DNA from: Treponema sp. CETP13 | Lineage (GTDB): Bacteria > Spirochaetota > Spirochaetia > Treponematales > Treponemataceae | Length of the DNA: 64,000 nt | Assembly: GCA_001885315.1 (NCBI GenBank) | Contig: MLPZ01000009.1 | Coordinates: 1-64,000, forward strand | Direction of reading: 5' to 3' | In this document: positions 1 through 64,000 of the stretch, in pieces | How the letters are laid out: each line of letters starts with the position of its first letter | How positions within the stretch are numbered: position 1 is the stretch's first letter | Program-made: the position numbers and the translations under genes | Notes under the pieces: model-generated | Database searches by the model: none | What the model saw: only the letters and a program-made list of their open reading frames with translations | Told to the model about the DNA's origin: nothing

Positions 1-7
1 GTTTACC

Positions 8-48
8 ACATCGGGACATTTTCCCTTGCGTTACATCGAGACATTATC
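8..48. repeat. Pair of 16-bp direct repeats at window edge
   Basis: Two copies of the pattern ACATCGRGACATTWTC lie at 8-23 and 33-48, a period of 25 bp, differing at two positions. The short flanks (GTTTAC / GTTAC) also resemble each other. Closely spaced repeats of this sort occur at the ends of some insertion sequences, such as the IS21 family, where they bind transposase. The window starts here, so any transposase would lie to the left. The assignment to a mobile element is inference only. Confidence 0.35.
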
Positions 49-88
49 ACTTTCGTTTCACAGAATTCTTTTGGAGTAGGCTTTTTTC

Positions 89-117
89 TTGACATCTGAC
101 TTATGCTCGTTTACTAT
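89..117 (+). promoter_or_regulatory. Sigma-70 type promoter of the amylase gene
   Basis: A perfect -35 box TTGACA (89-94) and a -10 box TACTAT (112-117) are separated by 17 bp. The expected transcript start near 124 leaves a leader of about 36 nt with an AAAGGA ribosome binding site (148-153) 6 nt before the ATG. Confidence 0.7.
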
Positions 118-159
118 TGTTACTAAACCGATTTACAACTTGAAAATAAAGGAATATGT

Positions 160-1701
160 ATGAAAAAATTTCTACGTAAGACGCTCTTCTGTTTTGCTAT
201 CGCATTTGTCTTAATGGGTTGTCAAACTACACCAACCCAAACAGTAGATGTATTACCACGAACAGAAGTAGAACTAACTACAAATTACAACCAGTTGAGT
301 ATTTATCAAATAATGGTAGCTACTTTTCAGGATGGAGACCCTTCCATAGGATTTAGAACTGGGTATGGACCGGGGCCTTTTGGTGGAGATTTACAAGGTG
401 TAATTGATTCTCTTGATTATGTAAAATCACTTGGTGTAAATGCAATATGGCTAACACCGATATTTGATACTAACGAAAATGATAAACTTGCTGCTACTGG
501 TTATTATGCTTACGATTATTTTAATGTTGATCCTCATTTTGGAACAAACGAAAAGTTTGCAGAACTTGTCGAGAAATGTCATGAAAAGAACATGTATATA
601 TTTTTAGATGGCGTTTTTGGACACTGGGGTGAAAAAATAGCACCTTCTCCAAATGGATTAAGACCAACTCGATCACACAGCAAATATGATGGTTGTGATT
701 ATCCTGAAAGTTTAGAATTTTATAAGGAAGTAGCAACTTATTGGATTACAAAATACAAAATTGACGGATGGCGTTTGGATCAATGTTATCAGGTAGGGGT
801 TTCGGGTCATAAAACTTATACAGACGGTCACAATTACTGGTATGAAATTCGTAAAGCTGTAGAAGAAGCTTGTGCACAAAATAAAGCTGCTGGTAATGAA
901 TGGGGTACTTTAGGTTATATGGTTGGCGAATGCTGGGATAGTAGTGCTTATGCAATTCAGAAAAAAGTTATAGATCCAGGGACAGCAAATGGCTATGGTT
1001 TAACATCTTGTTTCGATTTCCCTTCTCGTTATAAACTTGTAGAAATTTTTGCCCAAGAAGCTGGGGGACGTTCTGATCAAAATTTAGGTAAAGCTCTTTC
1101 GTATGTTTATAAGAGTGCAGAAGAGAAAGGGTATAAAAATCCTGATGGGTATTATCCAAACTTATTTATAGATAATCATGACTTGTTACGGCTAGGAAAT
1201 CTTATTAATTGGAAGTATCATATTACAAAAGGTAATCCAATGTATTGGAATATTCATAAGATGGCACTAGCTTCTATTGCAGCATACACGGGCCCTATCA
1301 CGATTTATTATGGTGATGAATGGGGTGCTTATGTTTATGATTATAAAGCACGTGGTGATAATGGTTGGTACAATGATAATGTTGCACGAAGTCCTGGAAA
1401 AATAGATGGGTTCCAGACTAATCAGCAAAACTTAGTTAACTATGCAAAAAATCTTATGACGGCTCGAAGTGAACATGAGGCTTTATGGAATGGTGCAAAC
1501 GAAACCCTTCTTGCCACAGAAGATTTTTATGCAAGTAAAAAAACTACAAGTAATGAAACAATTTATGTACTTATTAATTCTGGAGAAAGTTCTAAAAAAT
1601 ACAATGTTGGATCTACAGGGAAAGATTTAATAACTGGTTTGGCTACAGAATCGACGGTACAAATTTCCTCTTATCAAGCTATGTATATTAAAGTACAATA
1701 G
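160..1701 (+). CDS. GH13 alpha-amylase-like lipoprotein
   Basis: A glycoside hydrolase of family 13 (alpha-amylase fold) that would cleave alpha-glucans outside the cytoplasm. Residues 1-20 form a lipoprotein signal with lipobox LMGC (Cys21). The four GH13 regions can be read: region I ending in H155 (DGVFGH, Asp150), region II GWRLD with nucleophile Asp207, region III GECW with acid/base Glu257, and region IV DNHD with Asp341. A short beta-rich C-terminal part (about 445-513) fits domain C. At 513 residues it has the usual size for a single-catalytic-domain amylase. It has its own promoter and stands in front of KDG/KDPG genes, which suggests a carbohydrate-use region, but the exact substrate is not readable. 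Cyclomaltodextrinase-like or neopullulanase-like activity is equally possible. Confidence 0.88.
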   Translation: MKKFLRKTLFCFAIAFVLMGCQTTPTQTVDVLPRTEVELTTNYNQLSIYQIMVATFQDGDPSIGFRTGYGPGPFGGDLQGVIDSLDYVKSLGVNAIWLTPIFDTNENDKLAATGYYAYDYFNVDPHFGTNEKFAELVEKCHEKNMYIFLDGVFGHWGEKIAPSPNGLRPTRSHSKYDGCDYPESLEFYKEVATYWITKYKIDGWRLDQCYQVGVSGHKTYTDGHNYWYEIRKAVEEACAQNKAAGNEWGTLGYMVGECWDSSAYAIQKKVIDPGTANGYGLTSCFDFPSRYKLVEIFAQEAGGRSDQNLGKALSYVYKSAEEKGYKNPDGYYPNLFIDNHDLLRLGNLINWKYHITKGNPMYWNIHKMALASIAAYTGPITIYYGDEWGAYVYDYKARGDNGWYNDNVARSPGKIDGFQTNQQNLVNYAKNLMTARSEHEALWNGANETLLATEDFYASKKTTSNETIYVLINSGESSKKYNVGSTGKDLITGLATESTVQISSYQAMYIKVQ

Positions 1702-1791
1702 TAAAACATCTTAGTTATGATATAACAATTATTGCATGGAAATGTTTTTTTAAGTATAGTAAATTTAATAATTAAATTGGAGGACTATAAA

Positions 1792-2034
1792 ATGGTTGCA
1801 CTTATTGTTGGAGTTATCTTAGTTGTATTTACTGTAATTGCTGCTCTTCCATCTGTATTGGGCTGGGGACCTCAAATTGTTCTTTTTATTCAAGGTTGTT
1901 TACCTGTTTTAACTGCTTTATGTGGTGTTTTGGCTATTTTTATTGGAATTGCCGATTTAAAAGATAAACGTGAAGCAAAAAAAGAAGAAGCTGATGTTGC
2001 AAAAGCAGTCGAGGCAGAAGATAAAACTAACTAA
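1792..2034 (+). CDS. Small two-helix membrane protein, function unknown
   Basis: An 80-residue protein with two hydrophobic segments (about residues 2-22 and 29-55) and a charged Lys/Glu-rich tail (about 57-80) ending in EDKTN, so probably an inner-membrane hairpin with a cytoplasmic tail. The ATG at 1792 is chosen because GGAGG lies about 8 nt upstream. An in-frame start 60 nt earlier would add residues without an obvious ribosome binding site. I recognise no family. It sits 90 nt behind the amylase gene and just before a terminator, so it could be read with that gene or alone. Confidence 0.7.
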   Translation: MVALIVGVILVVFTVIAALPSVLGWGPQIVLFIQGCLPVLTALCGVLAIFIGIADLKDKREAKKEEADVAKAVEAEDKTN

Positions 2035-2054
2035 TTTTACTTTTGTCGATTTAT

Positions 2055-2105
2055 AAAAAACTGTTAATAAAGCGTTTATAACGTTTTGTTAACAGTTTTT
2101 TTTTA
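2055..2105 (+). terminator. Rho-independent terminator
   Basis: The stem AAACTGTTAA (2058-2067) pairs with TTAACAGTTT (2089-2098) and is followed by a run of T up to 2103. It separates the amylase/small membrane protein unit from the KDG kinase gene. Confidence 0.8.
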
Positions 2106-2182
2106 CACTGTACTGTTCTTTAAATCTGTGTAAAAATAGAATATAAGATTTGCTTTTGAAAAAAGAAGAGGAAATTTATAGT

Positions 2183-3226
2183 ATGATGAAAAATATAAAA
2201 GTAGTAACATTTGGTGAGCTAATGTTGCGGCTGCGCTCTCCTGAACACTATCGTTTGTTTCAAACTTCAATTCTTGAATCAACTTTTTCAGGGTCAGAGG
2301 CGAATGTAGCAGTTTCTCTTTCATTACTTGGACTTGATAGTTGTTTTGTGACTTCTGTACCTACAAATGCAGTTGGAGAAGCAGCTGTTCAAGAAGTTGC
2401 TAAATATGGAGTAAATACGTCACAAGTTATAAAAATGGATGGACGTCTAGGCATATATTTTGTAGAAACAGGTGCAAATCAGCGACCGTCACTTGTTGTC
2501 TATGACAGAGCAGAAAGTTGCATTGCGAAAGCTTCGTTAACTTGTTATAACTGGAAAAGTATTTTTTTAGGAGCGCATTGGTTCCACGTTTCTGGTATTA
2601 CACCAGCAATTTCTCCTTTAGCAGCCAATGCTTCTTTACAAGCTGTGCAGGAGGCAAAAAAACAAGGCCTCACTGTTAGCATTGACCTAAATTATCGTAA
2701 AAAATTGTGGAATTATGGTAAAAAAGCTCAAGAAATTATGAGAGAGATCGTTAAATATGCCGATGTGCTCATTGCTAATGAAGAAGATATTCAAAAAAGT
2801 TTAGGCATTACTGTAGATGGTACTAGCGCGGTTGAATCTGGGAAACTTGATCTTGAGTCGTATAAAGCTTTAATTTCAGAGGTGAAAGGTCAATTTAGCA
2901 ATCTTTCAATTGTGGCGGTTACTTTACGGGAGAGTAAATCTGCAGATAAAAACGGATGGTCAGCGTGTCTTTCTGGCAAAACTGGTTTTTATGTATCAAA
3001 ACATTATAACATAGAAGACATTGTCGATAGAGTAGGAACGGGTGATTCATTTACAGCAGGGCTTATTTATGGTCTTACTGAGTTTGACTCAGAAGAGACA
3101 GCACTTAATTTTGCTGTTGCTGCAAGTTGTCTAAAACATAGTATTTCGGGTGATTTTAACCTGAGCCGAAAATCAGAAATACTTTCTCTTATGCAAGGTA
3201 ATAGCTCAGGAAGGATAGGAAGATAA
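2183..3226 (+). CDS. kdgK: 2-keto-3-deoxygluconate kinase (PfkB family)
   Basis: A ribokinase/PfkB-type sugar kinase that would phosphorylate 2-keto-3-deoxygluconate to KDPG. The start motif FGELMLRL, the substrate-loop Gly-Ser-Glu-Ala-Asn and the C-terminal signature [12 protein letters not shown] with the catalytic Asp are all present. The length (347 residues from the ATG) is normal. The ATG at 2183 (an ATG-ATG pair) follows AGAGG. A TTG 33 nt upstream in the same frame has no better site. The stop is separated by 2 nt from the KDPG aldolase gene, and this pairing is the main argument for KDG rather than another sugar. Together the two form the lower part of a uronate/pectin or Entner-Doudoroff-type route to pyruvate and glyceraldehyde-3-phosphate. 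Confidence 0.85.
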
Positions 3227-3228
3227 AA

Positions 3229-4245
3229 ATGTTTCAAGAAATGAATAAAAGAATAGAACTTTTAGGTTTAATTCCTGTAATAAAAATTCGTAATGCACAA
3301 CAAGCTGTTCAAGTGGGAAAAGCTTTACTTGCAGGGGGAATAAACGCGGCTGAAGTTTGTTTTAGGGTTAATGCCGATGTAGAGAACCGTGATGCTGCTC
3401 TGCAAAATATAGCAGATGGAATAGCAGCTCTTCGTAAAACATATCCTGATATGCTTGTGGGGGCAGGAACTGTAATAAATTCTAGTTTAGCACAAAAAGC
3501 CATTTTAGCTGGGGCTCAGTTTATTGTAGCTCCTGGTTTTAATCCAGATACTGTTGATTATTGTATTAAAAAAAATGTTCCAGTATATCCAGGTGTTAGT
3601 AGTGCTAGTGAAATAGAGCAAGCTCTTTCTAGAAATCTTACACTTGTAAAATTTTTTCCTGTTGAAGCTCTTGGTGGGGTAAAAACATTAGAAACTTTTC
3701 AAAAAGCATTTCCTGTACTTAAATTTATGCCTTCTGGTGGCATAAATTCAGAAAATGTAGGTAAATATATGCAAAGCGATGCTGTCGCGGCTGTTGGTGG
3801 CAGTTGGATGGTACGCTCATCACTTATAGAAGCAGAAAAATGGGACGAAATAGTTACGCTTTCAGAAGAGGCAGAAAAAGCAATGCTTGGGTTTGAGTTT
3901 GCACATTTAGGTATTAATTACAAAAATGAAAAAGAATGCAAAAAAGGAACCCAGGATTTTGCCGTTTTTGGTTTTAAAGAGCGAGAAACTCCTATATCAT
4001 GGTTTTGTGGAAACAATAATACAGAAGCTTTTGAGTTAATGAAGCAAAATGGCCGTGGCAAAAATGGACATATAGGAATTTTGGTTTATTCGATAGAACG
4101 GGCAATGGAGTACTTAAAGCCTTTTGGATATTCTCTTGTGCCAGAAACAATACAGTGGTGTGGAGAGCCAGAAAAATCAGCAATGTTTTTTGTGTATCTT
4201 ACAAAAGATATTGCTGGGTTTGATATTCATTTAAAACGAAAATAA
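3229..4245 (+). CDS. eda: KDPG/KHG aldolase fused to a glyoxalase-like (VOC) domain
   Basis: Residues 1-212 are a class I 2-keto-3-deoxy-6-phosphogluconate / 4-hydroxy-2-oxoglutarate aldolase: the Schiff-base Lys is K141 in LVKFFP, the general-base Glu is E42 in AEVCFR, and the phosphate loop PSGGIN is at 168-173. It would split KDPG made by the kinase just upstream. The enzyme is usually about 210 residues; here a further 120 residues begin near GFEFAHLGIN (H226), contain GHIGI and end in GFDIHL. That pattern is typical of a vicinal-oxygen-chelate (glyoxalase/lyase) fold. The role of the extra domain is not known to me. It may act on a product or be an ancestral lyase partner. Fused proteins of this length occur in other anaerobes. 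Confidence 0.85.
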   Translation: MFQEMNKRIELLGLIPVIKIRNAQQAVQVGKALLAGGINAAEVCFRVNADVENRDAALQNIADGIAALRKTYPDMLVGAGTVINSSLAQKAILAGAQFIVAPGFNPDTVDYCIKKNVPVYPGVSSASEIEQALSRNLTLVKFFPVEALGGVKTLETFQKAFPVLKFMPSGGINSENVGKYMQSDAVAAVGGSWMVRSSLIEAEKWDEIVTLSEEAEKAMLGFEFAHLGINYKNEKECKKGTQDFAVFGFKERETPISWFCGNNNTEAFELMKQNGRGKNGHIGILVYSIERAMEYLKPFGYSLVPETIQWCGEPEKSAMFFVYLTKDIAGFDIHLKRK

Positions 4246-4304
4246 TAAATTTATATGCATAATAACTTATTTTAAAAGTAAAACAATTAAACGTATTTTG
4301 TGAC

Positions 4305-4334
4305 TTGACCCGTCGGTATGCTTTATGGTATATT
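4305..4334 (+). promoter_or_regulatory. Sigma-70 type promoter of rplM-rpsI
   Basis: A -35 box TTGACC (4305-4310) and a -10 box TATATT (4329-4334) are spaced by 18 bp. The transcript would start near 4341 and have a leader of about 107 nt. Confidence 0.65.
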
Positions 4335-4353
4335 TTATTCCCGTACATTTAAG

Positions 4354-4418
4354 TTTGTATTGATGTTTGCTCACTGAAATACAAAATAGTCATCTTCATC
4401 GGTAAGGTGATAGAGACT
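4354..4418 (+). promoter_or_regulatory. Structured leader upstream of rplM
   Basis: Two hairpins can be drawn in the rplM leader. The first is a perfect 8-bp stem TTTGTATT/AATACAAA (4354-4361 with 4378-4385) around a 16-nt loop. The second has an outer AGTC/GACT pair (4388-4391 with 4415-4418) enclosing CATCTT/AAGGTG. Leaders of ribosomal protein operons often carry autoregulatory structures. Whether this one binds L13 or S9 is inference. Confidence 0.4.
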
Positions 4419-4447
4419 TTAAAACTTTAGATACATAGGTAAGATAG

Positions 4448-4876
4448 ATGAAAACAATTTTTGTTAATGAAAAAGATGCAGTCCATAATTGGTATGTGAT
4501 CGATGCGACAGGTCTTCCTGTTGGTCGTGTAGCTGCTAAAGCTGCCACCGTGCTTCGTGGAAAAAACAAAGCAATTTACACACCTAACCAAGAAATGGGT
4601 GACTATGTTATAATTATTAATGCAACAAAAGCATTAATGACTGGTAACAAAACAGAAGGTAAAATTTACCACAAACATACAGGCTTTGTTGGTGGACTTA
4701 AATCATATAGTTATCGTATAACGCTAGAACGACACCCTGAAGAACCTATGATGCGTGCTATAAAAGGTATGCTTCCTTCTGGACGTCTTGGTAGAAAACT
4801 TCTTACAAATGTAAAAGTTTACGGTGGTGCAGAACATTCTCATGCAGCACAAAATCCACAGCCTTTAGAAGTATAA
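4448..4876 (+). CDS. rplM: 50S ribosomal protein L13
   Basis: L13 is an early-assembly protein of the large ribosomal subunit. The family pattern is clear along the full 142 residues: WYVIDATGLPVGRVA near the start, TGNK, then YRITLERHPEEPMMRAIKGMLP and NPQPLEV at the end. It is transcribed from the promoter upstream, across the structured leader, and is followed after 13 nt by rpsI, the standard bacterial L13-S9 pair. Confidence 0.97.
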   Translation: MKTIFVNEKDAVHNWYVIDATGLPVGRVAAKAATVLRGKNKAIYTPNQEMGDYVIIINATKALMTGNKTEGKIYHKHTGFVGGLKSYSYRITLERHPEEPMMRAIKGMLPSGRLGRKLLTNVKVYGGAEHSHAAQNPQPLEV

Positions 4877-4889
4877 TCAGGAGTAACTT

Positions 4890-5279
4890 GTGAAAAATCT
4901 TGGAATTGGTACAGGAAGAAGAAAAGAAGCTGTTGCACGTGTTTATATTCGTGACGGCGCAGGAAAAATTGTTGTAAATGGTAAAGAAATTAAAGATTAT
5001 TTTTCAACCCCAGAACAAGTACAGCTTGCAACTCAAGCTATCATGGTAACAGGTAATGAAAATAAATATGATATTCTTATTAATGTGTATGGTGGAGGAA
5101 TGACTGGACAGGCAGGTGCTTGTCTTCATGGTATTTCACGTGCTCTTACACAAGTAGATCAATCAAACTACACAGCTTTAAAAGCTAACGGGTTCCTTAC
5201 TCGTGATTCACGTATGGTTGAACGAAAGAAGTTTGGTCAGCGTGGTGCACGTAGAAAGTTCCAGTTCAGCAAACGTTAA
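4890..5279 (+). CDS. rpsI: 30S ribosomal protein S9
   Basis: S9 of the small subunit, whose basic tail reaches the P-site tRNA. The N-terminus GTGRRKEAVARVY, the central GGGMTGQAGA and the C-terminal RKKFGQRGARRKFQFSKR are diagnostic. The start codon is GTG with an AGGAG site about 8 nt upstream. The length of 129 residues is normal. It shares the rplM transcript, and recX starts 9 nt after its stop. Confidence 0.97.
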   Translation: MKNLGIGTGRRKEAVARVYIRDGAGKIVVNGKEIKDYFSTPEQVQLATQAIMVTGNENKYDILINVYGGGMTGQAGACLHGISRALTQVDQSNYTALKANGFLTRDSRMVERKKFGQRGARRKFQFSKR

Positions 5280-5288
5280 GTTTTTGCT

Positions 5289-5888
5289 TTGGAAATTACC
5301 GCGTTAAAGATAGTCTCGGGAGATTGTATAAAAATTACGATTTCTTCGAGGCTTTCATTTTTTATACGAACTGTATATTTGCAAACGTTTCCTGTAGATC
5401 GACTTATAGTTGGTGAAGTTTTATCCGAAGAAGATTATCAAGAGCTAGAAAATGTAGGTTGTATTTTTTCGGCAGAACATGATGCAATGAATTTTCTTGC
5501 ACGTGCAGAACAAAATCGTTTTTTATTAAGCCAAAAACTTTTAAAAAAACATCATTCTAAAGAGGCTATTGCAATTGCTCTCGATTATCTTGAATCTAAA
5601 AAGTATTTAGACGATAAACGATACGCAGAAGCTTGGTTACGTAATAGATCTATAACAAAAGCAGAAGGGCGTACTAAACTCGAAGCTGGGTTGTGTTCAA
5701 AAGGTATAGATAGAAAAATTGCTAAACAAGCAATTGATACTTTTTTTGAGAATACTAGTGAAGAAGAATTATTTAATAAAGCAGTAAGTAAATTTAAGCG
5801 AATGGGTAAAAAAGGGACAAAATTAGAGGAATCATTATTTCGAGCTGGGTTTCCTTGGAAATTAATTAAGCATATTCATATTTCTTAA
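5289..5888 (+). CDS. recX: RecX-type regulator of RecA
   Basis: RecX binds RecA filaments and restrains recombination. The three-helix repeats are recognisable, especially the second (SQKLLKKHHSKEAIAIALDYLESKKYLDDKRYAEAWLRNRS), followed by GRTKLEAGLCSKGI. The protein has 199 residues. The start is taken as TTG 9 nt after the rpsI stop. The region before residue 70 is poorly conserved, so a later start cannot be excluded. recA is not in the window. Placing recX behind rplM-rpsI suggests cotranscription with ribosomal genes. Confidence 0.8.
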   Translation: MEITALKIVSGDCIKITISSRLSFFIRTVYLQTFPVDRLIVGEVLSEEDYQELENVGCIFSAEHDAMNFLARAEQNRFLLSQKLLKKHHSKEAIAIALDYLESKKYLDDKRYAEAWLRNRSITKAEGRTKLEAGLCSKGIDRKIAKQAIDTFFENTSEEELFNKAVSKFKRMGKKGTKLEESLFRAGFPWKLIKHIHIS

Positions 5889-5976
5889 ATTGTATAAAAT
5901 TACTATATTTGACTTTTCAATATTAATATTGTGATATATAATAATATAAGGTTATTATTAATTAGTAGAGGTAAAT

Positions 5977-6579
5977 ATGTCAAAAGATTTAAATAAAACA
6001 GTAGTTTACTCAGCTTTAGAAGTTGCGAATATCTGTGGTGTCGTTAATCAAACTGCTATCAACTGGATTCGTAATGGCTATTTAAGCGCGTTTAGTACTC
6101 CAGGTGGTCAATATCGAGTTTATCAAGATAACTTGATTAATTTTATGACTGAACGAAAAATGCGTATTCCTGCAGATCTTATGAAAGATGGCGATGTGGA
6201 TAATGTAAGTCGATCTATACTTATTGTAGAGGATGAAAAAGGACTAAATTCTGTTATTGCTAATTATTTAGAAGAGAAACTTGGTGATGTCCAGGTGTTT
6301 CAAGCTTATGATGGCTTTGAAGCTGGAGCATTACTTGCTGATAAAAAACCTCGATGTGTTATTATGGACTTAAATATACCTGGAATAGACGGATTTAATC
6401 TTTGTAGCAAGATTCGTGATTCAAATGATTTTGGAAAACCACAAGTATATGTTATAACATCACTTACAGATGAAGGCATCGAAAAAAAAGTTAAAGATTT
6501 GGGTGCGACAGAGTTTTTTCAAAAACCAATTGATATGGAAGATTTAGCCGATAAAATTAAAAAATATTCTGGTTTTTAA
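5977..6579 (+). CDS. Orphan response regulator: N-terminal helix-turn-helix plus receiver
   Basis: The domain order is unusual. Residues 10-60 are an excisionase/MerR-type winged helix (SALEVANICGVVNQTAINWIRNGYLSA, then TPGGQYRVYQDNL), and residues 80-200 are a CheY-like receiver. The receiver has a complete phosphorylation site: acidic pair Glu85-Asp86, phosphoacceptor Asp131, Thr161 and Lys183. Most DNA-binding response regulators have the receiver first. No histidine kinase lies nearby, so the partner is unknown. AGAGG precedes the ATG. A strong convergent terminator follows. DNA-binding output and phosphorylation are inferred from the domains. Confidence 0.8.
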   Translation: MSKDLNKTVVYSALEVANICGVVNQTAINWIRNGYLSAFSTPGGQYRVYQDNLINFMTERKMRIPADLMKDGDVDNVSRSILIVEDEKGLNSVIANYLEEKLGDVQVFQAYDGFEAGALLADKKPRCVIMDLNIPGIDGFNLCSKIRDSNDFGKPQVYVITSLTDEGIEKKVKDLGATEFFQKPIDMEDLADKIKKYSGF

Positions 6580-6614
6580 TTAGTATATACATTAAAACCT
6601 GTTGCTTATAAAAT

Positions 6615-6663
6615 AAGTTATTAGAGAATATACTTGTAATGGTATTCTCCAATAACTTTTTTT
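6615..6663. terminator. Bidirectional terminator between the response regulator and galK
   Basis: A long stem AAGTTATT-AGAGAATA pairs with TATTCTC-CAATAACTT around a short loop. T runs lie on the plus-strand side and A-rich sequence on the other, so it can serve both converging genes. Confidence 0.75.
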
Positions 6664-6665
6664 TG

Positions 6666-7955
6666 TTATTTTATTTCTATGCAACCATAGGGTCGAATAG
6701 AAAGTTTATACACTGGATTATGTTTTGTCGATCCTTCCTTCCAATCAAGTGCTTTTTCCATGTAGGATGTATATTCTGCTACGTAATCTTTTGGTAGAAA
6801 TGCTGCAATAACACCTGCAAATCCGCCACCATGTACGCGACATGCTCCATGTTTTTTAGATCTGATAAAAACTTCTGTAAGTGCTAAACAAATTGCAATA
6901 GGTTGTTCTTCTGGATATCCTGGAACTGATATATTTTGCAACCATTTCCATGATGAATTACCAGAATCTGTTATTAATTGCAAAAATTGTGCAAAATCAT
7001 TTGTTTTTAAAGCTGTTGCCACGTGATCTGAACGGTTACTTTCTTCTATAAAATGTAATGAACGTAAAACAGCTCTGTCTCCACATTTTGTGCGTAATTC
7101 AGGGAGCTTAGCAAAAATATCTGTATATTCTAATCCTCTTAGTGTACTTTTCCCAAACTCTTTTGCAACGGATTTCATTTCATCGGGAATAGAAGAATAT
7201 TCTGCAGATAAGTCAGCATGTCCTTTTCCCGTGTTGACAAGCATTAGATTGTAATTTTCTTTTGCAAAATCGAAGGGAACCTTTGTGACTAACGGTTTTG
7301 TAGGGTTTTCAAAGTCTATATGAATCATTCCTCCCACAGCACAAGACATTTGATCAAGTTGTCCAGAGGCTTTATCCCAATATTTGTTTTCTGAATACTG
7401 TCCAATTGCGGCAAATTGAGTTACAGGTATTGTATTGCCGTTAAAAAGTGCGTCAATAATAATGCAAATAATCATTTCGAAAGAAGCAGAAGAACTGACT
7501 CCAGCTGCCGCGATAACTTCACTTGAAAAACAACTGTTAAATCCGGTTACTTTATAACCAGCCTTCTTAAACCCTTGTATAATGCCTCTTACGAGCGCTT
7601 GAGAGCCACTTTCATCTAAACGGCGTTCTGTATCTAAAGTATCGATACTATAATCTTCATTGTATGTTAAATCGTGAATAGTAACAATTGTATCATTTGT
7701 TGGCTGGACTGCTCCGATACAATCGAGCTGTATACTAGCTCCTATAACTTTTCCAAAATTGTGATCCGTATGGTTACCACAAATTTCTGTTCTTCCTGGA
7801 GAACTGAATAGGCGTATTGAACTGTCATCTGCAGGAACTGTATAACGTTTTGCAAATTCTGATACAAGTTGAGAATAACGATTTTTTTGTCGTTCGATTT
7901 CTTTTTTGTCATCACCGTACAGTTCGGTAAATAATTTTGTTGGTAATTTTCTCAT
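6666..7955 (-). CDS. galK: Galactokinase
   Basis: GHMP-family kinase making galactose-1-phosphate, the first step of the Leloir pathway. The galactokinase signature is present at residues 53-66 in variant form (PGRTEICGNHTDHN; most have GEHTDYN), the ATP loop AAGVSSSAS at 149-157, the catalytic Asp in GQLDQM, and the third motif HGGGFAGVIAAF near the C-terminus. At 429 residues it is longer than the usual 380-390. AAGGAAT precedes the ATG. It is the last gene of a minus-strand run (CYTH, DUF975, sppA, galK) with gaps of a few bases, an odd mixture of functions. No galT or galE is visible here. Confidence 0.92.
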   Translation of the reverse strand: MRKLPTKLFTELYGDDKKEIERQKNRYSQLVSEFAKRYTVPADDSSIRLFSSPGRTEICGNHTDHNFGKVIGASIQLDCIGAVQPTNDTIVTIHDLTYNEDYSIDTLDTERRLDESGSQALVRGIIQGFKKAGYKVTGFNSCFSSEVIAAAGVSSSASFEMIICIIIDALFNGNTIPVTQFAAIGQYSENKYWDKASGQLDQMSCAVGGMIHIDFENPTKPLVTKVPFDFAKENYNLMLVNTGKGHADLSAEYSSIPDEMKSVAKEFGKSTLRGLEYTDIFAKLPELRTKCGDRAVLRSLHFIEESNRSDHVATALKTNDFAQFLQLITDSGNSSWKWLQNISVPGYPEEQPIAICLALTEVFIRSKKHGACRVHGGGFAGVIAAFLPKDYVAEYTSYMEKALDWKEGSTKHNPVYKLSIRPYGCIEIK

Positions 7956-7967
7956 GTAATAATTCCT

Positions 7968-9056
7968 TTAATGATTCCAATAATATGCTGGAAATGAAAT
8001 GTTTTGTGGTATTCCTGTTGTATTTTCTAGTAAAGTTTTAGCACTTTCAAGTGTATTGTCTGTTTGATTTTTAATTGTTATAGCTTTGCTAAATGTTTGA
8101 ATAGAATTAAGAAGTGTAGTAATTAATCCCAGATCTTGCGTATATTCAAAATCAACAATTTTTGAGTCTGTAAGTTTTTTATTCATCAGAATATCTACTT
8201 TATCAACAGCATCATCAAAAGAACCTATTCTATCAATGAGATGCAATTTCAAGGCTTGTTTTGCTGTATATACACGTCCATCTGCTAATGCTTGAACTTG
8301 TTGTAGTGGCAAATTTCGAGATTGTGAAACAATTCCACAAAATTGAGAATAGCATTCATTAGCAATAGATTCCATAATATTACGTTGTTCTTCTGTTACA
8401 GGAGTCCCAATACCAAGCATAGATTTGTTTTTGCCTGCTGTAAAAATATTATATTTAATGCCATATTTCTTAAATAATTCACTTAAATCATAGGATGTTC
8501 CAGAAATAACTCCAATGGAACCTGTAAGAGTGTTTCTATTTGCATAAATATAATCTGACGCACATGAAATATAATATCCGCCGGAAGCTGCTAAATGTGA
8601 AAAATAGGCAACAACTGGCTTTCCTGTTTTTTTATAATTCATGAGGGCTAAATAAGCTTCATCAGATTCGTATACTGTTCCTCCTGGGGAATCTATATAC
8701 AAAACAATACCAATATTATCAGCATCATCTGCCAAGTCATCTATAGTTTTTAATAACCATTTTTGATTATATGTATTCCCATCCTCTGTTATTGTGCCTT
8801 TGATTTTTACAGAAGCAATATATTTACCGGTTGTTATTTTTGACCAAAGATTTGTGAATCCTGTTTTCGAAGACCCTGTACTTAGAATAGAGACCATTGA
8901 AATACAGATTGCAATTATAATTATTACAATAAGTACAATAATGCCTTTTTTGTTTTTGTGTTTATTTGTTAAACATAAAGAATCTTTTGTATCTTTGTGT
9001 GGTGGTATATTGTCAATTGTTTTTGTTGTAATATCTGAATCTTGTATTTCATCCAT
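7968..9056 (-). CDS. sppA: Signal peptide peptidase SppA, short form (S49)
   Basis: A membrane-bound serine protease that removes leftover signal peptides. A single membrane anchor lies at about residues 38-58 behind a charged cytoplasmic N-terminus. The catalytic Ser is S158 in LAASGGYY, and the general-base Lys is K209 or K211 in AGKNKSMLG. The substrate-binding strand YIDSPGG and the family motif TGSIGV are present. The length of 362 fits the Gram-positive-like short form rather than the duplicated E. coli form. It lies 3 nt behind the DUF975 gene and 12 nt before galK. Confidence 0.9.
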   Translation of the reverse strand: MDEIQDSDITTKTIDNIPPHKDTKDSLCLTNKHKNKKGIIVLIVIIIIAICISMVSILSTGSSKTGFTNLWSKITTGKYIASVKIKGTITEDGNTYNQKWLLKTIDDLADDADNIGIVLYIDSPGGTVYESDEAYLALMNYKKTGKPVVAYFSHLAASGGYYISCASDYIYANRNTLTGSIGVISGTSYDLSELFKKYGIKYNIFTAGKNKSMLGIGTPVTEEQRNIMESIANECYSQFCGIVSQSRNLPLQQVQALADGRVYTAKQALKLHLIDRIGSFDDAVDKVDILMNKKLTDSKIVDFEYTQDLGLITTLLNSIQTFSKAITIKNQTDNTLESAKTLLENTTGIPQNISFPAYYWNH

Positions 9057-9059
9057 AAG

Positions 9060-9776
9060 TTACTCCTCGTTTGTTGTCTCTGGTATTTTTTCTTGCATAC
9101 CAAAATCAGAGTAAGTGAGAGTCCCATTTTCTAGAGCACGGGATTTTAAAAAATAGTATACATTTGTATTTGTGCAATAAATGTAAGGTTCTAAAAAAAT
9201 ATAGCCAATCCCTAATGTCAAAATTGCAAGGAGTGCCCATCCTATAAAACTTAGCTGCAATAGAAAAATATCACCCTTATATCCTTCTGTCATAGCAATA
9301 CTCATTTTCATCACTTTTTTAGTAGAAATAGAGGGGTTTTCGGCAGCTATAAACTCCATTTGAGAATATGCAAGAGATTTAATTATTCCAGGAATAATTA
9401 AAAGTAAAGACCATAAAGTAATAAATAAGGTTTTCAAGAGAGCTACTGTAATTCCTTTTGCCCAAAAATTAAGGCCTTCAAAAAAAGTCTGAAAAGACAG
9501 AGCAGTTTTGTCCTTTGTTATTGTTAAATAGAAATATGATAAAGCAATACTAAAAATACCATTAACAAGTATGTCTACTAAATTGTTAATAAAGTCGATA
9601 GAAGTTGAGGTTTTAGGAACGCTGTCAGATAATTCTAAGTTAATATATGTGTAAATTGCTGGTAGCTTAAAAATTAAGTTTACGAGAAGAACTAGTAAAG
9701 TAATAAGACACGGGATTTTCCAATTTCCATTTAATGTACGTTTTGCTGTATTTTTAAATTCAATTCTATTAAACAT
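9060..9776 (-). CDS. DUF975-type multi-spanning membrane protein
   Basis: An integral membrane protein of 238 residues with about five to six hydrophobic segments. The pattern fits DUF975: an N-terminal FKNTAKRTLNGNW, then a segment pair ending in LLIIPGIIKSLAYSQMEFIAAENP, then AMTEGYKGDIFLLQLSFIGW. The family has no agreed biochemical function. The gene overlaps the CYTH gene by 8 nt and sits directly before sppA, which suggests translational coupling and perhaps a shared envelope role. Confidence 0.8.
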   Translation of the reverse strand: MFNRIEFKNTAKRTLNGNWKIPCLITLLVLLVNLIFKLPAIYTYINLELSDSVPKTSTSIDFINNLVDILVNGIFSIALSYFYLTITKDKTALSFQTFFEGLNFWAKGITVALLKTLFITLWSLLLIIPGIIKSLAYSQMEFIAAENPSISTKKVMKMSIAMTEGYKGDIFLLQLSFIGWALLAILTLGIGYIFLEPYIYCTNTNVYYFLKSRALENGTLTYSDFGMQEKIPETTNEE

Positions 9777-10368
9777 TGTTTTTCCCTCTTTGTAAGTTTT
9801 CTATCATTTCACTGTAGTATCGATTTTCTATATCAGAAGAAGTTAATCCACTTTTTTCTAATAAATTAAAAAGTTTCTTTTTGTACATGGTAACAGTTTT
9901 TTCGTCATGCTTATCTGTAAGTATTTCTATTTCTAAATAATCTCCAAGATATGGAATGGTACTTAATTCAAATAAAGCTCCGTCATATTCCCATGTATCG
10001 GTGGACTTACTTTTTCTTAATTGGATATGATAACCTGAGTCTTCGAGGATAACTTCGAAAGGTTTTCTATCTGTAAGTTCAAATTCATATTCTTGGTTTA
10101 CCTCTACAGCACTTCCTTCTTTGTTGTATTCTAATTTTTTTCGTTTATGTGTTACAAGAAGGTTTTTTTTTGTTGTTGCATCATTTAAAGTTTTAATTTC
10201 TTCTCGAATTCTAACCGATATACCAGTATGAGTTGTTGTGCCGGAGTTATCTTGTAGCCAATATACATCATTTTTTTCTATATGGGTGATATATTTAGCG
10301 AATGAATTAAGCTTTTCTGTTGTTTTAGTTTTATTCTCTACTCTGGCTTTTAATTCAATTTCATACAT
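9769..10368 (-). CDS. CYTH-domain protein (class IV adenylate cyclase-like)
   Basis: A CYTH/triphosphate tunnel metalloenzyme. The defining ExExK motif is MYEIELK at the start. Conserved acidic and basic strands follow (VRIREE, VTHKRKK, EYEFEL, DYLEIEIL), which line the tunnel that binds metal and triphosphate. Members are class IV adenylate cyclases (CyaB), thiamine triphosphatases or tripolyphosphatases; the sequence alone does not decide. The 199-residue length fits the CyaB group. It is the first gene of the run leading to galK and is divergent from the chemoreceptor gene. Confidence 0.8.
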   Translation of the reverse strand: MYEIELKARVENKTKTTEKLNSFAKYITHIEKNDVYWLQDNSGTTTHTGISVRIREEIKTLNDATTKKNLLVTHKRKKLEYNKEGSAVEVNQEYEFELTDRKPFEVILEDSGYHIQLRKSKSTDTWEYDGALFELSTIPYLGDYLEIEILTDKHDEKTVTMYKKKLFNLLEKSGLTSSDIENRYYSEMIENLQRGKNNV

Positions 10369-10475
10369 AACGCAATCCTATAATAATACTTGTGTAATGT
10401 CTAGAAGGCTATACTATTCGTACATCTTATATTATGATTGCTATACTAATTTTGTCTTTTTTTTAGGAGAAAGCA

Positions 10476-12449
10476 TTGAATAAAAAATTACTACATAAAA
10501 TTCTTGTTCTTATAATTTTATTACTTACTATTGTTTTAATTCCTTCATTTATGTTATTTGTAGGAGTATCTAAAATTTTCTTTGTATTATTTCTTTGTTT
10601 TCTGTTTTTAGGCATTTCATTTTGTTTATTTTCTTTTATTGAGAGACCTATAAATCATTTAGAAAAGATTCTTGGTACTTTAAATTCAGGTGATTTAAAT
10701 ATCGATTTTAAAGAAGGTATGAAAAATATTTTTTTACATGCTGTTTTTAAAGAACTTGATAAATTTGTTTGTTCAACAATGAATGACATGATTAATGAAG
10801 TAAAGATTAATATTTTAAAAACACAAGATTCATCAGATGTGTTTTTAACAGAGGTGCAAAAGGCTGTCACAAATGCTTCTCGTATTTCTCTAGGAGCTAG
10901 CTATATTGGATCACGGGTTGAAAATCTGGACTCTTTGTTAAAAGATAGTCTAAAAGAAAATAATACAATAAAAGATAGCATTCAAGAATATGAAAGTCTG
11001 TTAGGAATACAAAACGCTTCAATAAATGAAACAAATGATGTTCTTAATAATATTGTTAAGATGATTCAGAAATCAATTGCTCAAGTAGAAGAAAAAAAAG
11101 CGTTGTCTAAACAAATGGCAAGTGTAACTGAAACTGGTAATGTAAAAGTTCAAAAAACAGTTGCTTCTGTAAATCAAATTGCTGAAGGAATAGATGTTAT
11201 TCGTGATACAATTAAGATTGTTGCTTCTGTAGCTTCAAGAACAAATCTTCTTGCGATGAATGCTGCTATCGAGGCAGCACATGCAGGAAAAGCTGGTGCT
11301 GGTTTTGCTGTTGTTGCTGATGAGATAAGAAAGCTTGCTGAAACAACAGCAATGCAGGTTAAAAATATTACAGAATCTTTAGAAGGTGTTACTCATTTAA
11401 TAGAGGAATCGGTAGCTACAAGTTCCGAAACTGGGGAATCCTTTTCGAAAGTAAGCTTGGCTGTAAATGAATTTATTTCTGCTTTTGATGATATGGCAAG
11501 CGATTATACAGCTTTGGCCAAAAAAAATGAAGAAGTAGGTCGAGGTTTTAGTGGTATAAAAGATTTCGAATCAGAAATGGCAGAACGTATTTCCGATATA
11601 AATACACGTATCGATAAAACAATTGAAAATTTAGGTGGAATTCAATTAAGTAATAATGAAATAAGGGTGATTGTTGAACGTAATGAAAAAGAAGCCTTAC
11701 AATTAAGCCGTGGGCAAACTCCAATATATGCACATGCTGTTGAAAACGCAGAAAGTCTTGAGTTTATGCGTAAAAAACTCAATAAATATAGACTTATTAA
11801 TATGTCAAAAGAAGTCTGGAATACAGATAAAACTGAATTATATGAACTTATTAAAGCAACTTTTGATCATCTAGAATGGACCGTACAGGTTCTTGATTTT
11901 CTGCAAGGAGAAACTAGACTTTCTTGGGATCAAATTAAAGAAAATGCATTAAAATTTGATTCGTGGGTAGAGAGTGTTAAAAACGTATATAGTAATCATG
12001 ATGAATATGTTAAAATCGTTGAATTAAATACTCAAATAAGAGAAAAAGTAGAAAGTCTGCAGCGTCTTGTTGTTGGTAATCGAGAGCAAGAAGCGTCGAT
12101 AGAATTTTCGGAAATGTTAGAAATTTCAAGACAAATAATGGTTCAATTAGAAAATCTTAAAACATATATCATAAAAAATAAGATAAATCCTGAATCAAAC
12201 CGGTTGTTTAATACAAAAAAGATTAGAACTATAGAGTTAATATCTACAGATGATTTTTCGAATATAAGCGAGTTGGCGAAAAAAGAAGCTAAATGTAAGG
12301 AAGAAGAATTACCTCATAAAAATAAAACGGATGTTAAACCTGAACACTCTACAGAAATGATTCCTGAGTTACATGAAGAATTAAAGAGTGATTCTACCGA
12401 TTCTGATGACGATATTTTAGAATTACAAGATTTTATAGAGACATTGTAA
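10476..12449 (+). CDS. Methyl-accepting chemotaxis protein with a degenerate CZB-like tail
   Basis: A chemoreceptor. Two adjacent hydrophobic segments (about residues 7-55) leave almost no periplasmic part, so it should sense inside the cell or in the membrane. A short HAMP-like region (about 57-85) follows, then a long coiled-coil signalling domain whose hairpin tip ([20 protein letters not shown], about 255-275) is canonical. Residues about 455-530 resemble a chemoreceptor zinc-binding (CZB) domain: HLEW with H465, FDSW and an NHDEY with H508. However, the ligand Cys and one His appear to be missing. The start is TTG with AGGAG 7 nt upstream. No other chemotaxis gene is adjacent. Confidence 0.9.
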
Positions 12450-12452
12450 AAA

Positions 12453-13352
12453 TCATAATTTAATGCTGAGGCCATCCCATGCGGGTCTACATCGTATAGG
12501 TTTTTTGTTATTTTTTTTATCTGTTTTTTCTCTGTTTTTAAACCAAGCAATAATCTCTTTGTGACCATGAGCATGAGACATGTGAGTTACCCATGATTGT
12601 TTAGCTCTAATTTGTTGTACATATTGGTAGGATTCTTCAAAGGAACAGTGTGTAGGATGTTTTTTTTCTCGCAATGCATCTATTACTATACAATCTGCTC
12701 CTTTTATACATTGAATTGATTCGTGGGGAATGTAATTACAATCAGTTAAATAGCCAAAAGTCTTTTTCGTATATGTGTCTGTTATTTTCCAACCACAGAC
12801 TGGTAAAGATCCATGTTTCATTGGAATTGGGGTGATTTGTAAACAGCCTATAGTAAAAGTTTTTAAGTACTCTTTTTTACTAAGAATTTCATGATAGTCT
12901 CCTACATCGATTAATGTAAGGTGAGGTTTTCCTCCTCCTTCTTGAGTTTGTTTAAAAATGTAATTAAACCGGGATTTAATGTCTAGAATAGTTTGATGAT
13001 TAGAATATAACTTGAGAGTTTGATGCCGTTGTGCTGAATACATTTTTGGATCAGCTGCATGTTTTTTTACTAAGGAACTCGAAAAAACTTTAACATCATC
13101 AAGCCCATGTAAATGGTCTGCATGTGAATGAGTTATTAATAAGGCATCAAGTTTACAAATATCATAGGTAAGAGCTTGTATTCTAAAATCTGGTCCTGTA
13201 TCAATGACAATAGAAGTTCCATCTTTTGCGACTATATATGCACTTGTACGTAATCGTTTGTCTTTTTTGTAATGGGAGGAACATACAGCACAGTGACAGG
13301 TAATTGCTGGAATACCATTACTTGTCCCAGTTCCCATAAGAATTATATTCAT
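12453..13352 (-). CDS. PhnP-like metallo-beta-lactamase-fold hydrolase
   Basis: A metallo-beta-lactamase-fold phosphodiesterase of the PhnP group. The metal motif THSHADHLHG and later metal ligands (GSLP, DCNYIP, HMSHAHGH) are visible. Near the N-terminus CHCAVC matches the extra zinc-binding Cys cluster typical of PhnP proteins (TGTSNGIPAITC). PhnP itself hydrolyses cyclic phosphodiesters, but no phosphonate genes are nearby, so the real substrate is unknown. Its 3' end is 3 nt from the converging chemoreceptor gene. A -10 box TACAAT lies 6 nt before the ATG and no ribosome binding site is visible, so the mRNA is probably leaderless. Confidence 0.85.
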   Translation of the reverse strand: MNIILMGTGTSNGIPAITCHCAVCSSHYKKDKRLRTSAYIVAKDGTSIVIDTGPDFRIQALTYDICKLDALLITHSHADHLHGLDDVKVFSSSLVKKHAADPKMYSAQRHQTLKLYSNHQTILDIKSRFNYIFKQTQEGGGKPHLTLIDVGDYHEILSKKEYLKTFTIGCLQITPIPMKHGSLPVCGWKITDTYTKKTFGYLTDCNYIPHESIQCIKGADCIVIDALREKKHPTHCSFEESYQYVQQIRAKQSWVTHMSHAHGHKEIIAWFKNREKTDKKNNKKPIRCRPAWDGLSIKL

Positions 13353-13358
13353 AAAGAC

Positions 13359-13387
13359 ATTGTAATAAAAAAAATAAATGTGATAAA
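13359..13387 (-). promoter_or_regulatory. Promoter abutting the MBL-fold gene start
   Basis: On the minus strand TACAAT (13359-13364) stands 6 nt before the ATG. TTTATC (13382-13387) is a weak -35 at 17-bp spacing. The expected transcript start coincides with the start codon. Confidence 0.5.
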
Positions 13388-13437
13388 GGCATAGAACACT
13401 TTTCTTTTTCCTGTTATTCTATAAATATGAGGTATTT

Positions 13438-14580
13438 ATGAAAAAAACAAATTTTAAATTCGGACTAATATTTTTCTTCGCATTTATAGGGATAAGTTTT
13501 GTATCTTGTTCTGGCACTAAAGATGTTAATGGAAAATATTATAACAAAGCCTATAATGCAAAAGAAATGGTAAACATTGCAGGTGAAAAAACAATTCTTA
13601 CTGATAATAAATATACTATCAATAATGAAGAACAAGGTTTTGCCTTTGTTATTCCTGAATCTTTGCAACCTAGGTTTGATCAAAATTTATTTTCCGCAAT
13701 GGTAGATAATGGATATGCTATTTTTATTAATTATTCTCAAGCAGCAATGGATATGATTAATAATTTTAATGCAGAGGGTATCACTGAAGAGGATTATTAT
13801 AATTTTCTAAATGAAGTAGATAAGAAAATCTTTACTTTTGGTATTTTATATCATTTACCTTTAAATGACCCTCGTGGCCCAGATTCTGACTTTTTAGAAT
13901 ATGTAAATAGCGTATATGCACAGACATCAGAGATTGCTCGTTTGACAGATAATGGTACAGAATATGTATATTATTTTGCTTGGAATACTGATTTAAGTAA
14001 TTATGGTGCGACCGATGAAGAGATTGCAGAAATGCAAAGACTAATAGATTCAAAAGATGATTTTGTTAATTCTATTATGGTTTTTCCTCCAGCAACAGCT
14101 CAAACAGAGGCTACTTCTCAAAGTCAACCAAGTTCTGATAGTGTGAAAGGTGATTTATCAATTTTAAATACTACAGATTTAGATGGAAATGTTGTTACAG
14201 AAGATATTTTTAAAGACTATGACCTAACTATGATAAATATTTGGGCAACGTGGTGTGGTCCTTGTCTTAGTGAAATACCTGAGCTTGGCAAATTACAAGG
14301 AATGTTACCTGATAATGCTCAGCTAATTTCAATATGTACTGATGCAGATACGGCTAAGGATGATGCAAAAGAAATTTTGAAAACTTCGAATGCATCGTAT
14401 CTTACGCTTCTTCCAACACAGGAACTAGCAACTTCGTTTCTTTCTACGGTTACAGCTGTACCAACAACGGTATTTGTTGATAGTGAAGGAAAGTTAGTAG
14501 GGGATCCTGTTGTAGGTGTTCCAGGTAGTGATGCTGCAAATGCATATCTTCAAAAAATAAATGCATTACTTGCCGAGTAA
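13438..14580 (+). CDS. Lipoprotein with C-terminal thioredoxin-like (TlpA/ResA) domain
   Basis: An exported thiol-disulfide protein. Residues 1-24 are a lipoprotein signal (lipobox VSC). Residues about 40-215 form a domain I do not recognise, rich in acidic residues. A Ser/Thr/Gln-rich linker leads to a thioredoxin fold (about 245-380) with the redox motif WCGPC in WATWCGPCLSEIP and the cis-Pro segment AVPTTVF. TlpA/ResA-like proteins reduce disulfides, for example on apocytochromes, but no cytochrome genes are present, so the client is unknown. GAGG precedes the ATG. It stands alone between two oppositely oriented genes. Confidence 0.85.
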   Translation: MKKTNFKFGLIFFFAFIGISFVSCSGTKDVNGKYYNKAYNAKEMVNIAGEKTILTDNKYTINNEEQGFAFVIPESLQPRFDQNLFSAMVDNGYAIFINYSQAAMDMINNFNAEGITEEDYYNFLNEVDKKIFTFGILYHLPLNDPRGPDSDFLEYVNSVYAQTSEIARLTDNGTEYVYYFAWNTDLSNYGATDEEIAEMQRLIDSKDDFVNSIMVFPPATAQTEATSQSQPSSDSVKGDLSILNTTDLDGNVVTEDIFKDYDLTMINIWATWCGPCLSEIPELGKLQGMLPDNAQLISICTDADTAKDDAKEILKTSNASYLTLLPTQELATSFLSTVTAVPTTVFVDSEGKLVGDPVVGVPGSDAANAYLQKINALLAE

Positions 14581-14629
14581 CAACTTAATTGTGACTCATT
14601 TTTGAGTATTACATTTTAGAGACCGTAAA

Positions 14630-14932
14630 TTACAGCGCTATGTTGTATTTGCGGTCTTCTTCTTTTTCTGCTGGACGATAAATAATAACATTGTTGCCAA
14701 TAATACGTACAAGAGCTGCATTGCATTTTTCACAAATAGTAGTAGCTATTGTATTTTTTTCGCCTTTATAATCTACAAATTTAATTTTTATTAATTCGTG
14801 GGCTTGTAATGATTGTTCAGCTTTTAGTTCAATTGCTTTTGTTAATCCTTTAGAACCAATTTGCATAACAGGCCGTATATCGTGGGCCATCTTTCCTAAA
14901 ATACTTCTCTCTTTGCTTGTTAAATCTTTCAT
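14630..14932 (-). CDS. yhbY: YhbY-family (CRM domain) RNA-binding protein
   Basis: A small CRM-domain protein associated with the large ribosomal subunit or its assembly. The motif order is typical: LTSKERSILGKMAHDIRPVMQIGSKGLT, then ELKAEQSLQAHELIKIKF, then RIIGNNVIIYRP (GNxxxxYR). From the ATG at 14932 it has 100 residues, the normal YhbY size. Two upstream in-frame starts would add a hydrophobic stretch not found in the family. A -10 box TATATT 6 nt before this ATG supports the choice and predicts a leaderless message. It is divergent from the outer-membrane-type gene. Confidence 0.85.
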   Translation of the reverse strand: MKDLTSKERSILGKMAHDIRPVMQIGSKGLTKAIELKAEQSLQAHELIKIKFVDYKGEKNTIATTICEKCNAALVRIIGNNVIIYRPAEKEEDRKYNIAL

Positions 14933-14938
14933 TTCCTG

Positions 14939-14967
14939 AATATACTGCATTCCTAAAAGTTGGACAA
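14939..14967 (-). promoter_or_regulatory. Promoter abutting the yhbY start
   Basis: On the minus strand TTGTCC (14962-14967) and TATATT (14939-14944) are 17 bp apart, and the ATG follows the -10 box after 6 nt. The predicted transcript begins at the start codon. Confidence 0.6.
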
Positions 14968-15032
14968 GTGCTATGAAAATAGATTTAAAAACTATAATAA
15001 AACGAGAACCAATCAAAGTAATGTAATAATGC

Positions 15033-15061
15033 TTGAAATTTAATTCCTCTTACACGATAAT
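15033..15061 (+). promoter_or_regulatory. Promoter abutting the start of the outer-membrane-type gene
   Basis: TTGAAA (15033-15038) and GATAAT (15056-15061) are separated by 17 bp. The ATG at 15068 follows after 6 nt, with no ribosome binding site in between. Confidence 0.6.
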
Positions 15062-15067
15062 ATCGAT

Positions 15068-15658
15068 ATGAGATATTTACAAAAAGGCTTTACAATACTC
15101 TTTATTATTTGTTCCTTATTAGGTATGCCTTTATATGCTAAAACATCACCTTTTTTTACCCAAATATCTGTTGGAATATCTGCTGTACAGTACGGAGATT
15201 CTGAAATAAACAAAAAAACTGAAACAGTAAAAGATTTAGATGATTCTTTTAGTTTTATTATAAGTACAGATGCTTCTTTGGGTATAATATTAAGTGAAGA
15301 AGTTCGGCTGGTTGCTGGTGGTTATTTTGTTAGCGATATAAATACAAATCGAGAATATTACGCGAATCATTTAGATTATGGCATGTTTTCTGGTGTTCGA
15401 ATTTATACTGGACTTGCAGGCTTGGTGTTTGGTGTTGATTATGATTGTGGTTCTTGCAGTAGTTTTTATAATTTAGAAGATGATGGAACTTCAAGTGATA
15501 CTACAGCATGGGGAAATGGCTATCGTTTTTTGCTTGAATATGATTTTAGTAATGGAACAGAGCGTTTTGCTCCTATTTTGGATTTGAGTTGGAGACATAT
15601 GCCTAGAGGGTCCTATTCTGACAATAATTTTACAGTTAGCTTTAAATTAAGTGTTTAG
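15068..15658 (+). CDS. Probable small outer-membrane beta-barrel protein
   Basis: A 196-residue exported protein. Residues 1-24 are a Sec signal with an apparent cleavage site at LYA. The rest alternates hydrophobic and polar residues with many aromatic residues at strand ends (GISAVQYGD, VRLVAGGYFV, GMFSGVRIYTG, VFGVDYD, YRFLLEYDF), which fits an 8-10-strand barrel. It ends in FTVSFKLSV; the terminal strand is barrel-like although the last residue is Val rather than Phe. No named family is recognised. It is 6 nt before the radical-SAM gene, so they are probably cotranscribed. Confidence 0.6.
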   Translation: MRYLQKGFTILFIICSLLGMPLYAKTSPFFTQISVGISAVQYGDSEINKKTETVKDLDDSFSFIISTDASLGIILSEEVRLVAGGYFVSDINTNREYYANHLDYGMFSGVRIYTGLAGLVFGVDYDCGSCSSFYNLEDDGTSSDTTAWGNGYRFLLEYDFSNGTERFAPILDLSWRHMPRGSYSDNNFTVSFKLSV

Positions 15659-15664
15659 TTATCT

Positions 15665-17656
15665 ATGAATAGTAATCTCCTTAGAGCTAAAAACGAGCCT
15701 GTTCTTTTGTGTGCAATAAATTCTCGGTATAACCATACTAATATTGCTGTACGTTCAATAGTTTATTATACACAAGATCGGCTTGCTGGTACTAATCCCC
15801 TAGAAGATGATGTTCTTCTCCCTGTTGATTTTGGAGAATGGACAATTAATCAGCCTATTGGGGATATACTTCGTGGTATTAATGAAAAATGCATGCAGTT
15901 AAAGCGTTCTCAACCCGTTGCTCCACTTATTCTTTTTTCGGTTTACATTTGGAATGTTGAAATAACGTATAAAGTTATTCACGAATTAAAAAAAATAATG
16001 CCAAATTGTGTTATTGGGGTAGGTGGTCCTGAAGTCAGTTTTAAAGATGAAAAAATTTTTACGGAATTAAAAGAACTTGATCTTGTTATACGAGGAGAAG
16101 GTGAACAAGTAACGCTTGAGTTAATAACTGAGTGGAATAAATTCCATTCAATGAATTCTGATGTGAGTTCTTTGCAAGTGAGAGCTTTTGATAAAACTGC
16201 TTTTTACAATGCGATTTCTTCTATTCCCAGTATTTGTGTACCATATCAGAATGCTTTTTCTAAAAATATAAGATGTCCTTTTACTGACTTAGATTGTTTA
16301 CCATTCCCCTATCCCTATTTAAATGATCCAGATCATCAGGATAAATCAGATTCACAATATTTAGATCCCGATAATAAAATCTTTTATTATGAGAGCTCAC
16401 GAGGCTGTCCTTTTAATTGTGCCTACTGTATGTCATCAATAGATAAAACAGTCCGTTTTCGATCACTAGATAAAGTCTTTGCAGATATTCAGTGTTTTAT
16501 GGACGCTAAGGTGAAACTTGTAAAGTTTGTTGATAGGACATTTAATTTAGAGCCTTCTCGTTATATAGCAATTTGGAAATATATTTACCAACATCATAAT
16601 GATAAAACTATGTTTCATTTTGAGATTGCTGCAGAACAGTTTACAGATGAAGCTCTAGACTTTTTGCAAAATATTCCAGCTGGAATGATGCAGTTTGAGA
16701 TTGGAGTACAATCTACAAATCAAAAAACTTTAAAAGCAATTCATCGTCAAGAACACTGGGAAAAACTGACTAAAATTGTAAAAAGAATACCGCATACGAT
16801 TGAACAACATCTAGACCTAATTGCTGGACTTCCATTTGAAGATTTACAAACTTTTGGCAAGTCAATTAACGATATCTTGCTACTTAAACCCGATGTTTTA
16901 CAACTTGGGTTTTTAAAAGTTTTATCAGGTACCGAAATGAGTGACTATAAAGACATAGCTCAATGGAAGTGGATGAGTTCTCCTCCCTATGAAATATTGA
17001 CTACGCCTGTACTGTCTTATAATGATGTATTGTTTCTAAAAGATATAGAAACTTTAATAGATGTGTTTTGGAATAGCAAAAACTTTGTTGTATTTATGCG
17101 TGCTATACAGACCATAACTTCGGTTGAGTCTTCTACTATAAAAAAATTTGCTATATGCAGAAACGGAATTTTTGGGTTTTTTAGTGATTTAGTTGTATGG
17201 TGTCGAGAAAGAAATATTTTTGATTCACCACATAGAGCTCCATTTTGGTTTGAATGTATTAATGATTTTATAAAAACACAATCATTTCCCTTTACTCCCA
17301 TGCTTCACGATTTTTTACGTTTCGATTATATCTCTATGGGAAAAACATCGGGGTTTCCTCAGTGGTGTGAACACAACTACAACAAAGATTTACATCGCAA
17401 AGCATTAGATGAACATGTTTTTTCTCAAGAACTAGCTACTAATGAATATCATTCTACAAGAAGAGCTTATGCTCATTCGGAATATGATACTTTCTCATAT
17501 AATCCTTTGCTTTTTCACAATAAGGAAGTGGATAATTCAATAGATTTAACTTTTATGCAATCGAAGACGAATCCTGTTAAAATATTGTTTTTGTATGCTA
17601 ATCCAGAACCCGGAAAAGATAAGAGACCTTGTAAAGTGATAGAAATAAGGAGTTAA
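15665..17656 (+). CDS. B12-binding radical SAM protein (DUF4080 type)
   Basis: The N-terminal domain (about 10-160) has the cobalamin-binding fold pattern with VIGVGGPEVSFK and RGEGEQVTLELI. The radical-SAM domain follows, with the [4Fe-4S] motif RGCPFNCAYC (Cys248, Cys252, Cys255) and a typical TIM-barrel continuation (KFVDRTFN, FEIGVQSTNQKTL, LDLIAGLPFED). The C-terminal region of about 200 residues matches the layout of DUF4080 proteins. Such enzymes often carry out methylation or ring rearrangement, but no substrate can be read here. No maturation or tailoring partner lies nearby. The 663-residue length is normal for the group. Confidence 0.85.
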   Translation: MNSNLLRAKNEPVLLCAINSRYNHTNIAVRSIVYYTQDRLAGTNPLEDDVLLPVDFGEWTINQPIGDILRGINEKCMQLKRSQPVAPLILFSVYIWNVEITYKVIHELKKIMPNCVIGVGGPEVSFKDEKIFTELKELDLVIRGEGEQVTLELITEWNKFHSMNSDVSSLQVRAFDKTAFYNAISSIPSICVPYQNAFSKNIRCPFTDLDCLPFPYPYLNDPDHQDKSDSQYLDPDNKIFYYESSRGCPFNCAYCMSSIDKTVRFRSLDKVFADIQCFMDAKVKLVKFVDRTFNLEPSRYIAIWKYIYQHHNDKTMFHFEIAAEQFTDEALDFLQNIPAGMMQFEIGVQSTNQKTLKAIHRQEHWEKLTKIVKRIPHTIEQHLDLIAGLPFEDLQTFGKSINDILLLKPDVLQLGFLKVLSGTEMSDYKDIAQWKWMSSPPYEILTTPVLSYNDVLFLKDIETLIDVFWNSKNFVVFMRAIQTITSVESSTIKKFAICRNGIFGFFSDLVVWCRERNIFDSPHRAPFWFECINDFIKTQSFPFTPMLHDFLRFDYISMGKTSGFPQWCEHNYNKDLHRKALDEHVFSQELATNEYHSTRRAYAHSEYDTFSYNPLLFHNKEVDNSIDLTFMQSKTNPVKILFLYANPEPGKDKRPCKVIEIRS

Positions 17657-17657
17657 T

Positions 17658-18404
17658 ATGCATATATTTGCACATCGAGGATTGAGTGGGGCTTACCCAG
17701 AAAATACGATGGCCTCTTTTAAGGCTGCCGTAGATACAGATTGTTATGGTATTGAATTAGATGTTCAGTTAAGTAAAGATGGCGAAGTTGTTATTATTCA
17801 TGATGAAACTATTAATCGTACAACTAATAGAAATGGTTTTGTACGAGATTTTACACTTAGTGAATTGCAAAGTTTTAATGCGTCAAAATTACATACTTTG
17901 GCAGCAGCAAAAGAATATATTCCGACTTTTTATGAATATTGTTCTTTTATAAAAAAACATAAACAGATTACAAATGTTGAATTGAAATCAGGTGTCTTTT
18001 ATTATGAAGGTTTAGAAGAAAAGACACTCAAAATAATTACAGATTTTGGGCTTGAAGATCGTATATTGTTTTCTTCTTTTAATCCCCTTTCTCTTATAAG
18101 AATTCAGCAACTTATGCCAAAAATACTTGGCAAAAATAAACCAGTAATTCCATGTGCTTTGCTAACAGGAAGTGCTATCGATAATGTAGGAGCTCTTTGC
18201 CGTCAAAACGGTTTTGTAGCTTGGCATCCTGGCTTACATCAGTTAAATAAAAAGCATATAAAAGAAAGAGTTCTTAACTGTCATGATAATGGAATCGAAG
18301 TTAATGTTTGGACGGTAAATAAGGTTCATGATTATAATCGTCTAAAAAAAGCGGGCGTAGATGGTGTTTTTACTAATTTTAGTAAAAAATTTTCTTCGCT
18401 ATAG
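17658..18404 (+). CDS. Glycerophosphodiester phosphodiesterase
   Basis: A GDPD-family TIM-barrel enzyme splitting glycerophosphodiesters to glycerol-3-phosphate and an alcohol. The catalytic elements are clear: AHRGLSGAYPENT at the start, IELDVQLSKDG with the metal-binding acids, and IHDETINRTTN with the second His. A C-terminal NVWTVN follows. There is no signal peptide, so it is a cytoplasmic UgpQ-like form (248 residues). Its ATG follows the stop of the radical-SAM gene by 1 nt, with AAGGAG inside the end of that gene. Confidence 0.93.
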   Translation: MHIFAHRGLSGAYPENTMASFKAAVDTDCYGIELDVQLSKDGEVVIIHDETINRTTNRNGFVRDFTLSELQSFNASKLHTLAAAKEYIPTFYEYCSFIKKHKQITNVELKSGVFYYEGLEEKTLKIITDFGLEDRILFSSFNPLSLIRIQQLMPKILGKNKPVIPCALLTGSAIDNVGALCRQNGFVAWHPGLHQLNKKHIKERVLNCHDNGIEVNVWTVNKVHDYNRLKKAGVDGVFTNFSKKFSSL

Positions 18405-18433
18405 TTTTACTAGACGTTGTTAGATTAGTAAAT

Positions 18434-18483
18434 AAAAAAGGCTAATGCATTTGTCAATTGACATTTGCATTAGCCTTTTTTAT
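18434..18483. terminator. Strong bidirectional terminator
   Basis: A 16-bp perfect stem (AAAAAAGGCTAATGCA paired with its complement at 18466-18481) encloses a further palindrome TGTCAATTGACA. Poly-T on one side and poly-A on the other let it end both the GDPD and the rny transcripts. Confidence 0.9.
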
Positions 18484-18509
18484 TTGTTCGCAAATTAATT
18501 TAATCGAAA

Positions 18510-20039
18510 TTATCGAGCATATTCAATAATACGCGTTTCACGAATCATTGTAATTTTTATTCGTCCTGGATAACGAAGATCAGTTTCAATTTGTTTTGCA
18601 ATATTTCGAGCTAAATCTTTTACATCATCATCTGGAATCTTTTCATTATTAACAAGTACTCTAAGTTCTCGACCTGCTTGTATTGCATAAGCATTTTCAA
18701 CACCCTCGAAATTTTCAGCAACTTTTTCAAGATTTTCTAGGCGTTTTACATAGTTGTCCATGGTTTCACGTCTAGCACCTGGTCTTGCTGCTGAAATTGC
18801 ATCTGCAATTTGGACTATTACTGCTTCAATACTTTCAGGTTCGATGTCGTTATGATGAGCTCCAATGGCATTTTGTATAATGCTATCTTCTCCCATTTTT
18901 CTGGCCATATCCATACCGAGTTCTGCATGGTTTTGATCAGAATCGCTTTCTGCACCTTTACCAATATCGTGAAGAACTGCTGCTCGTTTTGCAATTTCAG
19001 TATCAGCTCCAATCTCAGAAGCCAATAAACTTGCAATCATTGCAACTTCTTTACTATGGTTAAGTACATTTTGACCATAACTTGTTCTAAAGTATAAACG
19101 ACCGAGATGGCGTACTCCTTCTTGTGTCATATTGTGAATACCAAGATCGAAGAGGAGCTTTTCACCTTCTTCATAAATCTTTTGTTGTATTTCTCGTGTT
19201 ACTTTTTGAACTATTTCTTCAATACGTGCTGGGTGAATTCGTCCATCACTAATAAGTCGTTCTAAAGCAACTTTTGCTATTTCTTTTCGAACAGGATCAA
19301 AACATGAAATAACAACAGCTTCTGGAGTATCATCAATAATTATGTCAACTCCTGTAAGTGTTTCTAATGTACGAATATTTCGTCCTTCACGACCTATAAT
19401 ACGACCTTTCATTTCATCGCTTGGAAGTGAGACGGTAGCAACAGTTATATCGCTAGTTGTTTCTGTTGCAATTCTTTGAATTGTAGACACAAGAACTTCA
19501 CGTGCTTTTTTTTCAGCAGTAAGTTGAGATTCTTCATCAATTTTATTTAATAAAGCTTGTGCATCGTGACGAGCTTCATTTTCAAGATTCTGAATAATAA
19601 GTTCTTTTGCTTTTTGTTGAGTCAAACCCGAAATTCGTTCAAGCTCTTGTCTGTACTTTTCTTCAATATCGTTTAAAGATTCTTCACGTTTTGTTAATGC
19701 ATTCTCTCTATTTTCGAAACTTTTTTCTTGCGTATCAAGTTCTTGTTTTCTTTTCTCAAGTGCATCTTCTTTTTGTGATAATTTTCTTTCTGCGCGTTGT
19801 ATTTCTCCGCGCCTTTCTCTATTCTCCCGCTCTTGCTGATTTCGTTCCCGAATGAGTTGATCTTTCGCTTCTAATAAAATTTCTTTTTTTTGTGCTTCCG
19901 CCTCTTTGGCAGCATCCTGTTTTACACGTTCTGCAAGTTGCTCTGATGCAGATAATTGAAATCTGGCATAAAGCCAGCGAATTGTCCATCCAAGAATCAG
20001 TCCAGCTATCGGGAGTACTATACACAACACTAATGTCAT
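18510..20039 (-). CDS. rny: Ribonuclease Y
   Basis: A membrane-anchored endoribonuclease that starts mRNA decay. An N-terminal membrane helix (about 2-22) is followed by a long Glu/Lys/Arg-rich coiled coil (about 30-190), a KH RNA-binding domain (GRIIGREGRNIRTLETLTGVDIII) and an HD domain with AAVLHDIGKG and IGAHHNDIEP. The C-terminal part ends with the conserved KITMIRETRIIEYAR. The ATG at 20039 is chosen because GGAGG lies 6 nt upstream. A TTG start 12 nt earlier would overlap that site. The length of 509 residues is normal. It is probably the last gene of the pyrG-lpt run. Confidence 0.95.
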   Translation of the reverse strand: MTLVLCIVLPIAGLILGWTIRWLYARFQLSASEQLAERVKQDAAKEAEAQKKEILLEAKDQLIRERNQQERENRERRGEIQRAERKLSQKEDALEKRKQELDTQEKSFENRENALTKREESLNDIEEKYRQELERISGLTQQKAKELIIQNLENEARHDAQALLNKIDEESQLTAEKKAREVLVSTIQRIATETTSDITVATVSLPSDEMKGRIIGREGRNIRTLETLTGVDIIIDDTPEAVVISCFDPVRKEIAKVALERLISDGRIHPARIEEIVQKVTREIQQKIYEEGEKLLFDLGIHNMTQEGVRHLGRLYFRTSYGQNVLNHSKEVAMIASLLASEIGADTEIAKRAAVLHDIGKGAESDSDQNHAELGMDMARKMGEDSIIQNAIGAHHNDIEPESIEAVIVQIADAISAARPGARRETMDNYVKRLENLEKVAENFEGVENAYAIQAGRELRVLVNNEKIPDDDVKDLARNIAKQIETDLRYPGRIKITMIRETRIIEYAR

Positions 20040-20126
20040 TTTTTCCTCCAACTAGATTAATTCATTATATAACATAGCACAAGGCACCTGTGTTGTCAAA
20101 TAGTAACAAGTTAAATTAAGCAAGAC

Positions 20127-20852
20127 TTACATTTTAAATTCTTTCCCTAAATAGATTTGTCGTGCTAATGGATTTGCTAAAATCTCTTCACGGTCACCAT
20201 AAGCGACTATCTGTCCAGCATTTACAATTAATGCTTTATGAGTAATTTCGAGCGTATCTCGAACGTTGTGATCGGTTATTAGAACCCCAATTCCCAAATC
20301 TGCTAAATGCGATACAGTTTTTTTTATGTCTGCAACTGCGATTGGATCGATTCCTGCAAAAGGTTCATCAAGCAATAAAAATTTTGGTTCTATAGCTAAG
20401 GCACGGGCAATTTCTGTACGGCGTCGCTCACCGCCTGATAAAGAATACGATATTTGTTTTCTTATGTGATTTATAGAAAATTCATCTATAAGATAATCTA
20501 GCTGATGTAGTTTTTCTTTTTTTGTTAAATCTTTACGGGTTTCAAGAATAGACCAAATGTTCTCTTCTACTGTCATTTGTCTAAAAACAGAAGCTTCTTG
20601 AGGGAGATATGAAATCCCACTTTGGGCACGTTTGTACATAGGTTTTTTTGTAATACATGTATCGTCAATAAAAACTTCTCCGCGTGTTGGTTTATAAAAG
20701 CCAACTATCATATAAAAGGTGGTTGTTTTACCGGCTCCGTTAGGACCTAACAAGCCAAGAATTTCTCCTGTATGCATTGTAAAGTCTATACCTTTGACAA
20801 CTTCTTTTTTTCCAAAGCGTTTATATAAACTACTTACACGTAATTCATTCAC
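20127..20852 (-). CDS. lptB: LptB-type ABC transporter ATPase
   Basis: ATP-binding subunit of a lipid-export ABC transporter of the LptB group. Walker A is GPNGAGKTT, the signature is [14 protein letters not shown], Walker B is [13 protein letters not shown], and the H-loop is [11 protein letters not shown]. The phrase [18 protein letters not shown] is characteristic of LptB. The length of 241 residues is normal. It overlaps the LptA-like gene by 8 nt. The permeases LptF and LptG are not in the window. Confidence 0.92.
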
Positions 20853-21537
20853 CGGAACCTTCCTTTGTAGGTATACGTGGCTCGGAAGAATTATTTGTTT
20901 TTTTAGAAGATTCTTCTTCTGAAACCGTACCAGTTACCTTGCCTACAAGAACCATTTCTTCTGTATCAATGTTCATTGTAATTTCTCTTGCGGTATATGT
21001 GTCTTCACCTTTTACTATTTTGGGAGAACCTGAAAGTTCTAATATTTGAGCCTCTTTTCGATAAATGGCAAATGAAGAAGTACAAGTTGCATTTTCTTGA
21101 AGTATTTTTACTGAAACTTGCATAGTTGCAGTTTGAGATGCTTGATCATAATAAATATACTCTGCCTCAATTTTTACATCATTTTCTGTATCATTCATTT
21201 TAACATTCTTTTCTAAAATAGCAACTTTTGTTTCTCTGTCATATTGCATTTCTGAACATTCAAATGTAAATCCACTTTCTATACTTGTGCCACTTATATT
21301 TCCTGTAACAGTAACAATACGATAATTTTTCCCAGATATTTCAATTTTATCAGCAGATATTTCCATATCATCTGTTTTTATGTATGCATTACCTATAAGT
21401 GTTGTTATACTATTTGCATCATTACTCTTGCCACTCATACTGTCAGCTTTAAACACAATATCTTTGGCAGATAATTGAATGGGGAGGAATAAAAAAGAAG
21501 CTATCATCAACACTGCTTTAAAAGATTTATTGGTCAT
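20845..21537 (-). CDS. lptA: LptA/OstA-domain periplasmic protein
   Basis: A periplasmic OstA-like (beta-jellyroll) protein that would bridge the inner and outer membranes for amphipathic lipid transport. A signal peptide occupies residues 1-24 (cleavage near LSA). Repeated strand motifs of the family are visible ([41 protein letters not shown], then a second set). A Ser/Lys-rich C-terminal tail is extra. Identification rests on the fold pattern plus position between the LptC-like and LptB genes, with 8- and 11-nt overlaps. Confidence 0.8.
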
Positions 21538-22135
21538 TATTTATCACTCCGGTGAGAGGTTTTTCTTCTGTGTCTGTTGTCTCTACAGTTTCATTTTGAT
21601 AAATAATACCAGATACATTTTTTTGAAGTGAAAAGGAAGCGTCTTTTTCGCTTGCGGTAAAACCTGTCCCACTCATAGTAAATTCATCAGTGGTTATGGT
21701 AACCGTATCATCTGTAGTTCCTACAAGATTTTCTGTTTTACCATTCCACATCAAATTTTCAGCTGTTATTGTAGCTTTTTTTTCGTAGCTGTGAATAAAA
21801 ATATCAGAAAATAATTGATAGATTTTTGTTTCATTGTTTGCAGCAAATAAATTGCATCGCCCTTCGAGTGATTTCTTTCCTTGAGAGTCATACGAGGTAA
21901 AATTTATGTTTGTGCCAAACATTGCATCCACTCCACAGTATTGTTCAATTTTATCAGCAGAAAACTCTAAGGATATCTTCTCGTCTTTTGTACGTACAAA
22001 ATTAGCATTATCAAACACAAATTCAGGTGAAACAGATTTCTCATTTGTTGTATCATTATAGTCTAATGAGCACGAAAAGAGAAAAAATAAGATGAAAAAG
22101 GTTTCAAATTTCACAAAAAAACGAATTTTTTGCAC
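21527..22135 (-). CDS. lptC: LptC-like lipoprotein
   Basis: A 202-residue exported protein with a lipoprotein-like signal (residues 1-22, ending in FSCS) and an LptC-type domain: PEFVFDNANFVRTKDEKISLEFSADKIEQY, followed by strand pairs such as TAENLMWNGKTENLVG and FTMSGTGFTASEKD. LptC normally passes lipid from the LptBFG transporter to LptA. Proteobacterial LptC is anchored by a membrane helix, so a lipoprotein version is a variation. It starts at GTG 7 nt after the pyrG stop. Confidence 0.75.
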   Translation of the reverse strand: MQKIRFFVKFETFFILFFLFSCSLDYNDTTNEKSVSPEFVFDNANFVRTKDEKISLEFSADKIEQYCGVDAMFGTNINFTSYDSQGKKSLEGRCNLFAANNETKIYQLFSDIFIHSYEKKATITAENLMWNGKTENLVGTTDDTVTITTDEFTMSGTGFTASEKDASFSLQKNVSGIIYQNETVETTDTEEKPLTGVINNDQ

Positions 22136-22141
22136 AGAATT

Positions 22142-23755
22142 TTATTCCTTTTTTTCTTTGTATAATATAGTAGCCCCAACAAAAGCAGAAAACAGTGGAT
22201 GTGGTTGAGTAGGTCGAGAAATAAATTCTGGATGATACTGTACTCCAATTCCCCAAGGATGATTTTTCCATTCTAAAGCTTCAATTTGCATATCTAAAAC
22301 AGAAATAGCAGATGTTAATAAGCCTGCTTTTTCTAAATTATCTTTATATTTTTTATCACAAGTATACTTGTTACGATGTCGTTCAGTAATAGTTGATTTT
22401 TTGTAAATATCTTTTAGTTTTGAACCTTTGGTAATAGTTATCTCGCTATTACCTACTTTCATAAGCCCTGCTGCAGCGAAACTTGATTGTTCTTCAGGCA
22501 AGCTAACAATTGGATAATCAGTATTTTGGATAAACTCTGTTGAATCAGCTTCTTCCCATTTTATAATGTTTCTGGCTGTTTCAATGGCCATGATTTGCAT
22601 ACCAAAATCTATTCCTAAGAAAGGAATATTATGTTCACGTGCATATTGTACACCAGCTAAAAGTCCTAAAAATCCTCGTTGTCCATAGTTTCCTGGAACT
22701 ACAATTCCATCAAATCCTTCAAAAAAAGGTGCTGGATTGTGGGCAGATTCTATATCTTCTGCATCGATTTTTCGTAAATCTAATTTTACACCATGTGCAC
22801 TTACTGCAGCATGTAACAAAGATTCACGAACAGATTTATAACAATCATTCTCGTAGTTTTTTTTGCCTAACATTCCAATTTTGATTGTTTTTTTAGGATT
22901 ATTTATCTTATCTAAAAACTTTTTCCACGGAGTAATATCAGCTTTATGTTTTGTAAAACCGAGCTTTTTTAAAATAAGAGCGTCAATCCCTTGTTCATTA
23001 AAGATAACCGGTAATTCATAAATAGTTTTAGATATATCAGGGGATGTAAATACTGCATTTTGTTCAACATTGCAAAATTTCGCTATTTTATTACGTATTC
23101 CTTCGTCGAGTATGTTTTCTGTACGACACAAAAGAATATCAGGTTGAATTCCTATTTCTTGCATACATTTTACTGAATGCTGTGTTGGTTTGGTTTTTAA
23201 CTCACCACCAGTAATTATTGGTACCAGAGTAAGATGAAGAGAGATGGCATTTCCTTTGCCTGTTTTTCGCATAAGTTGTCGTGTAGCTTCTAGAAAAGGA
23301 ATGGATTCAATGTCACCAACAGTTCCTCCAATTTCAACAATTACAACATCAGCTTGTGTTTGGGCTCCAACTCTTAGAATTTGTCTTTGAATTTCATCTG
23401 TAATGTGTGGAATAACTTGTACCGTACGTCCATTATAACGCCCAGCACGTTCGTTATTTATTACTTCTTCGTATATTTTCCCTGTTGTAATACAGTTTGC
23501 CCCTGTAAGTGTTACATGTGTAAAGCGAGAATAATTTCCAAGATCTAAATCTGTTTCTGTTCCATCACTTGTAACATATACTTCTCCATGTTGATACGGA
23601 CTCATGTTTCCTGCATCAACGTTTATGTAAGGATCGCATTTCATCATTGCAACACTAAGATTACAGCATTCGAGTAGGCTTCCAATAGATGAAGAAGCTA
23701 CTCCTTTTCCGAGGCTTGAACACACCCCTCCGGTTACCAAAATGTATTTACTCAT
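22142..23755 (-). CDS. pyrG: CTP synthase with the glutaminase nucleophile replaced by Asp
   Basis: CTP synthase aminates UTP to CTP using ATP. The N-terminal synthetase domain is fully conserved: TGGVCSSLGKG P-loop, KCDPYINVDAG, HGEVYVT, DGTETDLDLGNY, EIGGTVGDIES and KTKPTQHSVK. The C-terminal class I glutamine amidotransferase domain has the late His-Glu pair (QYHPEF), but the nucleophile motif GICLGMQ reads GIDFGMQ. Asp383 (GAT, plus-strand positions 22607-22609) stands where Cys should be, and the oxyanion motif PGGFG reads PGNYG. Glutamine hydrolysis should therefore be lost and ammonia used directly. The ATG at 23755 is preferred over a GTG 15 nt upstream because homologues begin with MxKYI. 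Length 537 is normal. Confidence 0.93.
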   Translation of the reverse strand: MSKYILVTGGVCSSLGKGVASSSIGSLLECCNLSVAMMKCDPYINVDAGNMSPYQHGEVYVTSDGTETDLDLGNYSRFTHVTLTGANCITTGKIYEEVINNERAGRYNGRTVQVIPHITDEIQRQILRVGAQTQADVVIVEIGGTVGDIESIPFLEATRQLMRKTGKGNAISLHLTLVPIITGGELKTKPTQHSVKCMQEIGIQPDILLCRTENILDEGIRNKIAKFCNVEQNAVFTSPDISKTIYELPVIFNEQGIDALILKKLGFTKHKADITPWKKFLDKINNPKKTIKIGMLGKKNYENDCYKSVRESLLHAAVSAHGVKLDLRKIDAEDIESAHNPAPFFEGFDGIVVPGNYGQRGFLGLLAGVQYAREHNIPFLGIDFGMQIMAIETARNIIKWEEADSTEFIQNTDYPIVSLPEEQSSFAAAGLMKVGNSEITITKGSKLKDIYKKSTITERHRNKYTCDKKYKDNLEKAGLLTSAISVLDMQIEALEWKNHPWGIGVQYHPEFISRPTQPHPLFSAFVGATILYKEKKE

Positions 23756-23762
23756 GCTGTTT

Positions 23763-23791
23763 AGTTTCACATTTAGGCGTTATTTTGTCAA
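23763..23791 (-). promoter_or_regulatory. Possible promoter of pyrG
   Basis: On the minus strand a perfect TTGACA (23786-23791) stands 17 bp before GAAACT (23763-23768), a weak -10 box that ends 7 nt before the ATG. No ribosome binding site is seen between. Confidence 0.45.
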
Positions 23792-23851
23792 CCGAATGCG
23801 TGTGTTTTATATTGTGTTTTTTACCGATAAAACGTTCATGTTATTAATTTA

Positions 23852-23880
23852 TTTACTTTAATAAATCATTCGTGTATACT
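23852..23880 (+). promoter_or_regulatory. Promoter abutting the cheR start
   Basis: TTTACT (23852-23857) and TATACT (23875-23880) are 17 bp apart, and the ATG of cheR follows the -10 box after 6 nt. Confidence 0.6.
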
Positions 23881-23886
23881 ATCTAA

Positions 23887-24702
23887 ATGAGCGATTTATT
23901 GAAAACGGATGAATTTGAAAAATTTAGTAAAATTATTTATGAAAAAAGTGGTATTACATTTTCTAGTACAAATCGTTCTATTTTGGATAGTCGATTAAAA
24001 GAGTTGCTTCGTAGCAAAAAAATACTAACAGTAGAAGATTATTATACGCTTATTACTTCTGATGAGGAAGAAATGAAAGCAATGTTAGATTCTGTGACCA
24101 CGAATTTGACCCGTTTTTTTAGAAACATACCTCATTTTCAAACATTGCAAAATTATGTATTCCCAATACTAATAAAGCAAAAAAAAACTTCAGGAAATAA
24201 GAGTATTAAAATTTGGAGTGCAGGTTGTTCAACAGGAGAAGAACCTTATACGATTGCTATGATTGCCAAAGAAAAATTGCCTTCAGATTTTAAAGTTGAA
24301 ATCACTGCTTCTGATTTATCTTTAAAGTCTTTAATGGTTGGGCGTCAAGGGTTTTATGCTGCTTCGAAAGTAAATGGAATCCCTAAAGAGTATTTAGATA
24401 AATATTTCACGGCTACGGCTTCAGGATATCAAGTTAATCCAGATTTAAAAGAAATGATACACTTCGATTATCATAATCTAAAAAATGATTCTGGGCTTCG
24501 TAATGTTGATATTGTGTTTTGTCGTAACGTCCTTATTTATTTTGATGAAGCTGCACAAAAAGCTGTTATTGATCGATTTTGGAATTCAATGGCTTTAAAA
24601 TCACACCTATTCATAGGACATTCTGAATCATTATTTGGTATGGATACAAAATTTGAATTTGTAAAAACAGAATGGGCTTGTTTATATCGTAAAAATTTGT
24701 AA
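23887..24702 (+). CDS. cheR: Chemotaxis protein methyltransferase CheR
   Basis: CheR methylates glutamates of chemoreceptors using S-adenosylmethionine. The all-alpha N-domain (about 1-75) is followed by the methyltransferase domain with IWSAGCSTGEEPYTIAM, ITASDLSLKSL, NVDIVFCRNVLIYFD and the late GHSESL. The length of 271 residues is normal. It is followed after 8 nt by cheB, giving a complete adaptation pair. The chemoreceptor at 10.5 kb is a possible substrate. The -10 box 6 nt from the ATG predicts a leaderless mRNA. Confidence 0.96.
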   Translation: MSDLLKTDEFEKFSKIIYEKSGITFSSTNRSILDSRLKELLRSKKILTVEDYYTLITSDEEEMKAMLDSVTTNLTRFFRNIPHFQTLQNYVFPILIKQKKTSGNKSIKIWSAGCSTGEEPYTIAMIAKEKLPSDFKVEITASDLSLKSLMVGRQGFYAASKVNGIPKEYLDKYFTATASGYQVNPDLKEMIHFDYHNLKNDSGLRNVDIVFCRNVLIYFDEAAQKAVIDRFWNSMALKSHLFIGHSESLFGMDTKFEFVKTEWACLYRKNL

Positions 24703-24710
24703 AGGAAGTA

Positions 24711-25862
24711 ATGATGGATGAAATTACAATCTTAATAGTTGATGACTCTGCTCTAATGCGTAATCTTATTTCTCGAATTGTAGATGGGCTTCCTGGAACA
24801 AAAGTTGTTGGAAAAGCAATGAATGGAGAAATGGCTCTTAACCGTTTAGAATTATTGCAACCAGATATAATTATTCTAGATATAGAAATGCCTGTAATGA
24901 CAGGCGTTGAGTTTATGAGGGAACGTAGAAAAAGAAATATAGATATTCCTGTTGTAATTCTTTCTAGTATTGCCAGAAAGGGTGCAGCAGTAACTATGGA
25001 ATGTTTGGAACTAGGGGCAAGTGATTTTATTCTGAAACCAACGCTTTCTGAGAACAACGACTTAAAAAAAGTTGCAGAATCTCTTACAGAAGTAATCTAT
25101 AGTTATGGGTCTGCTTATGCAATTTCTAAGGGTAAAAAAATTCAATATACAGATCCTGTTATTGCAAAGCAAACTGTATCGCTCGAAAAATCTAGCGATA
25201 ATTCTTCTGCTACGATTCTTCATTCTCCTTTTGGTGCAACAACAAAAAAGCAAGATCCTATCAAGGCTTTACGTGAGCCTGGTCCAATAGATGTAATTGC
25301 ATGGGGTATTTCTACTGGTGGCCCAAATGCTCTTCGTGAAGTATTTGCAAAATTGTCTTCAAAAATAAAACAACCAATGCTTGTTGTTCAGCATATGCCA
25401 GCAGGTTTTACAGAGGAATTTGCAAATAGTTTAGATCATATCTGTGCTCTAACGGTAAAAGAAGCTTCCGAAGGTGATTTATTAAAATCTGGTCGCATTT
25501 TGATTGCTCCAGGAAATAAACATATTGTTTTAGAAAAAAAAGCGCTTGCAACTATAGTCCATTTATCTGATGAACCTGTAAGAAATGGGCATCGTCCTTC
25601 TGTAGATGTTCTTTTTGAGTCAGTGGCAAAAGAGTATAAAAATAGAGCTTTAGGTATAATTATGACTGGTATGGGGAGAGATGGAGCTACACAACTTGCA
25701 GAATTGCGTAAGCAAGGTTCTCGTACTCTAGGTCAAGATGAAAAAACTTCTGTTGTATATGGAATGCCTAAAGTTGCTTGGAATTTGGGGGCTGTTCAAA
25801 AACAGGTCCCCTTACAAGAAATGGCTGATGCTGTTAATGAACTAGCGATTAATTATGCTTAA
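24711..25862 (+). CDS. cheB: Chemotaxis response regulator and methylesterase CheB
   Basis: CheB removes methyl groups from chemoreceptors. Residues 5-125 are a receiver with acidic pair Asp11-Asp12, phosphoacceptor Asp57 and Lys109. A linker follows, then the esterase domain (about 190-378) with catalytic Ser201 in GISTGGP, His228 in QHMPAGF and Asp324 in GMGRDGA. Two consecutive ATG codons are available; AAGGA lies 4 or 7 nt upstream, and the second spacing is better. The 3' end overlaps the converging RseC-like gene by 4 nt. Confidence 0.96.
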   Translation: MMDEITILIVDDSALMRNLISRIVDGLPGTKVVGKAMNGEMALNRLELLQPDIIILDIEMPVMTGVEFMRERRKRNIDIPVVILSSIARKGAAVTMECLELGASDFILKPTLSENNDLKKVAESLTEVIYSYGSAYAISKGKKIQYTDPVIAKQTVSLEKSSDNSSATILHSPFGATTKKQDPIKALREPGPIDVIAWGISTGGPNALREVFAKLSSKIKQPMLVVQHMPAGFTEEFANSLDHICALTVKEASEGDLLKSGRILIAPGNKHIVLEKKALATIVHLSDEPVRNGHRPSVDVLFESVAKEYKNRALGIIMTGMGRDGATQLAELRKQGSRTLGQDEKTSVVYGMPKVAWNLGAVQKQVPLQEMADAVNELAINYA

Positions 25863-26317
25863 AGGTGAGTGAGACACGCATTGTTTTGTATTTCATTCAT
25901 ACTAGTGTCTACAACTTTTTCGATATAGCTGGAATCAGGATTTTTTTTCCGTGAGCTAGCATATATTATGAGCATTGGAATAAGTGCTCCTAAAAGGACT
26001 CCGAGGACATGAAGTCCTTCTCCTGCTATAGAACCTGTAAGAAACGCAATCCAACTTACGATAAACCAACCTAGAACAGCAAATAAAGCAGGGATTAGGA
26101 TTACAAGACCTGCTTGTTTCCCTTGTGCTTTTCTATTGGCGCCAATTTTTACAAATTGTCCCTCTTTTACTTCAATCTTATCAGGGTTTGTTACAATAAA
26201 GGGCTTCCCAGCTTCTAATTCGCAATGGTTTGCGCAACCCATACAGTGTTCTGTCATTATGGGAGTTACCTTTATTCCATAAGAATCAATTTTATCTATT
26301 TTGGCAAAATCATACAT
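25859..26317 (-). CDS. RseC/MucC-family membrane protein
   Basis: A SoxR-reducing-system RseC family protein: an N-terminal soluble part with the Cys cluster CMGCANHC (usually CxxCxxxxxC or close), then two membrane helices (about 72-95 and 103-120) and a charged tail. Relatives sit in Rnf-type redox systems or sigma-E operons, but neither is adjacent here. It overlaps the TPR gene by 8 nt and is the last gene of the run that begins with the prenyl transferase. Confidence 0.75.
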   Translation of the reverse strand: MYDFAKIDKIDSYGIKVTPIMTEHCMGCANHCELEAGKPFIVTNPDKIEVKEGQFVKIGANRKAQGKQAGLVILIPALFAVLGWFIVSWIAFLTGSIAGEGLHVLGVLLGALIPMLIIYASSRKKNPDSSYIEKVVDTSMNEIQNNACLTHL

Positions 26318-26855
26318 ATTTGTTTCTCCTTGATGAATTATAAGAAAGTGATTTTAATTTTAAGTTACATTCTTCACTACCAGCAATATTTCCTAATTCT
26401 TTATAGGTATCTCGTAAGTTATATAGAGCATCATAGTAGTGAGGATTTAAGGAAACCGCGGTTTCTAATACTTCTGAAGCTTCTTTGTAATCTCCTTTTG
26501 AAAAAAAGAAAACTCCCATATTATTCCACATTCTAGCATTTTGAGGATTTTCTTCTATTCCTGTAGCACAATACATAAAAGCAGAATCAATATCATCTAA
26601 GTTATAGTAGATAAGAGATAATGCTTCAATTACATCTGAGTCTTTAGGATTCAGTTTATAAGCTTCTAGCATTGCTTTTTTAGCAGATTTTAAATTTCCT
26701 GAATCACGATAGGTAATCCCTAAATTAAACCATAGAAGATAGTTTGAGCTTTCTAATTGAATTGCTTTTCTAAAACAAGCAATAGATTCTTTGAATAATC
26801 CTTTAGAAGCTAAGTTTATAGCTTGTGCGTTTAAATTTTCGGCATATTCTTTCAT
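26310..26855 (-). CDS. TPR-repeat protein
   Basis: 181 residues made almost wholly of tetratricopeptide repeats: four to five 34-residue units can be drawn (for example YLLWFNLGITYRDSGNLKSAKKAMLEAYKLNP and ARMWNNMGVFFFSKGDYKEASEVLETAVSLNP). There is no signal peptide, so it is cytoplasmic and probably a protein-binding scaffold. It overlaps the prenyl transferase stop by 4 nt (ATGA) and the RseC-like gene by 8 nt, so all three should be translationally coupled. The partner is unknown. Confidence 0.85.
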   Translation of the reverse strand: MKEYAENLNAQAINLASKGLFKESIACFRKAIQLESSNYLLWFNLGITYRDSGNLKSAKKAMLEAYKLNPKDSDVIEALSLIYYNLDDIDSAFMYCATGIEENPQNARMWNNMGVFFFSKGDYKEASEVLETAVSLNPHYYDALYNLRDTYKELGNIAGSEECNLKLKSLSYNSSRRNKYV

Positions 26856-27925
26856 ATTAATTTTACCATATTTAAAAAATATTTTTCTATCAAGTATGAT
26901 GGAGCAATATTTGTTTTATCCTCTGCAGGGTACATTTCTTTTAGTTGTGTGCAGGAATTTAATATTAAATCTGTTCCAACAGTTTTTGCTTTTTCTAAAG
27001 CAGAACCTGATGAAATAATTTTTATACATTCTTCAACAGCAGGAGAGTCAGCCCCTTCTTTTTTTGCACGAGTAAAACAGTTAGAAATTTTGTCCTTATC
27101 AGATGGGTTTTCATGTAGATGAAACAAAACAGGGAGGCTTTTTTTACCTTCAACAATGTCGTCTCCTCTCTTTTTACCTTTATTGCCTGTTGTAAGGTTT
27201 ATATAATCATCAAGAATTTGAAAACCGACACCAATATTTGCGCATATCGAAGCCACTGTATCGGCTTCGCTTTCAGTTCCATTTCCTGCTAGGGTACCAA
27301 TTCGGGCAGCTAGTGATGCTAGTGTACCAGTTTTCATACGAACCATCGCGGTATATTCTTCTGGAGTTGGAATGGTTGTATCATCGTTGTGCCATGCAAT
27401 GTCCATTGCTTGACCAAGATGCAAACGACGTATTTCTGTACTTAATGCTTTGTATAAGTTGTTTTGTAGTGTTGGGTCTTCTATTGTATTAATAATGGAA
27501 AAAGCTTCAAAATACAGCCACGAACCGGCATTTATGGCTGCATCTATTCCATATGTATAATGAACTGCTGGTTGTCCTCTTCGAGTATCAGCATTGTCTT
27601 CTATATCATCATGAATAAGACTTGCTGTATGAACAAATTCGACAAGAGGAACAAGAGTATATGCAGTTTTTGAGCAATTAGAATCTTCGGATTTGCCAGA
27701 TATCATTTCGGAGCATAATACTAAAAGTAGAGGTCTCCATCTTTTTCCACCTAATGTCAAAAGAGAGCGACAAGGATTTATAAGCTCGCTAAAATGTTTT
27801 TGTTTTATAGCAAGAGGAATATTACTAAAAGATTGATCTATCCATAGTTTATTGGCATCTTTGGGTAAATTATTTTTCAAACTATCTTCAATTTTTATCA
27901 ATCTTGATTTATACTGTGTTTCCAT
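26852..27925 (-). CDS. Polyprenyl diphosphate synthase
   Basis: A trans-prenyl transferase elongating allylic diphosphates. The first Asp-rich motif is LIHDDIEDNADTRRG (Asp106, Asp107, Asp110), and the second is QILDDYINLTTG. GGKRWRP binds isopentenyl diphosphate. The sequence does not fix the chain length (geranylgeranyl up to octaprenyl). An ATG at 27925 is preferred to one 51 nt upstream, which would add a hydrophobic stretch; TATATT ends 7 nt before the chosen ATG. The intervening 61 bp also hold the start region of the divergent rlmE. With ispE at 38.8 kb it points to the MEP route feeding isoprenoids. Confidence 0.9.
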   Translation of the reverse strand: METQYKSRLIKIEDSLKNNLPKDANKLWIDQSFSNIPLAIKQKHFSELINPCRSLLTLGGKRWRPLLLVLCSEMISGKSEDSNCSKTAYTLVPLVEFVHTASLIHDDIEDNADTRRGQPAVHYTYGIDAAINAGSWLYFEAFSIINTIEDPTLQNNLYKALSTEIRRLHLGQAMDIAWHNDDTTIPTPEEYTAMVRMKTGTLASLAARIGTLAGNGTESEADTVASICANIGVGFQILDDYINLTTGNKGKKRGDDIVEGKKSLPVLFHLHENPSDKDKISNCFTRAKKEGADSPAVEECIKIISSGSALEKAKTVGTDLILNSCTQLKEMYPAEDKTNIAPSYLIEKYFLNMVKLI

Positions 27926-27986
27926 ACTGTAGAATATAACAAAAAATGCCGATAAAGAAAACACGGATAATAACAATGGAGTATAT

Positions 27987-28595
27987 ATGCCTACTAATAA
28001 ATATGAAAAACCTGATTTTTGGACTCAAAAAGCATTTAGTGAAGGGTATCCTGCTCGATCAGTATATAAACTACAAGAAATCAATGAAAAATTTGATGTG
28101 CTTAAAAAGGGAAGTCAAATTTTAGATCTTGGAGCGGCTCCTGGAAGTTGGACTGTTTTTGCATTAAGATCACTCGATGGGACAGGGCATGTAACAGCGA
28201 TAGATTTAAAACCACTTTCTAAAAAAATACATGATAATAACCTTACTTTTTTTCAAGGTGATATGACTGATGCCGATTTTCGCAATGAAATAAACAAAAA
28301 TGGTCCTTATGATACAATTATATGTGATGCAGCCCCAGCTACAACTGGGAATAAGGTTGTAGACACTGCTCGCTCAGCAGGACTGGTAGAAATGGCTATT
28401 TATTATGCACAAAAAATGCTTAAACCAGGGGGAAATTTTGTTGTAAAAATTTTCCAAAATGGCGATCAACAATCATTTTTAAAATCCTTGCGAGAAACAT
28501 TTACTCAAGCAAAAGGGTTTAAACCTAAAGCTTGTCGCTCAGAATCTTTTGAAACGTATCTAATTGGATTGAATAAAAAAAAGGGCGAAGCATGA
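27987..28595 (+). CDS. rlmE: 23S rRNA 2'-O-ribose methyltransferase RlmE (FtsJ/RrmJ)
   Basis: RlmE methylates U2552 in the A-loop of 23S rRNA. The FtsJ pattern is complete: RSVYKLQEI with the first catalytic Lys, LDLGAAPGSW for S-adenosylmethionine, TIICDAAPATTG with the catalytic Asp, FVVKIFQ with the second Lys, and SESFETYLIG with the Glu. The length of 202 residues is normal. The stop overlaps the following M23 gene by 4 nt. Confidence 0.95.
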   Translation: MPTNKYEKPDFWTQKAFSEGYPARSVYKLQEINEKFDVLKKGSQILDLGAAPGSWTVFALRSLDGTGHVTAIDLKPLSKKIHDNNLTFFQGDMTDADFRNEINKNGPYDTIICDAAPATTGNKVVDTARSAGLVEMAIYYAQKMLKPGGNFVVKIFQNGDQQSFLKSLRETFTQAKGFKPKACRSESFETYLIGLNKKKGEA

Positions 28596-29722
28596 GATTT
28601 ATTAAATTTAAAAAAAACTACAAATTTAATAAAAAAAAGGTTAAAAAATCTTTTGTTTTTTTGATTAATTGTTTGTTTGTAATGGTTCTTATTATGGGTG
28701 GAATCCCAATCTTTAGGGATGCGAAAGATTCTTTTTTAGAACATAAAAACAATAGGCAAGAAATATCGAGTAAACATATTGAAACTGATATAGCTCTTAA
28801 TAAAACAGAATCTACAGTTATCCTCGCTGATGAAAAAGCGTTGCAAAATAATATCTTTTATGGTCAAGGTGGATATGAGTCTCCATCCCAAAATCTAGAG
28901 GGAGTTATTTCGAGTGTAGAAGAAACAGATGCAGCCTTGATTGCAGATGCTGAAATGAATGAATCTCTTAACGATCAAAAGTATCCATCATTAAGTTATC
29001 ATGTATACCGAATAAAAAAAGGTGATATGTTAGGTGTTATTGCCGAAAACTTTGGAGTTACAGAAGATACTCTTATTAGTGTTAATAATATAAAGCAATC
29101 AAGGCTAATTCAAATTGGTCAATATATAAAAATTCCATCAATTGCTGGTGTTTTATATACTGTGCGTAAGACAGGGGAAACTGCAAAATCTATTGCAGCA
29201 AAATACGAAGTTAATGATGACAAATTATTAGCTGTAAATAATTTAAAGGAAGGCGAAACCTTAAAAGCTGGAGCTACAGTTTTTGTTCCAGATGGATTTC
29301 TGGATTGGGTTACTCGTCAAGAAATTAACGGGGATTTGTTTCTTAAACCTATTCATAGGTGGTATTTTTGTTCATCTCCTTATGGGTGGCGTAATAGTCC
29401 ATTTACTGGTAAACGTTCGTTCCATGGTGGAATTGATATGGCTTGTAATACTGGAACTCATATTTATGCAGCTTTGGCAGGAAGTGTTACAACAGCAGGG
29501 TGGAGTAATGTCTATGGAAATTATGTTATAGTAACTCATCATTCTGGATATAAAACATTATATGGCCATATGAGTAAAATATTAGTACGAAGAGGACAAT
29601 GGGTTTCTACAACAACGTGCCTTGGGTATGTAGGTTCAACAGGTATGAGTACTGGTCCTCATTTACATTTTTCGATTTATAAAAATGGTGTATCGACCAA
29701 TCCTGTAAATCTTTGGAAGTAA
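28592..29722 (+). CDS. LysM and M23 peptidase envelope protein
   Basis: A cell-envelope protein with an N-terminal membrane segment (about 22-42), a spacer, two LysM peptidoglycan-binding repeats (about 138-182 and 188-232; YHVYRIKKGDMLGVIAENFGV and YTVRKTGETAKSIAAKYEV) and a C-terminal M23 domain. The domain has HGGIDMAC, VYGNYVIVTHH, YGHM and PHLHFSIY. All M23 zinc ligands (HxxxD, HxH) are present, so it may be an active endopeptidase, or an amidase activator like EnvC/NlpD. It is coupled to rlmE by a 4-nt overlap. Confidence 0.9.
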   Translation: MRFIKFKKNYKFNKKKVKKSFVFLINCLFVMVLIMGGIPIFRDAKDSFLEHKNNRQEISSKHIETDIALNKTESTVILADEKALQNNIFYGQGGYESPSQNLEGVISSVEETDAALIADAEMNESLNDQKYPSLSYHVYRIKKGDMLGVIAENFGVTEDTLISVNNIKQSRLIQIGQYIKIPSIAGVLYTVRKTGETAKSIAAKYEVNDDKLLAVNNLKEGETLKAGATVFVPDGFLDWVTRQEINGDLFLKPIHRWYFCSSPYGWRNSPFTGKRSFHGGIDMACNTGTHIYAALAGSVTTAGWSNVYGNYVIVTHHSGYKTLYGHMSKILVRRGQWVSTTTCLGYVGSTGMSTGPHLHFSIYKNGVSTNPVNLWK

Positions 29723-29780
29723 TATACCTTATGAATAAAAAACTTTTTTTTGTTAGAGAAAATTTTCTGTAATTACTGAA

Positions 29781-30254
29781 TTATTTCTTTTTTAAAGGTA
29801 TATGAGTTTCAAGGTGTTTTATAAAGAAATCAAGATTGAATGCTACAAAAAAAATGCAATAGAATGTCAATGTTACAGCATATATAGTTGTTATAAGGGC
29901 ATATGTGCCTCTGCGAGCTGCTGGTTCTACTAAAATGCCTAATGCAACCATTGTAATAAGAATAATTCCACCTGAAATAATCCATTTTTTCATGGAAACA
30001 TGAGGCATAGGATTTTTTTCTTTGTCTAAGTAATCTGAATCGATTTTACTCATAATTGCAAAGATGTTTTTGTTGGTAAATAACGCTTGTTCAATATATT
30101 CTTCTGAAGAAGCTTTTTCAGCTTTTGATAAAAGAGCTATTCTAGTGCGACATTTTTTACAGGTTAAAAAATGCCAAGTTAAAGAAATAGGCAGATGTTG
30201 GTGTTTATCTAAAGATAAATAAATATTCATATAATCATTACATTTTTTAGTCAC
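29781..30254 (-). CDS. Probable zinc-finger anti-sigma factor
   Basis: 157 residues with an N-terminal HxxxCxxC motif (WHFLTCKKCR: His28, Cys32, Cys35), the hallmark of zinc-binding anti-sigma domains, and two membrane helices near residues 90-110 and 117-140. It overlaps the ECF sigma gene by 8 nt. The pairing suggests it holds that sigma factor at the membrane until a signal arrives. The C-terminal part after the second helix is very short, so the sensing segment must be within the membrane or the loop. Confidence 0.75.
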   Translation of the reverse strand: MTKKCNDYMNIYLSLDKHQHLPISLTWHFLTCKKCRTRIALLSKAEKASSEEYIEQALFTNKNIFAIMSKIDSDYLDKEKNPMPHVSMKKWIISGGIILITMVALGILVEPAARRGTYALITTIYAVTLTFYCIFFVAFNLDFFIKHLETHIPLKKK

Positions 30255-30822
30255 AATTATCTCCTGAAAATTCTTCTAATTTGATTTTGAGTATTTTTTT
30301 TGCTCTAAACACATTTGATTTAATTGTGTTAACAGGGAGTCCTGTAATTACGCTTATTTCGTTATAAGCAAAATCATAGAAAAAATACATATCTAAGCAA
30401 ATTCCATATGTTTGTGGTAATTCTTTAATTGCAAGATTTACCGCTTCTGCAGTAAGTCGTCGTAGCTGTTGTTCTTCTGGTCCATAATCTGTATCAAGCA
30501 TGTCAAAGTTTTCTGATAATGAGGCATATTCAGTTCTTCTGTTTTTAGAATTAATGGCCGTGTTGTATGCAACTCGAGTTAACCATGTGGAAAATTGTGA
30601 ATCGCCACGAAAACTTTTTAATTTTGTGTATACTCGCAAAAAAACATCTTGCACAAAATCATCAGTATCTGCACTATTCTTAAAAAAACTATATCCCATT
30701 GCGCGGATTCGACGTTCATATAAAGATATTATTTCTGCAAATGCAGAATTGTCACCAGCTAATACTTGTTTGACAAGGGAGTTATCTCTATTATGTGGGT
30801 CCGAAGAGAATAATTTTCTCAA
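30247..30822 (-). CDS. ECF-family RNA polymerase sigma factor
   Basis: A 191-residue group IV sigma factor. Region 2 is clear (FAEIISLYERRIRAMGYSFFKNSADTDDFVQDVFLRVYTKL, then FRGDSQFSTWLTRVAYNTAIN), and region 4 ends the protein (ELPQTYGICLDMYFFYDFAYNEISVITGLPVNTIKSNVFRAKKIL). It is followed by its likely anti-sigma factor with an 8-nt overlap and preceded 5 nt away by a small membrane protein gene. The three genes form one unit. Its regulon and signal are unknown. Confidence 0.92.
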   Translation of the reverse strand: MRKLFSSDPHNRDNSLVKQVLAGDNSAFAEIISLYERRIRAMGYSFFKNSADTDDFVQDVFLRVYTKLKSFRGDSQFSTWLTRVAYNTAINSKNRRTEYASLSENFDMLDTDYGPEEQQLRRLTAEAVNLAIKELPQTYGICLDMYFFYDFAYNEISVITGLPVNTIKSNVFRAKKILKIKLEEFSGDNCD

Positions 30823-30827
30823 GAGTA

Positions 30828-31178
30828 CTAATTTTTATTATCGTTGCTTGGGTTATATATTCTATTAAAAATAATAAATCCAATTCCTACTGCTAGTGGA
30901 ATAAGGCCTCCTAATAAGGAGTATGTAATTCCATCTATAGCAATAAATAAAACAGTAAGTACAATCCCTACGGCTGTTAATAAGATCCCAGCAAGTAAAG
31001 AAAAGACAGATAGATTAAATCTTTTTGGTAAATAGTGTCCTGTTTTTATTAAAAGTTTTATTTGGCTATTCCGCCATAATAAATAAAAGAAAATTACAAT
31101 ACCACCTATAGCGATTCCAACGATTGGTATTATTGTAACAATTATTTGTGCTGTTTCTGAACTAGTTACTCCGTTCAT
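30828..31178 (-). CDS. Small membrane protein ahead of the ECF sigma factor
   Basis: A 116-residue protein with three hydrophobic segments (about residues 10-34, 58-80 and 84-105) and a short polar tail. The ATG at 31178 is chosen because GGAG lies 8 nt upstream; the frame is open 36 nt further. The overall pattern (short loop with KTGHYLP between helices 1 and 2) resembles DUF6249-type proteins, but I cannot confirm this. Its location suggests a role in the sigma/anti-sigma circuit. Confidence 0.65.
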   Translation of the reverse strand: MNGVTSSETAQIIVTIIPIVGIAIGGIVIFFYLLWRNSQIKLLIKTGHYLPKRFNLSVFSLLAGILLTAVGIVLTVLFIAIDGITYSLLGGLIPLAVGIGFIIFNRIYNPSNDNKN

Positions 31179-31252
31179 TAAGTTGTCTCCTAAATAGTAA
31201 GATTGTAAAGTCAATCATATAATTTGACACCAAAATTTAAGTTTTGTTGCAA

Positions 31253-31723
31253 TTATTCAAAAAAAATATATTCATCAAAATATAAATTAGATATTTGTCC
31301 CATAACAAGGGTACTATTAAATTGAGTTAATATTTCGGATTTAATAGTATGTTCACTTTTTTGTATTAATTCATCTTGGGTATAATTGTGTATGTATTGT
31401 ATGATGATTTGCTGTAGTTTTCGTGTTTTACTTGAAATTTCTTCAAAAAAAGCAGAATCGTCAGCTGGATAAGGAAAATACGGGGCTATAACCATTGGAA
31501 TAGAAGGAACATCCGCTGTGCTACAACGAATTGTGCCTAGTCCAGTATAGATTTTTGTAGGAGTATCGCTGTTGGTTAAGATTTTATCTGGTGTAGGGTC
31601 TGTTTTTCGTAAATTTTTTGCAGGAACACCTTTTCCTGATGTTAAAGCAATGGCAGTAACTATCAAAAAAATAATAAATAGAGAGACAATAAAAATTACC
31701 AAAGTCTTTTGCATTTTTGTCAT
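31253..31723 (-). CDS. FliL-like flagellar basal-body-associated protein
   Basis: 156 residues with one N-terminal membrane helix (about 7-28) and a periplasmic domain ending in KSEILTQFNSTLVMGQISNLYFDEYIFFE. That ending is the conserved C-terminal pattern of FliL (helix, iN..L..G.V..VyF.eFv). FliL sits around the flagellar stator and modulates motor torque. No other flagellar genes are adjacent, so this may be a second, stand-alone FliL-like protein rather than the one in the main fliM/fliN operon. Confidence 0.65.
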   Translation of the reverse strand: MTKMQKTLVIFIVSLFIIFLIVTAIALTSGKGVPAKNLRKTDPTPDKILTNSDTPTKIYTGLGTIRCSTADVPSIPMVIAPYFPYPADDSAFFEEISSKTRKLQQIIIQYIHNYTQDELIQKSEHTIKSEILTQFNSTLVMGQISNLYFDEYIFFE

Positions 31724-31784
31724 GTTATCATTTTATCAGGGTGCACTGTTTTTTTCAATAAACGTTTTAATGGAATTAATGTAT

Positions 31785-33047
31785 TTAAATTTTTGTCAAA
31801 TATTGGTTAAAAAAAGATCTACTTTTTCCCTTAATTCTTGCTGTGACTTTTATACAAGAGTCTTGCCATTCTTCTTTTATTAACATTCCTGTGGTTCTAA
31901 TTTTTTGTACGAGATCTGCTCTATCTAATGGTATGTAAAATTCTTGTATTTTACCAAATAACTTTTGTGTTATTACTTCTGTGAGCTTTTCAAGTCCTTG
32001 TCCTGTGCTAGCAGATGTCCAAATTGCTTCTGGAAAATCGTGCTTAAGTTGAGTTGCTATTTCTGGAGTAATGACTTTATCACATTTATTTATAACGATT
32101 ATTCGTTCGTTTTTTATTGCATCTATTTCTTTAAGAACATTGATTACTGTTTTATACTGGTTAAATACTTCTGGGTCTGCCCCATCAAGAACTAACAGTT
32201 GTAAATTTGCCCGAGCTGATTCTTCTAGTGTGGATTTAAAAGCGTCAATAAGCGAATGAGGTAAGTTACTAATAAATCCAACTGTATCTGTTAGTAAAAG
32301 TTCAGTTTTCCCTTGTAGAGTTAGGCGACGTGTTGTTGGGTCTAATGTTGCAAAAAGTTTATCTTCGACAAATACATCACTTTCAGTTAATGCATTTAAT
32401 AAACTTGATTTACCCGCATTTGTGTATCCTACAAGAGCAGCAACTGAAACTGTTGTTTGTTCTCTTCGTTTTCGTTGCGTTTCCCTTTCTTTAACTATTT
32501 TTTCTAAATCTTTTTTTATTTTTGCAGATTTAGAAACGACAGCTCGACGGTCTAACTCAAGTTGTGTTTCACCACTCCCCTTTGCGCCAAAATTACCTCC
32601 ACGTTGTTTAGCCATATCTCCATAGGTATGTGCAAGACGGGGTAGGGAGTATTGTAATTTTGCAAGCTCAACTTGTAAAATAGCTTCCTTAGTTTGTGCT
32701 CTCTGTGCAAAAATACGTAAAATAACTTCTTGTTTATCAAAAACAGGAATGTTAGCTAAAACTTCCCAGTTACGTTGTTGTGTAGGAGTTATGTCAAAAT
32801 CAAAAATAATACAATCGGCTTGTATAGCTTCAGCTTCTTTCGATATTTCTAAAGACTTACCTGTTCCAATACCAAACTTTGCAGTGTGAGTAATTCGTGG
32901 AAGTGTAATTTTCTTTACAATTTCCATTCCCAAGGTGTGGACAAGACCTTGTAATTCATCAAGATTTGCGTCTGGTCCACCAATTAATAGTGATTGTATT
33001 GGATTTTGTGTGTTATCATACGTTTTTACAGTATCAGTATTTGACAT
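31785..33047 (-). CDS. hflX: GTPase HflX
   Basis: A ribosome-associated GTPase that splits stalled or hibernating ribosomes. The N-terminal HflX domain contains KFGIGTGKSLEI and ITPTQQRNWE. A coiled-coil linker with RGGNFGAKGSGETQLELDRR is diagnostic of the family. The G domain follows (GYTNAGKSSLLNAL, DTVGFISNLPH, NKCDK). The length of 420 is normal. TATACT ends 7 nt before the ATG and no ribosome binding site is seen, so it is probably leaderless. Confidence 0.95.
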   Translation of the reverse strand: MSNTDTVKTYDNTQNPIQSLLIGGPDANLDELQGLVHTLGMEIVKKITLPRITHTAKFGIGTGKSLEISKEAEAIQADCIIFDFDITPTQQRNWEVLANIPVFDKQEVILRIFAQRAQTKEAILQVELAKLQYSLPRLAHTYGDMAKQRGGNFGAKGSGETQLELDRRAVVSKSAKIKKDLEKIVKERETQRKRREQTTVSVAALVGYTNAGKSSLLNALTESDVFVEDKLFATLDPTTRRLTLQGKTELLLTDTVGFISNLPHSLIDAFKSTLEESARANLQLLVLDGADPEVFNQYKTVINVLKEIDAIKNERIIVINKCDKVITPEIATQLKHDFPEAIWTSASTGQGLEKLTEVITQKLFGKIQEFYIPLDRADLVQKIRTTGMLIKEEWQDSCIKVTARIKGKSRSFFNQYLTKI

Positions 33048-33054
33048 ATTTTCG

Positions 33055-33083
33055 AGTATACGTTATTTAATAGGTGGAAGCAA
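33055..33083 (-). promoter_or_regulatory. Promoter abutting the hflX start
   Basis: On the minus strand TTGCTT (33078-33083) and TATACT (33055-33060) are 17 bp apart. The ATG of hflX lies 7 nt downstream of the -10 box. Confidence 0.55.
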
Positions 33084-33120
33084 GTGCTATAGACGTTTGT
33101 TAAAACACAATGAAAAGCTA

Positions 33121-33150
33121 TTGACCTAATAAGCTCATTTAAGGTAAAAT
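33121..33150 (+). promoter_or_regulatory. Promoter of the rplU cluster
   Basis: TTGACC (33121-33126) and TAAAAT (33145-33150) are 18 bp apart. The transcript would start near 33157, leaving a leader of about 107 nt before rplU. Confidence 0.6.
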
Positions 33151-33156
33151 CAAGCT

Positions 33157-33263
33157 TACGTATGGAAAAGTGGGCTTTAGTCATACCCGTTTCGGCTAGA
33201 GTATACAATTGCAAGTATTTCCCTTCTTGCTTTCCCGCATAAAATATATTTAGAGGTGTTAAT
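33157..33263 (+). promoter_or_regulatory. Long leader of rplU with possible hairpins
   Basis: The leader contains GTATG/CATAC pairing and a second hairpin GCAAG/CTTGC just before the ribosome binding site region. L21 leaders with autoregulatory structure are known in Firmicutes; I cannot say whether this is the same element. AGAGG lies shortly before the ATG. Confidence 0.35.
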
Positions 33264-33629
33264 ATGTACGCACTAGTTGAGTACAAGGGCAAACAGTATA
33301 AAGCTGAAAAAGATGCTCTTATTACAGTTGATAAAATCAATGCAGATGATGGAACAAAAATCGATATCGATACAGTTGTTCTTGTAAATGATGGAAAAAA
33401 AGTAAGCGTAGGAGCTCCTTACGTTAAAAATGCGAAAGTAAGTGCTGTTATAGAAAACACTTTCCGTGACAAGAAAGTAATTGTATTTAAGTATCTTCCT
33501 AAAAAAGGTTTTCATAGAACAATTGGACATAGACAACCTTATACAAATATTCGAATTACGAATATTACAGTAAAAAAAGCTCCAGCTAAAAAAGAAACTT
33601 CTGCAAAAGAAGCTTCAGAAGAAAAGTAG
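33264..33629 (+). CDS. rplU: 50S ribosomal protein L21
   Basis: L21 of the large subunit. Diagnostic parts are MYALVEYKGKQYKAEKDALI, the central YVKNAKVSAVI and the C-terminal KYLPKKGFHRTIGHRQPYTNIRITNI. A tail of about 18 residues rich in Lys, Ala and Glu extends the usual 103-residue core to 121. It starts the conserved rplU-prp-rpmA-obgE cluster. The stop lies 9 nt before prp. Confidence 0.97.
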   Translation: MYALVEYKGKQYKAEKDALITVDKINADDGTKIDIDTVVLVNDGKKVSVGAPYVKNAKVSAVIENTFRDKKVIVFKYLPKKGFHRTIGHRQPYTNIRITNITVKKAPAKKETSAKEASEEK

Positions 33630-33638
33630 AAGTATTTT

Positions 33639-33983
33639 ATGACACAGGTTTTGATAGTTCGATCAAAAAATGGTGAACTGCAATCCTGTTTAGCAGATGG
33701 GCATGCGTGTTTTTCTGTAAAAGGAAAAGATATTGTTTGTGCAGCGGTAACAACCTTGCTACGCACAACTTTAGAAGTTCTTGAAAATATAGATGGCATA
33801 AATGTAACTGCTGATTTAGCTTCACGAGGAAAACTCGTATTTAACGTGGAGCATGATGATTCGATATCAATCGGTTCATTAAACAAAGTAATCTTTGCGG
33901 GAGATTTTTTAGAAACTGGTATGCAAAGGCTTGCCAGGGAATACCCCAAAAATGTTACAGTACGAGTGCAAATTAGTAATTAA
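33639..33983 (+). CDS. prp: Prp-like ribosomal-processing cysteine protease
   Basis: A member of the Prp (YsxB) family, which in Firmicutes cuts a leader off ribosomal protein L27. The active-site His22 (in GHACF) and Cys34 (in KDIVCAAVT) are both present. The length of 114 residues is typical, and the position between rplU and rpmA is the conserved one. The neighbouring L27 has no N-terminal leader to remove, so the substrate in this organism is unclear. Confidence 0.88.
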
Positions 33984-34018
33984 GAGATCTAGGCTTTTGT
34001 CTGGACTGGAGGATTAAC

Positions 34019-34276
34019 ATGGGACGTAAAAAGGGCGGTAGTGGTGCTAAAAACGGCCGCGATTCAAATCCAAAGTATCTTGGTGTAAAAAAATTTGGCG
34101 GTGAATTTGTAACAGCTGGTACAATTCTGGTTCGTCAGCGTGGAACAAAAATACATGCTGGTAAAAACGTAGGCCGAGGAGGGGATGATACTCTCTTTGC
34201 ACTGGAAACAGGAAATGTAGCCTATCAGGAAAGCAAGGGTAGAAAACTTGCTGCAATTATTCCTGCAGAAGCATAA
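34019..34276 (+). CDS. rpmA: 50S ribosomal protein L27
   Basis: L27 reaches into the peptidyl transferase centre. The start [22 protein letters not shown] and the [23 protein letters not shown] core are clear; 85 residues is the usual length. GGAGG lies close to the ATG. The frame upstream is open only to 33980 and holds no ATG, GTG or TTG, so a Firmicutes-type cleavable leader is excluded. A terminator follows. Confidence 0.97.
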
Positions 34277-34303
34277 ATTAGTATTTAGTCTAAAATACAA
34301 TGT

Positions 34304-34345
34304 ACCCGAAGGACGCTGCACTAAAGCTGACTTCGGGTTTTTTTT
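34304..34345 (+). terminator. Rho-independent terminator after rpmA
   Basis: ACCCGAAG (34304-34311) pairs with CTTCGGGT (34331-34338), followed by eight or more T. It lies just 21 nt before obgE, so obgE must be reached by read-through or a promoter of its own. Confidence 0.85.
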
Positions 34346-34365
34346 AATATTTTGAAGGATTTTTA

Positions 34366-35493
34366 ATGATTCAATTTGCTGATGAGGCGACAATAGAGGT
34401 TTACTCAGGTAAAGGCGGAAATGGTTGTGTTGCGTGGCGACGAGAAAAGTATATTCCGCTAGGAGGCCCTGCTGGTGGCGACGGTGGTCGTGGTGGCGAT
34501 GTTATTTTCCGTGTAAGGCGTAATCTGCGTACTTTAGCTCATTTACGACATCACCCAGTTTTTAAAGCCAAGTCTGGCGGTGGCGGAGAAGGACATGAAC
34601 GGTATGGCCATAACGGGGAAGATGTTGTTATCAATGTTCCCCCTGGAACAGCATTGCGTGATTTTGAAACTCGAGAACTTATAAAAGAATTTACGAATGA
34701 GAGCGAAGATGAAGAATTTGTTTTTCTTACTGGCGGTAAAGGTGGATGGGGTAACATACATTTTAAAAACTCCATAAACCAAGCTCCTGAAATTGCGTAT
34801 GAAGGAAAACCAGGAGAATATCGTAAATTAAGAGTTGAGTTGAGTATTATGGCCGATATTGGCCTTGTTGGATTCCCAAATGCTGGTAAGTCAAGTCTAT
34901 TAGACTTTTTTACCAATGCACGGCCTCAAATAGCGCCTTATCCATTTACTACAAAAATACCTAATTTAGGTGTTCTTAGAGCAGATGAAGAGCGTGATAT
35001 AATTATTGCCGATATCCCTGGAATTATCGAAGGGGCATCAGATGGTGTTGGGCTCGGATTTCGTTTTCTTAAGCATATATCTCGAACAGCAGGGCTTGTA
35101 TTTATTATTGATTGTGCAGATGAAAACTATCTAACTGCATATGAAAAATTGTCAGAAGAACTTGCTGCTTTTTCAGATGAGTTAGCCAAAAAACCTCGAA
35201 TTATTCTTTGTAATAAAATAGATCAAGAAGAGGCTGTTATTCACGCAGCAGAACTTGTTCAAAAATATAAAGATATGATAGTGATTCCAATGTCTATTTA
35301 TAATAGAGAGGGTCTTGATAAAGTTAGAAAAACTCTTTTAGATCTTGTTACCCGTCTAGAAAACGGGAAAGACTTGGGTAGTGGAATGATAACAGGAGGA
35401 ACTTTTACAAAACCGGTTAAAAGTGACTTTATGGCTACAAGAGCTGCTATCGATGACGATGAGAGAACGCAATATCCTGGGAGTGAAAATTAG
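34366..35493 (+). CDS. obgE: GTPase Obg
   Basis: A conserved GTPase of large-subunit maturation and stress control. The glycine-rich Obg fold fills residues 1-160 (YSGKGGNGCVAWRREKYIPLGGPAGGDGGRGGDV). The G domain follows with GFPNAGKSSLLDF, DIPGIIEGASDG, NKID and SIYN. The C-terminal tail is short and lacks the OCT domain. The length of 375 fits. An AAGGA site precedes the ATG. The gene lies between the rpmA terminator and nadD. Confidence 0.96.
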   Translation: MIQFADEATIEVYSGKGGNGCVAWRREKYIPLGGPAGGDGGRGGDVIFRVRRNLRTLAHLRHHPVFKAKSGGGGEGHERYGHNGEDVVINVPPGTALRDFETRELIKEFTNESEDEEFVFLTGGKGGWGNIHFKNSINQAPEIAYEGKPGEYRKLRVELSIMADIGLVGFPNAGKSSLLDFFTNARPQIAPYPFTTKIPNLGVLRADEERDIIIADIPGIIEGASDGVGLGFRFLKHISRTAGLVFIIDCADENYLTAYEKLSEELAAFSDELAKKPRIILCNKIDQEEAVIHAAELVQKYKDMIVIPMSIYNREGLDKVRKTLLDLVTRLENGKDLGSGMITGGTFTKPVKSDFMATRAAIDDDERTQYPGSEN

Positions 35494-35552
35494 TTTTCTT
35501 TTATTAGATGTAGCATTATATTATATAAATAGTATATTCAGGAGAAAAAATA

Positions 35553-36218
35553 GTGTCTGTGAAATTAGCAATTATAGGTGGAAGTTTTAATCCTATTCAT
35601 AATGGTCATCTTGCACTTGCAGACACTGTTGTTAAAGAGTTAGGGTATGACAAGGTTCTTTTTGTACCGGCTTTTTATCCACCACATAAGGAACTGGCGA
35701 CAATAGGAGTTACCAATAAAGATAGACTTGAAATGGTTAAACTTGCTATAATGAATAATGATGCCTTTCAAATAGAAACTTGTGAGTTTGATAGGCAAGG
35801 AGTTTCTTATACAATTGATACTATAGATTATTTGTATAAAAAATATGGAACAACAAGTGATAAGTCTGTTAATGATAGTTCAATTTATGGTAAAATTGGA
35901 CTTGTAGTAGGCGATGACTTAGTTAATGGGTTTTCTGCATGGAAAAAAGCAAAACTGTTAGCTAAAAAAACCGATATTATTATTGCGCAACGTATAATGA
36001 AAACCGATGATTTTGGATCTGTTAATCCTTTGACTCAAAGCATTTCTAGTTGTTGTAATTTAAATTCTGAAACATATCCTCATGTAGAGTTAAAAAATGC
36101 TGTTTTGCCGATTTCTTCGGCTGGAATAAGAGCTTCTATTCATGATGATAAAGCTTGGCGATATCTTGTGTCACCAAGTGTGTATAATTATATTAAGGCT
36201 AATAATTTGTATGTTTAA
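35553..36218 (+). CDS. nadD: Nicotinate-nucleotide adenylyltransferase
   Basis: NadD adenylates nicotinate mononucleotide in NAD synthesis. The nucleotidyltransferase motif GGSFNPIHNGHLALA opens the protein, followed by FVPAFYPPHK, the family's YTIDTIDYL, GDDLVNGFSAWKKA and the late ISSAGIRASI. The start is GTG with AGGAGA upstream. At 221 residues it is slightly long owing to an insert near 110-120. The 3' end overlaps yqeK by 8 nt. Confidence 0.92.
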   Translation: MSVKLAIIGGSFNPIHNGHLALADTVVKELGYDKVLFVPAFYPPHKELATIGVTNKDRLEMVKLAIMNNDAFQIETCEFDRQGVSYTIDTIDYLYKKYGTTSDKSVNDSSIYGKIGLVVGDDLVNGFSAWKKAKLLAKKTDIIIAQRIMKTDDFGSVNPLTQSISSCCNLNSETYPHVELKNAVLPISSAGIRASIHDDKAWRYLVSPSVYNYIKANNLYV

Positions 36219-36840
36219 AGAAATGAAACAATTGATTGAGAATGTAAAGCAATATGCAATGGGATATGAAAGTCAAAAACGATATAAGCATTCAGTTCGC
36301 GTTGCTAAAATGGCAAGAAAAATAGCTAAAAAGTATTCTATAGATGCTGATAAAGCATATCTAGCAGGCATTTCTCATGATTTGTGTAAAGAAATGAGTA
36401 GTGAAGCTATAAAGAACTTTGCTAAAGCAGATGGGCTGCCCATCACAGCGATTGAAGAAAAAAAGCCCTCATTATTGCATGGTCGTGCTGCAGCGATTGT
36501 TGTTCAAAAATTTTTTCATATTGAAGATTTTGATATTATTGAAGCAATTCGTTATCATACTTTTGGAAAAGCGAATATGAGTACACTTGCAAAAATTGTT
36601 TACATTTCAGATAAAATAGAACCTAAAAGACCGCAAGTAAATAAAGCTTATTACAAAAAATTGAATGCTATGGATTTAGATGAGATGGCATTGACTATTG
36701 TTCAAGAAAGTATTGTTTATTTGCAGAATAAACATAAAAATGTTTCTGATTCAACTCTAGAATTCTTAGAATCACTTAAAAAAGATACTGGAACTGATAG
36801 CGATAAAGGTAAATTAGATGAGCAAAGACAAATCTCGTAA
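36211..36840 (+). CDS. yqeK: YqeK-type HD-domain Ap4A hydrolase
   Basis: An HD-domain phosphohydrolase of the YqeK family, which cleaves diadenosine tetraphosphate symmetrically. Metal motifs are HSVRVAKMA, SHDLCKE, LLHGRAAA and IRYHTFGK followed by YISDKIEPKRP. The ATG at 36211 (inside the end of nadD) gives the typical N-terminus; the frame is open another 69 nt with no family resemblance. A C-terminal tail of about 15 charged residues overlaps the LCP gene by 23 nt. Confidence 0.88.
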   Translation: MFKEMKQLIENVKQYAMGYESQKRYKHSVRVAKMARKIAKKYSIDADKAYLAGISHDLCKEMSSEAIKNFAKADGLPITAIEEKKPSLLHGRAAAIVVQKFFHIEDFDIIEAIRYHTFGKANMSTLAKIVYISDKIEPKRPQVNKAYYKKLNAMDLDEMALTIVQESIVYLQNKHKNVSDSTLEFLESLKKDTGTDSDKGKLDEQRQIS

Positions 36841-38008
36841 AAATTTTTTATTTTTAATATTTATATTACTCATAATTGCAGGGACTTCGTTACTATTATA
36901 TTTTTCATTACAACAGGATCCAGTTCAAGAAGTGCTTAAAAATGATCAAGTTATAAAGATTCTTTATGTTCTAGAAGATGACGGAGAACCTAAATCTACA
37001 ATGGTATTTGCTTATTATCCACAGTCTAATCGTGGTGCTATTATAGATATACTTGGAAATACGGGTGCGATATATTCAAGTTTAGGACGTACTGCAAGTA
37101 TAAATGACGTATATAGGGAAAAAGGGGTAACAGTTTGTAATCAAGAAATTGAAAAATTAATAAATATGACTATCCCTTTTATTATAGAGATTGATATAGA
37201 TGATTTTTCCATACTCTGTGATCTTTTAGGTGGTTTAAGGGTTTTAATACCGTATCCTGTAGATATAACAGAAGGTGATACAAGATATTTACTTCCATCT
37301 GGTTCTATATTATTGGATGGGGATAAAATGCATGCATATTTGACATATACTTCAGAGGATGATTCTTTATCTGATGTAGAAGATAGAGAACAAAATGCTT
37401 TAATTGCTTTTTTAAGTGCTCTAGGAAGAGAACAGTCAAAAGTTTTTACAAAGGGTTGTTTTTCAGAATATGGCAAATTTATTAAGAGTAATATTGATGA
37501 TAAAAATCTAGAAAAATTGCTAAAAGTTGTTTCTGGAGTAGATGCGGAACGGCTTATTCCACAAAGTATTACAGGATCACTAAAAAAGGTTGGGGATCAG
37601 GAATTGCTTTTCCCTTATTATGATGGACAGTTAATTAAAGACGTTTGTAAACAAACTGTTGCTACATTGCTTTCAACTAGTGATGTAGAACATAATCGTG
37701 TTTATGTTTTAGAAATTCAAAATGGTACCCAAATTCAGGGCCTTGCATACAATACTTCAGTTCTGCTCCAGAGTGTAGGATATGATGTTCTGACAACTAC
37801 GAATGCCGATAGAAACGATTATGAAGAAACCTTCATAATTGACCATATTGGTGATACAAAGGTTGCAAAAAGTTTGGGTGATTTTATACAATGTGATAAA
37901 ATAATCACGGAAGAAGTTAATCAAAATGATGAAGAGCTTGAAGAAGATAAAATGGTTGATTTTACCTTGGTTATTGGTAAGGATTTTGATGGACGGTATG
38001 TTCGTTAA
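36818..38008 (+). CDS. LytR-CpsA-Psr family protein with LytR_C domain
   Basis: A membrane-anchored LCP protein: helix at about residues 9-31, an LCP catalytic-type domain (about 45-205; GRTASINDVYREKG and SDVEDREQNALIAFL hold conserved Arg/Asp), and a C-terminal LytR_C domain (VYVLEIQNGTQIQGLA...). In Gram-positive bacteria LCP enzymes join teichoic acids or polysaccharide to peptidoglycan. A diderm spirochaete has no teichoic acid, so its acceptor and donor are unknown. It lies between yqeK and rsfS, a common position. Confidence 0.85.
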   Translation: MSKDKSRKNFLFLIFILLIIAGTSLLLYFSLQQDPVQEVLKNDQVIKILYVLEDDGEPKSTMVFAYYPQSNRGAIIDILGNTGAIYSSLGRTASINDVYREKGVTVCNQEIEKLINMTIPFIIEIDIDDFSILCDLLGGLRVLIPYPVDITEGDTRYLLPSGSILLDGDKMHAYLTYTSEDDSLSDVEDREQNALIAFLSALGREQSKVFTKGCFSEYGKFIKSNIDDKNLEKLLKVVSGVDAERLIPQSITGSLKKVGDQELLFPYYDGQLIKDVCKQTVATLLSTSDVEHNRVYVLEIQNGTQIQGLAYNTSVLLQSVGYDVLTTTNADRNDYEETFIIDHIGDTKVAKSLGDFIQCDKIITEEVNQNDEELEEDKMVDFTLVIGKDFDGRYVR

Positions 38009-38043
38009 TTAGAAAACGATATTTTCGCTAATAAGGATTTAAA

Positions 38044-38388
38044 ATGAAAACAGAAAAAGATAAAGCACTAGAAATAGCACAGTTACTTGAAGATTATAAG
38101 GGTGGTGATATTGCAGTAATAGATGTTTCTCAATTAAATAGTTGGACAGATTACTTTGTAATTGCAACAGTAACGAGTTCTGCTCATTGGAAAGGTTTGT
38201 ATAAACATATAAAAGACTACACCAAAGAAAATGACATGGAAATAAAAGTTCCTAATCGAAAATTAAACTCTGGAGATGATTGGAATTTAGTCGATTTAGG
38301 GAGTGTTGTTGTTCATTTAATGTCTGAAGAAGCTCGAGCATTCTACGATTTAGAAAAATTGTGGCATGCAGGAGCTCGTCTAGTATAG
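38044..38388 (+). CDS. rsfS: Ribosomal silencing factor RsfS
   Basis: RsfS binds L14 and blocks subunit joining in starvation. The family signature is complete: KGGDIAVIDVSQLNSWTDYFVIATVTSSAHWKGL, then WNLVDLGSVVVHLMSEEARAFYDLEKLW. The length of 114 residues is normal. The gene closes the nadD-yqeK-LCP-rsfS run; AAGGA precedes the ATG. Confidence 0.95.
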   Translation: MKTEKDKALEIAQLLEDYKGGDIAVIDVSQLNSWTDYFVIATVTSSAHWKGLYKHIKDYTKENDMEIKVPNRKLNSGDDWNLVDLGSVVVHLMSEEARAFYDLEKLWHAGARLV

Positions 38389-38405
38389 TTATTAACTTTT
38401 TTTAA

Positions 38406-38636
38406 TTAATCATCAGGATCGACGTCGGAAAAATCAATGTCATCATCAGAGAAATCAATGTCACCATTGTATCCGTCGTCGTCATCGTCTTCAAATTCAT
38501 CATCTAAAAATTCATCGTCTTCAAAATCGTCTAATGTGTCATCGTCTTCATAGTTTAGCTCATCATCATCGTAAGAGTCTTCAAATCCGTTATTCATCAT
38601 AAAAGAATCATTTGAAATATCGTTATAACCCAACAT
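38406..38636 (-). CDS. Extremely acidic small protein
   Basis: A 76-residue protein in which 30 residues are Asp and 7 are Glu, with no Lys, Arg or His at all. Aromatic residues (Phe, Tyr) are spaced regularly among acidic runs, for example DDFEDDEFLDDEFEDDD. It should be disordered unless bound to a cation or a basic partner. The ATG at 38636 is taken because AGAGGT lies about 6 nt upstream; the frame is open 36 nt further. It converges on rsfS with a 17-nt gap. I recognise no family. Confidence 0.7.
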   Translation of the reverse strand: MLGYNDISNDSFMMNNGFEDSYDDDELNYEDDDTLDDFEDDEFLDDEFEDDDDDGYNGDIDFSDDDIDFSDVDPDD

Positions 38637-38726
38637 TATTATACCTCTTCTGTAAAACATCCTCTGTTTCAAACATAGGTTAGTTTGTTTTGTGTGTCAA
38701 CTAGTTTTTAAAGAAAAATTTATAAT

Positions 38727-38759
38727 TTGACAAATTATAAATTTCCGGTGTACTATAAC
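38727..38759 (+). promoter_or_regulatory. Promoter abutting the ispE start
   Basis: A perfect TTGACA (38727-38732) is followed after 18 bp by TACTAT (38751-38756). The overlapping TATAAC (38754-38759) lies 7 nt before the ATG. Either way the transcript starts within a few bases of the start codon. Confidence 0.6.
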
Positions 38760-38766
38760 ATTGGAT

Positions 38767-39648
38767 ATGTTGAAATGTTATACCGTTAAGGCTCCTGCTA
38801 AAATAAATATTTACTTACATGTTATGCCTAAAAGGTCAGACGGATATCATGCAATAGAGAGTATTTTTCAAAAGATTCCGCTCTTTGATGAACTTATTGT
38901 TCAAGAAATTACAGAATTGAATGCCTGTTGTGTCGAATGTGAACAAATGCAACTGCCAAAGAAAAATACTTTGACATCTATTTATGATGAATTTGTTAAG
39001 GTTACAGGTTTGCAGAATGGCGTTAAGGTGAAGTTAAACAAAAGAATACCTAGTGGAGCCGGATTAGGAGGAGGGTCTTCGGATGCGGCTTCTTTATTGT
39101 ATGCTTTAAATGACATGTTTAATGCTAATTTGGATAAAAAAACTATGCATGCAATTGCTACGAAAGTAGGGAGTGATGTTCCTTTCTTTCTTGGTTCTGA
39201 TTGTGCTTTAGTTACGGGACGTGGAGAACTTATTGAAGAAATTCCAGCACGAAGAGATTTATTTTTTGTACTTGTTACTCCTGAGGTTCATTCATCAACA
39301 AAAGAAGCATATGATAATGTCGATGAATGGTTGTCTCGTAAAAAGGAAAAGAATGTTATTCGTTTAGAAGATGTAAAAGATATGTATTTTGATGATGTTC
39401 AAAAATGGACTTTTTTTAATACTTTTACAATGCCTCAACGAGAACATTTTCCTGAAATTGAACGTGTTTTGGCTGCTGTGAAAACGACAAAGACTTCTTT
39501 TTTTGACATGTCTGGGTCAGGATCAAGTGTTTTTGGTGTGTATCTTTCTGAAAAAGATGCACAGGATGCTTATGGTTTCCTTTCTCAAAAATGGAAACAT
39601 TGTTGGATGTTAGCTTCTCGATCTGCTTGTTCTACTAGTATCCGGTAG
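38767..39648 (+). CDS. ispE: 4-diphosphocytidyl-2-C-methyl-D-erythritol kinase
   Basis: A GHMP kinase of the MEP isoprenoid pathway. The N-terminus [29 protein letters not shown] and the ATP loop [18 protein letters not shown] are diagnostic; the third motif is [13 protein letters not shown]. The ATG at 38767 is preferred over a TTG 6 nt upstream because the promoter predicts that the TTG is not transcribed. The length of 293 residues is normal. Its CTP-derived substrate links it loosely to pyrG. It provides precursors for the prenyl transferase at 26.9 kb. Confidence 0.94.
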
Positions 39649-39737
39649 AAATAAATTGTGCATCTCAACAGGTGATAGCTTTTTATACTATCATTTGTTT
39701 TGCAAGATATATTTTGCTCGAAGTATGGAGGAGTACT

Positions 39738-40016
39738 ATGCAAATTACAGAAATTAGGGTTCGGAAAGTAGAAACTGATAGTAAACTTAAGGCTTACGTA
39801 ACAGTAACTTTTGATGATTGTTTTGTTGTTCATAATGTAAAAGTTATTGAGGGAAAAACAGGGTTGTTTATAGCAATGCCAAGTCGAAAAACGAGTAATG
39901 GTGAATATAAAGATGTTGCTCACCCCATTAATCCCGAATTTCGAACACTATTGCAAACCAAAATATTAGAAGAATATGAATCTGATCAAGAAGAAAAAGT
40001 TCCATTATCTTCTTAA
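39738..40016 (+). CDS. spoVG: Septation protein SpoVG
   Basis: A small site-specific DNA/RNA-binding regulator known from Firmicutes and Borrelia. The pattern [51 protein letters not shown], then [13 protein letters not shown], is unmistakable. The ATG at 39738 follows GGAGG by 7 nt. It has 92 residues. The gene stands between ispE and tRNA-Gln; spoVG next to ispE is also common in Firmicutes. Confidence 0.96.
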
Positions 40017-40076
40017 AAATATCGAAAAAGGGCTTGAACAAAAATAAAAAAAATAATAATATACTCTCATATGTTT

Positions 40077-40149
40077 TGGACCGTCGGCAAGTGGTAAGCC
40101 ACCGCCTTTTGGTGGCGGTATTTCGCAGGTTCGAGTCCTGCCGGTCCAA
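40077..40149 (+). tRNA. tRNA-Gln (UUG)
   Basis: A cloverleaf can be drawn: acceptor TGGACCG/CGGTCCA, D stem GGC/GCC, anticodon stem CCGCC/GGCGG around TTTTGGT with anticodon TTG (40109-40111), and T stem GCAGG/CCTGC around TTCGAGT. The CCA end is not encoded. The variable loop is one base longer than usual in tRNA-Gln. The identity rests on the anticodon. Confidence 0.92.
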
Positions 40150-40155
40150 TTATAC

Positions 40156-40249
40156 GGAAAACTCTGGCGTGATGAACGATGGGGTTATTATATTACAGAT
40201 AGACCCGTCTATATAGTTAATCGTTTCTATGTGTTCAAGAGAGTTTTCC
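40156..40249 (+). promoter_or_regulatory. Nested hairpin between tRNA-Gln and rplY
   Basis: Three concentric perfect stems can be drawn: 10 bp (GGAAAACTCT 40156-40165 with 40240-40249), 6 bp (AACGAT 40175-40180 with 40220-40225) and 6 bp (ATAGAC 40199-40204 with 40207-40212, CC loop). They form one long interrupted hairpin ending about 65 nt before rplY. No protein-coding frame explains it. It may be an rplY leader element, a small RNA or a processing signal for the tRNA 3' end. Confidence 0.5.
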
Positions 40250-40313
40250 AAAAGTATAATCTTTTTAGCAAATAAATTTGTCTAATGAGAATAGATTTAA
40301 GGAGTTCAACACA

Positions 40314-40967
40314 ATGGAACGTATGACAATTAATGTAGATACCCGTAAAGAAACAGGAAAAGGGTATTCAAAAAAGCTTCGTGCAACAGGAAAAATACCT
40401 GCAGTTATGTATGACTGGAAAGGTGAAGCAACCTCATTAGAACTACAATACAAAGATTTTTATAAAGTATGGCGAAATGCCACAAAAACAACACTTATTA
40501 AACTTGTTGTTGATGGTAAAAAAACTGTTTTAGCTTCTATTAAAGATACTGAATATGATATTCTTAAAAATGCAGTTCTACATGCAGATTTTCATGTAAT
40601 TAATGAAAAAACAAAACTTAGAACTCCTATAAAAGTAACAACTACTGGGAATGCTAAGGGTGTTCGAGATGGTGGTGTATATGTTAAAGGTATTGAGACA
40701 GTTACCATTGAATGTCTACCAAAAGATTTACCAGAGCGAATTGTTGCAGATATCACAGAACTTGGATTAAAAGATCACTTGTACGTTAAAGATCTTAATT
40801 TTGGAAAAGGTGTAAAAGTTATTGATGATCCAGAAGAAATTATTGGATCTGTAAAACATCTTAAAGAACAAGCTGTAGAGGAAGAATCTGCTGTAGCCAC
40901 AGAAGATGCTGCAGCTCCTGTAGCTTCTGAAACAACTACAGATGATGCTGTAGCTACAGAAGCTTAA
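40314..40967 (+). CDS. rplY: 50S ribosomal protein L25 (general stress protein Ctc form)
   Basis: L25 binds 5S rRNA. The long Ctc form (217 residues) has the L25 N-domain (TRKETGKGYSKKLRATGKIPAVMYDWKG), the C-domain typical of TL5/Ctc (VKGIETVTIECLPKDLPERIVADITELGLKDHLYVKDL) and an acidic Ala/Glu/Thr-rich tail of about 30 residues. The ATG at 40314 follows AAGGAG; the frame is open 36 nt upstream but without resemblance. tilS follows after 10 nt. Confidence 0.95.
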   Translation: MERMTINVDTRKETGKGYSKKLRATGKIPAVMYDWKGEATSLELQYKDFYKVWRNATKTTLIKLVVDGKKTVLASIKDTEYDILKNAVLHADFHVINEKTKLRTPIKVTTTGNAKGVRDGGVYVKGIETVTIECLPKDLPERIVADITELGLKDHLYVKDLNFGKGVKVIDDPEEIIGSVKHLKEQAVEEESAVATEDAAAPVASETTTDDAVATEA

Positions 40968-40977
40968 TAAGTCTTTC

Positions 40978-42396
40978 GTGTTATTATCAAATGATGAAAA
41001 AACTCCCGAAAGGGGGGTTTTTTCGTTTACATTCGAAAAAAAACTTGAACAAATCTTATCAATCATAAATATTGAATCTTTAGGCCATGTAATCCTTGCT
41101 GTTTCAGGCGGGGTTGATTCAATGGTTATGGCAACTGCTATAACTAGAGTTATTACTCTTAAACTGCAAAAATCTACCGATAAAAGCCAAAATACAGAAA
41201 TTATAAAAAAACGAGCTGCAGATGTTTTAACTGTTGTAACAGTAAATCATAATTTACGAGAAGAAAAGGTCACAGCTGCCGATTCGCAATTGGTATACAA
41301 TTATTGTACAAAAAAGTTGAATGTTCCCTGTATAATTAAAACTGTTCCTCGTGGATATATTAGAGAGTTATCAGAAGTCAGAGGTCGTGGTGAAGAGGAA
41401 GCTGCACGATACGAGAGATATCATCTTCTTAGTGAAGCTGCGAGCTCGTTTGCCCCCGAAGAACCTGTTTTTATATGTACTGCTCATCATCGCAATGATT
41501 ATCTAGAAACTGTTGTAATGAGATTTCTGCAAGGGAGTTCTGCTCCTGGGCCTCAATTATTTAGAAAAGAGAAAAATCTTATATATGTAAAACCATTTTT
41601 AGACTTTTCCCGCGAGGAAATTGAACAGTATGCATCAGAAAATGCTGTTCCTTATAGAGAAGATTCTTCTAATTCTAATGTAGCTTATTTTCGTAATAGA
41701 TTACGACATAAAGTTTTGCCTTTTTTAGATTCTATTTATCCAGGGTGGGATCGCGCTGTTATTCGTGGTGATGCCAAACGAAAGGAAATACTTGATGTTG
41801 TCAAAAAACAGGCAGAGTGTTTGTCTTGGAAAATAAGCAAAGATGCTATTTTAGCAGAATTTTCAAAATTTAAAACTGCAATGCCTGCTGTTCAAATCCA
41901 GATGCTTTATAATGGATTGGATGTACTTGGAGCTGGTAAAAGAATTTCTTATAATCAGCTGCACTTGGCAATTGAAAATGCAAATAAGTTTGATAAAAAT
42001 CAAATAACCGGTTTAGAAAAAAAAATATTTGCCTTTGCTAATGGGATAGAAATTGGATTTTCAAAAGGGAATATATATATTAAGAATTTAGAAGAGATAG
42101 TTACAGAGAGCGGTTTTTTTATTATAATTAAAAGGTGTGGCTCTTTTTTTGTGAATGGAGGAATAATTGACGTACAAATGGTACAGAATAAAGATATTCA
42201 TGCCGAAATACAAAAAGAGAAAAGTAGGGATAAAATGAATGAATGGAGTTCTATCTGTACTATTCCTTTCAGTATAAAAGGAATAACATTAAAAAATACA
42301 ACAACAAAGATAACGGTTGAAAACCTTGTACTCAATAACATTCAAGAAAAAAACAAGGTGTTTGTTCGTTTTATAAGGACAGTTATTGATGAGTGA
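40978..42396 (+). CDS. tilS: tRNA(Ile)-lysidine synthase
   Basis: TilS converts C34 of tRNA-Ile(CAU) to lysidine. The PP-loop AVSGGVDSM near residues 42-50, the HNLREEK and AHHRNDYLETVVMRFLQG motifs and the REDSSNSNVAYFRNRLRHKVLP motif are all family marks. A C-terminal TilS domain follows (472 residues). No ATG, GTG or TTG lies between the GTG at 40978 and the PP-loop, so the start must be at or before it. A terminator-like hairpin then lies within codons 7-16. The ribosome binding site is poor. The stop overlaps ftsH by 8 nt, the usual tilS-ftsH order. Confidence 0.92.
   Translation: MLLSNDEKTPERGVFSFTFEKKLEQILSIINIESLGHVILAVSGGVDSMVMATAITRVITLKLQKSTDKSQNTEIIKKRAADVLTVVTVNHNLREEKVTAADSQLVYNYCTKKLNVPCIIKTVPRGYIRELSEVRGRGEEEAARYERYHLLSEAASSFAPEEPVFICTAHHRNDYLETVVMRFLQGSSAPGPQLFRKEKNLIYVKPFLDFSREEIEQYASENAVPYREDSSNSNVAYFRNRLRHKVLPFLDSIYPGWDRAVIRGDAKRKEILDVVKKQAECLSWKISKDAILAEFSKFKTAMPAVQIQMLYNGLDVLGAGKRISYNQLHLAIENANKFDKNQITGLEKKIFAFANGIEIGFSKGNIYIKNLEEIVTESGFFIIIKRCGSFFVNGGIIDVQMVQNKDIHAEIQKEKSRDKMNEWSSICTIPFSIKGITLKNTTTKITVENLVLNNIQEKNKVFVRFIRTVIDE
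40997..41023 (+). terminator. Intrinsic terminator-like hairpin inside the tilS 5' coding region
   Basis: AAAAAACTCCC pairs with GGGGGGTTTTTT around a GAAA tetraloop (allowing one G-T or bulge), ending in six T. By shape it is a good terminator for rplY, yet it lies within the first codons of tilS. Ribosomes starting tilS would melt it, so it may act as an attenuator. Confidence 0.65.
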
Positions 42397-44305
42397 TAAT
42401 AATCAATTTTCGAAGCAACCTCAAAAAAAAAGTTTTTCCCAAAAGAATGGGCGTTTTGGAATGATTTTTTTTCTACTAGCAGCAGTAGTTTTTATTGGAT
42501 ATACCTTTTGGGGTCAAAGAACAATTATTCCTAAAATTACATATACTGATTTTCTTTCTTATGTTGAAGAAGGAAGAATAAGTGAGGTTCGCATTATCGA
42601 TAATGTGAAAATACAAGGATCTTTAAAATCAGTAACAGGACAAAATACTTTGTTCGAAACAAATATTCCATATTCTGATAATACTCTCATGGCTTTCTTA
42701 GAAAAAAATAATGTTATTGTAAGTGGTATTGAATCTTCTCCCAGTTTTTTTGTAATTTTAACAAATTTTTTACCCTGGATTATTTTACTTCTTTTTTTCT
42801 TAATGATAATTCGGCAAAACAGTGCTCAAAGTAATAAGGGGCTTCAGTTTGGGAAAAGTAAAGCTCATGTTTTTGATAATAAAAAAAATAAAAAAATAAA
42901 ATTTTCAGATGTTGCTGGACAGATAGAAGCAAAGCAAGAACTTGAAGAAGTTGTTGATTTTTTAAAAAATCCACAAAAATATGAAAAGATGGGGGCAAAA
43001 ATACCTACTGGGGTATTATTAGTAGGGGCTCCTGGTACAGGGAAAACGTTACTTGCAAGAGCTGTTGCTGGTGAAGCTGATGTTTCTTTTTTGCACATTT
43101 CTGGATCTGATTTTGTAGAAATGTTTGTCGGGGTTGGTGCGAGCCGAGTACGAAGTTTGTTTGAACAAGGGCGTAAGATGGCTCCTGCAATTATTTTTAT
43201 TGATGAAATAGATGCTGTAGGAAGAGCTCGTGGTGCAGGTTTTGGCGGTGGACATGATGAACGTGAACAAACTCTTAATCAGATGCTTGTAGAAATGGAT
43301 GGATTTGAAACAAAAGATGGTGTAATTGTCTTAGCTGCAACAAATCGTCCTGATGTCCTTGACCCAGCTCTTTTGCGTCCTGGTAGATTTGACCGTCAAG
43401 TAATTATTTCTTTACCAGACATAAAAGAACGAGAAGAAATATTAAAAGTCCATGCAACAAAAGTAAAATTAGCTAATGCTGTCAGTTTAAATAAATTTGC
43501 ACGTGCTACTCCTGGAATGAGTGGTGCTGATTTAGCCAATATGATAAATGAGGCAGCTTTAGCTGCAGCTCGTAAATCAATTGATTTTATTACAGATGCA
43601 GAAATGGAAGAAGCACGAGATAAAATTTTAATGGGAGTTGCCCGAGAAAGCGTAATAATGCCGGAAAAAGAGAAGCAAATGACGGCATGTCATGAAAGTG
43701 GTCATGCTCTGCAATATTATTATCTTGAAAATGCAAGTCCTTTGCACAAAGTAACTATTATACCCCGAGGTCGTGCACTGGGGTTAACGATAGGGCTTCC
43801 TAAAGAGGATTCTTATTCGCATACAAAAAAATGGCTAAAAGATCAATTGGTTATCTTGTTTGGCGGATATGCAGCAGAAAAATTGGTGTATGATGATACA
43901 ACTACAGGTGCTCAAAATGATATTGCTCGGGCAACTGATATAGCACATAAAATGGTTACTGAATGGGGTATGAGTGATAAGGTTGGTGCTATGGCTTTTG
44001 GTCAGGACGATGAACCTATTTTTATGGGAAAAGAAATAGAGCGAAAAAAAGGTTACTCAGAATATATGGCGCGGCAAATTGATGAATCTGTTAAAGAAAT
44101 TTTAGATGAAGCAAAAAATCGTGCATATAAAAATTTAGAAGATCATAGAGACCAATTATCCAAATTGAGTAATCTTTTATTTGAAAAAGAAACTCTTGAA
44201 GACACTGAAATTAGAAAACTACTTGGATTTTCGACACGTATTACTTCAGATGATTCCATAGTTAGTGAAAATGGAACTGGTGTAGTGAGTCCAGAGCTTT
44301 CTTAA
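42389..44305 (+). CDS. ftsH: ATP-dependent zinc metalloprotease FtsH
   Basis: A membrane-bound AAA+ protease for membrane and regulatory proteins. Two membrane helices (about 23-42 and 123-142) flank a small periplasmic domain. The AAA module has [28 protein letters not shown] and the second region of homology [21 protein letters not shown]. The protease domain has HESGH (His435). An ATG at 42389 with AAGGA upstream is preferred over the TTG directly before it. It overlaps tilS by 8 nt. The length of 638 is normal. Confidence 0.97.
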
Positions 44306-44353
44306 AATATTAATTTTTAACAGCAGATAGTAACTTATGTTCTAGGAGAATAT

Positions 44354-46495
44354 ATGAAAAAAGGAATATGCAGAAGATTTGTAATTTTGTTAGTATTTTA
44401 TTATATATTGTTTTCCTTTTCTGTGTTTGCTCAAACTGTTAGTGATGAGAATGAAAGCTATTTGCCACGTATAAGTATAGAAGCTGCAAATACGAAAACA
44501 GCTTTACGCTGTCTAGATTTAGCAAGAAATTATTTATTAGATGAGCAATGGGATAGGGCTCTTCAACAAGCTGAGTTTGGTTTAAAGTATAATGCTAATA
44601 GTGCGGACTTATGGTATATACAGGCAATCGCATTAAAAAAATTAAATAAGCCTATCTCTGAAATTTTGCTACCTTTACAAAATGCTCTTTCGCAGAATAA
44701 TTGGTTGTACTGGAATCGTGATGCGGCGCGGATTATGCTTGCAGAAATGTATCTTAAGACAGGAAAAAGTAAAGAGTGTTTAGAATTACTTAATACTTCT
44801 CCTGAATTGGTGTTGCGAGAAGCTCAGTATTTGCGTGCCCAAGCTTTATATGATATAGGAGATATCCTTACAGCTCGTTCAATTATTACTGCAACAGCAA
44901 CAATTTATCCTGAAGATAGTCGATTTGCTTTATTATTTTTTAGCCGAGAACTGATGCGTCCAGAGTTTTCATTGGTTGACGCAGAGATGGCAAATTTAGC
45001 TACAACTTTTTTAAAAAGAACGGATGAATTATCATTTGAGAATATAGATATATTATTATATGCATCGCAATTTACAGACTGTTTGTATCCTGAAGATAAA
45101 AATGCTTCAAAAGATTTATGTACTCGTTTATTAAAAGAATGGAAAGCAAAAGGATCTGAAAATTGGTTATATGGTACTTTTGCATTAAAATGTGGATTAA
45201 TTTCTGAACAAGAGGCTTTGGATTATCTTAATCCATGGTTTACAAATTTAGATAAAAATACAATTGAGTATAAAAAGCTTGAGGAATTTGCACTCTTACT
45301 GAATGACAAAGATGTATGTGAAAAATTAAGAGTTCAATTAGAGGCTTTTTCGGGAACAATTACTTTTGATTTAAATAAAGACACTATTGTAGATGTAGGA
45401 GTCTTATATAATGATGGTCGCCCAAAAACAATTGTGTATGACCAAAATCAAGATGGAATACTTACTTGGCTTGCAGAATGTGATTTTGGGGTTCCTTATA
45501 AAGTGACTTATAACGAGAAAAAACTCCAAATTATTTATGGAGATTGGCCTGCGATTAGTTCTATGCAGGATAGTACGGTTGAATACCAGTTAGTTCCAGA
45601 TACTTTATTTTGGTCTCCTGTAGAAATAATGCCGGCGCCTGTTATTTCAAGTGTAATAGACGAAGAATTTTATATACCAATTATAAAAAATATCGATGAG
45701 GCGCTTTCTACAGAACAATTATATAATATTTCAAATAAAATTACAGTTCCTAGTACCGAAAAGGAAAGTTCTTCTATTACTTACATAATTAAAAATGGAA
45801 TACTACAAAATGCAACTTGGATAGAGAATTCTCAACCTTATGCATATGGTGTTTTCAAAGACGGAATTTTGCAATTTAGAAATGTAGATGTAAATTTGGA
45901 TGGTTTCTATGAGATTTGTGAAGTTTATGGATATGATCCAGATAATATAGAAAAATATGTCCCTTTGCAGAAAGGTTTATTTGGTACGATCCCAAAGAGC
46001 GAATTTACTCAGTTAGATGGATTGTATTTGTCTGAATTAGTTATTGATAACGATTTAAATAGTATCCCTGAGTATACAGAATTGTTTTTGCAAAATGGTG
46101 GTCGTTTATGTAGGTGGTACACAGATAACGATGAAAAATGGGATTTTGAATATGTTGAGTTTCAAGATGGTAAGATGGTTCTTTCTCGATTTAGAAATCC
46201 AGTATTAGAGACTATCGTTGAGATTGAGTATGAAGATGGTATTCCGGTACAAGTGATTGATAATGGTATAGAAAAAGATGTTTTAAAAGATCCTGATTCT
46301 AATTTTTACTGGATAGGAAAAAATCCTGGCAAGGGAATTGCGAAAAAATTGCAAGAAAAGCTTAACCTTACTAAGGGTTCAGGTGTTTATAAGATAACGG
46401 TAAGTGAAGAAATAAATGAAATAGATAATAATTCTTTTAGAATTATTGCTGTTTGTTATGGAGATTTGTATTTTGGAGAAATTATTGAACGCTAA
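44354..46495 (+). CDS. Exported TPR protein with Asp-rich calcium-loop-like repeats
   Basis: A 713-residue protein with a signal peptide (1-26, FSVFAQ). The first half (about 50-330) is helical with TPR-type repeats. The second half is beta-rich and carries several short acidic loops that look like EF-hand or dockerin-type calcium loops: DLNKDTIVDV, DQNQDGILTW, DVNLDGFYEI, DNDLNSIPEY and DNDEKWDFEY. Similar loops recur in secreted proteins that bind calcium. I recognise no named family. An AGGAG site precedes the ATG, and it overlaps the protease gene by 11 nt, so the two are coupled. Confidence 0.75.
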   Translation: MKKGICRRFVILLVFYYILFSFSVFAQTVSDENESYLPRISIEAANTKTALRCLDLARNYLLDEQWDRALQQAEFGLKYNANSADLWYIQAIALKKLNKPISEILLPLQNALSQNNWLYWNRDAARIMLAEMYLKTGKSKECLELLNTSPELVLREAQYLRAQALYDIGDILTARSIITATATIYPEDSRFALLFFSRELMRPEFSLVDAEMANLATTFLKRTDELSFENIDILLYASQFTDCLYPEDKNASKDLCTRLLKEWKAKGSENWLYGTFALKCGLISEQEALDYLNPWFTNLDKNTIEYKKLEEFALLLNDKDVCEKLRVQLEAFSGTITFDLNKDTIVDVGVLYNDGRPKTIVYDQNQDGILTWLAECDFGVPYKVTYNEKKLQIIYGDWPAISSMQDSTVEYQLVPDTLFWSPVEIMPAPVISSVIDEEFYIPIIKNIDEALSTEQLYNISNKITVPSTEKESSSITYIIKNGILQNATWIENSQPYAYGVFKDGILQFRNVDVNLDGFYEICEVYGYDPDNIEKYVPLQKGLFGTIPKSEFTQLDGLYLSELVIDNDLNSIPEYTELFLQNGGRLCRWYTDNDEKWDFEYVEFQDGKMVLSRFRNPVLETIVEIEYEDGIPVQVIDNGIEKDVLKDPDSNFYWIGKNPGKGIAKKLQEKLNLTKGSGVYKITVSEEINEIDNNSFRIIAVCYGDLYFGEIIER

Positions 46496-48200
46496 ATTAT
46501 TACATTTTATCTTAATTACGGTGCTATTATCTTTTATAGGATGCAGTTCTGTAAAGGTCTCGGATTATGTTTCTCCCAATTACAGTGATAGTGAAATTAG
46601 AGCTATCGAAATACAGAATATTTCGGAAAACTTAAAAGAAAAACCTGTTGAATCTCTTTGGAAAGCCTATCTATTAAAAAATACAGAAAATATTTCTGGG
46701 ACCTCGCAATCTTCTGACGAAATTCAATTGTTTAATACAAGTGCTAATTATTGTTTAGATTTGTATTATCAAGCTAGAGAAAAAAATGACATTGTTAACG
46801 CAAACCGCTACTATTCAAGTTTATCGCTTTTAGCCCCAGATTCAGTAAAAGAAATTACTATCGATTTTTCTGAGGATCAAAAAAAACTTGCATCTTTGGC
46901 TACATCTCATGACGCACGAAACGAAGAGAATGATATAATACAAACCAAAAAAGTTTCAGATTTTATTGCTGGTACTGTAACGATTTGGATAGACTTAGGT
47001 ATAAAAGTGGAAAAAGGTGTCGGATATGCAAATCGTGTAATTGGTTCCGGCTTTTTTATTAGAAAAGATGGATATATCGTGACAAATTATCACGTTATCG
47101 AAGAAACTGTTAATCCAAAGTACGAAGGATATTCAAGATTATATATAAAATTATCTTCAGATACAGAAACTCGAATTCCTGCTCGTGTTGTTGGATATGA
47201 TAAATCTCTTGATATTGCCTTGTTAAAAACCGAGGTGGATGCACCCTATGTTTTTACGCTGGGAAGTTCCCTAAACCTAGAGGTTGGAGATACTATTTAT
47301 GCTATCGGTTCGCCAATTGGACTTACTAGTACTATAACACGAGGAATTGTCTCGTCGTATGATCGCCAACTTTTATCTACAGCAGCGGTTATGCAAATAG
47401 ATGCAGCTGTAAATTCTGGAAATTCTGGCGGACCTCTGATTAATAAAGATGGAGAGGTTCAAGGTATTGTTTTTGCTGGTATTACTGATTACGAAGGCTT
47501 AAATTTTGCTATTCCAGTTGAGTACTTAAAAGCCATTATACCTCGACTTTATAATGATGATTTTTTTGATACGAACGATACACAAAATAATTCAATTTCA
47601 TTACCTAAAGAAGTTACCTCTGCATGGATAGGAGCTTATGGAATAACATATAAGGAACCTGGTCAGTTAGAAGGTAGTGGAGTTCAAGTTCTCTATACGA
47701 TGCCAGGTGGATCTTGTGATTTGGCTGGTATAAAAAGTGGAGATATTATAACAGCAATTAATGGGCAAAAAGTAAATTCAATTGAAGAATTAGGATTTGA
47801 AATGGTAAAGTTATCTTCTAAGATGGTTGTTCCTTTTTCTTTGGCAGATTCTAATAGAAAAGATATTCCTGTATATCTTGATGTTCGACCTGAGTATCCA
47901 ACCCTTCAAATACGGGAAAGAGATAGTGATTATAATTTGATGTATTCTTTATTGGGTATGAAATTAGAAAATGCTTCAGCATCCAAAAAAAATCAGTTCA
48001 TCGTTACTTCAATTGTAAAGGGTTCAATTGCTGACGAAAGTGGTTTTTCAGTTCATGATTCTGTGACATTAGAGAAAATGGAAGCAAAAGAGGATGATGG
48101 TTATTTTGTTATTCAAATTTATACAAAAAAAAGAAAAAGTGGCTATTTAAATGTAAGCCTTTCAATAGGGGCTCCTATGGACAGCTATCAAATTTTCTAA
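46485..48200 (+). CDS. DegP/HtrA-like trypsin-family lipoprotein with PDZ domain
   Basis: A periplasmic or surface serine protease, possibly lipid-anchored. The signal region ends in LLSFIGCSS. A helical N-part (about 25-150) precedes the trypsin-like domain with catalytic His203 (TNYHVIEE), Asp243 (SLDIALLK) and Ser314 (NSGNSGGPLI), then a PDZ domain (about 385-470; GIKSGDIITAINGQKV). A second, weaker PDZ-like part follows. The start is taken as TTG at 46485 because GGAG lies 6 nt upstream; an in-frame ATG 27 nt earlier also exists. It overlaps the preceding TPR gene, suggesting the two exported proteins work together. Confidence 0.85.
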   Translation: MNAKLLHFILITVLLSFIGCSSVKVSDYVSPNYSDSEIRAIEIQNISENLKEKPVESLWKAYLLKNTENISGTSQSSDEIQLFNTSANYCLDLYYQAREKNDIVNANRYYSSLSLLAPDSVKEITIDFSEDQKKLASLATSHDARNEENDIIQTKKVSDFIAGTVTIWIDLGIKVEKGVGYANRVIGSGFFIRKDGYIVTNYHVIEETVNPKYEGYSRLYIKLSSDTETRIPARVVGYDKSLDIALLKTEVDAPYVFTLGSSLNLEVGDTIYAIGSPIGLTSTITRGIVSSYDRQLLSTAAVMQIDAAVNSGNSGGPLINKDGEVQGIVFAGITDYEGLNFAIPVEYLKAIIPRLYNDDFFDTNDTQNNSISLPKEVTSAWIGAYGITYKEPGQLEGSGVQVLYTMPGGSCDLAGIKSGDIITAINGQKVNSIEELGFEMVKLSSKMVVPFSLADSNRKDIPVYLDVRPEYPTLQIRERDSDYNLMYSLLGMKLENASASKKNQFIVTSIVKGSIADESGFSVHDSVTLEKMEAKEDDGYFVIQIYTKKRKSGYLNVSLSIGAPMDSYQIF

Positions 48201-48212
48201 TAGAATGCGCTC

Positions 48213-50018
48213 ATGATAGATTTATCTTTAAAGCGTAATTTTTGTATTGTTGCACATATAGATCATGGGAAATCAACACTCTCTGATAGGCTTATTCAAA
48301 AGGCTCAAATTATCGACGATCGTAAATTTAAAAATCAAATCCTTGATACGATGGATATCGAAAGAGAACGTGGAATAACTATAAAAAGTCAGGCCATAAC
48401 CATTCCGTATACAGCCAAGGATGGAAAGGTATATGAACTTAATTTTGTTGATACACCTGGTCATGTTGACTTTTCCTACGAGGTTTCTCGTGCTATTGCA
48501 GCCTGTGAAGGTGCTATATTAATAATAGATGCAAGCCAGGGTGTTGAATCACAGACTCTGAGTAATATGTATTTGGCACTTGAACAAGATTTGGAAATAC
48601 TTCCTGTAATAAATAAAATTGATTTACCTGCAGCAGATATACCACGGGTTAAGAGCCAAATAAAAAAAGATTTAGGGCTTGATCCAGACGATGCTATTCT
48701 TGTCTCTGCAAAGACAGGAGAGGGAATTGATGAACTTTTGGAAGCGATTGTAAACTATTTCCCGGCACCAAAGCCTTCTAACACTGATACAACAAGAGCA
48801 CTTATTTTTGATTGCCACTATGATTCTTATCGTGGAGTTGTTGTCCATTTAAGAATGTTTTCTGGTCGTATAAGAGAAGGAGACATGATTCACTTTATGA
48901 ATCGTAATATTGATTATAAAGTTGAGACTTGTGGTATTTTTAAAATAAATATGGAAGAAAACGGTGAATTGAATGAGGGTGATGTTGGCTATATTATTGC
49001 AGGTATAAAAACTATTTCTGATGTAAAAGTTGGGGATACAGTAACACTTACTAAAAACCCAGCAAATAAGCCTCTTGAGGGTTTTAAAGAAGTAAAGCCT
49101 GTTGTTTACTCTTCTATATATCCTGTAGATACTAATGATTATGAAGAACTGCGTGATAGTATGGAAAAGCTTGAATTAAATGATGCTTCATTAATTTACG
49201 AAAAAGATAGTTCTTTAGCTCTAGGGCATGGATTCCGTTGTGGTTTTTTAGGACTCCTCCATTTAGAAGTTGTTCAAGAGCGCCTTGAACGCGATTATAA
49301 TCAATCTGTTATTTTTACAGCTCCTTCTGTTCGCTATAAAATAAAACTTACAACAGATGAAGAAATCTTTGTAGATAATCCTTCTGAATATCCTGATCAG
49401 ACTCGAGTAAAAAGTGCTGAAGAACCATATATTATTGCATCAATAATTACACCTTCTACGTATGTAGGACCTATTATTGCTTTATGTGAAGGTAAGCGTG
49501 GAACTCAGACAAACATGCAATATTTAGATGAAAAACGTGTTGAAATAACGTACGAAATGCCTCTTGCTGAAGTTCTTTTTGATTTTTATGATCGTTTAAA
49601 AAGTTGTACTCGTGGATATGCCTCTTTTGATTACGAAATAAGCAGTTATAGGCCAACTGAATTGGTTAAAGTAGATATTTTAATTAATGGAGAGCCTGTA
49701 GATGCTCTTGCTCAGCTATCTTTTAAAGGGAATGCTGTTGTTCATGCACGTAATGTTTGCAGTCAGTTGAAAGATGAAATACCTCGACATCAGTTTAAAA
49801 TACCAATTCAGGGTGCAATAGGAAGTACTATAATAGCTCGTGAAACTATTTCTGCATTACGAAAAGATGTTCTTGCAAAATGTTATGGAGGCGATATTAC
49901 TCGAAAACGTAAGTTGCTCGAAAAACAAAAAGCAGGTAAAAAACGAATGAAAATGGTTGGTAATGTAGAACTTCCACAAAGTGCATTTCTAGCAGTATTA
50001 AAAACCAAAGAAGAATAA
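48213..50018 (+). CDS. lepA: Elongation factor 4
   Basis: LepA/EF4 is a translational GTPase related to EF-G. Motifs: AHIDHGKSTLSDRLI, RGITIKSQAI, DTPGHVDFSYEV, NKIDLP and the LepA-specific C-terminus (SSYRPTELVKVDILINGEPVDALAQLSF, RHQFKIPIQGAIGSTIIARETI, GGDITRKRKLLEKQKAGKKRMK). The length of 601 residues is normal. It begins 12 nt after the protease stop with no clear ribosome binding site, so its translation may depend on the gene before it. Confidence 0.97.
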   Translation: MIDLSLKRNFCIVAHIDHGKSTLSDRLIQKAQIIDDRKFKNQILDTMDIERERGITIKSQAITIPYTAKDGKVYELNFVDTPGHVDFSYEVSRAIAACEGAILIIDASQGVESQTLSNMYLALEQDLEILPVINKIDLPAADIPRVKSQIKKDLGLDPDDAILVSAKTGEGIDELLEAIVNYFPAPKPSNTDTTRALIFDCHYDSYRGVVVHLRMFSGRIREGDMIHFMNRNIDYKVETCGIFKINMEENGELNEGDVGYIIAGIKTISDVKVGDTVTLTKNPANKPLEGFKEVKPVVYSSIYPVDTNDYEELRDSMEKLELNDASLIYEKDSSLALGHGFRCGFLGLLHLEVVQERLERDYNQSVIFTAPSVRYKIKLTTDEEIFVDNPSEYPDQTRVKSAEEPYIIASIITPSTYVGPIIALCEGKRGTQTNMQYLDEKRVEITYEMPLAEVLFDFYDRLKSCTRGYASFDYEISSYRPTELVKVDILINGEPVDALAQLSFKGNAVVHARNVCSQLKDEIPRHQFKIPIQGAIGSTIIARETISALRKDVLAKCYGGDITRKRKLLEKQKAGKKRMKMVGNVELPQSAFLAVLKTKEE

Positions 50019-50119
50019 AAAATACAAAAATACTCAGACTTGTCGATTTGCTAGAATTACGTTAAAATATAATGAAATACTAGTTATAGAATTGAAGCTT
50101 AAATAAAAACGGAGATAAA

Positions 50120-50731
50120 ATGAAAGAATTTTTACCATATAAAGTTGTAAGAAATGATGCGCTTAAATTAGCAGATAAAATAAATAAAGATGGATTTGTA
50201 CCTGATGTTATATATGATTCCCTTCGTGGTGGCGCTTATATGGCAAATGTTATTAGTGAATATTTTAAACTTGCACGAAAAGATGTTCATCCTGTTCTAT
50301 ATGCAGCTGTCGTAGCGCGTTCATATACAGACATTCGTGAGAATAGTAAAGTTATGATAGATGGATGGACATATTCACCGGAGCATTTACGACATGGTGA
50401 CAAGATTATGATAGTTGATGATATTTTTGATACTGGAAAGACACTTAACTATTTAGTTGAAGTTCTTCTCGAAAAAGGTATTCCACGGAATGATATAAAA
50501 GTTGTAGTCCATGACTATAAATATTTTACAGATCAGGAAGAACAACTTCCAATTCAACCTGATTACTGGTGTCGAAAGTTTGTTCAAAAAGATCGCAAAA
50601 ATGATAATTGGATTCATTATGAAAGTCATGAATTAATTGGTTTAACTGCAGAAGAGCGAGAAGAACATTATTATAAAGATGATGAAGAACTTCGCGATGT
50701 GCTTGAACCTCTGTTTCAAAAGAATAAATAA
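50120..50731 (+). CDS. Purine phosphoribosyltransferase
   Basis: A type I PRTase that would salvage a purine base. The PRPP loop IMIVDDIFDTGKTL is canonical. VIYDSLRGGAYMANVISEYF supplies the pyrophosphate loop region, and PDYWCRKF lies in the base-binding hood. The overall pattern fits xanthine-guanine or hypoxanthine PRTases of archaeal/anaerobe type; the preferred base cannot be read. GGAG lies before the ATG. A long exported-protein gene follows after 4 nt. Confidence 0.82.
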   Translation: MKEFLPYKVVRNDALKLADKINKDGFVPDVIYDSLRGGAYMANVISEYFKLARKDVHPVLYAAVVARSYTDIRENSKVMIDGWTYSPEHLRHGDKIMIVDDIFDTGKTLNYLVEVLLEKGIPRNDIKVVVHDYKYFTDQEEQLPIQPDYWCRKFVQKDRKNDNWIHYESHELIGLTAEEREEHYYKDDEELRDVLEPLFQKNK

Positions 50732-50735
50732 TAGT

Positions 50736-52991
50736 ATGAATAACAAGAGATTAAGTTTATTTTTAATTCCTCTTATTTTCTTATTTGTAACCTTACCTCT
50801 ATTTACTCAGAATACGCAGATGGAAGAAGGTTCTTCTACAACAGAAAATAATGATACAAAAAATACAGCTCCTCTTGTAAATATTATAAGCCCTGTTAGT
50901 GGTACTTGGGCAAATATACAACCACTTGTATTAGAGCGAGATGATAATACTGATGTATATTATTCGTTTAATGGAGACGATCCCTTAAAATCGGGGTTTG
51001 TATATGACGGATCTGTTCGTATAAATTTAGATGGTGATGTAATGGTACGTATTACTGCTGTTCGTGATGATGCAATGGAGAGCTATACAGTTACGTACTC
51101 AGTAAATAAACAAGAAGATTTATCTTTTGTACCCGAAGAAAATATACATGCTTATATAGAAGTAAATTCAGAGAAAGGGATTAATATCCCTTCGTCATAT
51201 GAGTATTCTCTTGGGGTCAGTGATATTCATAATTCTGGTCGAAATTTAAAATTTACAAAACCTGTTGTAATAGAACGTCTTATTCCTCTTAAAATTTATA
51301 CTAAGAATGGAATATTTAGGTATATTTTGAAAACGGGTGATATAAACGCACGATCAAAATTAGAAAAAGCACAAAATGATGTTACTTTTACTGACTGGAA
51401 TTATTTAGAATTTAAAAATGGGAAACCTATTATATATTCTGTAGACAATGGAACTCTTATGGAGTCAAAATCAGGACATATTACAATTGATCGAAGTGTA
51501 GATCACACGATTATTTGGTATGAAAAAGATGATTATGATCCAAAAGCTAAGGAAAAGAATTTAGGTAAAACTCTTTTTGTTCCTGCAAAAACTGAATTGG
51601 TAGGGTATCCTAAAGACCTTGCTAGTTCAGATTTGGTTAATTTAAAACCTAAAAACGCTGAATACATTTTAGGGTTCATTGCAGAAAATGGCGAACAAAT
51701 ATATTGCAAAGAATTGACAGTTGATACTCTTTTTGGTGATGCACTTGGATTTAATAAAGAAATATCTTTTTACTATCAGGGTGTAAAACAAGGTTCGGTT
51801 GTAGTTACCTTTGTCGTAGATAAGATTCTTCCAGATAAACCCGAATTTATTACATCAGCTAAACAATTCTACTCTCGGGAAAAGGTAGTTCTCGATTTTG
51901 ATACAGATTATTCAATATATTATGCTATAGCTGATTCATATACTTCTAAAGATGGATTTTATTTAAATTCCGATAATACCGATAGGTTCCCAATGCCACA
52001 GGTTAAAGAAGATGATTATATTTTATTTTCTGGAGATCCAGTTGTACTTGAATGTCCAGATTATATTGCTCGTTTGTTTACTGTATATGCATATGCGCAA
52101 GATTTTGCTGGTAACAAAAGTCCTATTGTTTCTTATCGTGTAGTTGTTGATACTGCGAACTATTATATTAGTAAAGATACAGAACTTACTGATGTGAAAG
52201 ATTCTACTAATGATGTTGAATTGAAAAGTAATAATCTAAGTGAAGTTAATGTGAGTGTAATTCCTGATGGAACAGCAATGCATCCTTATAAAAATCTTGA
52301 CTCTTTACAAAAATTTGTTACGGCAAAAAGTAAAAAAATAGTACATATTACAGGAAGTTTTACTTCTTTACCTACTTATGACGTTACAGCTGATCTTGAA
52401 ATTATAGGAGATGGTAATACTGAGTTAAATTTTGCTCCAGGGTGTGGAATTAATATAATTAATGGTAGTGTGTATATTTGTGGGTGTACTGTTAAATATA
52501 TGAATTATACAAGTGAGGATCGTTATCAAAATTATTTGTTTAATGCTCTTAATTCTAAACTACTACTAATTGATTGTGAAATTGTTTCTCGACCTGGAAA
52601 ATCCGGAACGGCTATAAAATTAACAAATTCGTCTATGTCAGCTGCAAATACTGGAATTACTGTTCAGGCAATTTCGTATGTTTCTGCAATTTCAGCAGAT
52701 AATTCTGAACTTATTCTTAAAGGTATACGAGCTGTAGTGGTTGGTCAAACTGCAGTTGCAATTTCTTTAAATAAAGGAATTGGTTCTTTGGATTCGAGTA
52801 CATTTAATGTTTTATCAGATTTACCGCGTGCCGTAGAATTAACTGAATCTTCGGCTGTTCTAAAAAATTCAAGTTATGTATCTACGAAATGCATGGAGGA
52901 TGTTCCTGCAATTTGGCTAGATAGTAAATCTAAGATTTTTATAAACGAAAATAATACCATTTCCGGTTTTTCTACCTTACTAGTGGAGTAA
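50736..52991 (+). CDS. Large exported protein with chitobiase-C-like and beta-helix-like parts
   Basis: 751 residues with a signal peptide (1-25, ending LFTQ). Residues about 45-120 resemble the chitobiase/hexosaminidase C-terminal (CHB_HEX_C) domain seen in spirochaete surface proteins: DVYYSFNGDDPLKSG and VRITAVRDDAMESYTVTYSV. A similar unit recurs near 360-480. The last 230 residues read like a right-handed beta-helix (LEIIGDGNTELNF, INIINGSVYICGCTVKYMN, LLLIDCEIVS, LILKGIRAVVV). No catalytic signature is seen. It is the first of three tightly spaced exported-protein genes (gaps or overlaps below 20 nt). Confidence 0.7.
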   Translation: MNNKRLSLFLIPLIFLFVTLPLFTQNTQMEEGSSTTENNDTKNTAPLVNIISPVSGTWANIQPLVLERDDNTDVYYSFNGDDPLKSGFVYDGSVRINLDGDVMVRITAVRDDAMESYTVTYSVNKQEDLSFVPEENIHAYIEVNSEKGINIPSSYEYSLGVSDIHNSGRNLKFTKPVVIERLIPLKIYTKNGIFRYILKTGDINARSKLEKAQNDVTFTDWNYLEFKNGKPIIYSVDNGTLMESKSGHITIDRSVDHTIIWYEKDDYDPKAKEKNLGKTLFVPAKTELVGYPKDLASSDLVNLKPKNAEYILGFIAENGEQIYCKELTVDTLFGDALGFNKEISFYYQGVKQGSVVVTFVVDKILPDKPEFITSAKQFYSREKVVLDFDTDYSIYYAIADSYTSKDGFYLNSDNTDRFPMPQVKEDDYILFSGDPVVLECPDYIARLFTVYAYAQDFAGNKSPIVSYRVVVDTANYYISKDTELTDVKDSTNDVELKSNNLSEVNVSVIPDGTAMHPYKNLDSLQKFVTAKSKKIVHITGSFTSLPTYDVTADLEIIGDGNTELNFAPGCGINIINGSVYICGCTVKYMNYTSEDRYQNYLFNALNSKLLLIDCEIVSRPGKSGTAIKLTNSSMSAANTGITVQAISYVSAISADNSELILKGIRAVVVGQTAVAISLNKGIGSLDSSTFNVLSDLPRAVELTESSAVLKNSSYVSTKCMEDVPAIWLDSKSKIFINENNTISGFSTLLVE

Positions 52992-52993
52992 AA

Positions 52994-54082
52994 ATGAAAA
53001 AGGATTATATTGCTATTTTAATTGTGTTTACATGCTTAACATTAAGCTTATGGGCACAAAAAGTTGTATCAAGTGGTTTAGATTTTAATACAGCTACAAA
53101 AGAAGAGTTAACCAATGTTGGCAGTACCATTTCTTTGTCAGATTATGAAAATTTAAAAAATGAATGGAACAATTATTTTTTGACAATTACGGCTTTTGAC
53201 TCTACATTAGAAGCTGATATTTCAACGTATCAGCAAAAACTCTTGGCATGTTTAGAAGATGAATCATCGAGAGGAATCTTGCAGCCTTATGCTCTTGGTG
53301 AAGTAATTTTTTATAAATATTTTGCCTTAGAATCTCCACTTGTGACAGCAAGAAATAATACTGAATTAGAATCCGAAATAGATAATTTTTTACTACATAT
53401 TGTTTCTTTGGACGCAAAATCATCGGTTAAAATGCTACAAAAACAAAACATATTCTGTAATGTTTTTTCTTTTTTATCAGTTTCAGAACCAAATAAACAG
53501 ATGGGTATTGCTTCGAATTTAAAATCTCTTATAAACCAACTTTCCTTTAATGACCAAAAAACTGGTAGTGCAAAATTTGATCCTGAGTTAGAAAAAATTA
53601 TAGTGTATCATGCTATAAATCGACTTAATACATTACAGTTTGAAACACCAGAACGAAATTTATGGATAGAATTAGTAAATACTCCTTCTGTATGGTATAT
53701 ATTTCAACATTGCGAAGATTTCGCTAGTTTAAGAGAACAATGGAATAAAAAAGGCTTTGGACAAAGAGATTTAGTTAATTTAGAAGATGGGTATTTTTCA
53801 GAAAAATCCAGAGCGATATATCATATTCAAGATTTATTACAGGAAATTTCTGGAAAAGAAAGGTTGTTAGGGATTCCTTCTGCAGAAGTGTTTCCAGTGT
53901 ATTCAGAAAGTATAATTGAATTTGTTGAACAAGACGAGTTTATTCTTTTTTTGTGTTCAGAAGATGATGTAAAGCAGTTAGATGTGGAATTAAATGCATT
54001 TAATGAAGCTCTAAATTTATGGGCGTCAAGAATTAATACGCTTGCAATAACTGGGGAGGCCTCTAATGCCGAAAAAAACTAA
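52994..54082 (+). CDS. Exported helical protein, function unknown
   Basis: 362 residues. A signal peptide (1-21, SLWAQ) is followed by a mainly helical protein without recognised domains. It has features of a solenoid (repeated Leu/Phe/Ala-rich helices, LQPYALGEVIFYKYFALES and others). It starts 2 nt after the previous exported protein gene and overlaps the next by 17 nt, so its function is probably tied to theirs. I do not recognise a family. Confidence 0.65.
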   Translation: MKKDYIAILIVFTCLTLSLWAQKVVSSGLDFNTATKEELTNVGSTISLSDYENLKNEWNNYFLTITAFDSTLEADISTYQQKLLACLEDESSRGILQPYALGEVIFYKYFALESPLVTARNNTELESEIDNFLLHIVSLDAKSSVKMLQKQNIFCNVFSFLSVSEPNKQMGIASNLKSLINQLSFNDQKTGSAKFDPELEKIIVYHAINRLNTLQFETPERNLWIELVNTPSVWYIFQHCEDFASLREQWNKKGFGQRDLVNLEDGYFSEKSRAIYHIQDLLQEISGKERLLGIPSAEVFPVYSESIIEFVEQDEFILFLCSEDDVKQLDVELNAFNEALNLWASRINTLAITGEASNAEKN

Positions 54083-55187
54083 AAAAAAATCTCCTGCAGG
54101 TAAAATACTAGGCTCTATTGTTGCTCTAATTATTATTTTTTTTGGAGTAGGATCTCTAATGTATTTTACTAAAAATTTTCCAGAGTTTAACAATAAAATT
54201 GATTTAATTTTTACTACGATTAATAATGATTTATCAAATTCGAATAACATATCTAAGAATCATGAAATTATACCAATTGAAAAAGATACAAAATTAATTT
54301 TACCTTCTATTTTTACACAACAGCCTGTTTTTTCTGGGCTTTTATTGGGGGAGGTTGATTTTACATCTGATGAAAGTATTACTGCAAATAAAAATGCTCA
54401 AGAAGAATGGAAAATACGTAATTTCGAGTACGTTTCTGATTATGTACAAGTTACAAATATTAGCCAAGGAGAAGATTGTTTTATATTTATCGATTCTGAA
54501 CCGGCTCTCGTTTGCATAGAAAAACAAACTGGTGAAGTTAAAAGAACTGTTTGTCCTGTGTTCCCGGGTACTAAGGGGTGGTTAAAGGATACTGATTATG
54601 TATTTGTAGGAAGAGATTCGTTGCAGTATGTATTTTCTTTTGATGCGATAAATTCAAAACTGGATACTGTAGCAACAACCGAAAAAAATATTTCTATAAA
54701 TGAAGAAAAACCTCTTTCGTTTTATCTTGAAAAAATTGCATTGGATAAAAAATCTGAAGTGGCTGTTTTAGATGGTTTAAGAAATTGGGCCTCTTATGAT
54801 GAGAATGCATCTTTACCAACTTTACAATTTATTGATGCCACAAAAATTGATACTTTATATCCTATAAAATCGAATGATATTCAGTATGATTTGAAAACTC
54901 CGTCTTTATTTGTCTTTTCTCCTCTTAAACAAGGTTTATATAAAATAGGCTTATCCGATGATGCTGGTACTTGGTTACGTACACGTGCGTATGTTGCTAT
55001 TTATACAAAGGGAGAACTTTCTTTGGTAAGTCTTGATTATGATAGTGATCGACCTCAGGTGCAATTACAACTTTCAAATAATCAATTGTATTACATTGCT
55101 GCAGGAAATTTTTCAGAAAGAGAGAGCCTTATTAATTCTCAGGAAGATCGCCCTCAATTATTTTTAAAGATAATGGCTGTTCAATAA
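54066..55187 (+). CDS. Membrane-anchored beta-rich protein, function unknown
   Basis: 373 residues. A Lys-rich N-terminus (MPKKTKKKSP) leads into one membrane helix (about 13-34), so the bulk faces the periplasm. The rest is beta-rich with repeated hydrophobic strands such as DCFIFIDSEPALVCIEK and DYVFVGRDSLQYVFSFD that could form a propeller or a sandwich. No motif is recognised. It overlaps the previous gene by 17 nt, and its stop overlaps the rnhB start by 1 nt, making a four-gene chain. Confidence 0.65.
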   Translation: MPKKTKKKSPAGKILGSIVALIIIFFGVGSLMYFTKNFPEFNNKIDLIFTTINNDLSNSNNISKNHEIIPIEKDTKLILPSIFTQQPVFSGLLLGEVDFTSDESITANKNAQEEWKIRNFEYVSDYVQVTNISQGEDCFIFIDSEPALVCIEKQTGEVKRTVCPVFPGTKGWLKDTDYVFVGRDSLQYVFSFDAINSKLDTVATTEKNISINEEKPLSFYLEKIALDKKSEVAVLDGLRNWASYDENASLPTLQFIDATKIDTLYPIKSNDIQYDLKTPSLFVFSPLKQGLYKIGLSDDAGTWLRTRAYVAIYTKGELSLVSLDYDSDRPQVQLQLSNNQLYYIAAGNFSERESLINSQEDRPQLFLKIMAVQ

Positions 55188-55762
55188 TGCTAATATGTGG
55201 GACGGATGAAGCAGGTCGAGGCCCCCTTGCAGGACCAGTAACAGCAGGAGCTGTAATTTTACCAGATGACTTTCCAATTGAAATATTAAATGATTCTAAA
55301 AAGTTAAACGAAAAAAAACGGAATTTTGCTGCAACTGTGATAAAAGAAAAAGCACTTGGTTGGGGAGTTGTTAATATAAGTCAAGAAATTATAGATGATA
55401 TTAACATTTTACAAGCCAGTCTTTTGGCAATGAAACTTTCTTGCGAAAAAGCAATGGCGATGATTGATGAAAATGAAGATCTGTCTGGTGAACCCATCCA
55501 TGTAATTGCTGATGGTAATAAAGTTCCAGATGTAAATTGTGATGTAGAAGCTTTAGTTAAGGCAGATTCAACAATACCAGCTGTCATGGCGGCAAGTATT
55601 CTTGCAAAAACAGAACGAGATGCTCTTATGGTTCAATATGATAAGCTTTATCCAGAGTATGGGTATGCTCAACATAAAGGGTATCCTACAAAGGCTCATC
55701 GTGAAATATGCAAAAAAATAGGTCCTTCGCCTATTCAGCGCAAGACCTTTTCTTATAAATAG
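55187..55762 (+). CDS. rnhB: Ribonuclease HII
   Basis: RNase HII removes ribonucleotides from DNA. The catalytic start GTDEAGRGPLAGPV holds the Asp-Glu pair; later acids lie in HVIADGN (Asp) and KADSTIPAVMAASILAKTERD. The C-terminal motif YGYAQHKGYPTKAH is typical. The length of 191 residues is normal. It ends the chain of exported-protein genes and converges on the PUR-domain gene with a 4-nt gap. Confidence 0.95.
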   Translation: MLICGTDEAGRGPLAGPVTAGAVILPDDFPIEILNDSKKLNEKKRNFAATVIKEKALGWGVVNISQEIIDDINILQASLLAMKLSCEKAMAMIDENEDLSGEPIHVIADGNKVPDVNCDVEALVKADSTIPAVMAASILAKTERDALMVQYDKLYPEYGYAQHKGYPTKAHREICKKIGPSPIQRKTFSYK

Positions 55763-55766
55763 TTAT

Positions 55767-56138
55767 TTATTTTTCAGCTTTTCTTTTAGAAACAATGTGA
55801 ATCTTTCCAGTCCGTTTAATACCGTCCGGTTTACGTTCATTATCATTTTTTTTGGCATAGATACGTTTTTTTTCGGCTTTTTTTGCAGCACGAGCGGCAG
55901 AACGGGCTTTTGATGTTTTACCAATAAAATCCAAAGACGATTCAAGTCCTTTTAAAAATTTTTGAATATCATCATCAAAAACAACAATATCTCGTCGCTC
56001 AAAGACTTCACCGTTTTTACTCTTGCTTTCTACAATTTGCAAAAATATATCACCAGTACGATTTTCTTTTACATTAAAGAAATAAGATCGATTGTTCATT
56101 ACAACTTGTTGTGTGTATAATTCTCCACGAATAGCCAT
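55767..56138 (-). CDS. PUR-alpha-like (DUF3276) nucleic-acid-binding protein
   Basis: The first 75 residues match bacterial PUR-domain proteins, including BpuR of Borrelia: GELYTQQVVMNNRSYFFNVKENRTGDIFLQIVESKSK followed by FERRDIVVFDDDIQKFLKGLESSLDFI. These bind single-stranded DNA or RNA and can act as regulators. A very basic tail of about 45 residues (KSKARSAARAAKKAEKKR...) is extra and may strengthen binding. AGAGGT precedes the ATG. The 129 bp upstream, shared with the end of the phosphohexomutase gene, would hold its promoter. Confidence 0.88.
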   Translation of the reverse strand: MAIRGELYTQQVVMNNRSYFFNVKENRTGDIFLQIVESKSKNGEVFERRDIVVFDDDIQKFLKGLESSLDFIGKTSKARSAARAAKKAEKKRIYAKKNDNERKPDGIKRTGKIHIVSKRKAEK

Positions 56139-56267
56139 TAGTTATTACCTCTTAGAGGGGAAAACACCGATGAACATTGCATACTGGCCCTTCCCTAGAT
56201 TGTGTTTTGACTTTAACATTAATATATAGTTTACGCAAGATGTATTAAAGGAGTTAGTTTTTATCCT

Positions 56268-58151
56268 TTAAATATCTGCTTTTTCGAGCATTTCTGTCTC
56301 CCAAGCTAGCAACTCTTTTTCTATCTTGCTTGTATCTTTATTTGCATTTTTTTTAACATCACAAAGTATGCGAAAAACAGGTTCTGTTCCGGATCCTCTC
56401 ATCCACATAAATGCAATTGGAAGACCTGCTTTATCGTTAAAAATAATTTTGAGTCCACCTTTTCCAGAAACACTAAAATCTGTACTATTTTCTAGAACCT
56501 GAGTGCCATTTGAAGTCATTGCAGTATATGTATAAAATCCATACTTATTTGCAATTTCAGTTTTTTTACGTGACCATTCGTTTTCAAAAACTTTTTGGAA
56601 ATTTGATTTAAGTGTAGAGTGATTGGTTGTTTTTATGTGTAATATAGCTCTTTTTTCTGAAACACCAGTTGTGATATATTTTGGTAATGTCTCTATTATA
56701 TCAGTAAGTGTGAAATCGTCTTTATAAGAAGATTCTTGATTACTTTTTTTGCACCATAAATGAAAAAGTCCTTTTTTAAATGGTTTATCAGTGTTTTTTG
56801 CTGTATCTCGAATGCAGAGTAATTTAATAAGTGCAAAGAGTGTGTTGATTGGATCTCTTACTGCGGCCGGATGAGTTATATTGCCACCATTGGAGCCTTC
56901 TCCTAAGATGCGCACTTCATAACCTTCTTTTCGAAGTTCTCGTGCACGATTTACAACATTGGCTTCTCCTACTTCTGCCCGTCCTACATAGGTATTAAAT
57001 GCCTTTGCGATTTCATCGATTCTCATGCTTGTAGGTCCATTTACTGCAATAGCCAATTTGGGTGAATTTATTTTTGTTGTATTAGTGACAGAGCTTTTTT
57101 TGTTCTCGAACTTCCACGTGCTATATGCGAGTTCGGCTAAAACTGAAAGTGCAAATACTTCTTGAGCTTTTAAAACCTTTGCTGTTTTTGTTTTAGAGTC
57201 CCAATAGACTACATTCCCTCGATCGCCATCGCAGTCAGGCATATAACCAAGAATTGCATCTGATTTTCCTTGCTTTTGTAAAAGATTCATGTGAGCAGCA
57301 CAATGGACAAGGTTTTCTGGTTCAGGAATAATGGCATGAACAATTTTGCCCGCAATATTATTAATTGGATAAAAGTTTAGGCCTTGTTGTTCAAAAAAAG
57401 TCTCATCAATACTAAGCGTTCGAGCACTTCCGTTTAGGTCTGCGACAATACCAAACTTAAATTTTTTAATTCCATTAGCAATTGGTTCAAAAGCCTTTAT
57501 TTGTTTATTTTTTGTTGTTTCACCTGTGATTACTTGCATAGTAAAATCACGATATGATTGGAGAGCTTCCTCTTTTAGTATTTTTTGCTTTGCATATATT
57601 GCTGCTATATCAGCTTTGTTGTCATCCATTAATGATTTAGCTACTGTTTCTGGATGATCTATGTTGCAAAGGGTTCTAAAATGATGAGCAAGTTTAGAAG
57701 CAACTTGTCCTGGAATTACTCCTCCGTCATTTAGACCAAATTTAATCCCATTATGACCTATAGGATTGTGGCTTGCAGATATATAAACAAATCCATCTAT
57801 AGAGCGAGCATAAGTCATAATTTCTGGAGCAGCACATACTCCTGTAAAATGAACTTGAATTCCTTCATTTAATAAAACTTTGAGAATGCAATCTGCAATT
57901 GCTGGTCCTGTAGGTCGAGTATCCATACCAACAGCAATAATAGGAGGATGGTTAGTCTGTACGGAAAGATTGTCAATTTTATTATTTATATAATCAGCAA
58001 ATGTTTTTCCTATAAAAGCCGAAATTGCAGTTTTTTCTAGACCTATTTCTGGTTTAGGGTTGTTTTCATCTCCATCTTGAACAAAAATCATTCGCCAACC
58101 AGAAGCAGAAAGGATCATTGAGTTTAAATATTCGTTAAAAAGATTTTCCAT
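56268..58151 (-). CDS. Phosphoglucomutase/phosphomannomutase family enzyme
   Basis: An alpha-D-phosphohexomutase moving phosphate between C1 and C6 of hexoses. The phosphoserine loop is ISASHNP (Ser127), the metal loop is DCDGDRG (Asp306, Asp308, Asp310), the sugar-binding GEGSNGG is at about 420, and the phosphate-binding RGSGTEPVFR is near the C-terminus. At 627 residues it is longer than the usual 450-570, with inserts in domains 2 and 3. Glucose and mannose specificity cannot be told apart. It would link galactose and glucan use with sugar-nucleotide synthesis. Confidence 0.9.
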   Translation of the reverse strand: MENLFNEYLNSMILSASGWRMIFVQDGDENNPKPEIGLEKTAISAFIGKTFADYINNKIDNLSVQTNHPPIIAVGMDTRPTGPAIADCILKVLLNEGIQVHFTGVCAAPEIMTYARSIDGFVYISASHNPIGHNGIKFGLNDGGVIPGQVASKLAHHFRTLCNIDHPETVAKSLMDDNKADIAAIYAKQKILKEEALQSYRDFTMQVITGETTKNKQIKAFEPIANGIKKFKFGIVADLNGSARTLSIDETFFEQQGLNFYPINNIAGKIVHAIIPEPENLVHCAAHMNLLQKQGKSDAILGYMPDCDGDRGNVVYWDSKTKTAKVLKAQEVFALSVLAELAYSTWKFENKKSSVTNTTKINSPKLAIAVNGPTSMRIDEIAKAFNTYVGRAEVGEANVVNRARELRKEGYEVRILGEGSNGGNITHPAAVRDPINTLFALIKLLCIRDTAKNTDKPFKKGLFHLWCKKSNQESSYKDDFTLTDIIETLPKYITTGVSEKRAILHIKTTNHSTLKSNFQKVFENEWSRKKTEIANKYGFYTYTAMTSNGTQVLENSTDFSVSGKGGLKIIFNDKAGLPIAFMWMRGSGTEPVFRILCDVKKNANKDTSKIEKELLAWETEMLEKADI

Positions 58152-58231
58152 TCGACTAGTTTAATACAAATATCAATATTATGCTATTTTTTTTACATGA
58201 AAAAAAAACCAAAAGTTGTTATATTAAGAAC

Positions 58232-59452
58232 ATGAATATAGAAAAGATACCTGTTAATCAACCTCAAAACGGAGATACTTGTCTTGTTGGGCTTTCTGGT
58301 GGGGTAGACTCTAGTCTTACAGCTATTTTGCTTAAAGAGCGTGGCTGTAAAGTTATTTGTGTAACGATGAGTGTATGGAAAAACGATTTACCTCTTGAAT
58401 CTTCAAAAACTGGAATTCGTACTTCTTGTTATGGACCAGATGAGCATATAGATATAGAACAATGTGAAATATTTTGCAAAGAACAAGGGTTTGAATATCA
58501 TGTTATAGATTGTGGTTCTACATATAAAGAGCATGTGCTTGAATATTACAAAAGCACATATCGTAAAGGCTTAACTCCTAATCCTTGCATTATGTGTAAT
58601 CCCTATGTAAAATTTGGGGCCCTTTTAGAGGGTGCTGATAAAATGGGTCTTTCATATGATTATTTTTGTACTGGGCATTATGCCGCTCTTGTTAGACCCA
58701 AAAAACCTTTAAATGAAGTTTATGAAAGTATGGAGAGTGTACAAAATGATACTAGAAAGGCTTTTTCTTCAAATATTTCTGATTCGGTTTACTTGCACCC
58801 AGTAATGATAGATGGCGCTTTTGATAAAACGAAAGATCAAGGATACTTTTTATACCGAGTCCCTTCAAAGATCTTCGAGAAAGTTAGATTTCCTTTATCT
58901 GCAATGAAAAAAACAGAAGTTGTTGCGATGGCAAAAGCACATAATTTAGTAAGCGCAGATCGTACTGAAAGTCAAGATTTTATTCCTTCTGAGTATTTAG
59001 ATGTACTGTTTTCTGATAAACCCTCTGTTCCAGGTGATATAGTGGAATTTGGAACCGGAAAAAAATTAGGAGAACATCGAGGTATTGAGCATTACACAAT
59101 TGGACAACGAAAAGGTCTTGGTATAGCTATGAATCATCCGGTATATGTGCAAGCTTTGGATGCTGAAAAAAATCAAGTTGTTCTTGGTGAAAATGATGAC
59201 TTGTTACAAGATTCTATTACTATTGCTGATTGTGTCTGGGCTGGAAATTACGTACCACAAAAGCCATTTAAAGCGTATGTAAAAATACGATTTGCAAGCA
59301 AACCTGCTATGGCCGTGATAACTCCAATTTGTTTAGGCGAAGATGCAAGCTATACTATCCAATTTGAAAAACCTGTGCGTGCGGTTGCTCCTGGGCAATC
59401 TGCTGTTATTTATATGGATTCAATGATTCTTGGTGGAGGAATTATACAATAG
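58232..59452 (+). CDS. mnmA: tRNA 2-thiouridine synthase MnmA, atypical active site
   Basis: MnmA thiolates U34 of Lys, Glu and Gln tRNAs. The PP-loop GLSGGVDSS, CTGHYA, YFLYRVP, HYTIGQRKGLGI and the C-terminal PGQSAVIYMD...LGGGII are normal. Two active-site positions differ. The usual NPDxxCN reads NPCIMCN, so Cys119 and Cys122 form a CxxC, and the usual SQDxCFI reads SQDFIP (247-252), lacking the second Cys that forms the persulfide. A [4Fe-4S]-dependent mechanism like that of CxxC thiolases is possible. The ATG at 58232 gives 406 residues. TATATT ends 6 nt before it. iscS follows after 21 nt. Confidence 0.88.
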   Translation: MNIEKIPVNQPQNGDTCLVGLSGGVDSSLTAILLKERGCKVICVTMSVWKNDLPLESSKTGIRTSCYGPDEHIDIEQCEIFCKEQGFEYHVIDCGSTYKEHVLEYYKSTYRKGLTPNPCIMCNPYVKFGALLEGADKMGLSYDYFCTGHYAALVRPKKPLNEVYESMESVQNDTRKAFSSNISDSVYLHPVMIDGAFDKTKDQGYFLYRVPSKIFEKVRFPLSAMKKTEVVAMAKAHNLVSADRTESQDFIPSEYLDVLFSDKPSVPGDIVEFGTGKKLGEHRGIEHYTIGQRKGLGIAMNHPVYVQALDAEKNQVVLGENDDLLQDSITIADCVWAGNYVPQKPFKAYVKIRFASKPAMAVITPICLGEDASYTIQFEKPVRAVAPGQSAVIYMDSMILGGGIIQ

Positions 59453-59473
59453 ACTGGGGGATTCTAAAAAAGT

Positions 59474-60649
59474 ATGAAACGAATATATATGGATTACAAT
59501 GCAACGACACCTCTTGCACAAGAAGTCAAAGAAAGTTTTATAAAAGCTCTTGATGTATATGCAAATGGAAGTAGTTTGTATGAAGATGGACGTTTTGGCA
59601 ACAAAATGATTCAAACAGCACGGCAAAATGTTGCTACGCTAATAGGGGCTCATTCTTCAAATGAGATTATTTTTACTAGTGGTGGCTCCGAATCTGATAA
59701 TACCGTATTTAATACAATGATTTCGGAAAGTAAAAAACGTGGGCGTAATGTTATTGTAACAACAGCTATAGAGCATCCTGCTATTATGAACTCTGCTTCC
59801 TTTTTAAAAGAGGCAGGGCTTGATGTCATCTATTTGCCCGTAGATGCAGAAGGTTTTGTTGACAGTAAAGCTTTTGAGTCAGCAATGCAGCAAAAACCGC
59901 TTTTGGTTGCAATTATGGCGGCTAATAACGAAATTGGCACAATTATGGATATTAAAAATTTGTGCAAAAAAGCGCATGAAGCCGGGGCACTTTTTCATAC
60001 AGATGCAGTTCAAGCTGTCGGCAAAATTCCGTTTAATGTAACAGACTTAGATGTTGATTATGCTGCTTTTTCGGCTCATAAAATATATGGACCAAAAGGG
60101 GTAGGAGCTTTGTACGTAAAAAAAAGTTCTCCAATTGTTCCTTTGATTAGAGGGGGTGAGCAAGAACATAATTTGCGGGCAGGAACCTATAATGTTCCAG
60201 GAATTGCAGCTTTTGGGAAAGCTGCAGAACTTGCTCAAGGTGATGTAAAAGTGTACGACACTCAGGTCAGAGCTCTTAGAGACCGATTAAGAGATGGGCT
60301 ATGGAATACAATACCAAATATTACATTAAATGGGCCTATAAAAGCCGGTATAGATGATAAACGAGCTTTACCAAATACACTCAATGTATCTTTTCCGGGA
60401 GCTGAAGGTGAGTCAATTTTACTTTATTTAGATTTACTCGGTGTCGATGTTTCTACAGGTTCGGCCTGTGCTTCAGCAAGCTTAGATGCATCTCCTGTTT
60501 TAACGGCTATAGGGCTAGGGCCGGAGCTTGCACATAGTTCTATTAGATTTAGTTTGGGCAAATCTAGTACAAAAGACGATGTTGACTATGTACTCGAAAA
60601 ACTGCCACCTGTTATCCATAAACTACGAAAAATGTCAACGATAGAATAG
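59474..60649 (+). CDS. iscS: Cysteine desulfurase (NifS/IscS)
   Basis: A pyridoxal-phosphate enzyme releasing sulfur from cysteine. MDYNATTPL opens the protein, the PLP Lys is Lys203 in SAHKIYGPKG, and the sulfur-carrying Cys is Cys332 in STGSACASASLDASPVL. The short loop around that Cys favours the NifS/IscS group I. The length of 391 residues is normal. It follows mnmA closely, so it is probably the sulfur donor for tRNA thiolation and for Fe-S assembly. No iscU is adjacent. Confidence 0.94.
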   Translation: MKRIYMDYNATTPLAQEVKESFIKALDVYANGSSLYEDGRFGNKMIQTARQNVATLIGAHSSNEIIFTSGGSESDNTVFNTMISESKKRGRNVIVTTAIEHPAIMNSASFLKEAGLDVIYLPVDAEGFVDSKAFESAMQQKPLLVAIMAANNEIGTIMDIKNLCKKAHEAGALFHTDAVQAVGKIPFNVTDLDVDYAAFSAHKIYGPKGVGALYVKKSSPIVPLIRGGEQEHNLRAGTYNVPGIAAFGKAAELAQGDVKVYDTQVRALRDRLRDGLWNTIPNITLNGPIKAGIDDKRALPNTLNVSFPGAEGESILLYLDLLGVDVSTGSACASASLDASPVLTAIGLGPELAHSSIRFSLGKSSTKDDVDYVLEKLPPVIHKLRKMSTIE

Positions 60650-60713
60650 GTGTATTTATATAATTTCTGAATCTTTTTTTATTTTTAAAGCTTTTTTACA
60701 CAAAATGTAAATA

Positions 60714-60742
60714 TTGACAATATCAGATATAATTGATATAAA
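60714..60742 (+). promoter_or_regulatory. Promoter of the SHOCT-domain gene
   Basis: TTGACA (60714-60719) is followed after 17 bp by TATAAA (60737-60742). An AAGAGG ribosome binding site lies further down, before the ATG. Confidence 0.65.
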
Positions 60743-60778
60743 TCAGCAACGTTTCAATATCATCAAACAAGAGGTTTT

Positions 60779-61552
60779 ATGAAGAAAAAAGTGTTCAGAA
60801 AATCAATATTGGTATATCCATTTGTTATATTTCTTGTATTAGTACTGGGTGGATTAGTTCTCATGATAGTAGAAGAAAACAATGTGGATGCATCACAGCA
60901 AAGTGACAATATCAATGAGATTATTGCAGAATACGGGCCAGATGGTCTTCCACAAATTTCGGAAGAACTTTCTAGTGATTTACCAAGTTATTTAGTCTTG
61001 GCTGGAACTTTTTTTGCTGTTTTTCTTGCTAGTCTTAGTATTTTCTCGTACAAATGGACAATTACAGAAAATGGTATTGAAATGAAACATGGTATTTTCC
61101 CTTGGTTCAAACACTATGGATTTTGTAGATATTCAGATATTTATAATGTTTACTTTTATAAACCGAATTTAAGTTTTTTTGGATGGTTATTCCGTTATGG
61201 TACAATTGCTTTTTCTACTACGGCAGGAACTACTCAAGAGTATAGTGAAAAAATGATGTGTTTTCCTAATCGTTTTGTTTCAGAAGCAACAACTGCATTA
61301 ATGAATTTTCGTTCAGGGAACGCAAGTAAAGCTAAACCAACAAATACTTCAACTTCTACTAAGAAAACCACTGCGACTAAAAATAAAACATCTACAACTG
61401 CAAAAAAAGCAAAAACTGCTACAACTTCAAAAAAGAAATCAAATAAAGATTCTGATATACTTAATCAATTGGAAAAGCTTGCACAATTACAAAAATCAGG
61501 CGCAATAGATGAGGATGAATTTAAAAAATTAAAAAAGAAATTAATAAAATAG
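60779..61552 (+). CDS. Membrane protein with PH-like and SHOCT domains
   Basis: 257 residues. Two membrane helices (about 10-30 and 70-90) enclose an acidic periplasmic loop. A bacterial PH-like region follows (SYKWTITENGIEMKHGIFPWFKHYGFCRYSDIYNVYFYKPN...), then a low-complexity Lys/Thr/Ser/Ala linker (about 183-220). A C-terminal SHOCT motif closes the protein (ILNQLEKLAQLQKSGAIDEDEFKKLKKKLI). SHOCT ends are oligomerisation or docking motifs of unknown detail. The gene is alone, with its own promoter, next to the integron region. Confidence 0.75.
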   Translation: MKKKVFRKSILVYPFVIFLVLVLGGLVLMIVEENNVDASQQSDNINEIIAEYGPDGLPQISEELSSDLPSYLVLAGTFFAVFLASLSIFSYKWTITENGIEMKHGIFPWFKHYGFCRYSDIYNVYFYKPNLSFFGWLFRYGTIAFSTTAGTTQEYSEKMMCFPNRFVSEATTALMNFRSGNASKAKPTNTSTSTKKTTATKNKTSTTAKKAKTATTSKKKSNKDSDILNQLEKLAQLQKSGAIDEDEFKKLKKKLIK

Positions 61553-61796
61553 GCTTTTTTGACCAAGTTTTCTTATGTAGTTGCTAATTCTTCGACAACA
61601 ATTGCAGGTACTAAATTGGTTGCAAAAATATCTGATTTCATTAGATTGAATCCAAGTATCGCGTGAGGGGATAATTCACCTTAATTTAATAGATTTTTGT
61701 CACAAATCACTTTTTGTTAGCCAGTCTAGATATTTTATAATAGTTTCCATTATTTGTTGGGTTATTTTTGCCTAAGACTAAAATTATATAGCAAGA
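61553..61796. other. Intergenic stretch ahead of the integrase, possible gene debris
   Basis: No complete gene is seen. On the minus strand 61573-61680 is an open run of 35 codons ending in TAA and bounded upstream by a stop. It reads like protein (GELSPHAILGFNLMKSDIF..., ending VVEELATT) and could be the C-terminal end of a lost gene. It has no start site of its own. The rest is AT-rich and unremarkable. Confidence 0.3.
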
Positions 61797-61824
61797 TTGA
61801 CGCCTAGATAAGTTGTGTTATAAT
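61797..61824 (+). promoter_or_regulatory. Promoter of the integrase gene
   Basis: TTGACG (61797-61802) and a perfect TATAAT (61819-61824) are 16 bp apart. The ATG of the original integrase frame follows after 7 nt, so the transcript would be leaderless. Confidence 0.65.
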
Positions 61825-61831
61825 TAAAGTA

Positions 61832-62811
61832 ATGAGATTAAATGTAAAAAATTATGACGGTGAAAATTTGTCAGTTAGTTTTGATTATAGCAAACCTGTA
61901 CTTCAAGTAATGAGGAACTTGCCTAGCCGACAATGTGGTTAAAATCTTTTGACAAATGCTTTTCTACTATACCAGCTCAGAAACTCTCACAAAAAGAGAT
62001 AAATCAGTTTCTAACAGAACTTGCTACTAAGCGAAATGTAAGTCCATCAACCCAAAATCAAGCGCTCGCAGCCTTGCTTTTTTATTTTAGATTCTTAAAA
62101 GGCGAAACTGCAACAAATCTTGATTCTGTAATCCGTGCTAAAAAGAAAATCCATATACCCGTTGTTTTTAGCAAAAATGAAGTACAGTCAATTTTTATGC
62201 ATCTAGAAGGTGCAAAACTACTCGTTGCAAGATTGTTATATGGAACAGGAATGCGATTAAACGAATGCTTATGCCTTAGAATTATAGATATAGATTTTGA
62301 TCGAAATGAGATTTTTATTCATAATGGTAAAGGTGGTAAAGATAGGCGCACCATGATTCCACGTGCATTAGTACAACCATTAAAAACACAAATTGATATT
62401 GTACAAAAAATTCATCAGCAAGATTTAGCTGATGGTTTTGGAGACGTAGAAATTTCTAATGCACTTAAACTAAAATATACCAATGCACCCAAAGAGCTAA
62501 AATGGCAATGGCTTTTTCCGCAAAAAAACCGTTGGAAGAATACTACGACAGGTGAGCAAGGGCGATATCATACGGATGCATCTATAATAGAGCGAGCTGT
62601 TCGCCGTGCAATCTTAAAAGCAGGAATCCAAAAAAATGCTTGTTGTCACACTTTTAGACATTCTTTTGCAACCCATCTACTCGAAAATGGCTACGACATT
62701 CGCACCATTCAAGAGCTTTTAGGGCATTCTGATGTAAAAACAACAATGATCTATACCCACGTCCTAAACAAAGGCCCCTGTGGTGTAAATAGCCCCTTAG
62801 ATATGTTGTAA
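61832..62811 (+). pseudogene. intI: Integron integrase (IntI-type tyrosine recombinase), internally deleted
   Basis: The catalytic half (from 61933) is a clear integron integrase: SPSTQNQALAALLFYFRFL, the first catalytic Arg in YGTGMRLNE, the Lys in GKGGKDRR, the IntI-specific patch LKWQWLFPQ, then CHTFRHSFATHLLE, ELLGHSD and the Tyr in MIYTHVL. The original start at 61832 reads about 36 codons (MRLNVKNYDGENLSVSF...NLPSRQCG) and then hits TAA. The catalytic frame begins in another phase near 61933, where the N-terminal core-binding part (roughly 60-70 residues) is missing. This is a deletion with frame change. The gene points toward the following DNA, as in treponeme reverse integrons. Confidence 0.85.
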
Positions 62812-63052
62812 TTTGAATATGGTTGTTGTTGTTGTTCTTTTGGGATGGAAAGCTTATTAGGGTCTGTATAAGATGATAAGCTTTTATGTTATTATGTTAT
62901 AATATTGGGAATTGTTGAAATAAGATGGCATCTTATACGGACAAGAATGCGGGGTTAAATAATTTAATCAGGAACTGATGAAGTTATGTTAGGTTGATGG
63001 CAAAGCCACTTCTTAATAAATTACTTTTTTCAAAGAAATATTGGAGGATTAA
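62812..63052. repeat. Palindromic spacer behind the integrase
   Basis: No gene is present. A 14-bp inverted repeat with one mismatch (62862-62875 and 62929-62942, GTCTGTATAAGATG and its near complement) encloses a smaller overlapping one (AAAGCTTAT 62849-62857 with ATAAGCTTT 62876-62884). Such imperfect palindromes of about 80 bp are typical of integron recombination sites, but no matching RYYYAAC/GTTRRRY core pair is found. Single GTTRRRY-like sequences occur at 62954 and 62988. Confidence 0.45.
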
Positions 63053-63304
63053 ATGAAAAGAGAAAAAATCATAATAGGAGTTATGCTTATAGCAACTTTA
63101 TTTATAGGTTGTGTACCAAAATCAAAATACGATGAACTGGTAAAGGAAAACGAGAATTTAAAAATAGAAGTTGATGAGTTAAAAAATGGTGAAGAACGCT
63201 TAATAACTCCAAGGCAGAATATGATAAAGTGGGCGATGAAATTTACCGCCTACGTGACGAAAAACAGAAAGTACAGCTCGAAATCATCGGACGGGACGAA
63301 CTAA
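63053..63304 (+). pseudogene. Lipoprotein gene truncated by foreign DNA
   Basis: The start is a normal treponemal lipoprotein: GGAGG before the ATG, a signal with lipobox FIGC (Cys20), then a heptad-like coiled coil (KYDELVKENENLKIEVDELKNGEE). From about codon 48 the frame runs into GC-richer sequence that codes for a recombinase in another frame, and the remaining residues (to 83) look random. The true C-terminus is lost. It may have been the first cassette gene of the integron. Confidence 0.7.
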
Positions 63305-63468
63305 AAAAACGCATCGCCGACATGAACACATTCCTACGGGAGCAGCCCACCGCCATTACGGAATACGACGAGCCGCTTGTCCGGCGGCTGATTGAAAAAA
63401 TTACCGTCTTCGAGGACAGATTCACGGTGGAATTTAAGTCCGGCGTGACGGTGGATGTAAATGAATAA
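63193..63468 (+). pseudogene. C-terminal remnant of a large serine recombinase
   Basis: The open frame codes for SKAEYDKVGDEIYRLRDEKQK..., then ELKKRIADMNTFLREQPTAITEYDEPLVRRLIEKITVFEDRFTVEFKSGVTVDVNE. That is the coiled-coil and C-terminal end of large serine recombinases of Firmicutes integrative elements. The catalytic N-terminal and zinc-ribbon parts are missing, so it cannot work. Its base composition is visibly GC-richer than the treponemal DNA before it, which signals transfer. A stop at 63190-63192 closes the frame upstream. Confidence 0.8.
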
Positions 63469-63480
63469 GGGCCAAAAAAG

Positions 63481-63513
63481 CAAGGCACTCTACGGAATAT
63501 GTAGGGTGCCTTG
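63481..63513 (+). terminator. Hairpin behind the recombinase remnant
   Basis: CAAGGCACTCTAC pairs with GTAGGGTGCCTTG (one mismatch) around a 7-nt loop. A weak T stretch follows. It probably came in with the recombinase gene as its terminator. Confidence 0.6.
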
Positions 63514-63647
63514 ATTTGTCACTAAAGAGTGACTATTATAACATGCAGTCAAAGCCGACAGAGCTGTGAGGTAAGCGTATATTTTGAGTACTTTGTTGTG
63601 TATCTCAGAAGCACGCCATTAAATACTATCATCGAACAAATCCCTTT

Positions 63648-64000
63648 TCAATCTATTTGCGGTCTCATTGTTGCTTTATCATGGCGACGTGTCAGAATGC
63701 GGCAGAGAATAGCGTCTGCGATCAAAGCAACGCCTGACCAGAAAAACCATGTATTTACACCTACAACTTCAGCGACCGGTCCGGCAACAAGCAAACCTAT
63801 CGGCATAGAAATAGTCATGGCTGTCATTAAGAGGGAAAACACTTTGCCCATCATTTCAGGCGCAATGCTTTCTTGAACATAAGCCATAACTGGAACATTC
63901 ATAAAAGTACCGGAAGCGCCCAAGAAGAAACAGCACGTGGTAAATATCCAAAAACCGCTTGCCGGTAATGCTCCGCTAACCAGTGTAGCCAGACCCATCA
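63648..64000 (-). CDS. MFS efflux protein, C-terminal end (partial)
   Basis: The last 117 or so residues of a major facilitator transporter, with the rest beyond the window. It reads GLATLVSGALPASGFWIF, then GTFMNVPVMAYVQESIAPEMMGKVFSLLMTAMTISMPIGLLVAGPVAEVVG, about four membrane segments. The pattern resembles the DHA3 drug-efflux group that includes macrolide efflux proteins; the substrate cannot be read. The base composition matches the recombinase remnant rather than the treponemal DNA, and such genes travel on Firmicutes integrative elements. Confidence 0.75.
   Translation of the reverse strand, partial: MGLATLVSGALPASGFWIFTTCCFFLGASGTFMNVPVMAYVQESIAPEMMGKVFSLLMTAMTISMPIGLLVAGPVAEVVGVNTWFFWSGVALIADAILCRILTRRHDKATMRPQID

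Follow-up and report, generated by a model that had tools for sequence, protein, structure and literature searches.

What becomes of a CTP synthase whose glutaminase nucleophile has been replaced? The question is raised by a pyrG gene in the window, a stretch of 64,000 nucleotides of contig MLPZ01000009.1 from Treponema sp. CETP13, which the original prediction described as an intact synthetase half joined to an amidotransferase half with Asp in the place of the catalytic Cys. The minus-strand codon at 22609-22607 was confirmed as GAT, and the translation contains, in this order, VVPGNYGQRGFLG, PFLGIDFGMQ, and GVQYHPEF; the exchange of PGGFG for PGNYG and the retention of HPEF, both reported earlier, were likewise read in it. 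The features of the locus are given below, where counts refer to an alignment of 39 Cys-less sequences (the 18 intact proteins found first, 19 new ones, and 2 named ones).

22142..23755, minus strand: gene for the Cys-less PyrG of 537 aa, the native CTP synthase paralogue of spirochaetes, reading frame uninterrupted
23702..23731, minus strand: synthetase P-loop GGVCSSLGKG, intact
23606..23608, minus strand: Asn50, equivalent to E. coli Thr51 in the GTP cleft; Asn in 33/39
23432..23434, minus strand: Asn108, equivalent to E. coli Leu109 in loop L4 (GTP activation); Asn in 39/39
22682..22696, minus strand: PGNYG, degenerated start of the oxyanion/L11 lid; PGGFG at 350-354 in E. coli
22607..22609, minus strand: Asp383 (codon GAT), at the position of the E. 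coli nucleophile Cys379
22457..22465, minus strand: Leu431-Met-Lys433, replacing the GTP-activation motif Thr438-x-Arg440 (for what this motif does, see PMC9138612 Table 1)
22367..22369, minus strand: Lys463, equivalent to E. coli Arg470; Lys in 38/39 (role in GTP binding, PMC9138612)
22226..22234, minus strand: His508-Pro-Glu510, His and Glu of the triad, kept in 39/39
21527..22135, minus strand: lptC, 6 bases 3′ of pyrG
20845..21537, minus strand: lptA
20127..20852, minus strand: lptB
18510..20051, minus strand: rny-like gene (KH/HD RNase Y), last of the run
23887..24702, plus strand: cheR, divergent upstream neighbor, which abuts lptC in many relatives without the Cys-less pyrG

By domain, fold, and synthetase site, the window protein is a PyrG homologue. 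It matched PF06418 with 392 bits over residues 3-266, PF00117 with 95 bits, and TIGR00337 with 667 bits against a cutoff of 463, and it carries K18, K40, D72, E140, D147, E149, K187, K189, Q192, R211, and K223 of the ATP/UTP/Mg2+ site. An AlphaFold2 model built from the Cys-less clade's own alignment (pLDDT of 79 and pTM of 0.83, with low confidence in loops 45-57, 301-306, and 402-431) had only CTP synthases as its best PDB matches, over the entire length and with TM values of about 0.85 to 0.90. At the glutamine and GTP sites, the Cys-His-Glu triad retains its His and Glu and has lost its Cys, the oxyanion/glutamine site reads PGNYG and Lys463 beside a kept Glu403 equivalent, and the GTP-site residues Thr51, Leu109, Thr438, Arg440, and Arg470 of the E. 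coli enzyme are N, N, L, K, and K. The change is thus wider than the Cys and the oxyanion loop, and it also includes His469, Tyr298, and Phe353 (E. coli numbering). Since nucleophile, oxyanion loop, and GTP site are all altered, the protein does not qualify as a glutamine-hydrolyzing CTP synthase, the very label that automatic annotation by TIGR00337 would give it.

Aligning PyrG across relatives was among the checks proposed with the original prediction. At position 379, the 39 Treponemataceae sequences have Asp (30), Asn (8), or Gly (1) and in no case Cys; a sequencing error at 22607-22609 was ruled out by this agreement between the window and other assemblies. Two PyrG proteins are present in many genomes of the same family (119 relatives surveyed), and the first set yielded the 18 intact Cys-less proteins plus a decaying one, all at a pyrG-lptC-lptA(-lptB, rny) locus. 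Nearly all of the 39 were seen at one locus, pyrG-lptC-lptA-lptB, and the named carriers are Treponema sp. RUI140 and Spirochaetaceae RUG11131, both rumen-type MAGs. In a phylum-wide sample of 393 genomes, 33 matches scored 759 to 1228 bits, all of them in this family, and none of the others exceeded 667 bits. A broad scan with a pattern common to most PyrG proteins, which is no census and names at least two Cys-less carriers, covered at least 80 PyrG loci; among the matches listed, Cys was found in 76 and the treponeme Cys-less form in 2, and no independent Cys-less PyrG was found beyond the treponemes. One apparent Ala-bearing PyrG (L171) was rejected as a false pattern match in another stretch, its real motif being GICLGMH, and the motif of another (L181) was not resolved by the scan pattern.

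The losses are concentrated in one module. Conserved positions were lost at 14/66 in the glutaminase half versus 4/94 in the synthetase half (p = 0.0016), and literature-defined sites at 8/20 for glutamine/GTP versus 0/24 for ATP/UTP/Mg/CTP (Fisher p = 0.0007), the site lists being taken in part from PMC9138612 and in part from general knowledge of E. coli PyrG. K18, K40, E140, D147, E149, K187, K189, Q192, R211, and K223 are invariant in 39/39. On the glutaminase side, G352 is N, S, or V in all 39, T438 is V, I, L, or another residue in 33/39, R440 is K in 30/39, and F353, C379, H469, and Y298 are also lost in the clade; the loss of L109 weighs less, since the acquired copies lack a conserved L109 as well. 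The E. coli and Lactococcus lactis variants G352P, L109A/F, T431V (equivalent to T438), and R433M (equivalent to R440) have lost or reduced glutamine/GTP-dependent activity and keep NH3-dependent synthesis within about twofold (PMC9138612 Table 1). These are changed at the same positions as the Cys-less clade, although they are single laboratory changes and the residues introduced differ in part from those of the clade. On sequence grounds, the natural clade looks like all those published changes combined.

Could the glutaminase still be active with Asp, Asn, or Gly at the nucleophile position, or through another residue? The His515, Glu517, and Glu403 equivalents are kept in 39/39, which speaks for such an activity, but the replaced oxyanion glycine and the exchange of Arg470 for Lys speak against it, and G352P alone abolishes the glutamine-dependent activity of the E. 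coli enzyme (PMC9138612). Furthermore, no alternative nucleophile is conserved, because position 379 itself varies. We regard a surviving glutaminase as hardly credible.

Whether the gene is nevertheless under selection was read from its substitutions. Where dS was unsaturated, dN/dS for close pairs was 0 to 0.07 in the synthetase half and 0.04 to 0.12 in the glutaminase half (0 to 0.12 overall). The Cys-bearing copies in these genomes do not differ in this respect, and none of the 39 genes has a frameshift or stop. Identity in the synthetase half is 77% within the Cys-less clade, 77% within the lpt-linked Cys-bearing group, and 65% between the two; the corresponding values for the glutaminase half are 63%, 65%, and 46%. 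This pattern of identities is that of a glutaminase half with a burst of change on the stem, after which constraint resumed. The claim that glutaminase function was lost in an intact gene with an intact synthetase half is thus borne out by sequence and selection.

A gene kept merely at the head of the lpt operon for promoter or translational coupling, or a gene in decay, would be an alternative. Window pyrG heads the order pyrG-lptC-lptA-lptB(-rny) with a gap of just six bases to lptC, the two genes overlap or nearly do so in relatives, and one genome, G035, has a decaying copy at its lpt locus (L071, branch of 1.82). Against this, the lptA locus is kept without pyrG in front in 29/29 sampled relatives lacking the Cys-less copy, where cheR or an RseC-like gene often abuts lptC. 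An Rfam search found no RNA element in 20000-26000. Since dN/dS is low and relatives cleanly lack pyrG with lpt intact, both decay and the operon-relic account fail for this gene, and we consider them very improbable. The earlier argument that a gene leading the lpt run is unlikely to be decaying therefore reached a sound conclusion on dN/dS grounds for a reason that fails, as the pyrG-free lpt loci and the decaying copy demonstrate. Genome G035 contains three PyrG genes, namely, the decaying Cys-less one (damaged P-loop, Glu at the nucleophile position), a further degenerate one, and a single normal gene (L071 and L070 loci).

It had also been suggested that free ammonia may be this organism's sole nitrogen source for CTP, a proposal that a second, normal pyrG would contradict. 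Such a gene was found at C17:90433-92049 in the genome that contains the window (99.87% complete, 2.54 Mb in 21 contigs). Its product is 43% identical to the window PyrG and has GICLGMQ, PGGFGDRGIEG, HPEF, and ERHRHR, and guaA (GMP synthase) directly follows the gene (L073:8434-11927, G000:C17). The cell is therefore not dependent on ammonia alone for CTP, and this part of the prediction was abandoned. The pyrG-guaA neighborhood was also seen in G028 and G004 (L262, L263). A second pyrG match was present in all 33 high-quality genomes of the phylum-wide sample that carry the Cys-less gene, with Cys read directly in 11 and the type of the others judged from the score band. Among the first 18 carriers, a full second copy was not seen in two, both of them incomplete assemblies (G025, 74%; G007, 70%), and in G007 a fragment matching PF06418 lies at the end of a contig.

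Which of the two copies is native? The order's other families encode a Cys-bearing PyrG at this lpt locus, and several of these loci have cheR-cheB as neighbors, as the window does. The Cys-less clade forms one side of a branch beside these lpt-linked Cys-bearing proteins (SH-aLRT of 100), and in the broader tree the two make up a single spirochaete group (support of 100). The second copies of Treponemataceae nest among Bacillota in that tree, a placement by which the donor is only indicated, since the broader trees were quick ones with outgroups picked by sequence pattern. The shared lpt locus and the tree placement mark the window gene as the native pyrG and the Cys-bearing copy as the newcomer. 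A second pyrG was apparently gained from Bacillota more than once (L002 type versus L017/L005/L003 and L011 types).

Ten genomes of the family, with estimated completeness of 91 to 99%, are without any PyrG match (G008, G011, G018, G038, G040, G058, G069, G282, G332, and G366). Seven were tested, and each has pyrB and an lpt locus without pyrG; CTP synthase is possibly missing or replaced in these genomes, or cytidine may be salvaged.

At the level of sequence, then, the Cys-less proteins form a clade at a shared locus, their losses are specific to one module, they are under purifying selection, and a Cys-bearing PyrG accompanies them. What we infer is that the protein is catalytically active, draws on free ammonia, and works without GTP, together with the order in which events took place. 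The reading we favor, with moderate confidence, is that the native pyrG persists as an isozyme that makes CTP from ammonia only and independently of GTP, next to a second enzyme that depends on glutamine and is activated by GTP. The native spirochaete gene would have been inherited vertically, the family would then have gained a Firmicutes-type glutamine-dependent second pyrG, and the native enzyme would afterwards have lost glutamine hydrolysis and the GTP-activation site as one package; because the Cys-bearing copy covers the glutamine-dependent need, the native one would have been free to specialize. In the proposed reaction, ATP would phosphorylate UTP, free NH3 would attack, and CTP would form and exert feedback inhibition, with the former glutaminase domain now in a structural role. 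Cys-less PyrG probably runs on free ammonia, a reading that is weakened by the fact that it is never the sole PyrG in the high-quality genomes.

The constant presence of a second match favors another reading, in which Cys-less PyrG is a regulatory or assembly partner that binds ATP, UTP, and CTP and tunes Cys-bearing PyrG by entering mixed tetramers or filaments with it, the catalysis of the Cys-less protein being secondary or absent. CTP synthases do assemble as tetramers and filaments (PMC9138612, PMC4126345), which we counted in its favor. An amidotransferase domain under purifying selection though incapable of glutamine hydrolysis points the same way, and the kept His and Glu and the folded domain would be expected for such a partner, too. 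Further, D72, which we take to be a Mg2+ ligand in CTP synthase, is Asn in 3/39 (L067, L043, and L052) and the tunnel-gate residue H57 is changed in 6/39, so catalysis may be impaired in a minority of the clade; judged by sequence, L067, L043, and L052 may be losing synthetase activity as well. However, the invariance of K18, K40, E140, K187, K189, and K223 is unneeded for pure nucleotide binding, and the two proteins differ in lineage, their synthetase halves being only about 53% identical. We therefore rate a regulatory partner as possible and on the whole unlikely, and its more specific form, a dedicated nucleotide-sensing pseudo-amidotransferase that arose from the displaced native enzyme and regulates the acquired Cys-bearing PyrG in mixed tetramers or filaments, as slightly more doubtful. 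Both options named in the original prediction, an ammonia-driven enzyme and a ligand-sensing or structural domain, accordingly stay in play.

The long stem branch of the clade (0.84 changes per column) and its invariants (K102N, L109N, I358F, E359L, and a fixed Q355) could also signal changed chemistry, such as amination or phosphorylation of another uracil nucleotide or a supply of ammonia in trans from another protein. We find this improbable, for the triphosphate, Mg, and pyrimidine-site residues are unaltered, the clade-specific invariants lie mostly on the glutaminase/GTP side, and the conserved neighbors lptCAB, rny, and cheRB suggest no other nucleotide pathway.

How does the ammonia-using isozyme that we favor compare with known systems? 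With glutamine-hydrolyzing PyrG (TIGR00337, PF06418 plus PF00117), the clade shares full-length homology, fold, synthetase site, triad His and Glu, and feedback-site residues; it differs in the absent nucleophile Cys, the broken oxyanion loop, and the replaced Arg470 and GTP-activation residues, and in accompanying a normal PyrG as an additional copy. In both human CTPS1/CTPS2 and yeast Ura7/Ura8, the two members are described as glutamine-dependent. Those eukaryotic pairs likewise provide two CTP synthases per cell with divided roles, whereas the treponeme pair goes back to a horizontal gain, and one of its members has lost the glutaminase. Another parallel is mammalian carbamoyl phosphate synthetase 1 (CPS1), a class I amidotransferase with a replaced glutaminase Cys (Ser294 in the human enzyme) and a retained domain, which uses free ammonia (PMC4655335). 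Cys-less PyrG resembles it in that the nucleophile is gone, the domain is kept and under selection, and the protein is paralogous to glutamine users, and by analogy it may use ammonia; it belongs to another enzyme family with another product, and it has also lost its activator (GTP) site. The literature searched, which lay largely outside subscription journals, yielded no description of a naturally occurring CTP synthase that lacks the glutaminase Cys.

Cys-less PyrG is a whole conserved clade that extends over many genera of treponemes. Should ammonia be its only nitrogen donor, it would be the CTP synthase counterpart of the CPS1 switch, and evolution would have repeated the laboratory GTP-activation mutants, with glutamine hydrolysis and GTP control gone and the synthetase spared. 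The Cys-less and Cys-bearing pair offers a clean system for studying roles of the glutaminase domain besides hydrolysis, and it illustrates what can happen to an essential native gene once a foreign copy has come in: some relatives lost the gene, and in others it gave up half of its function.
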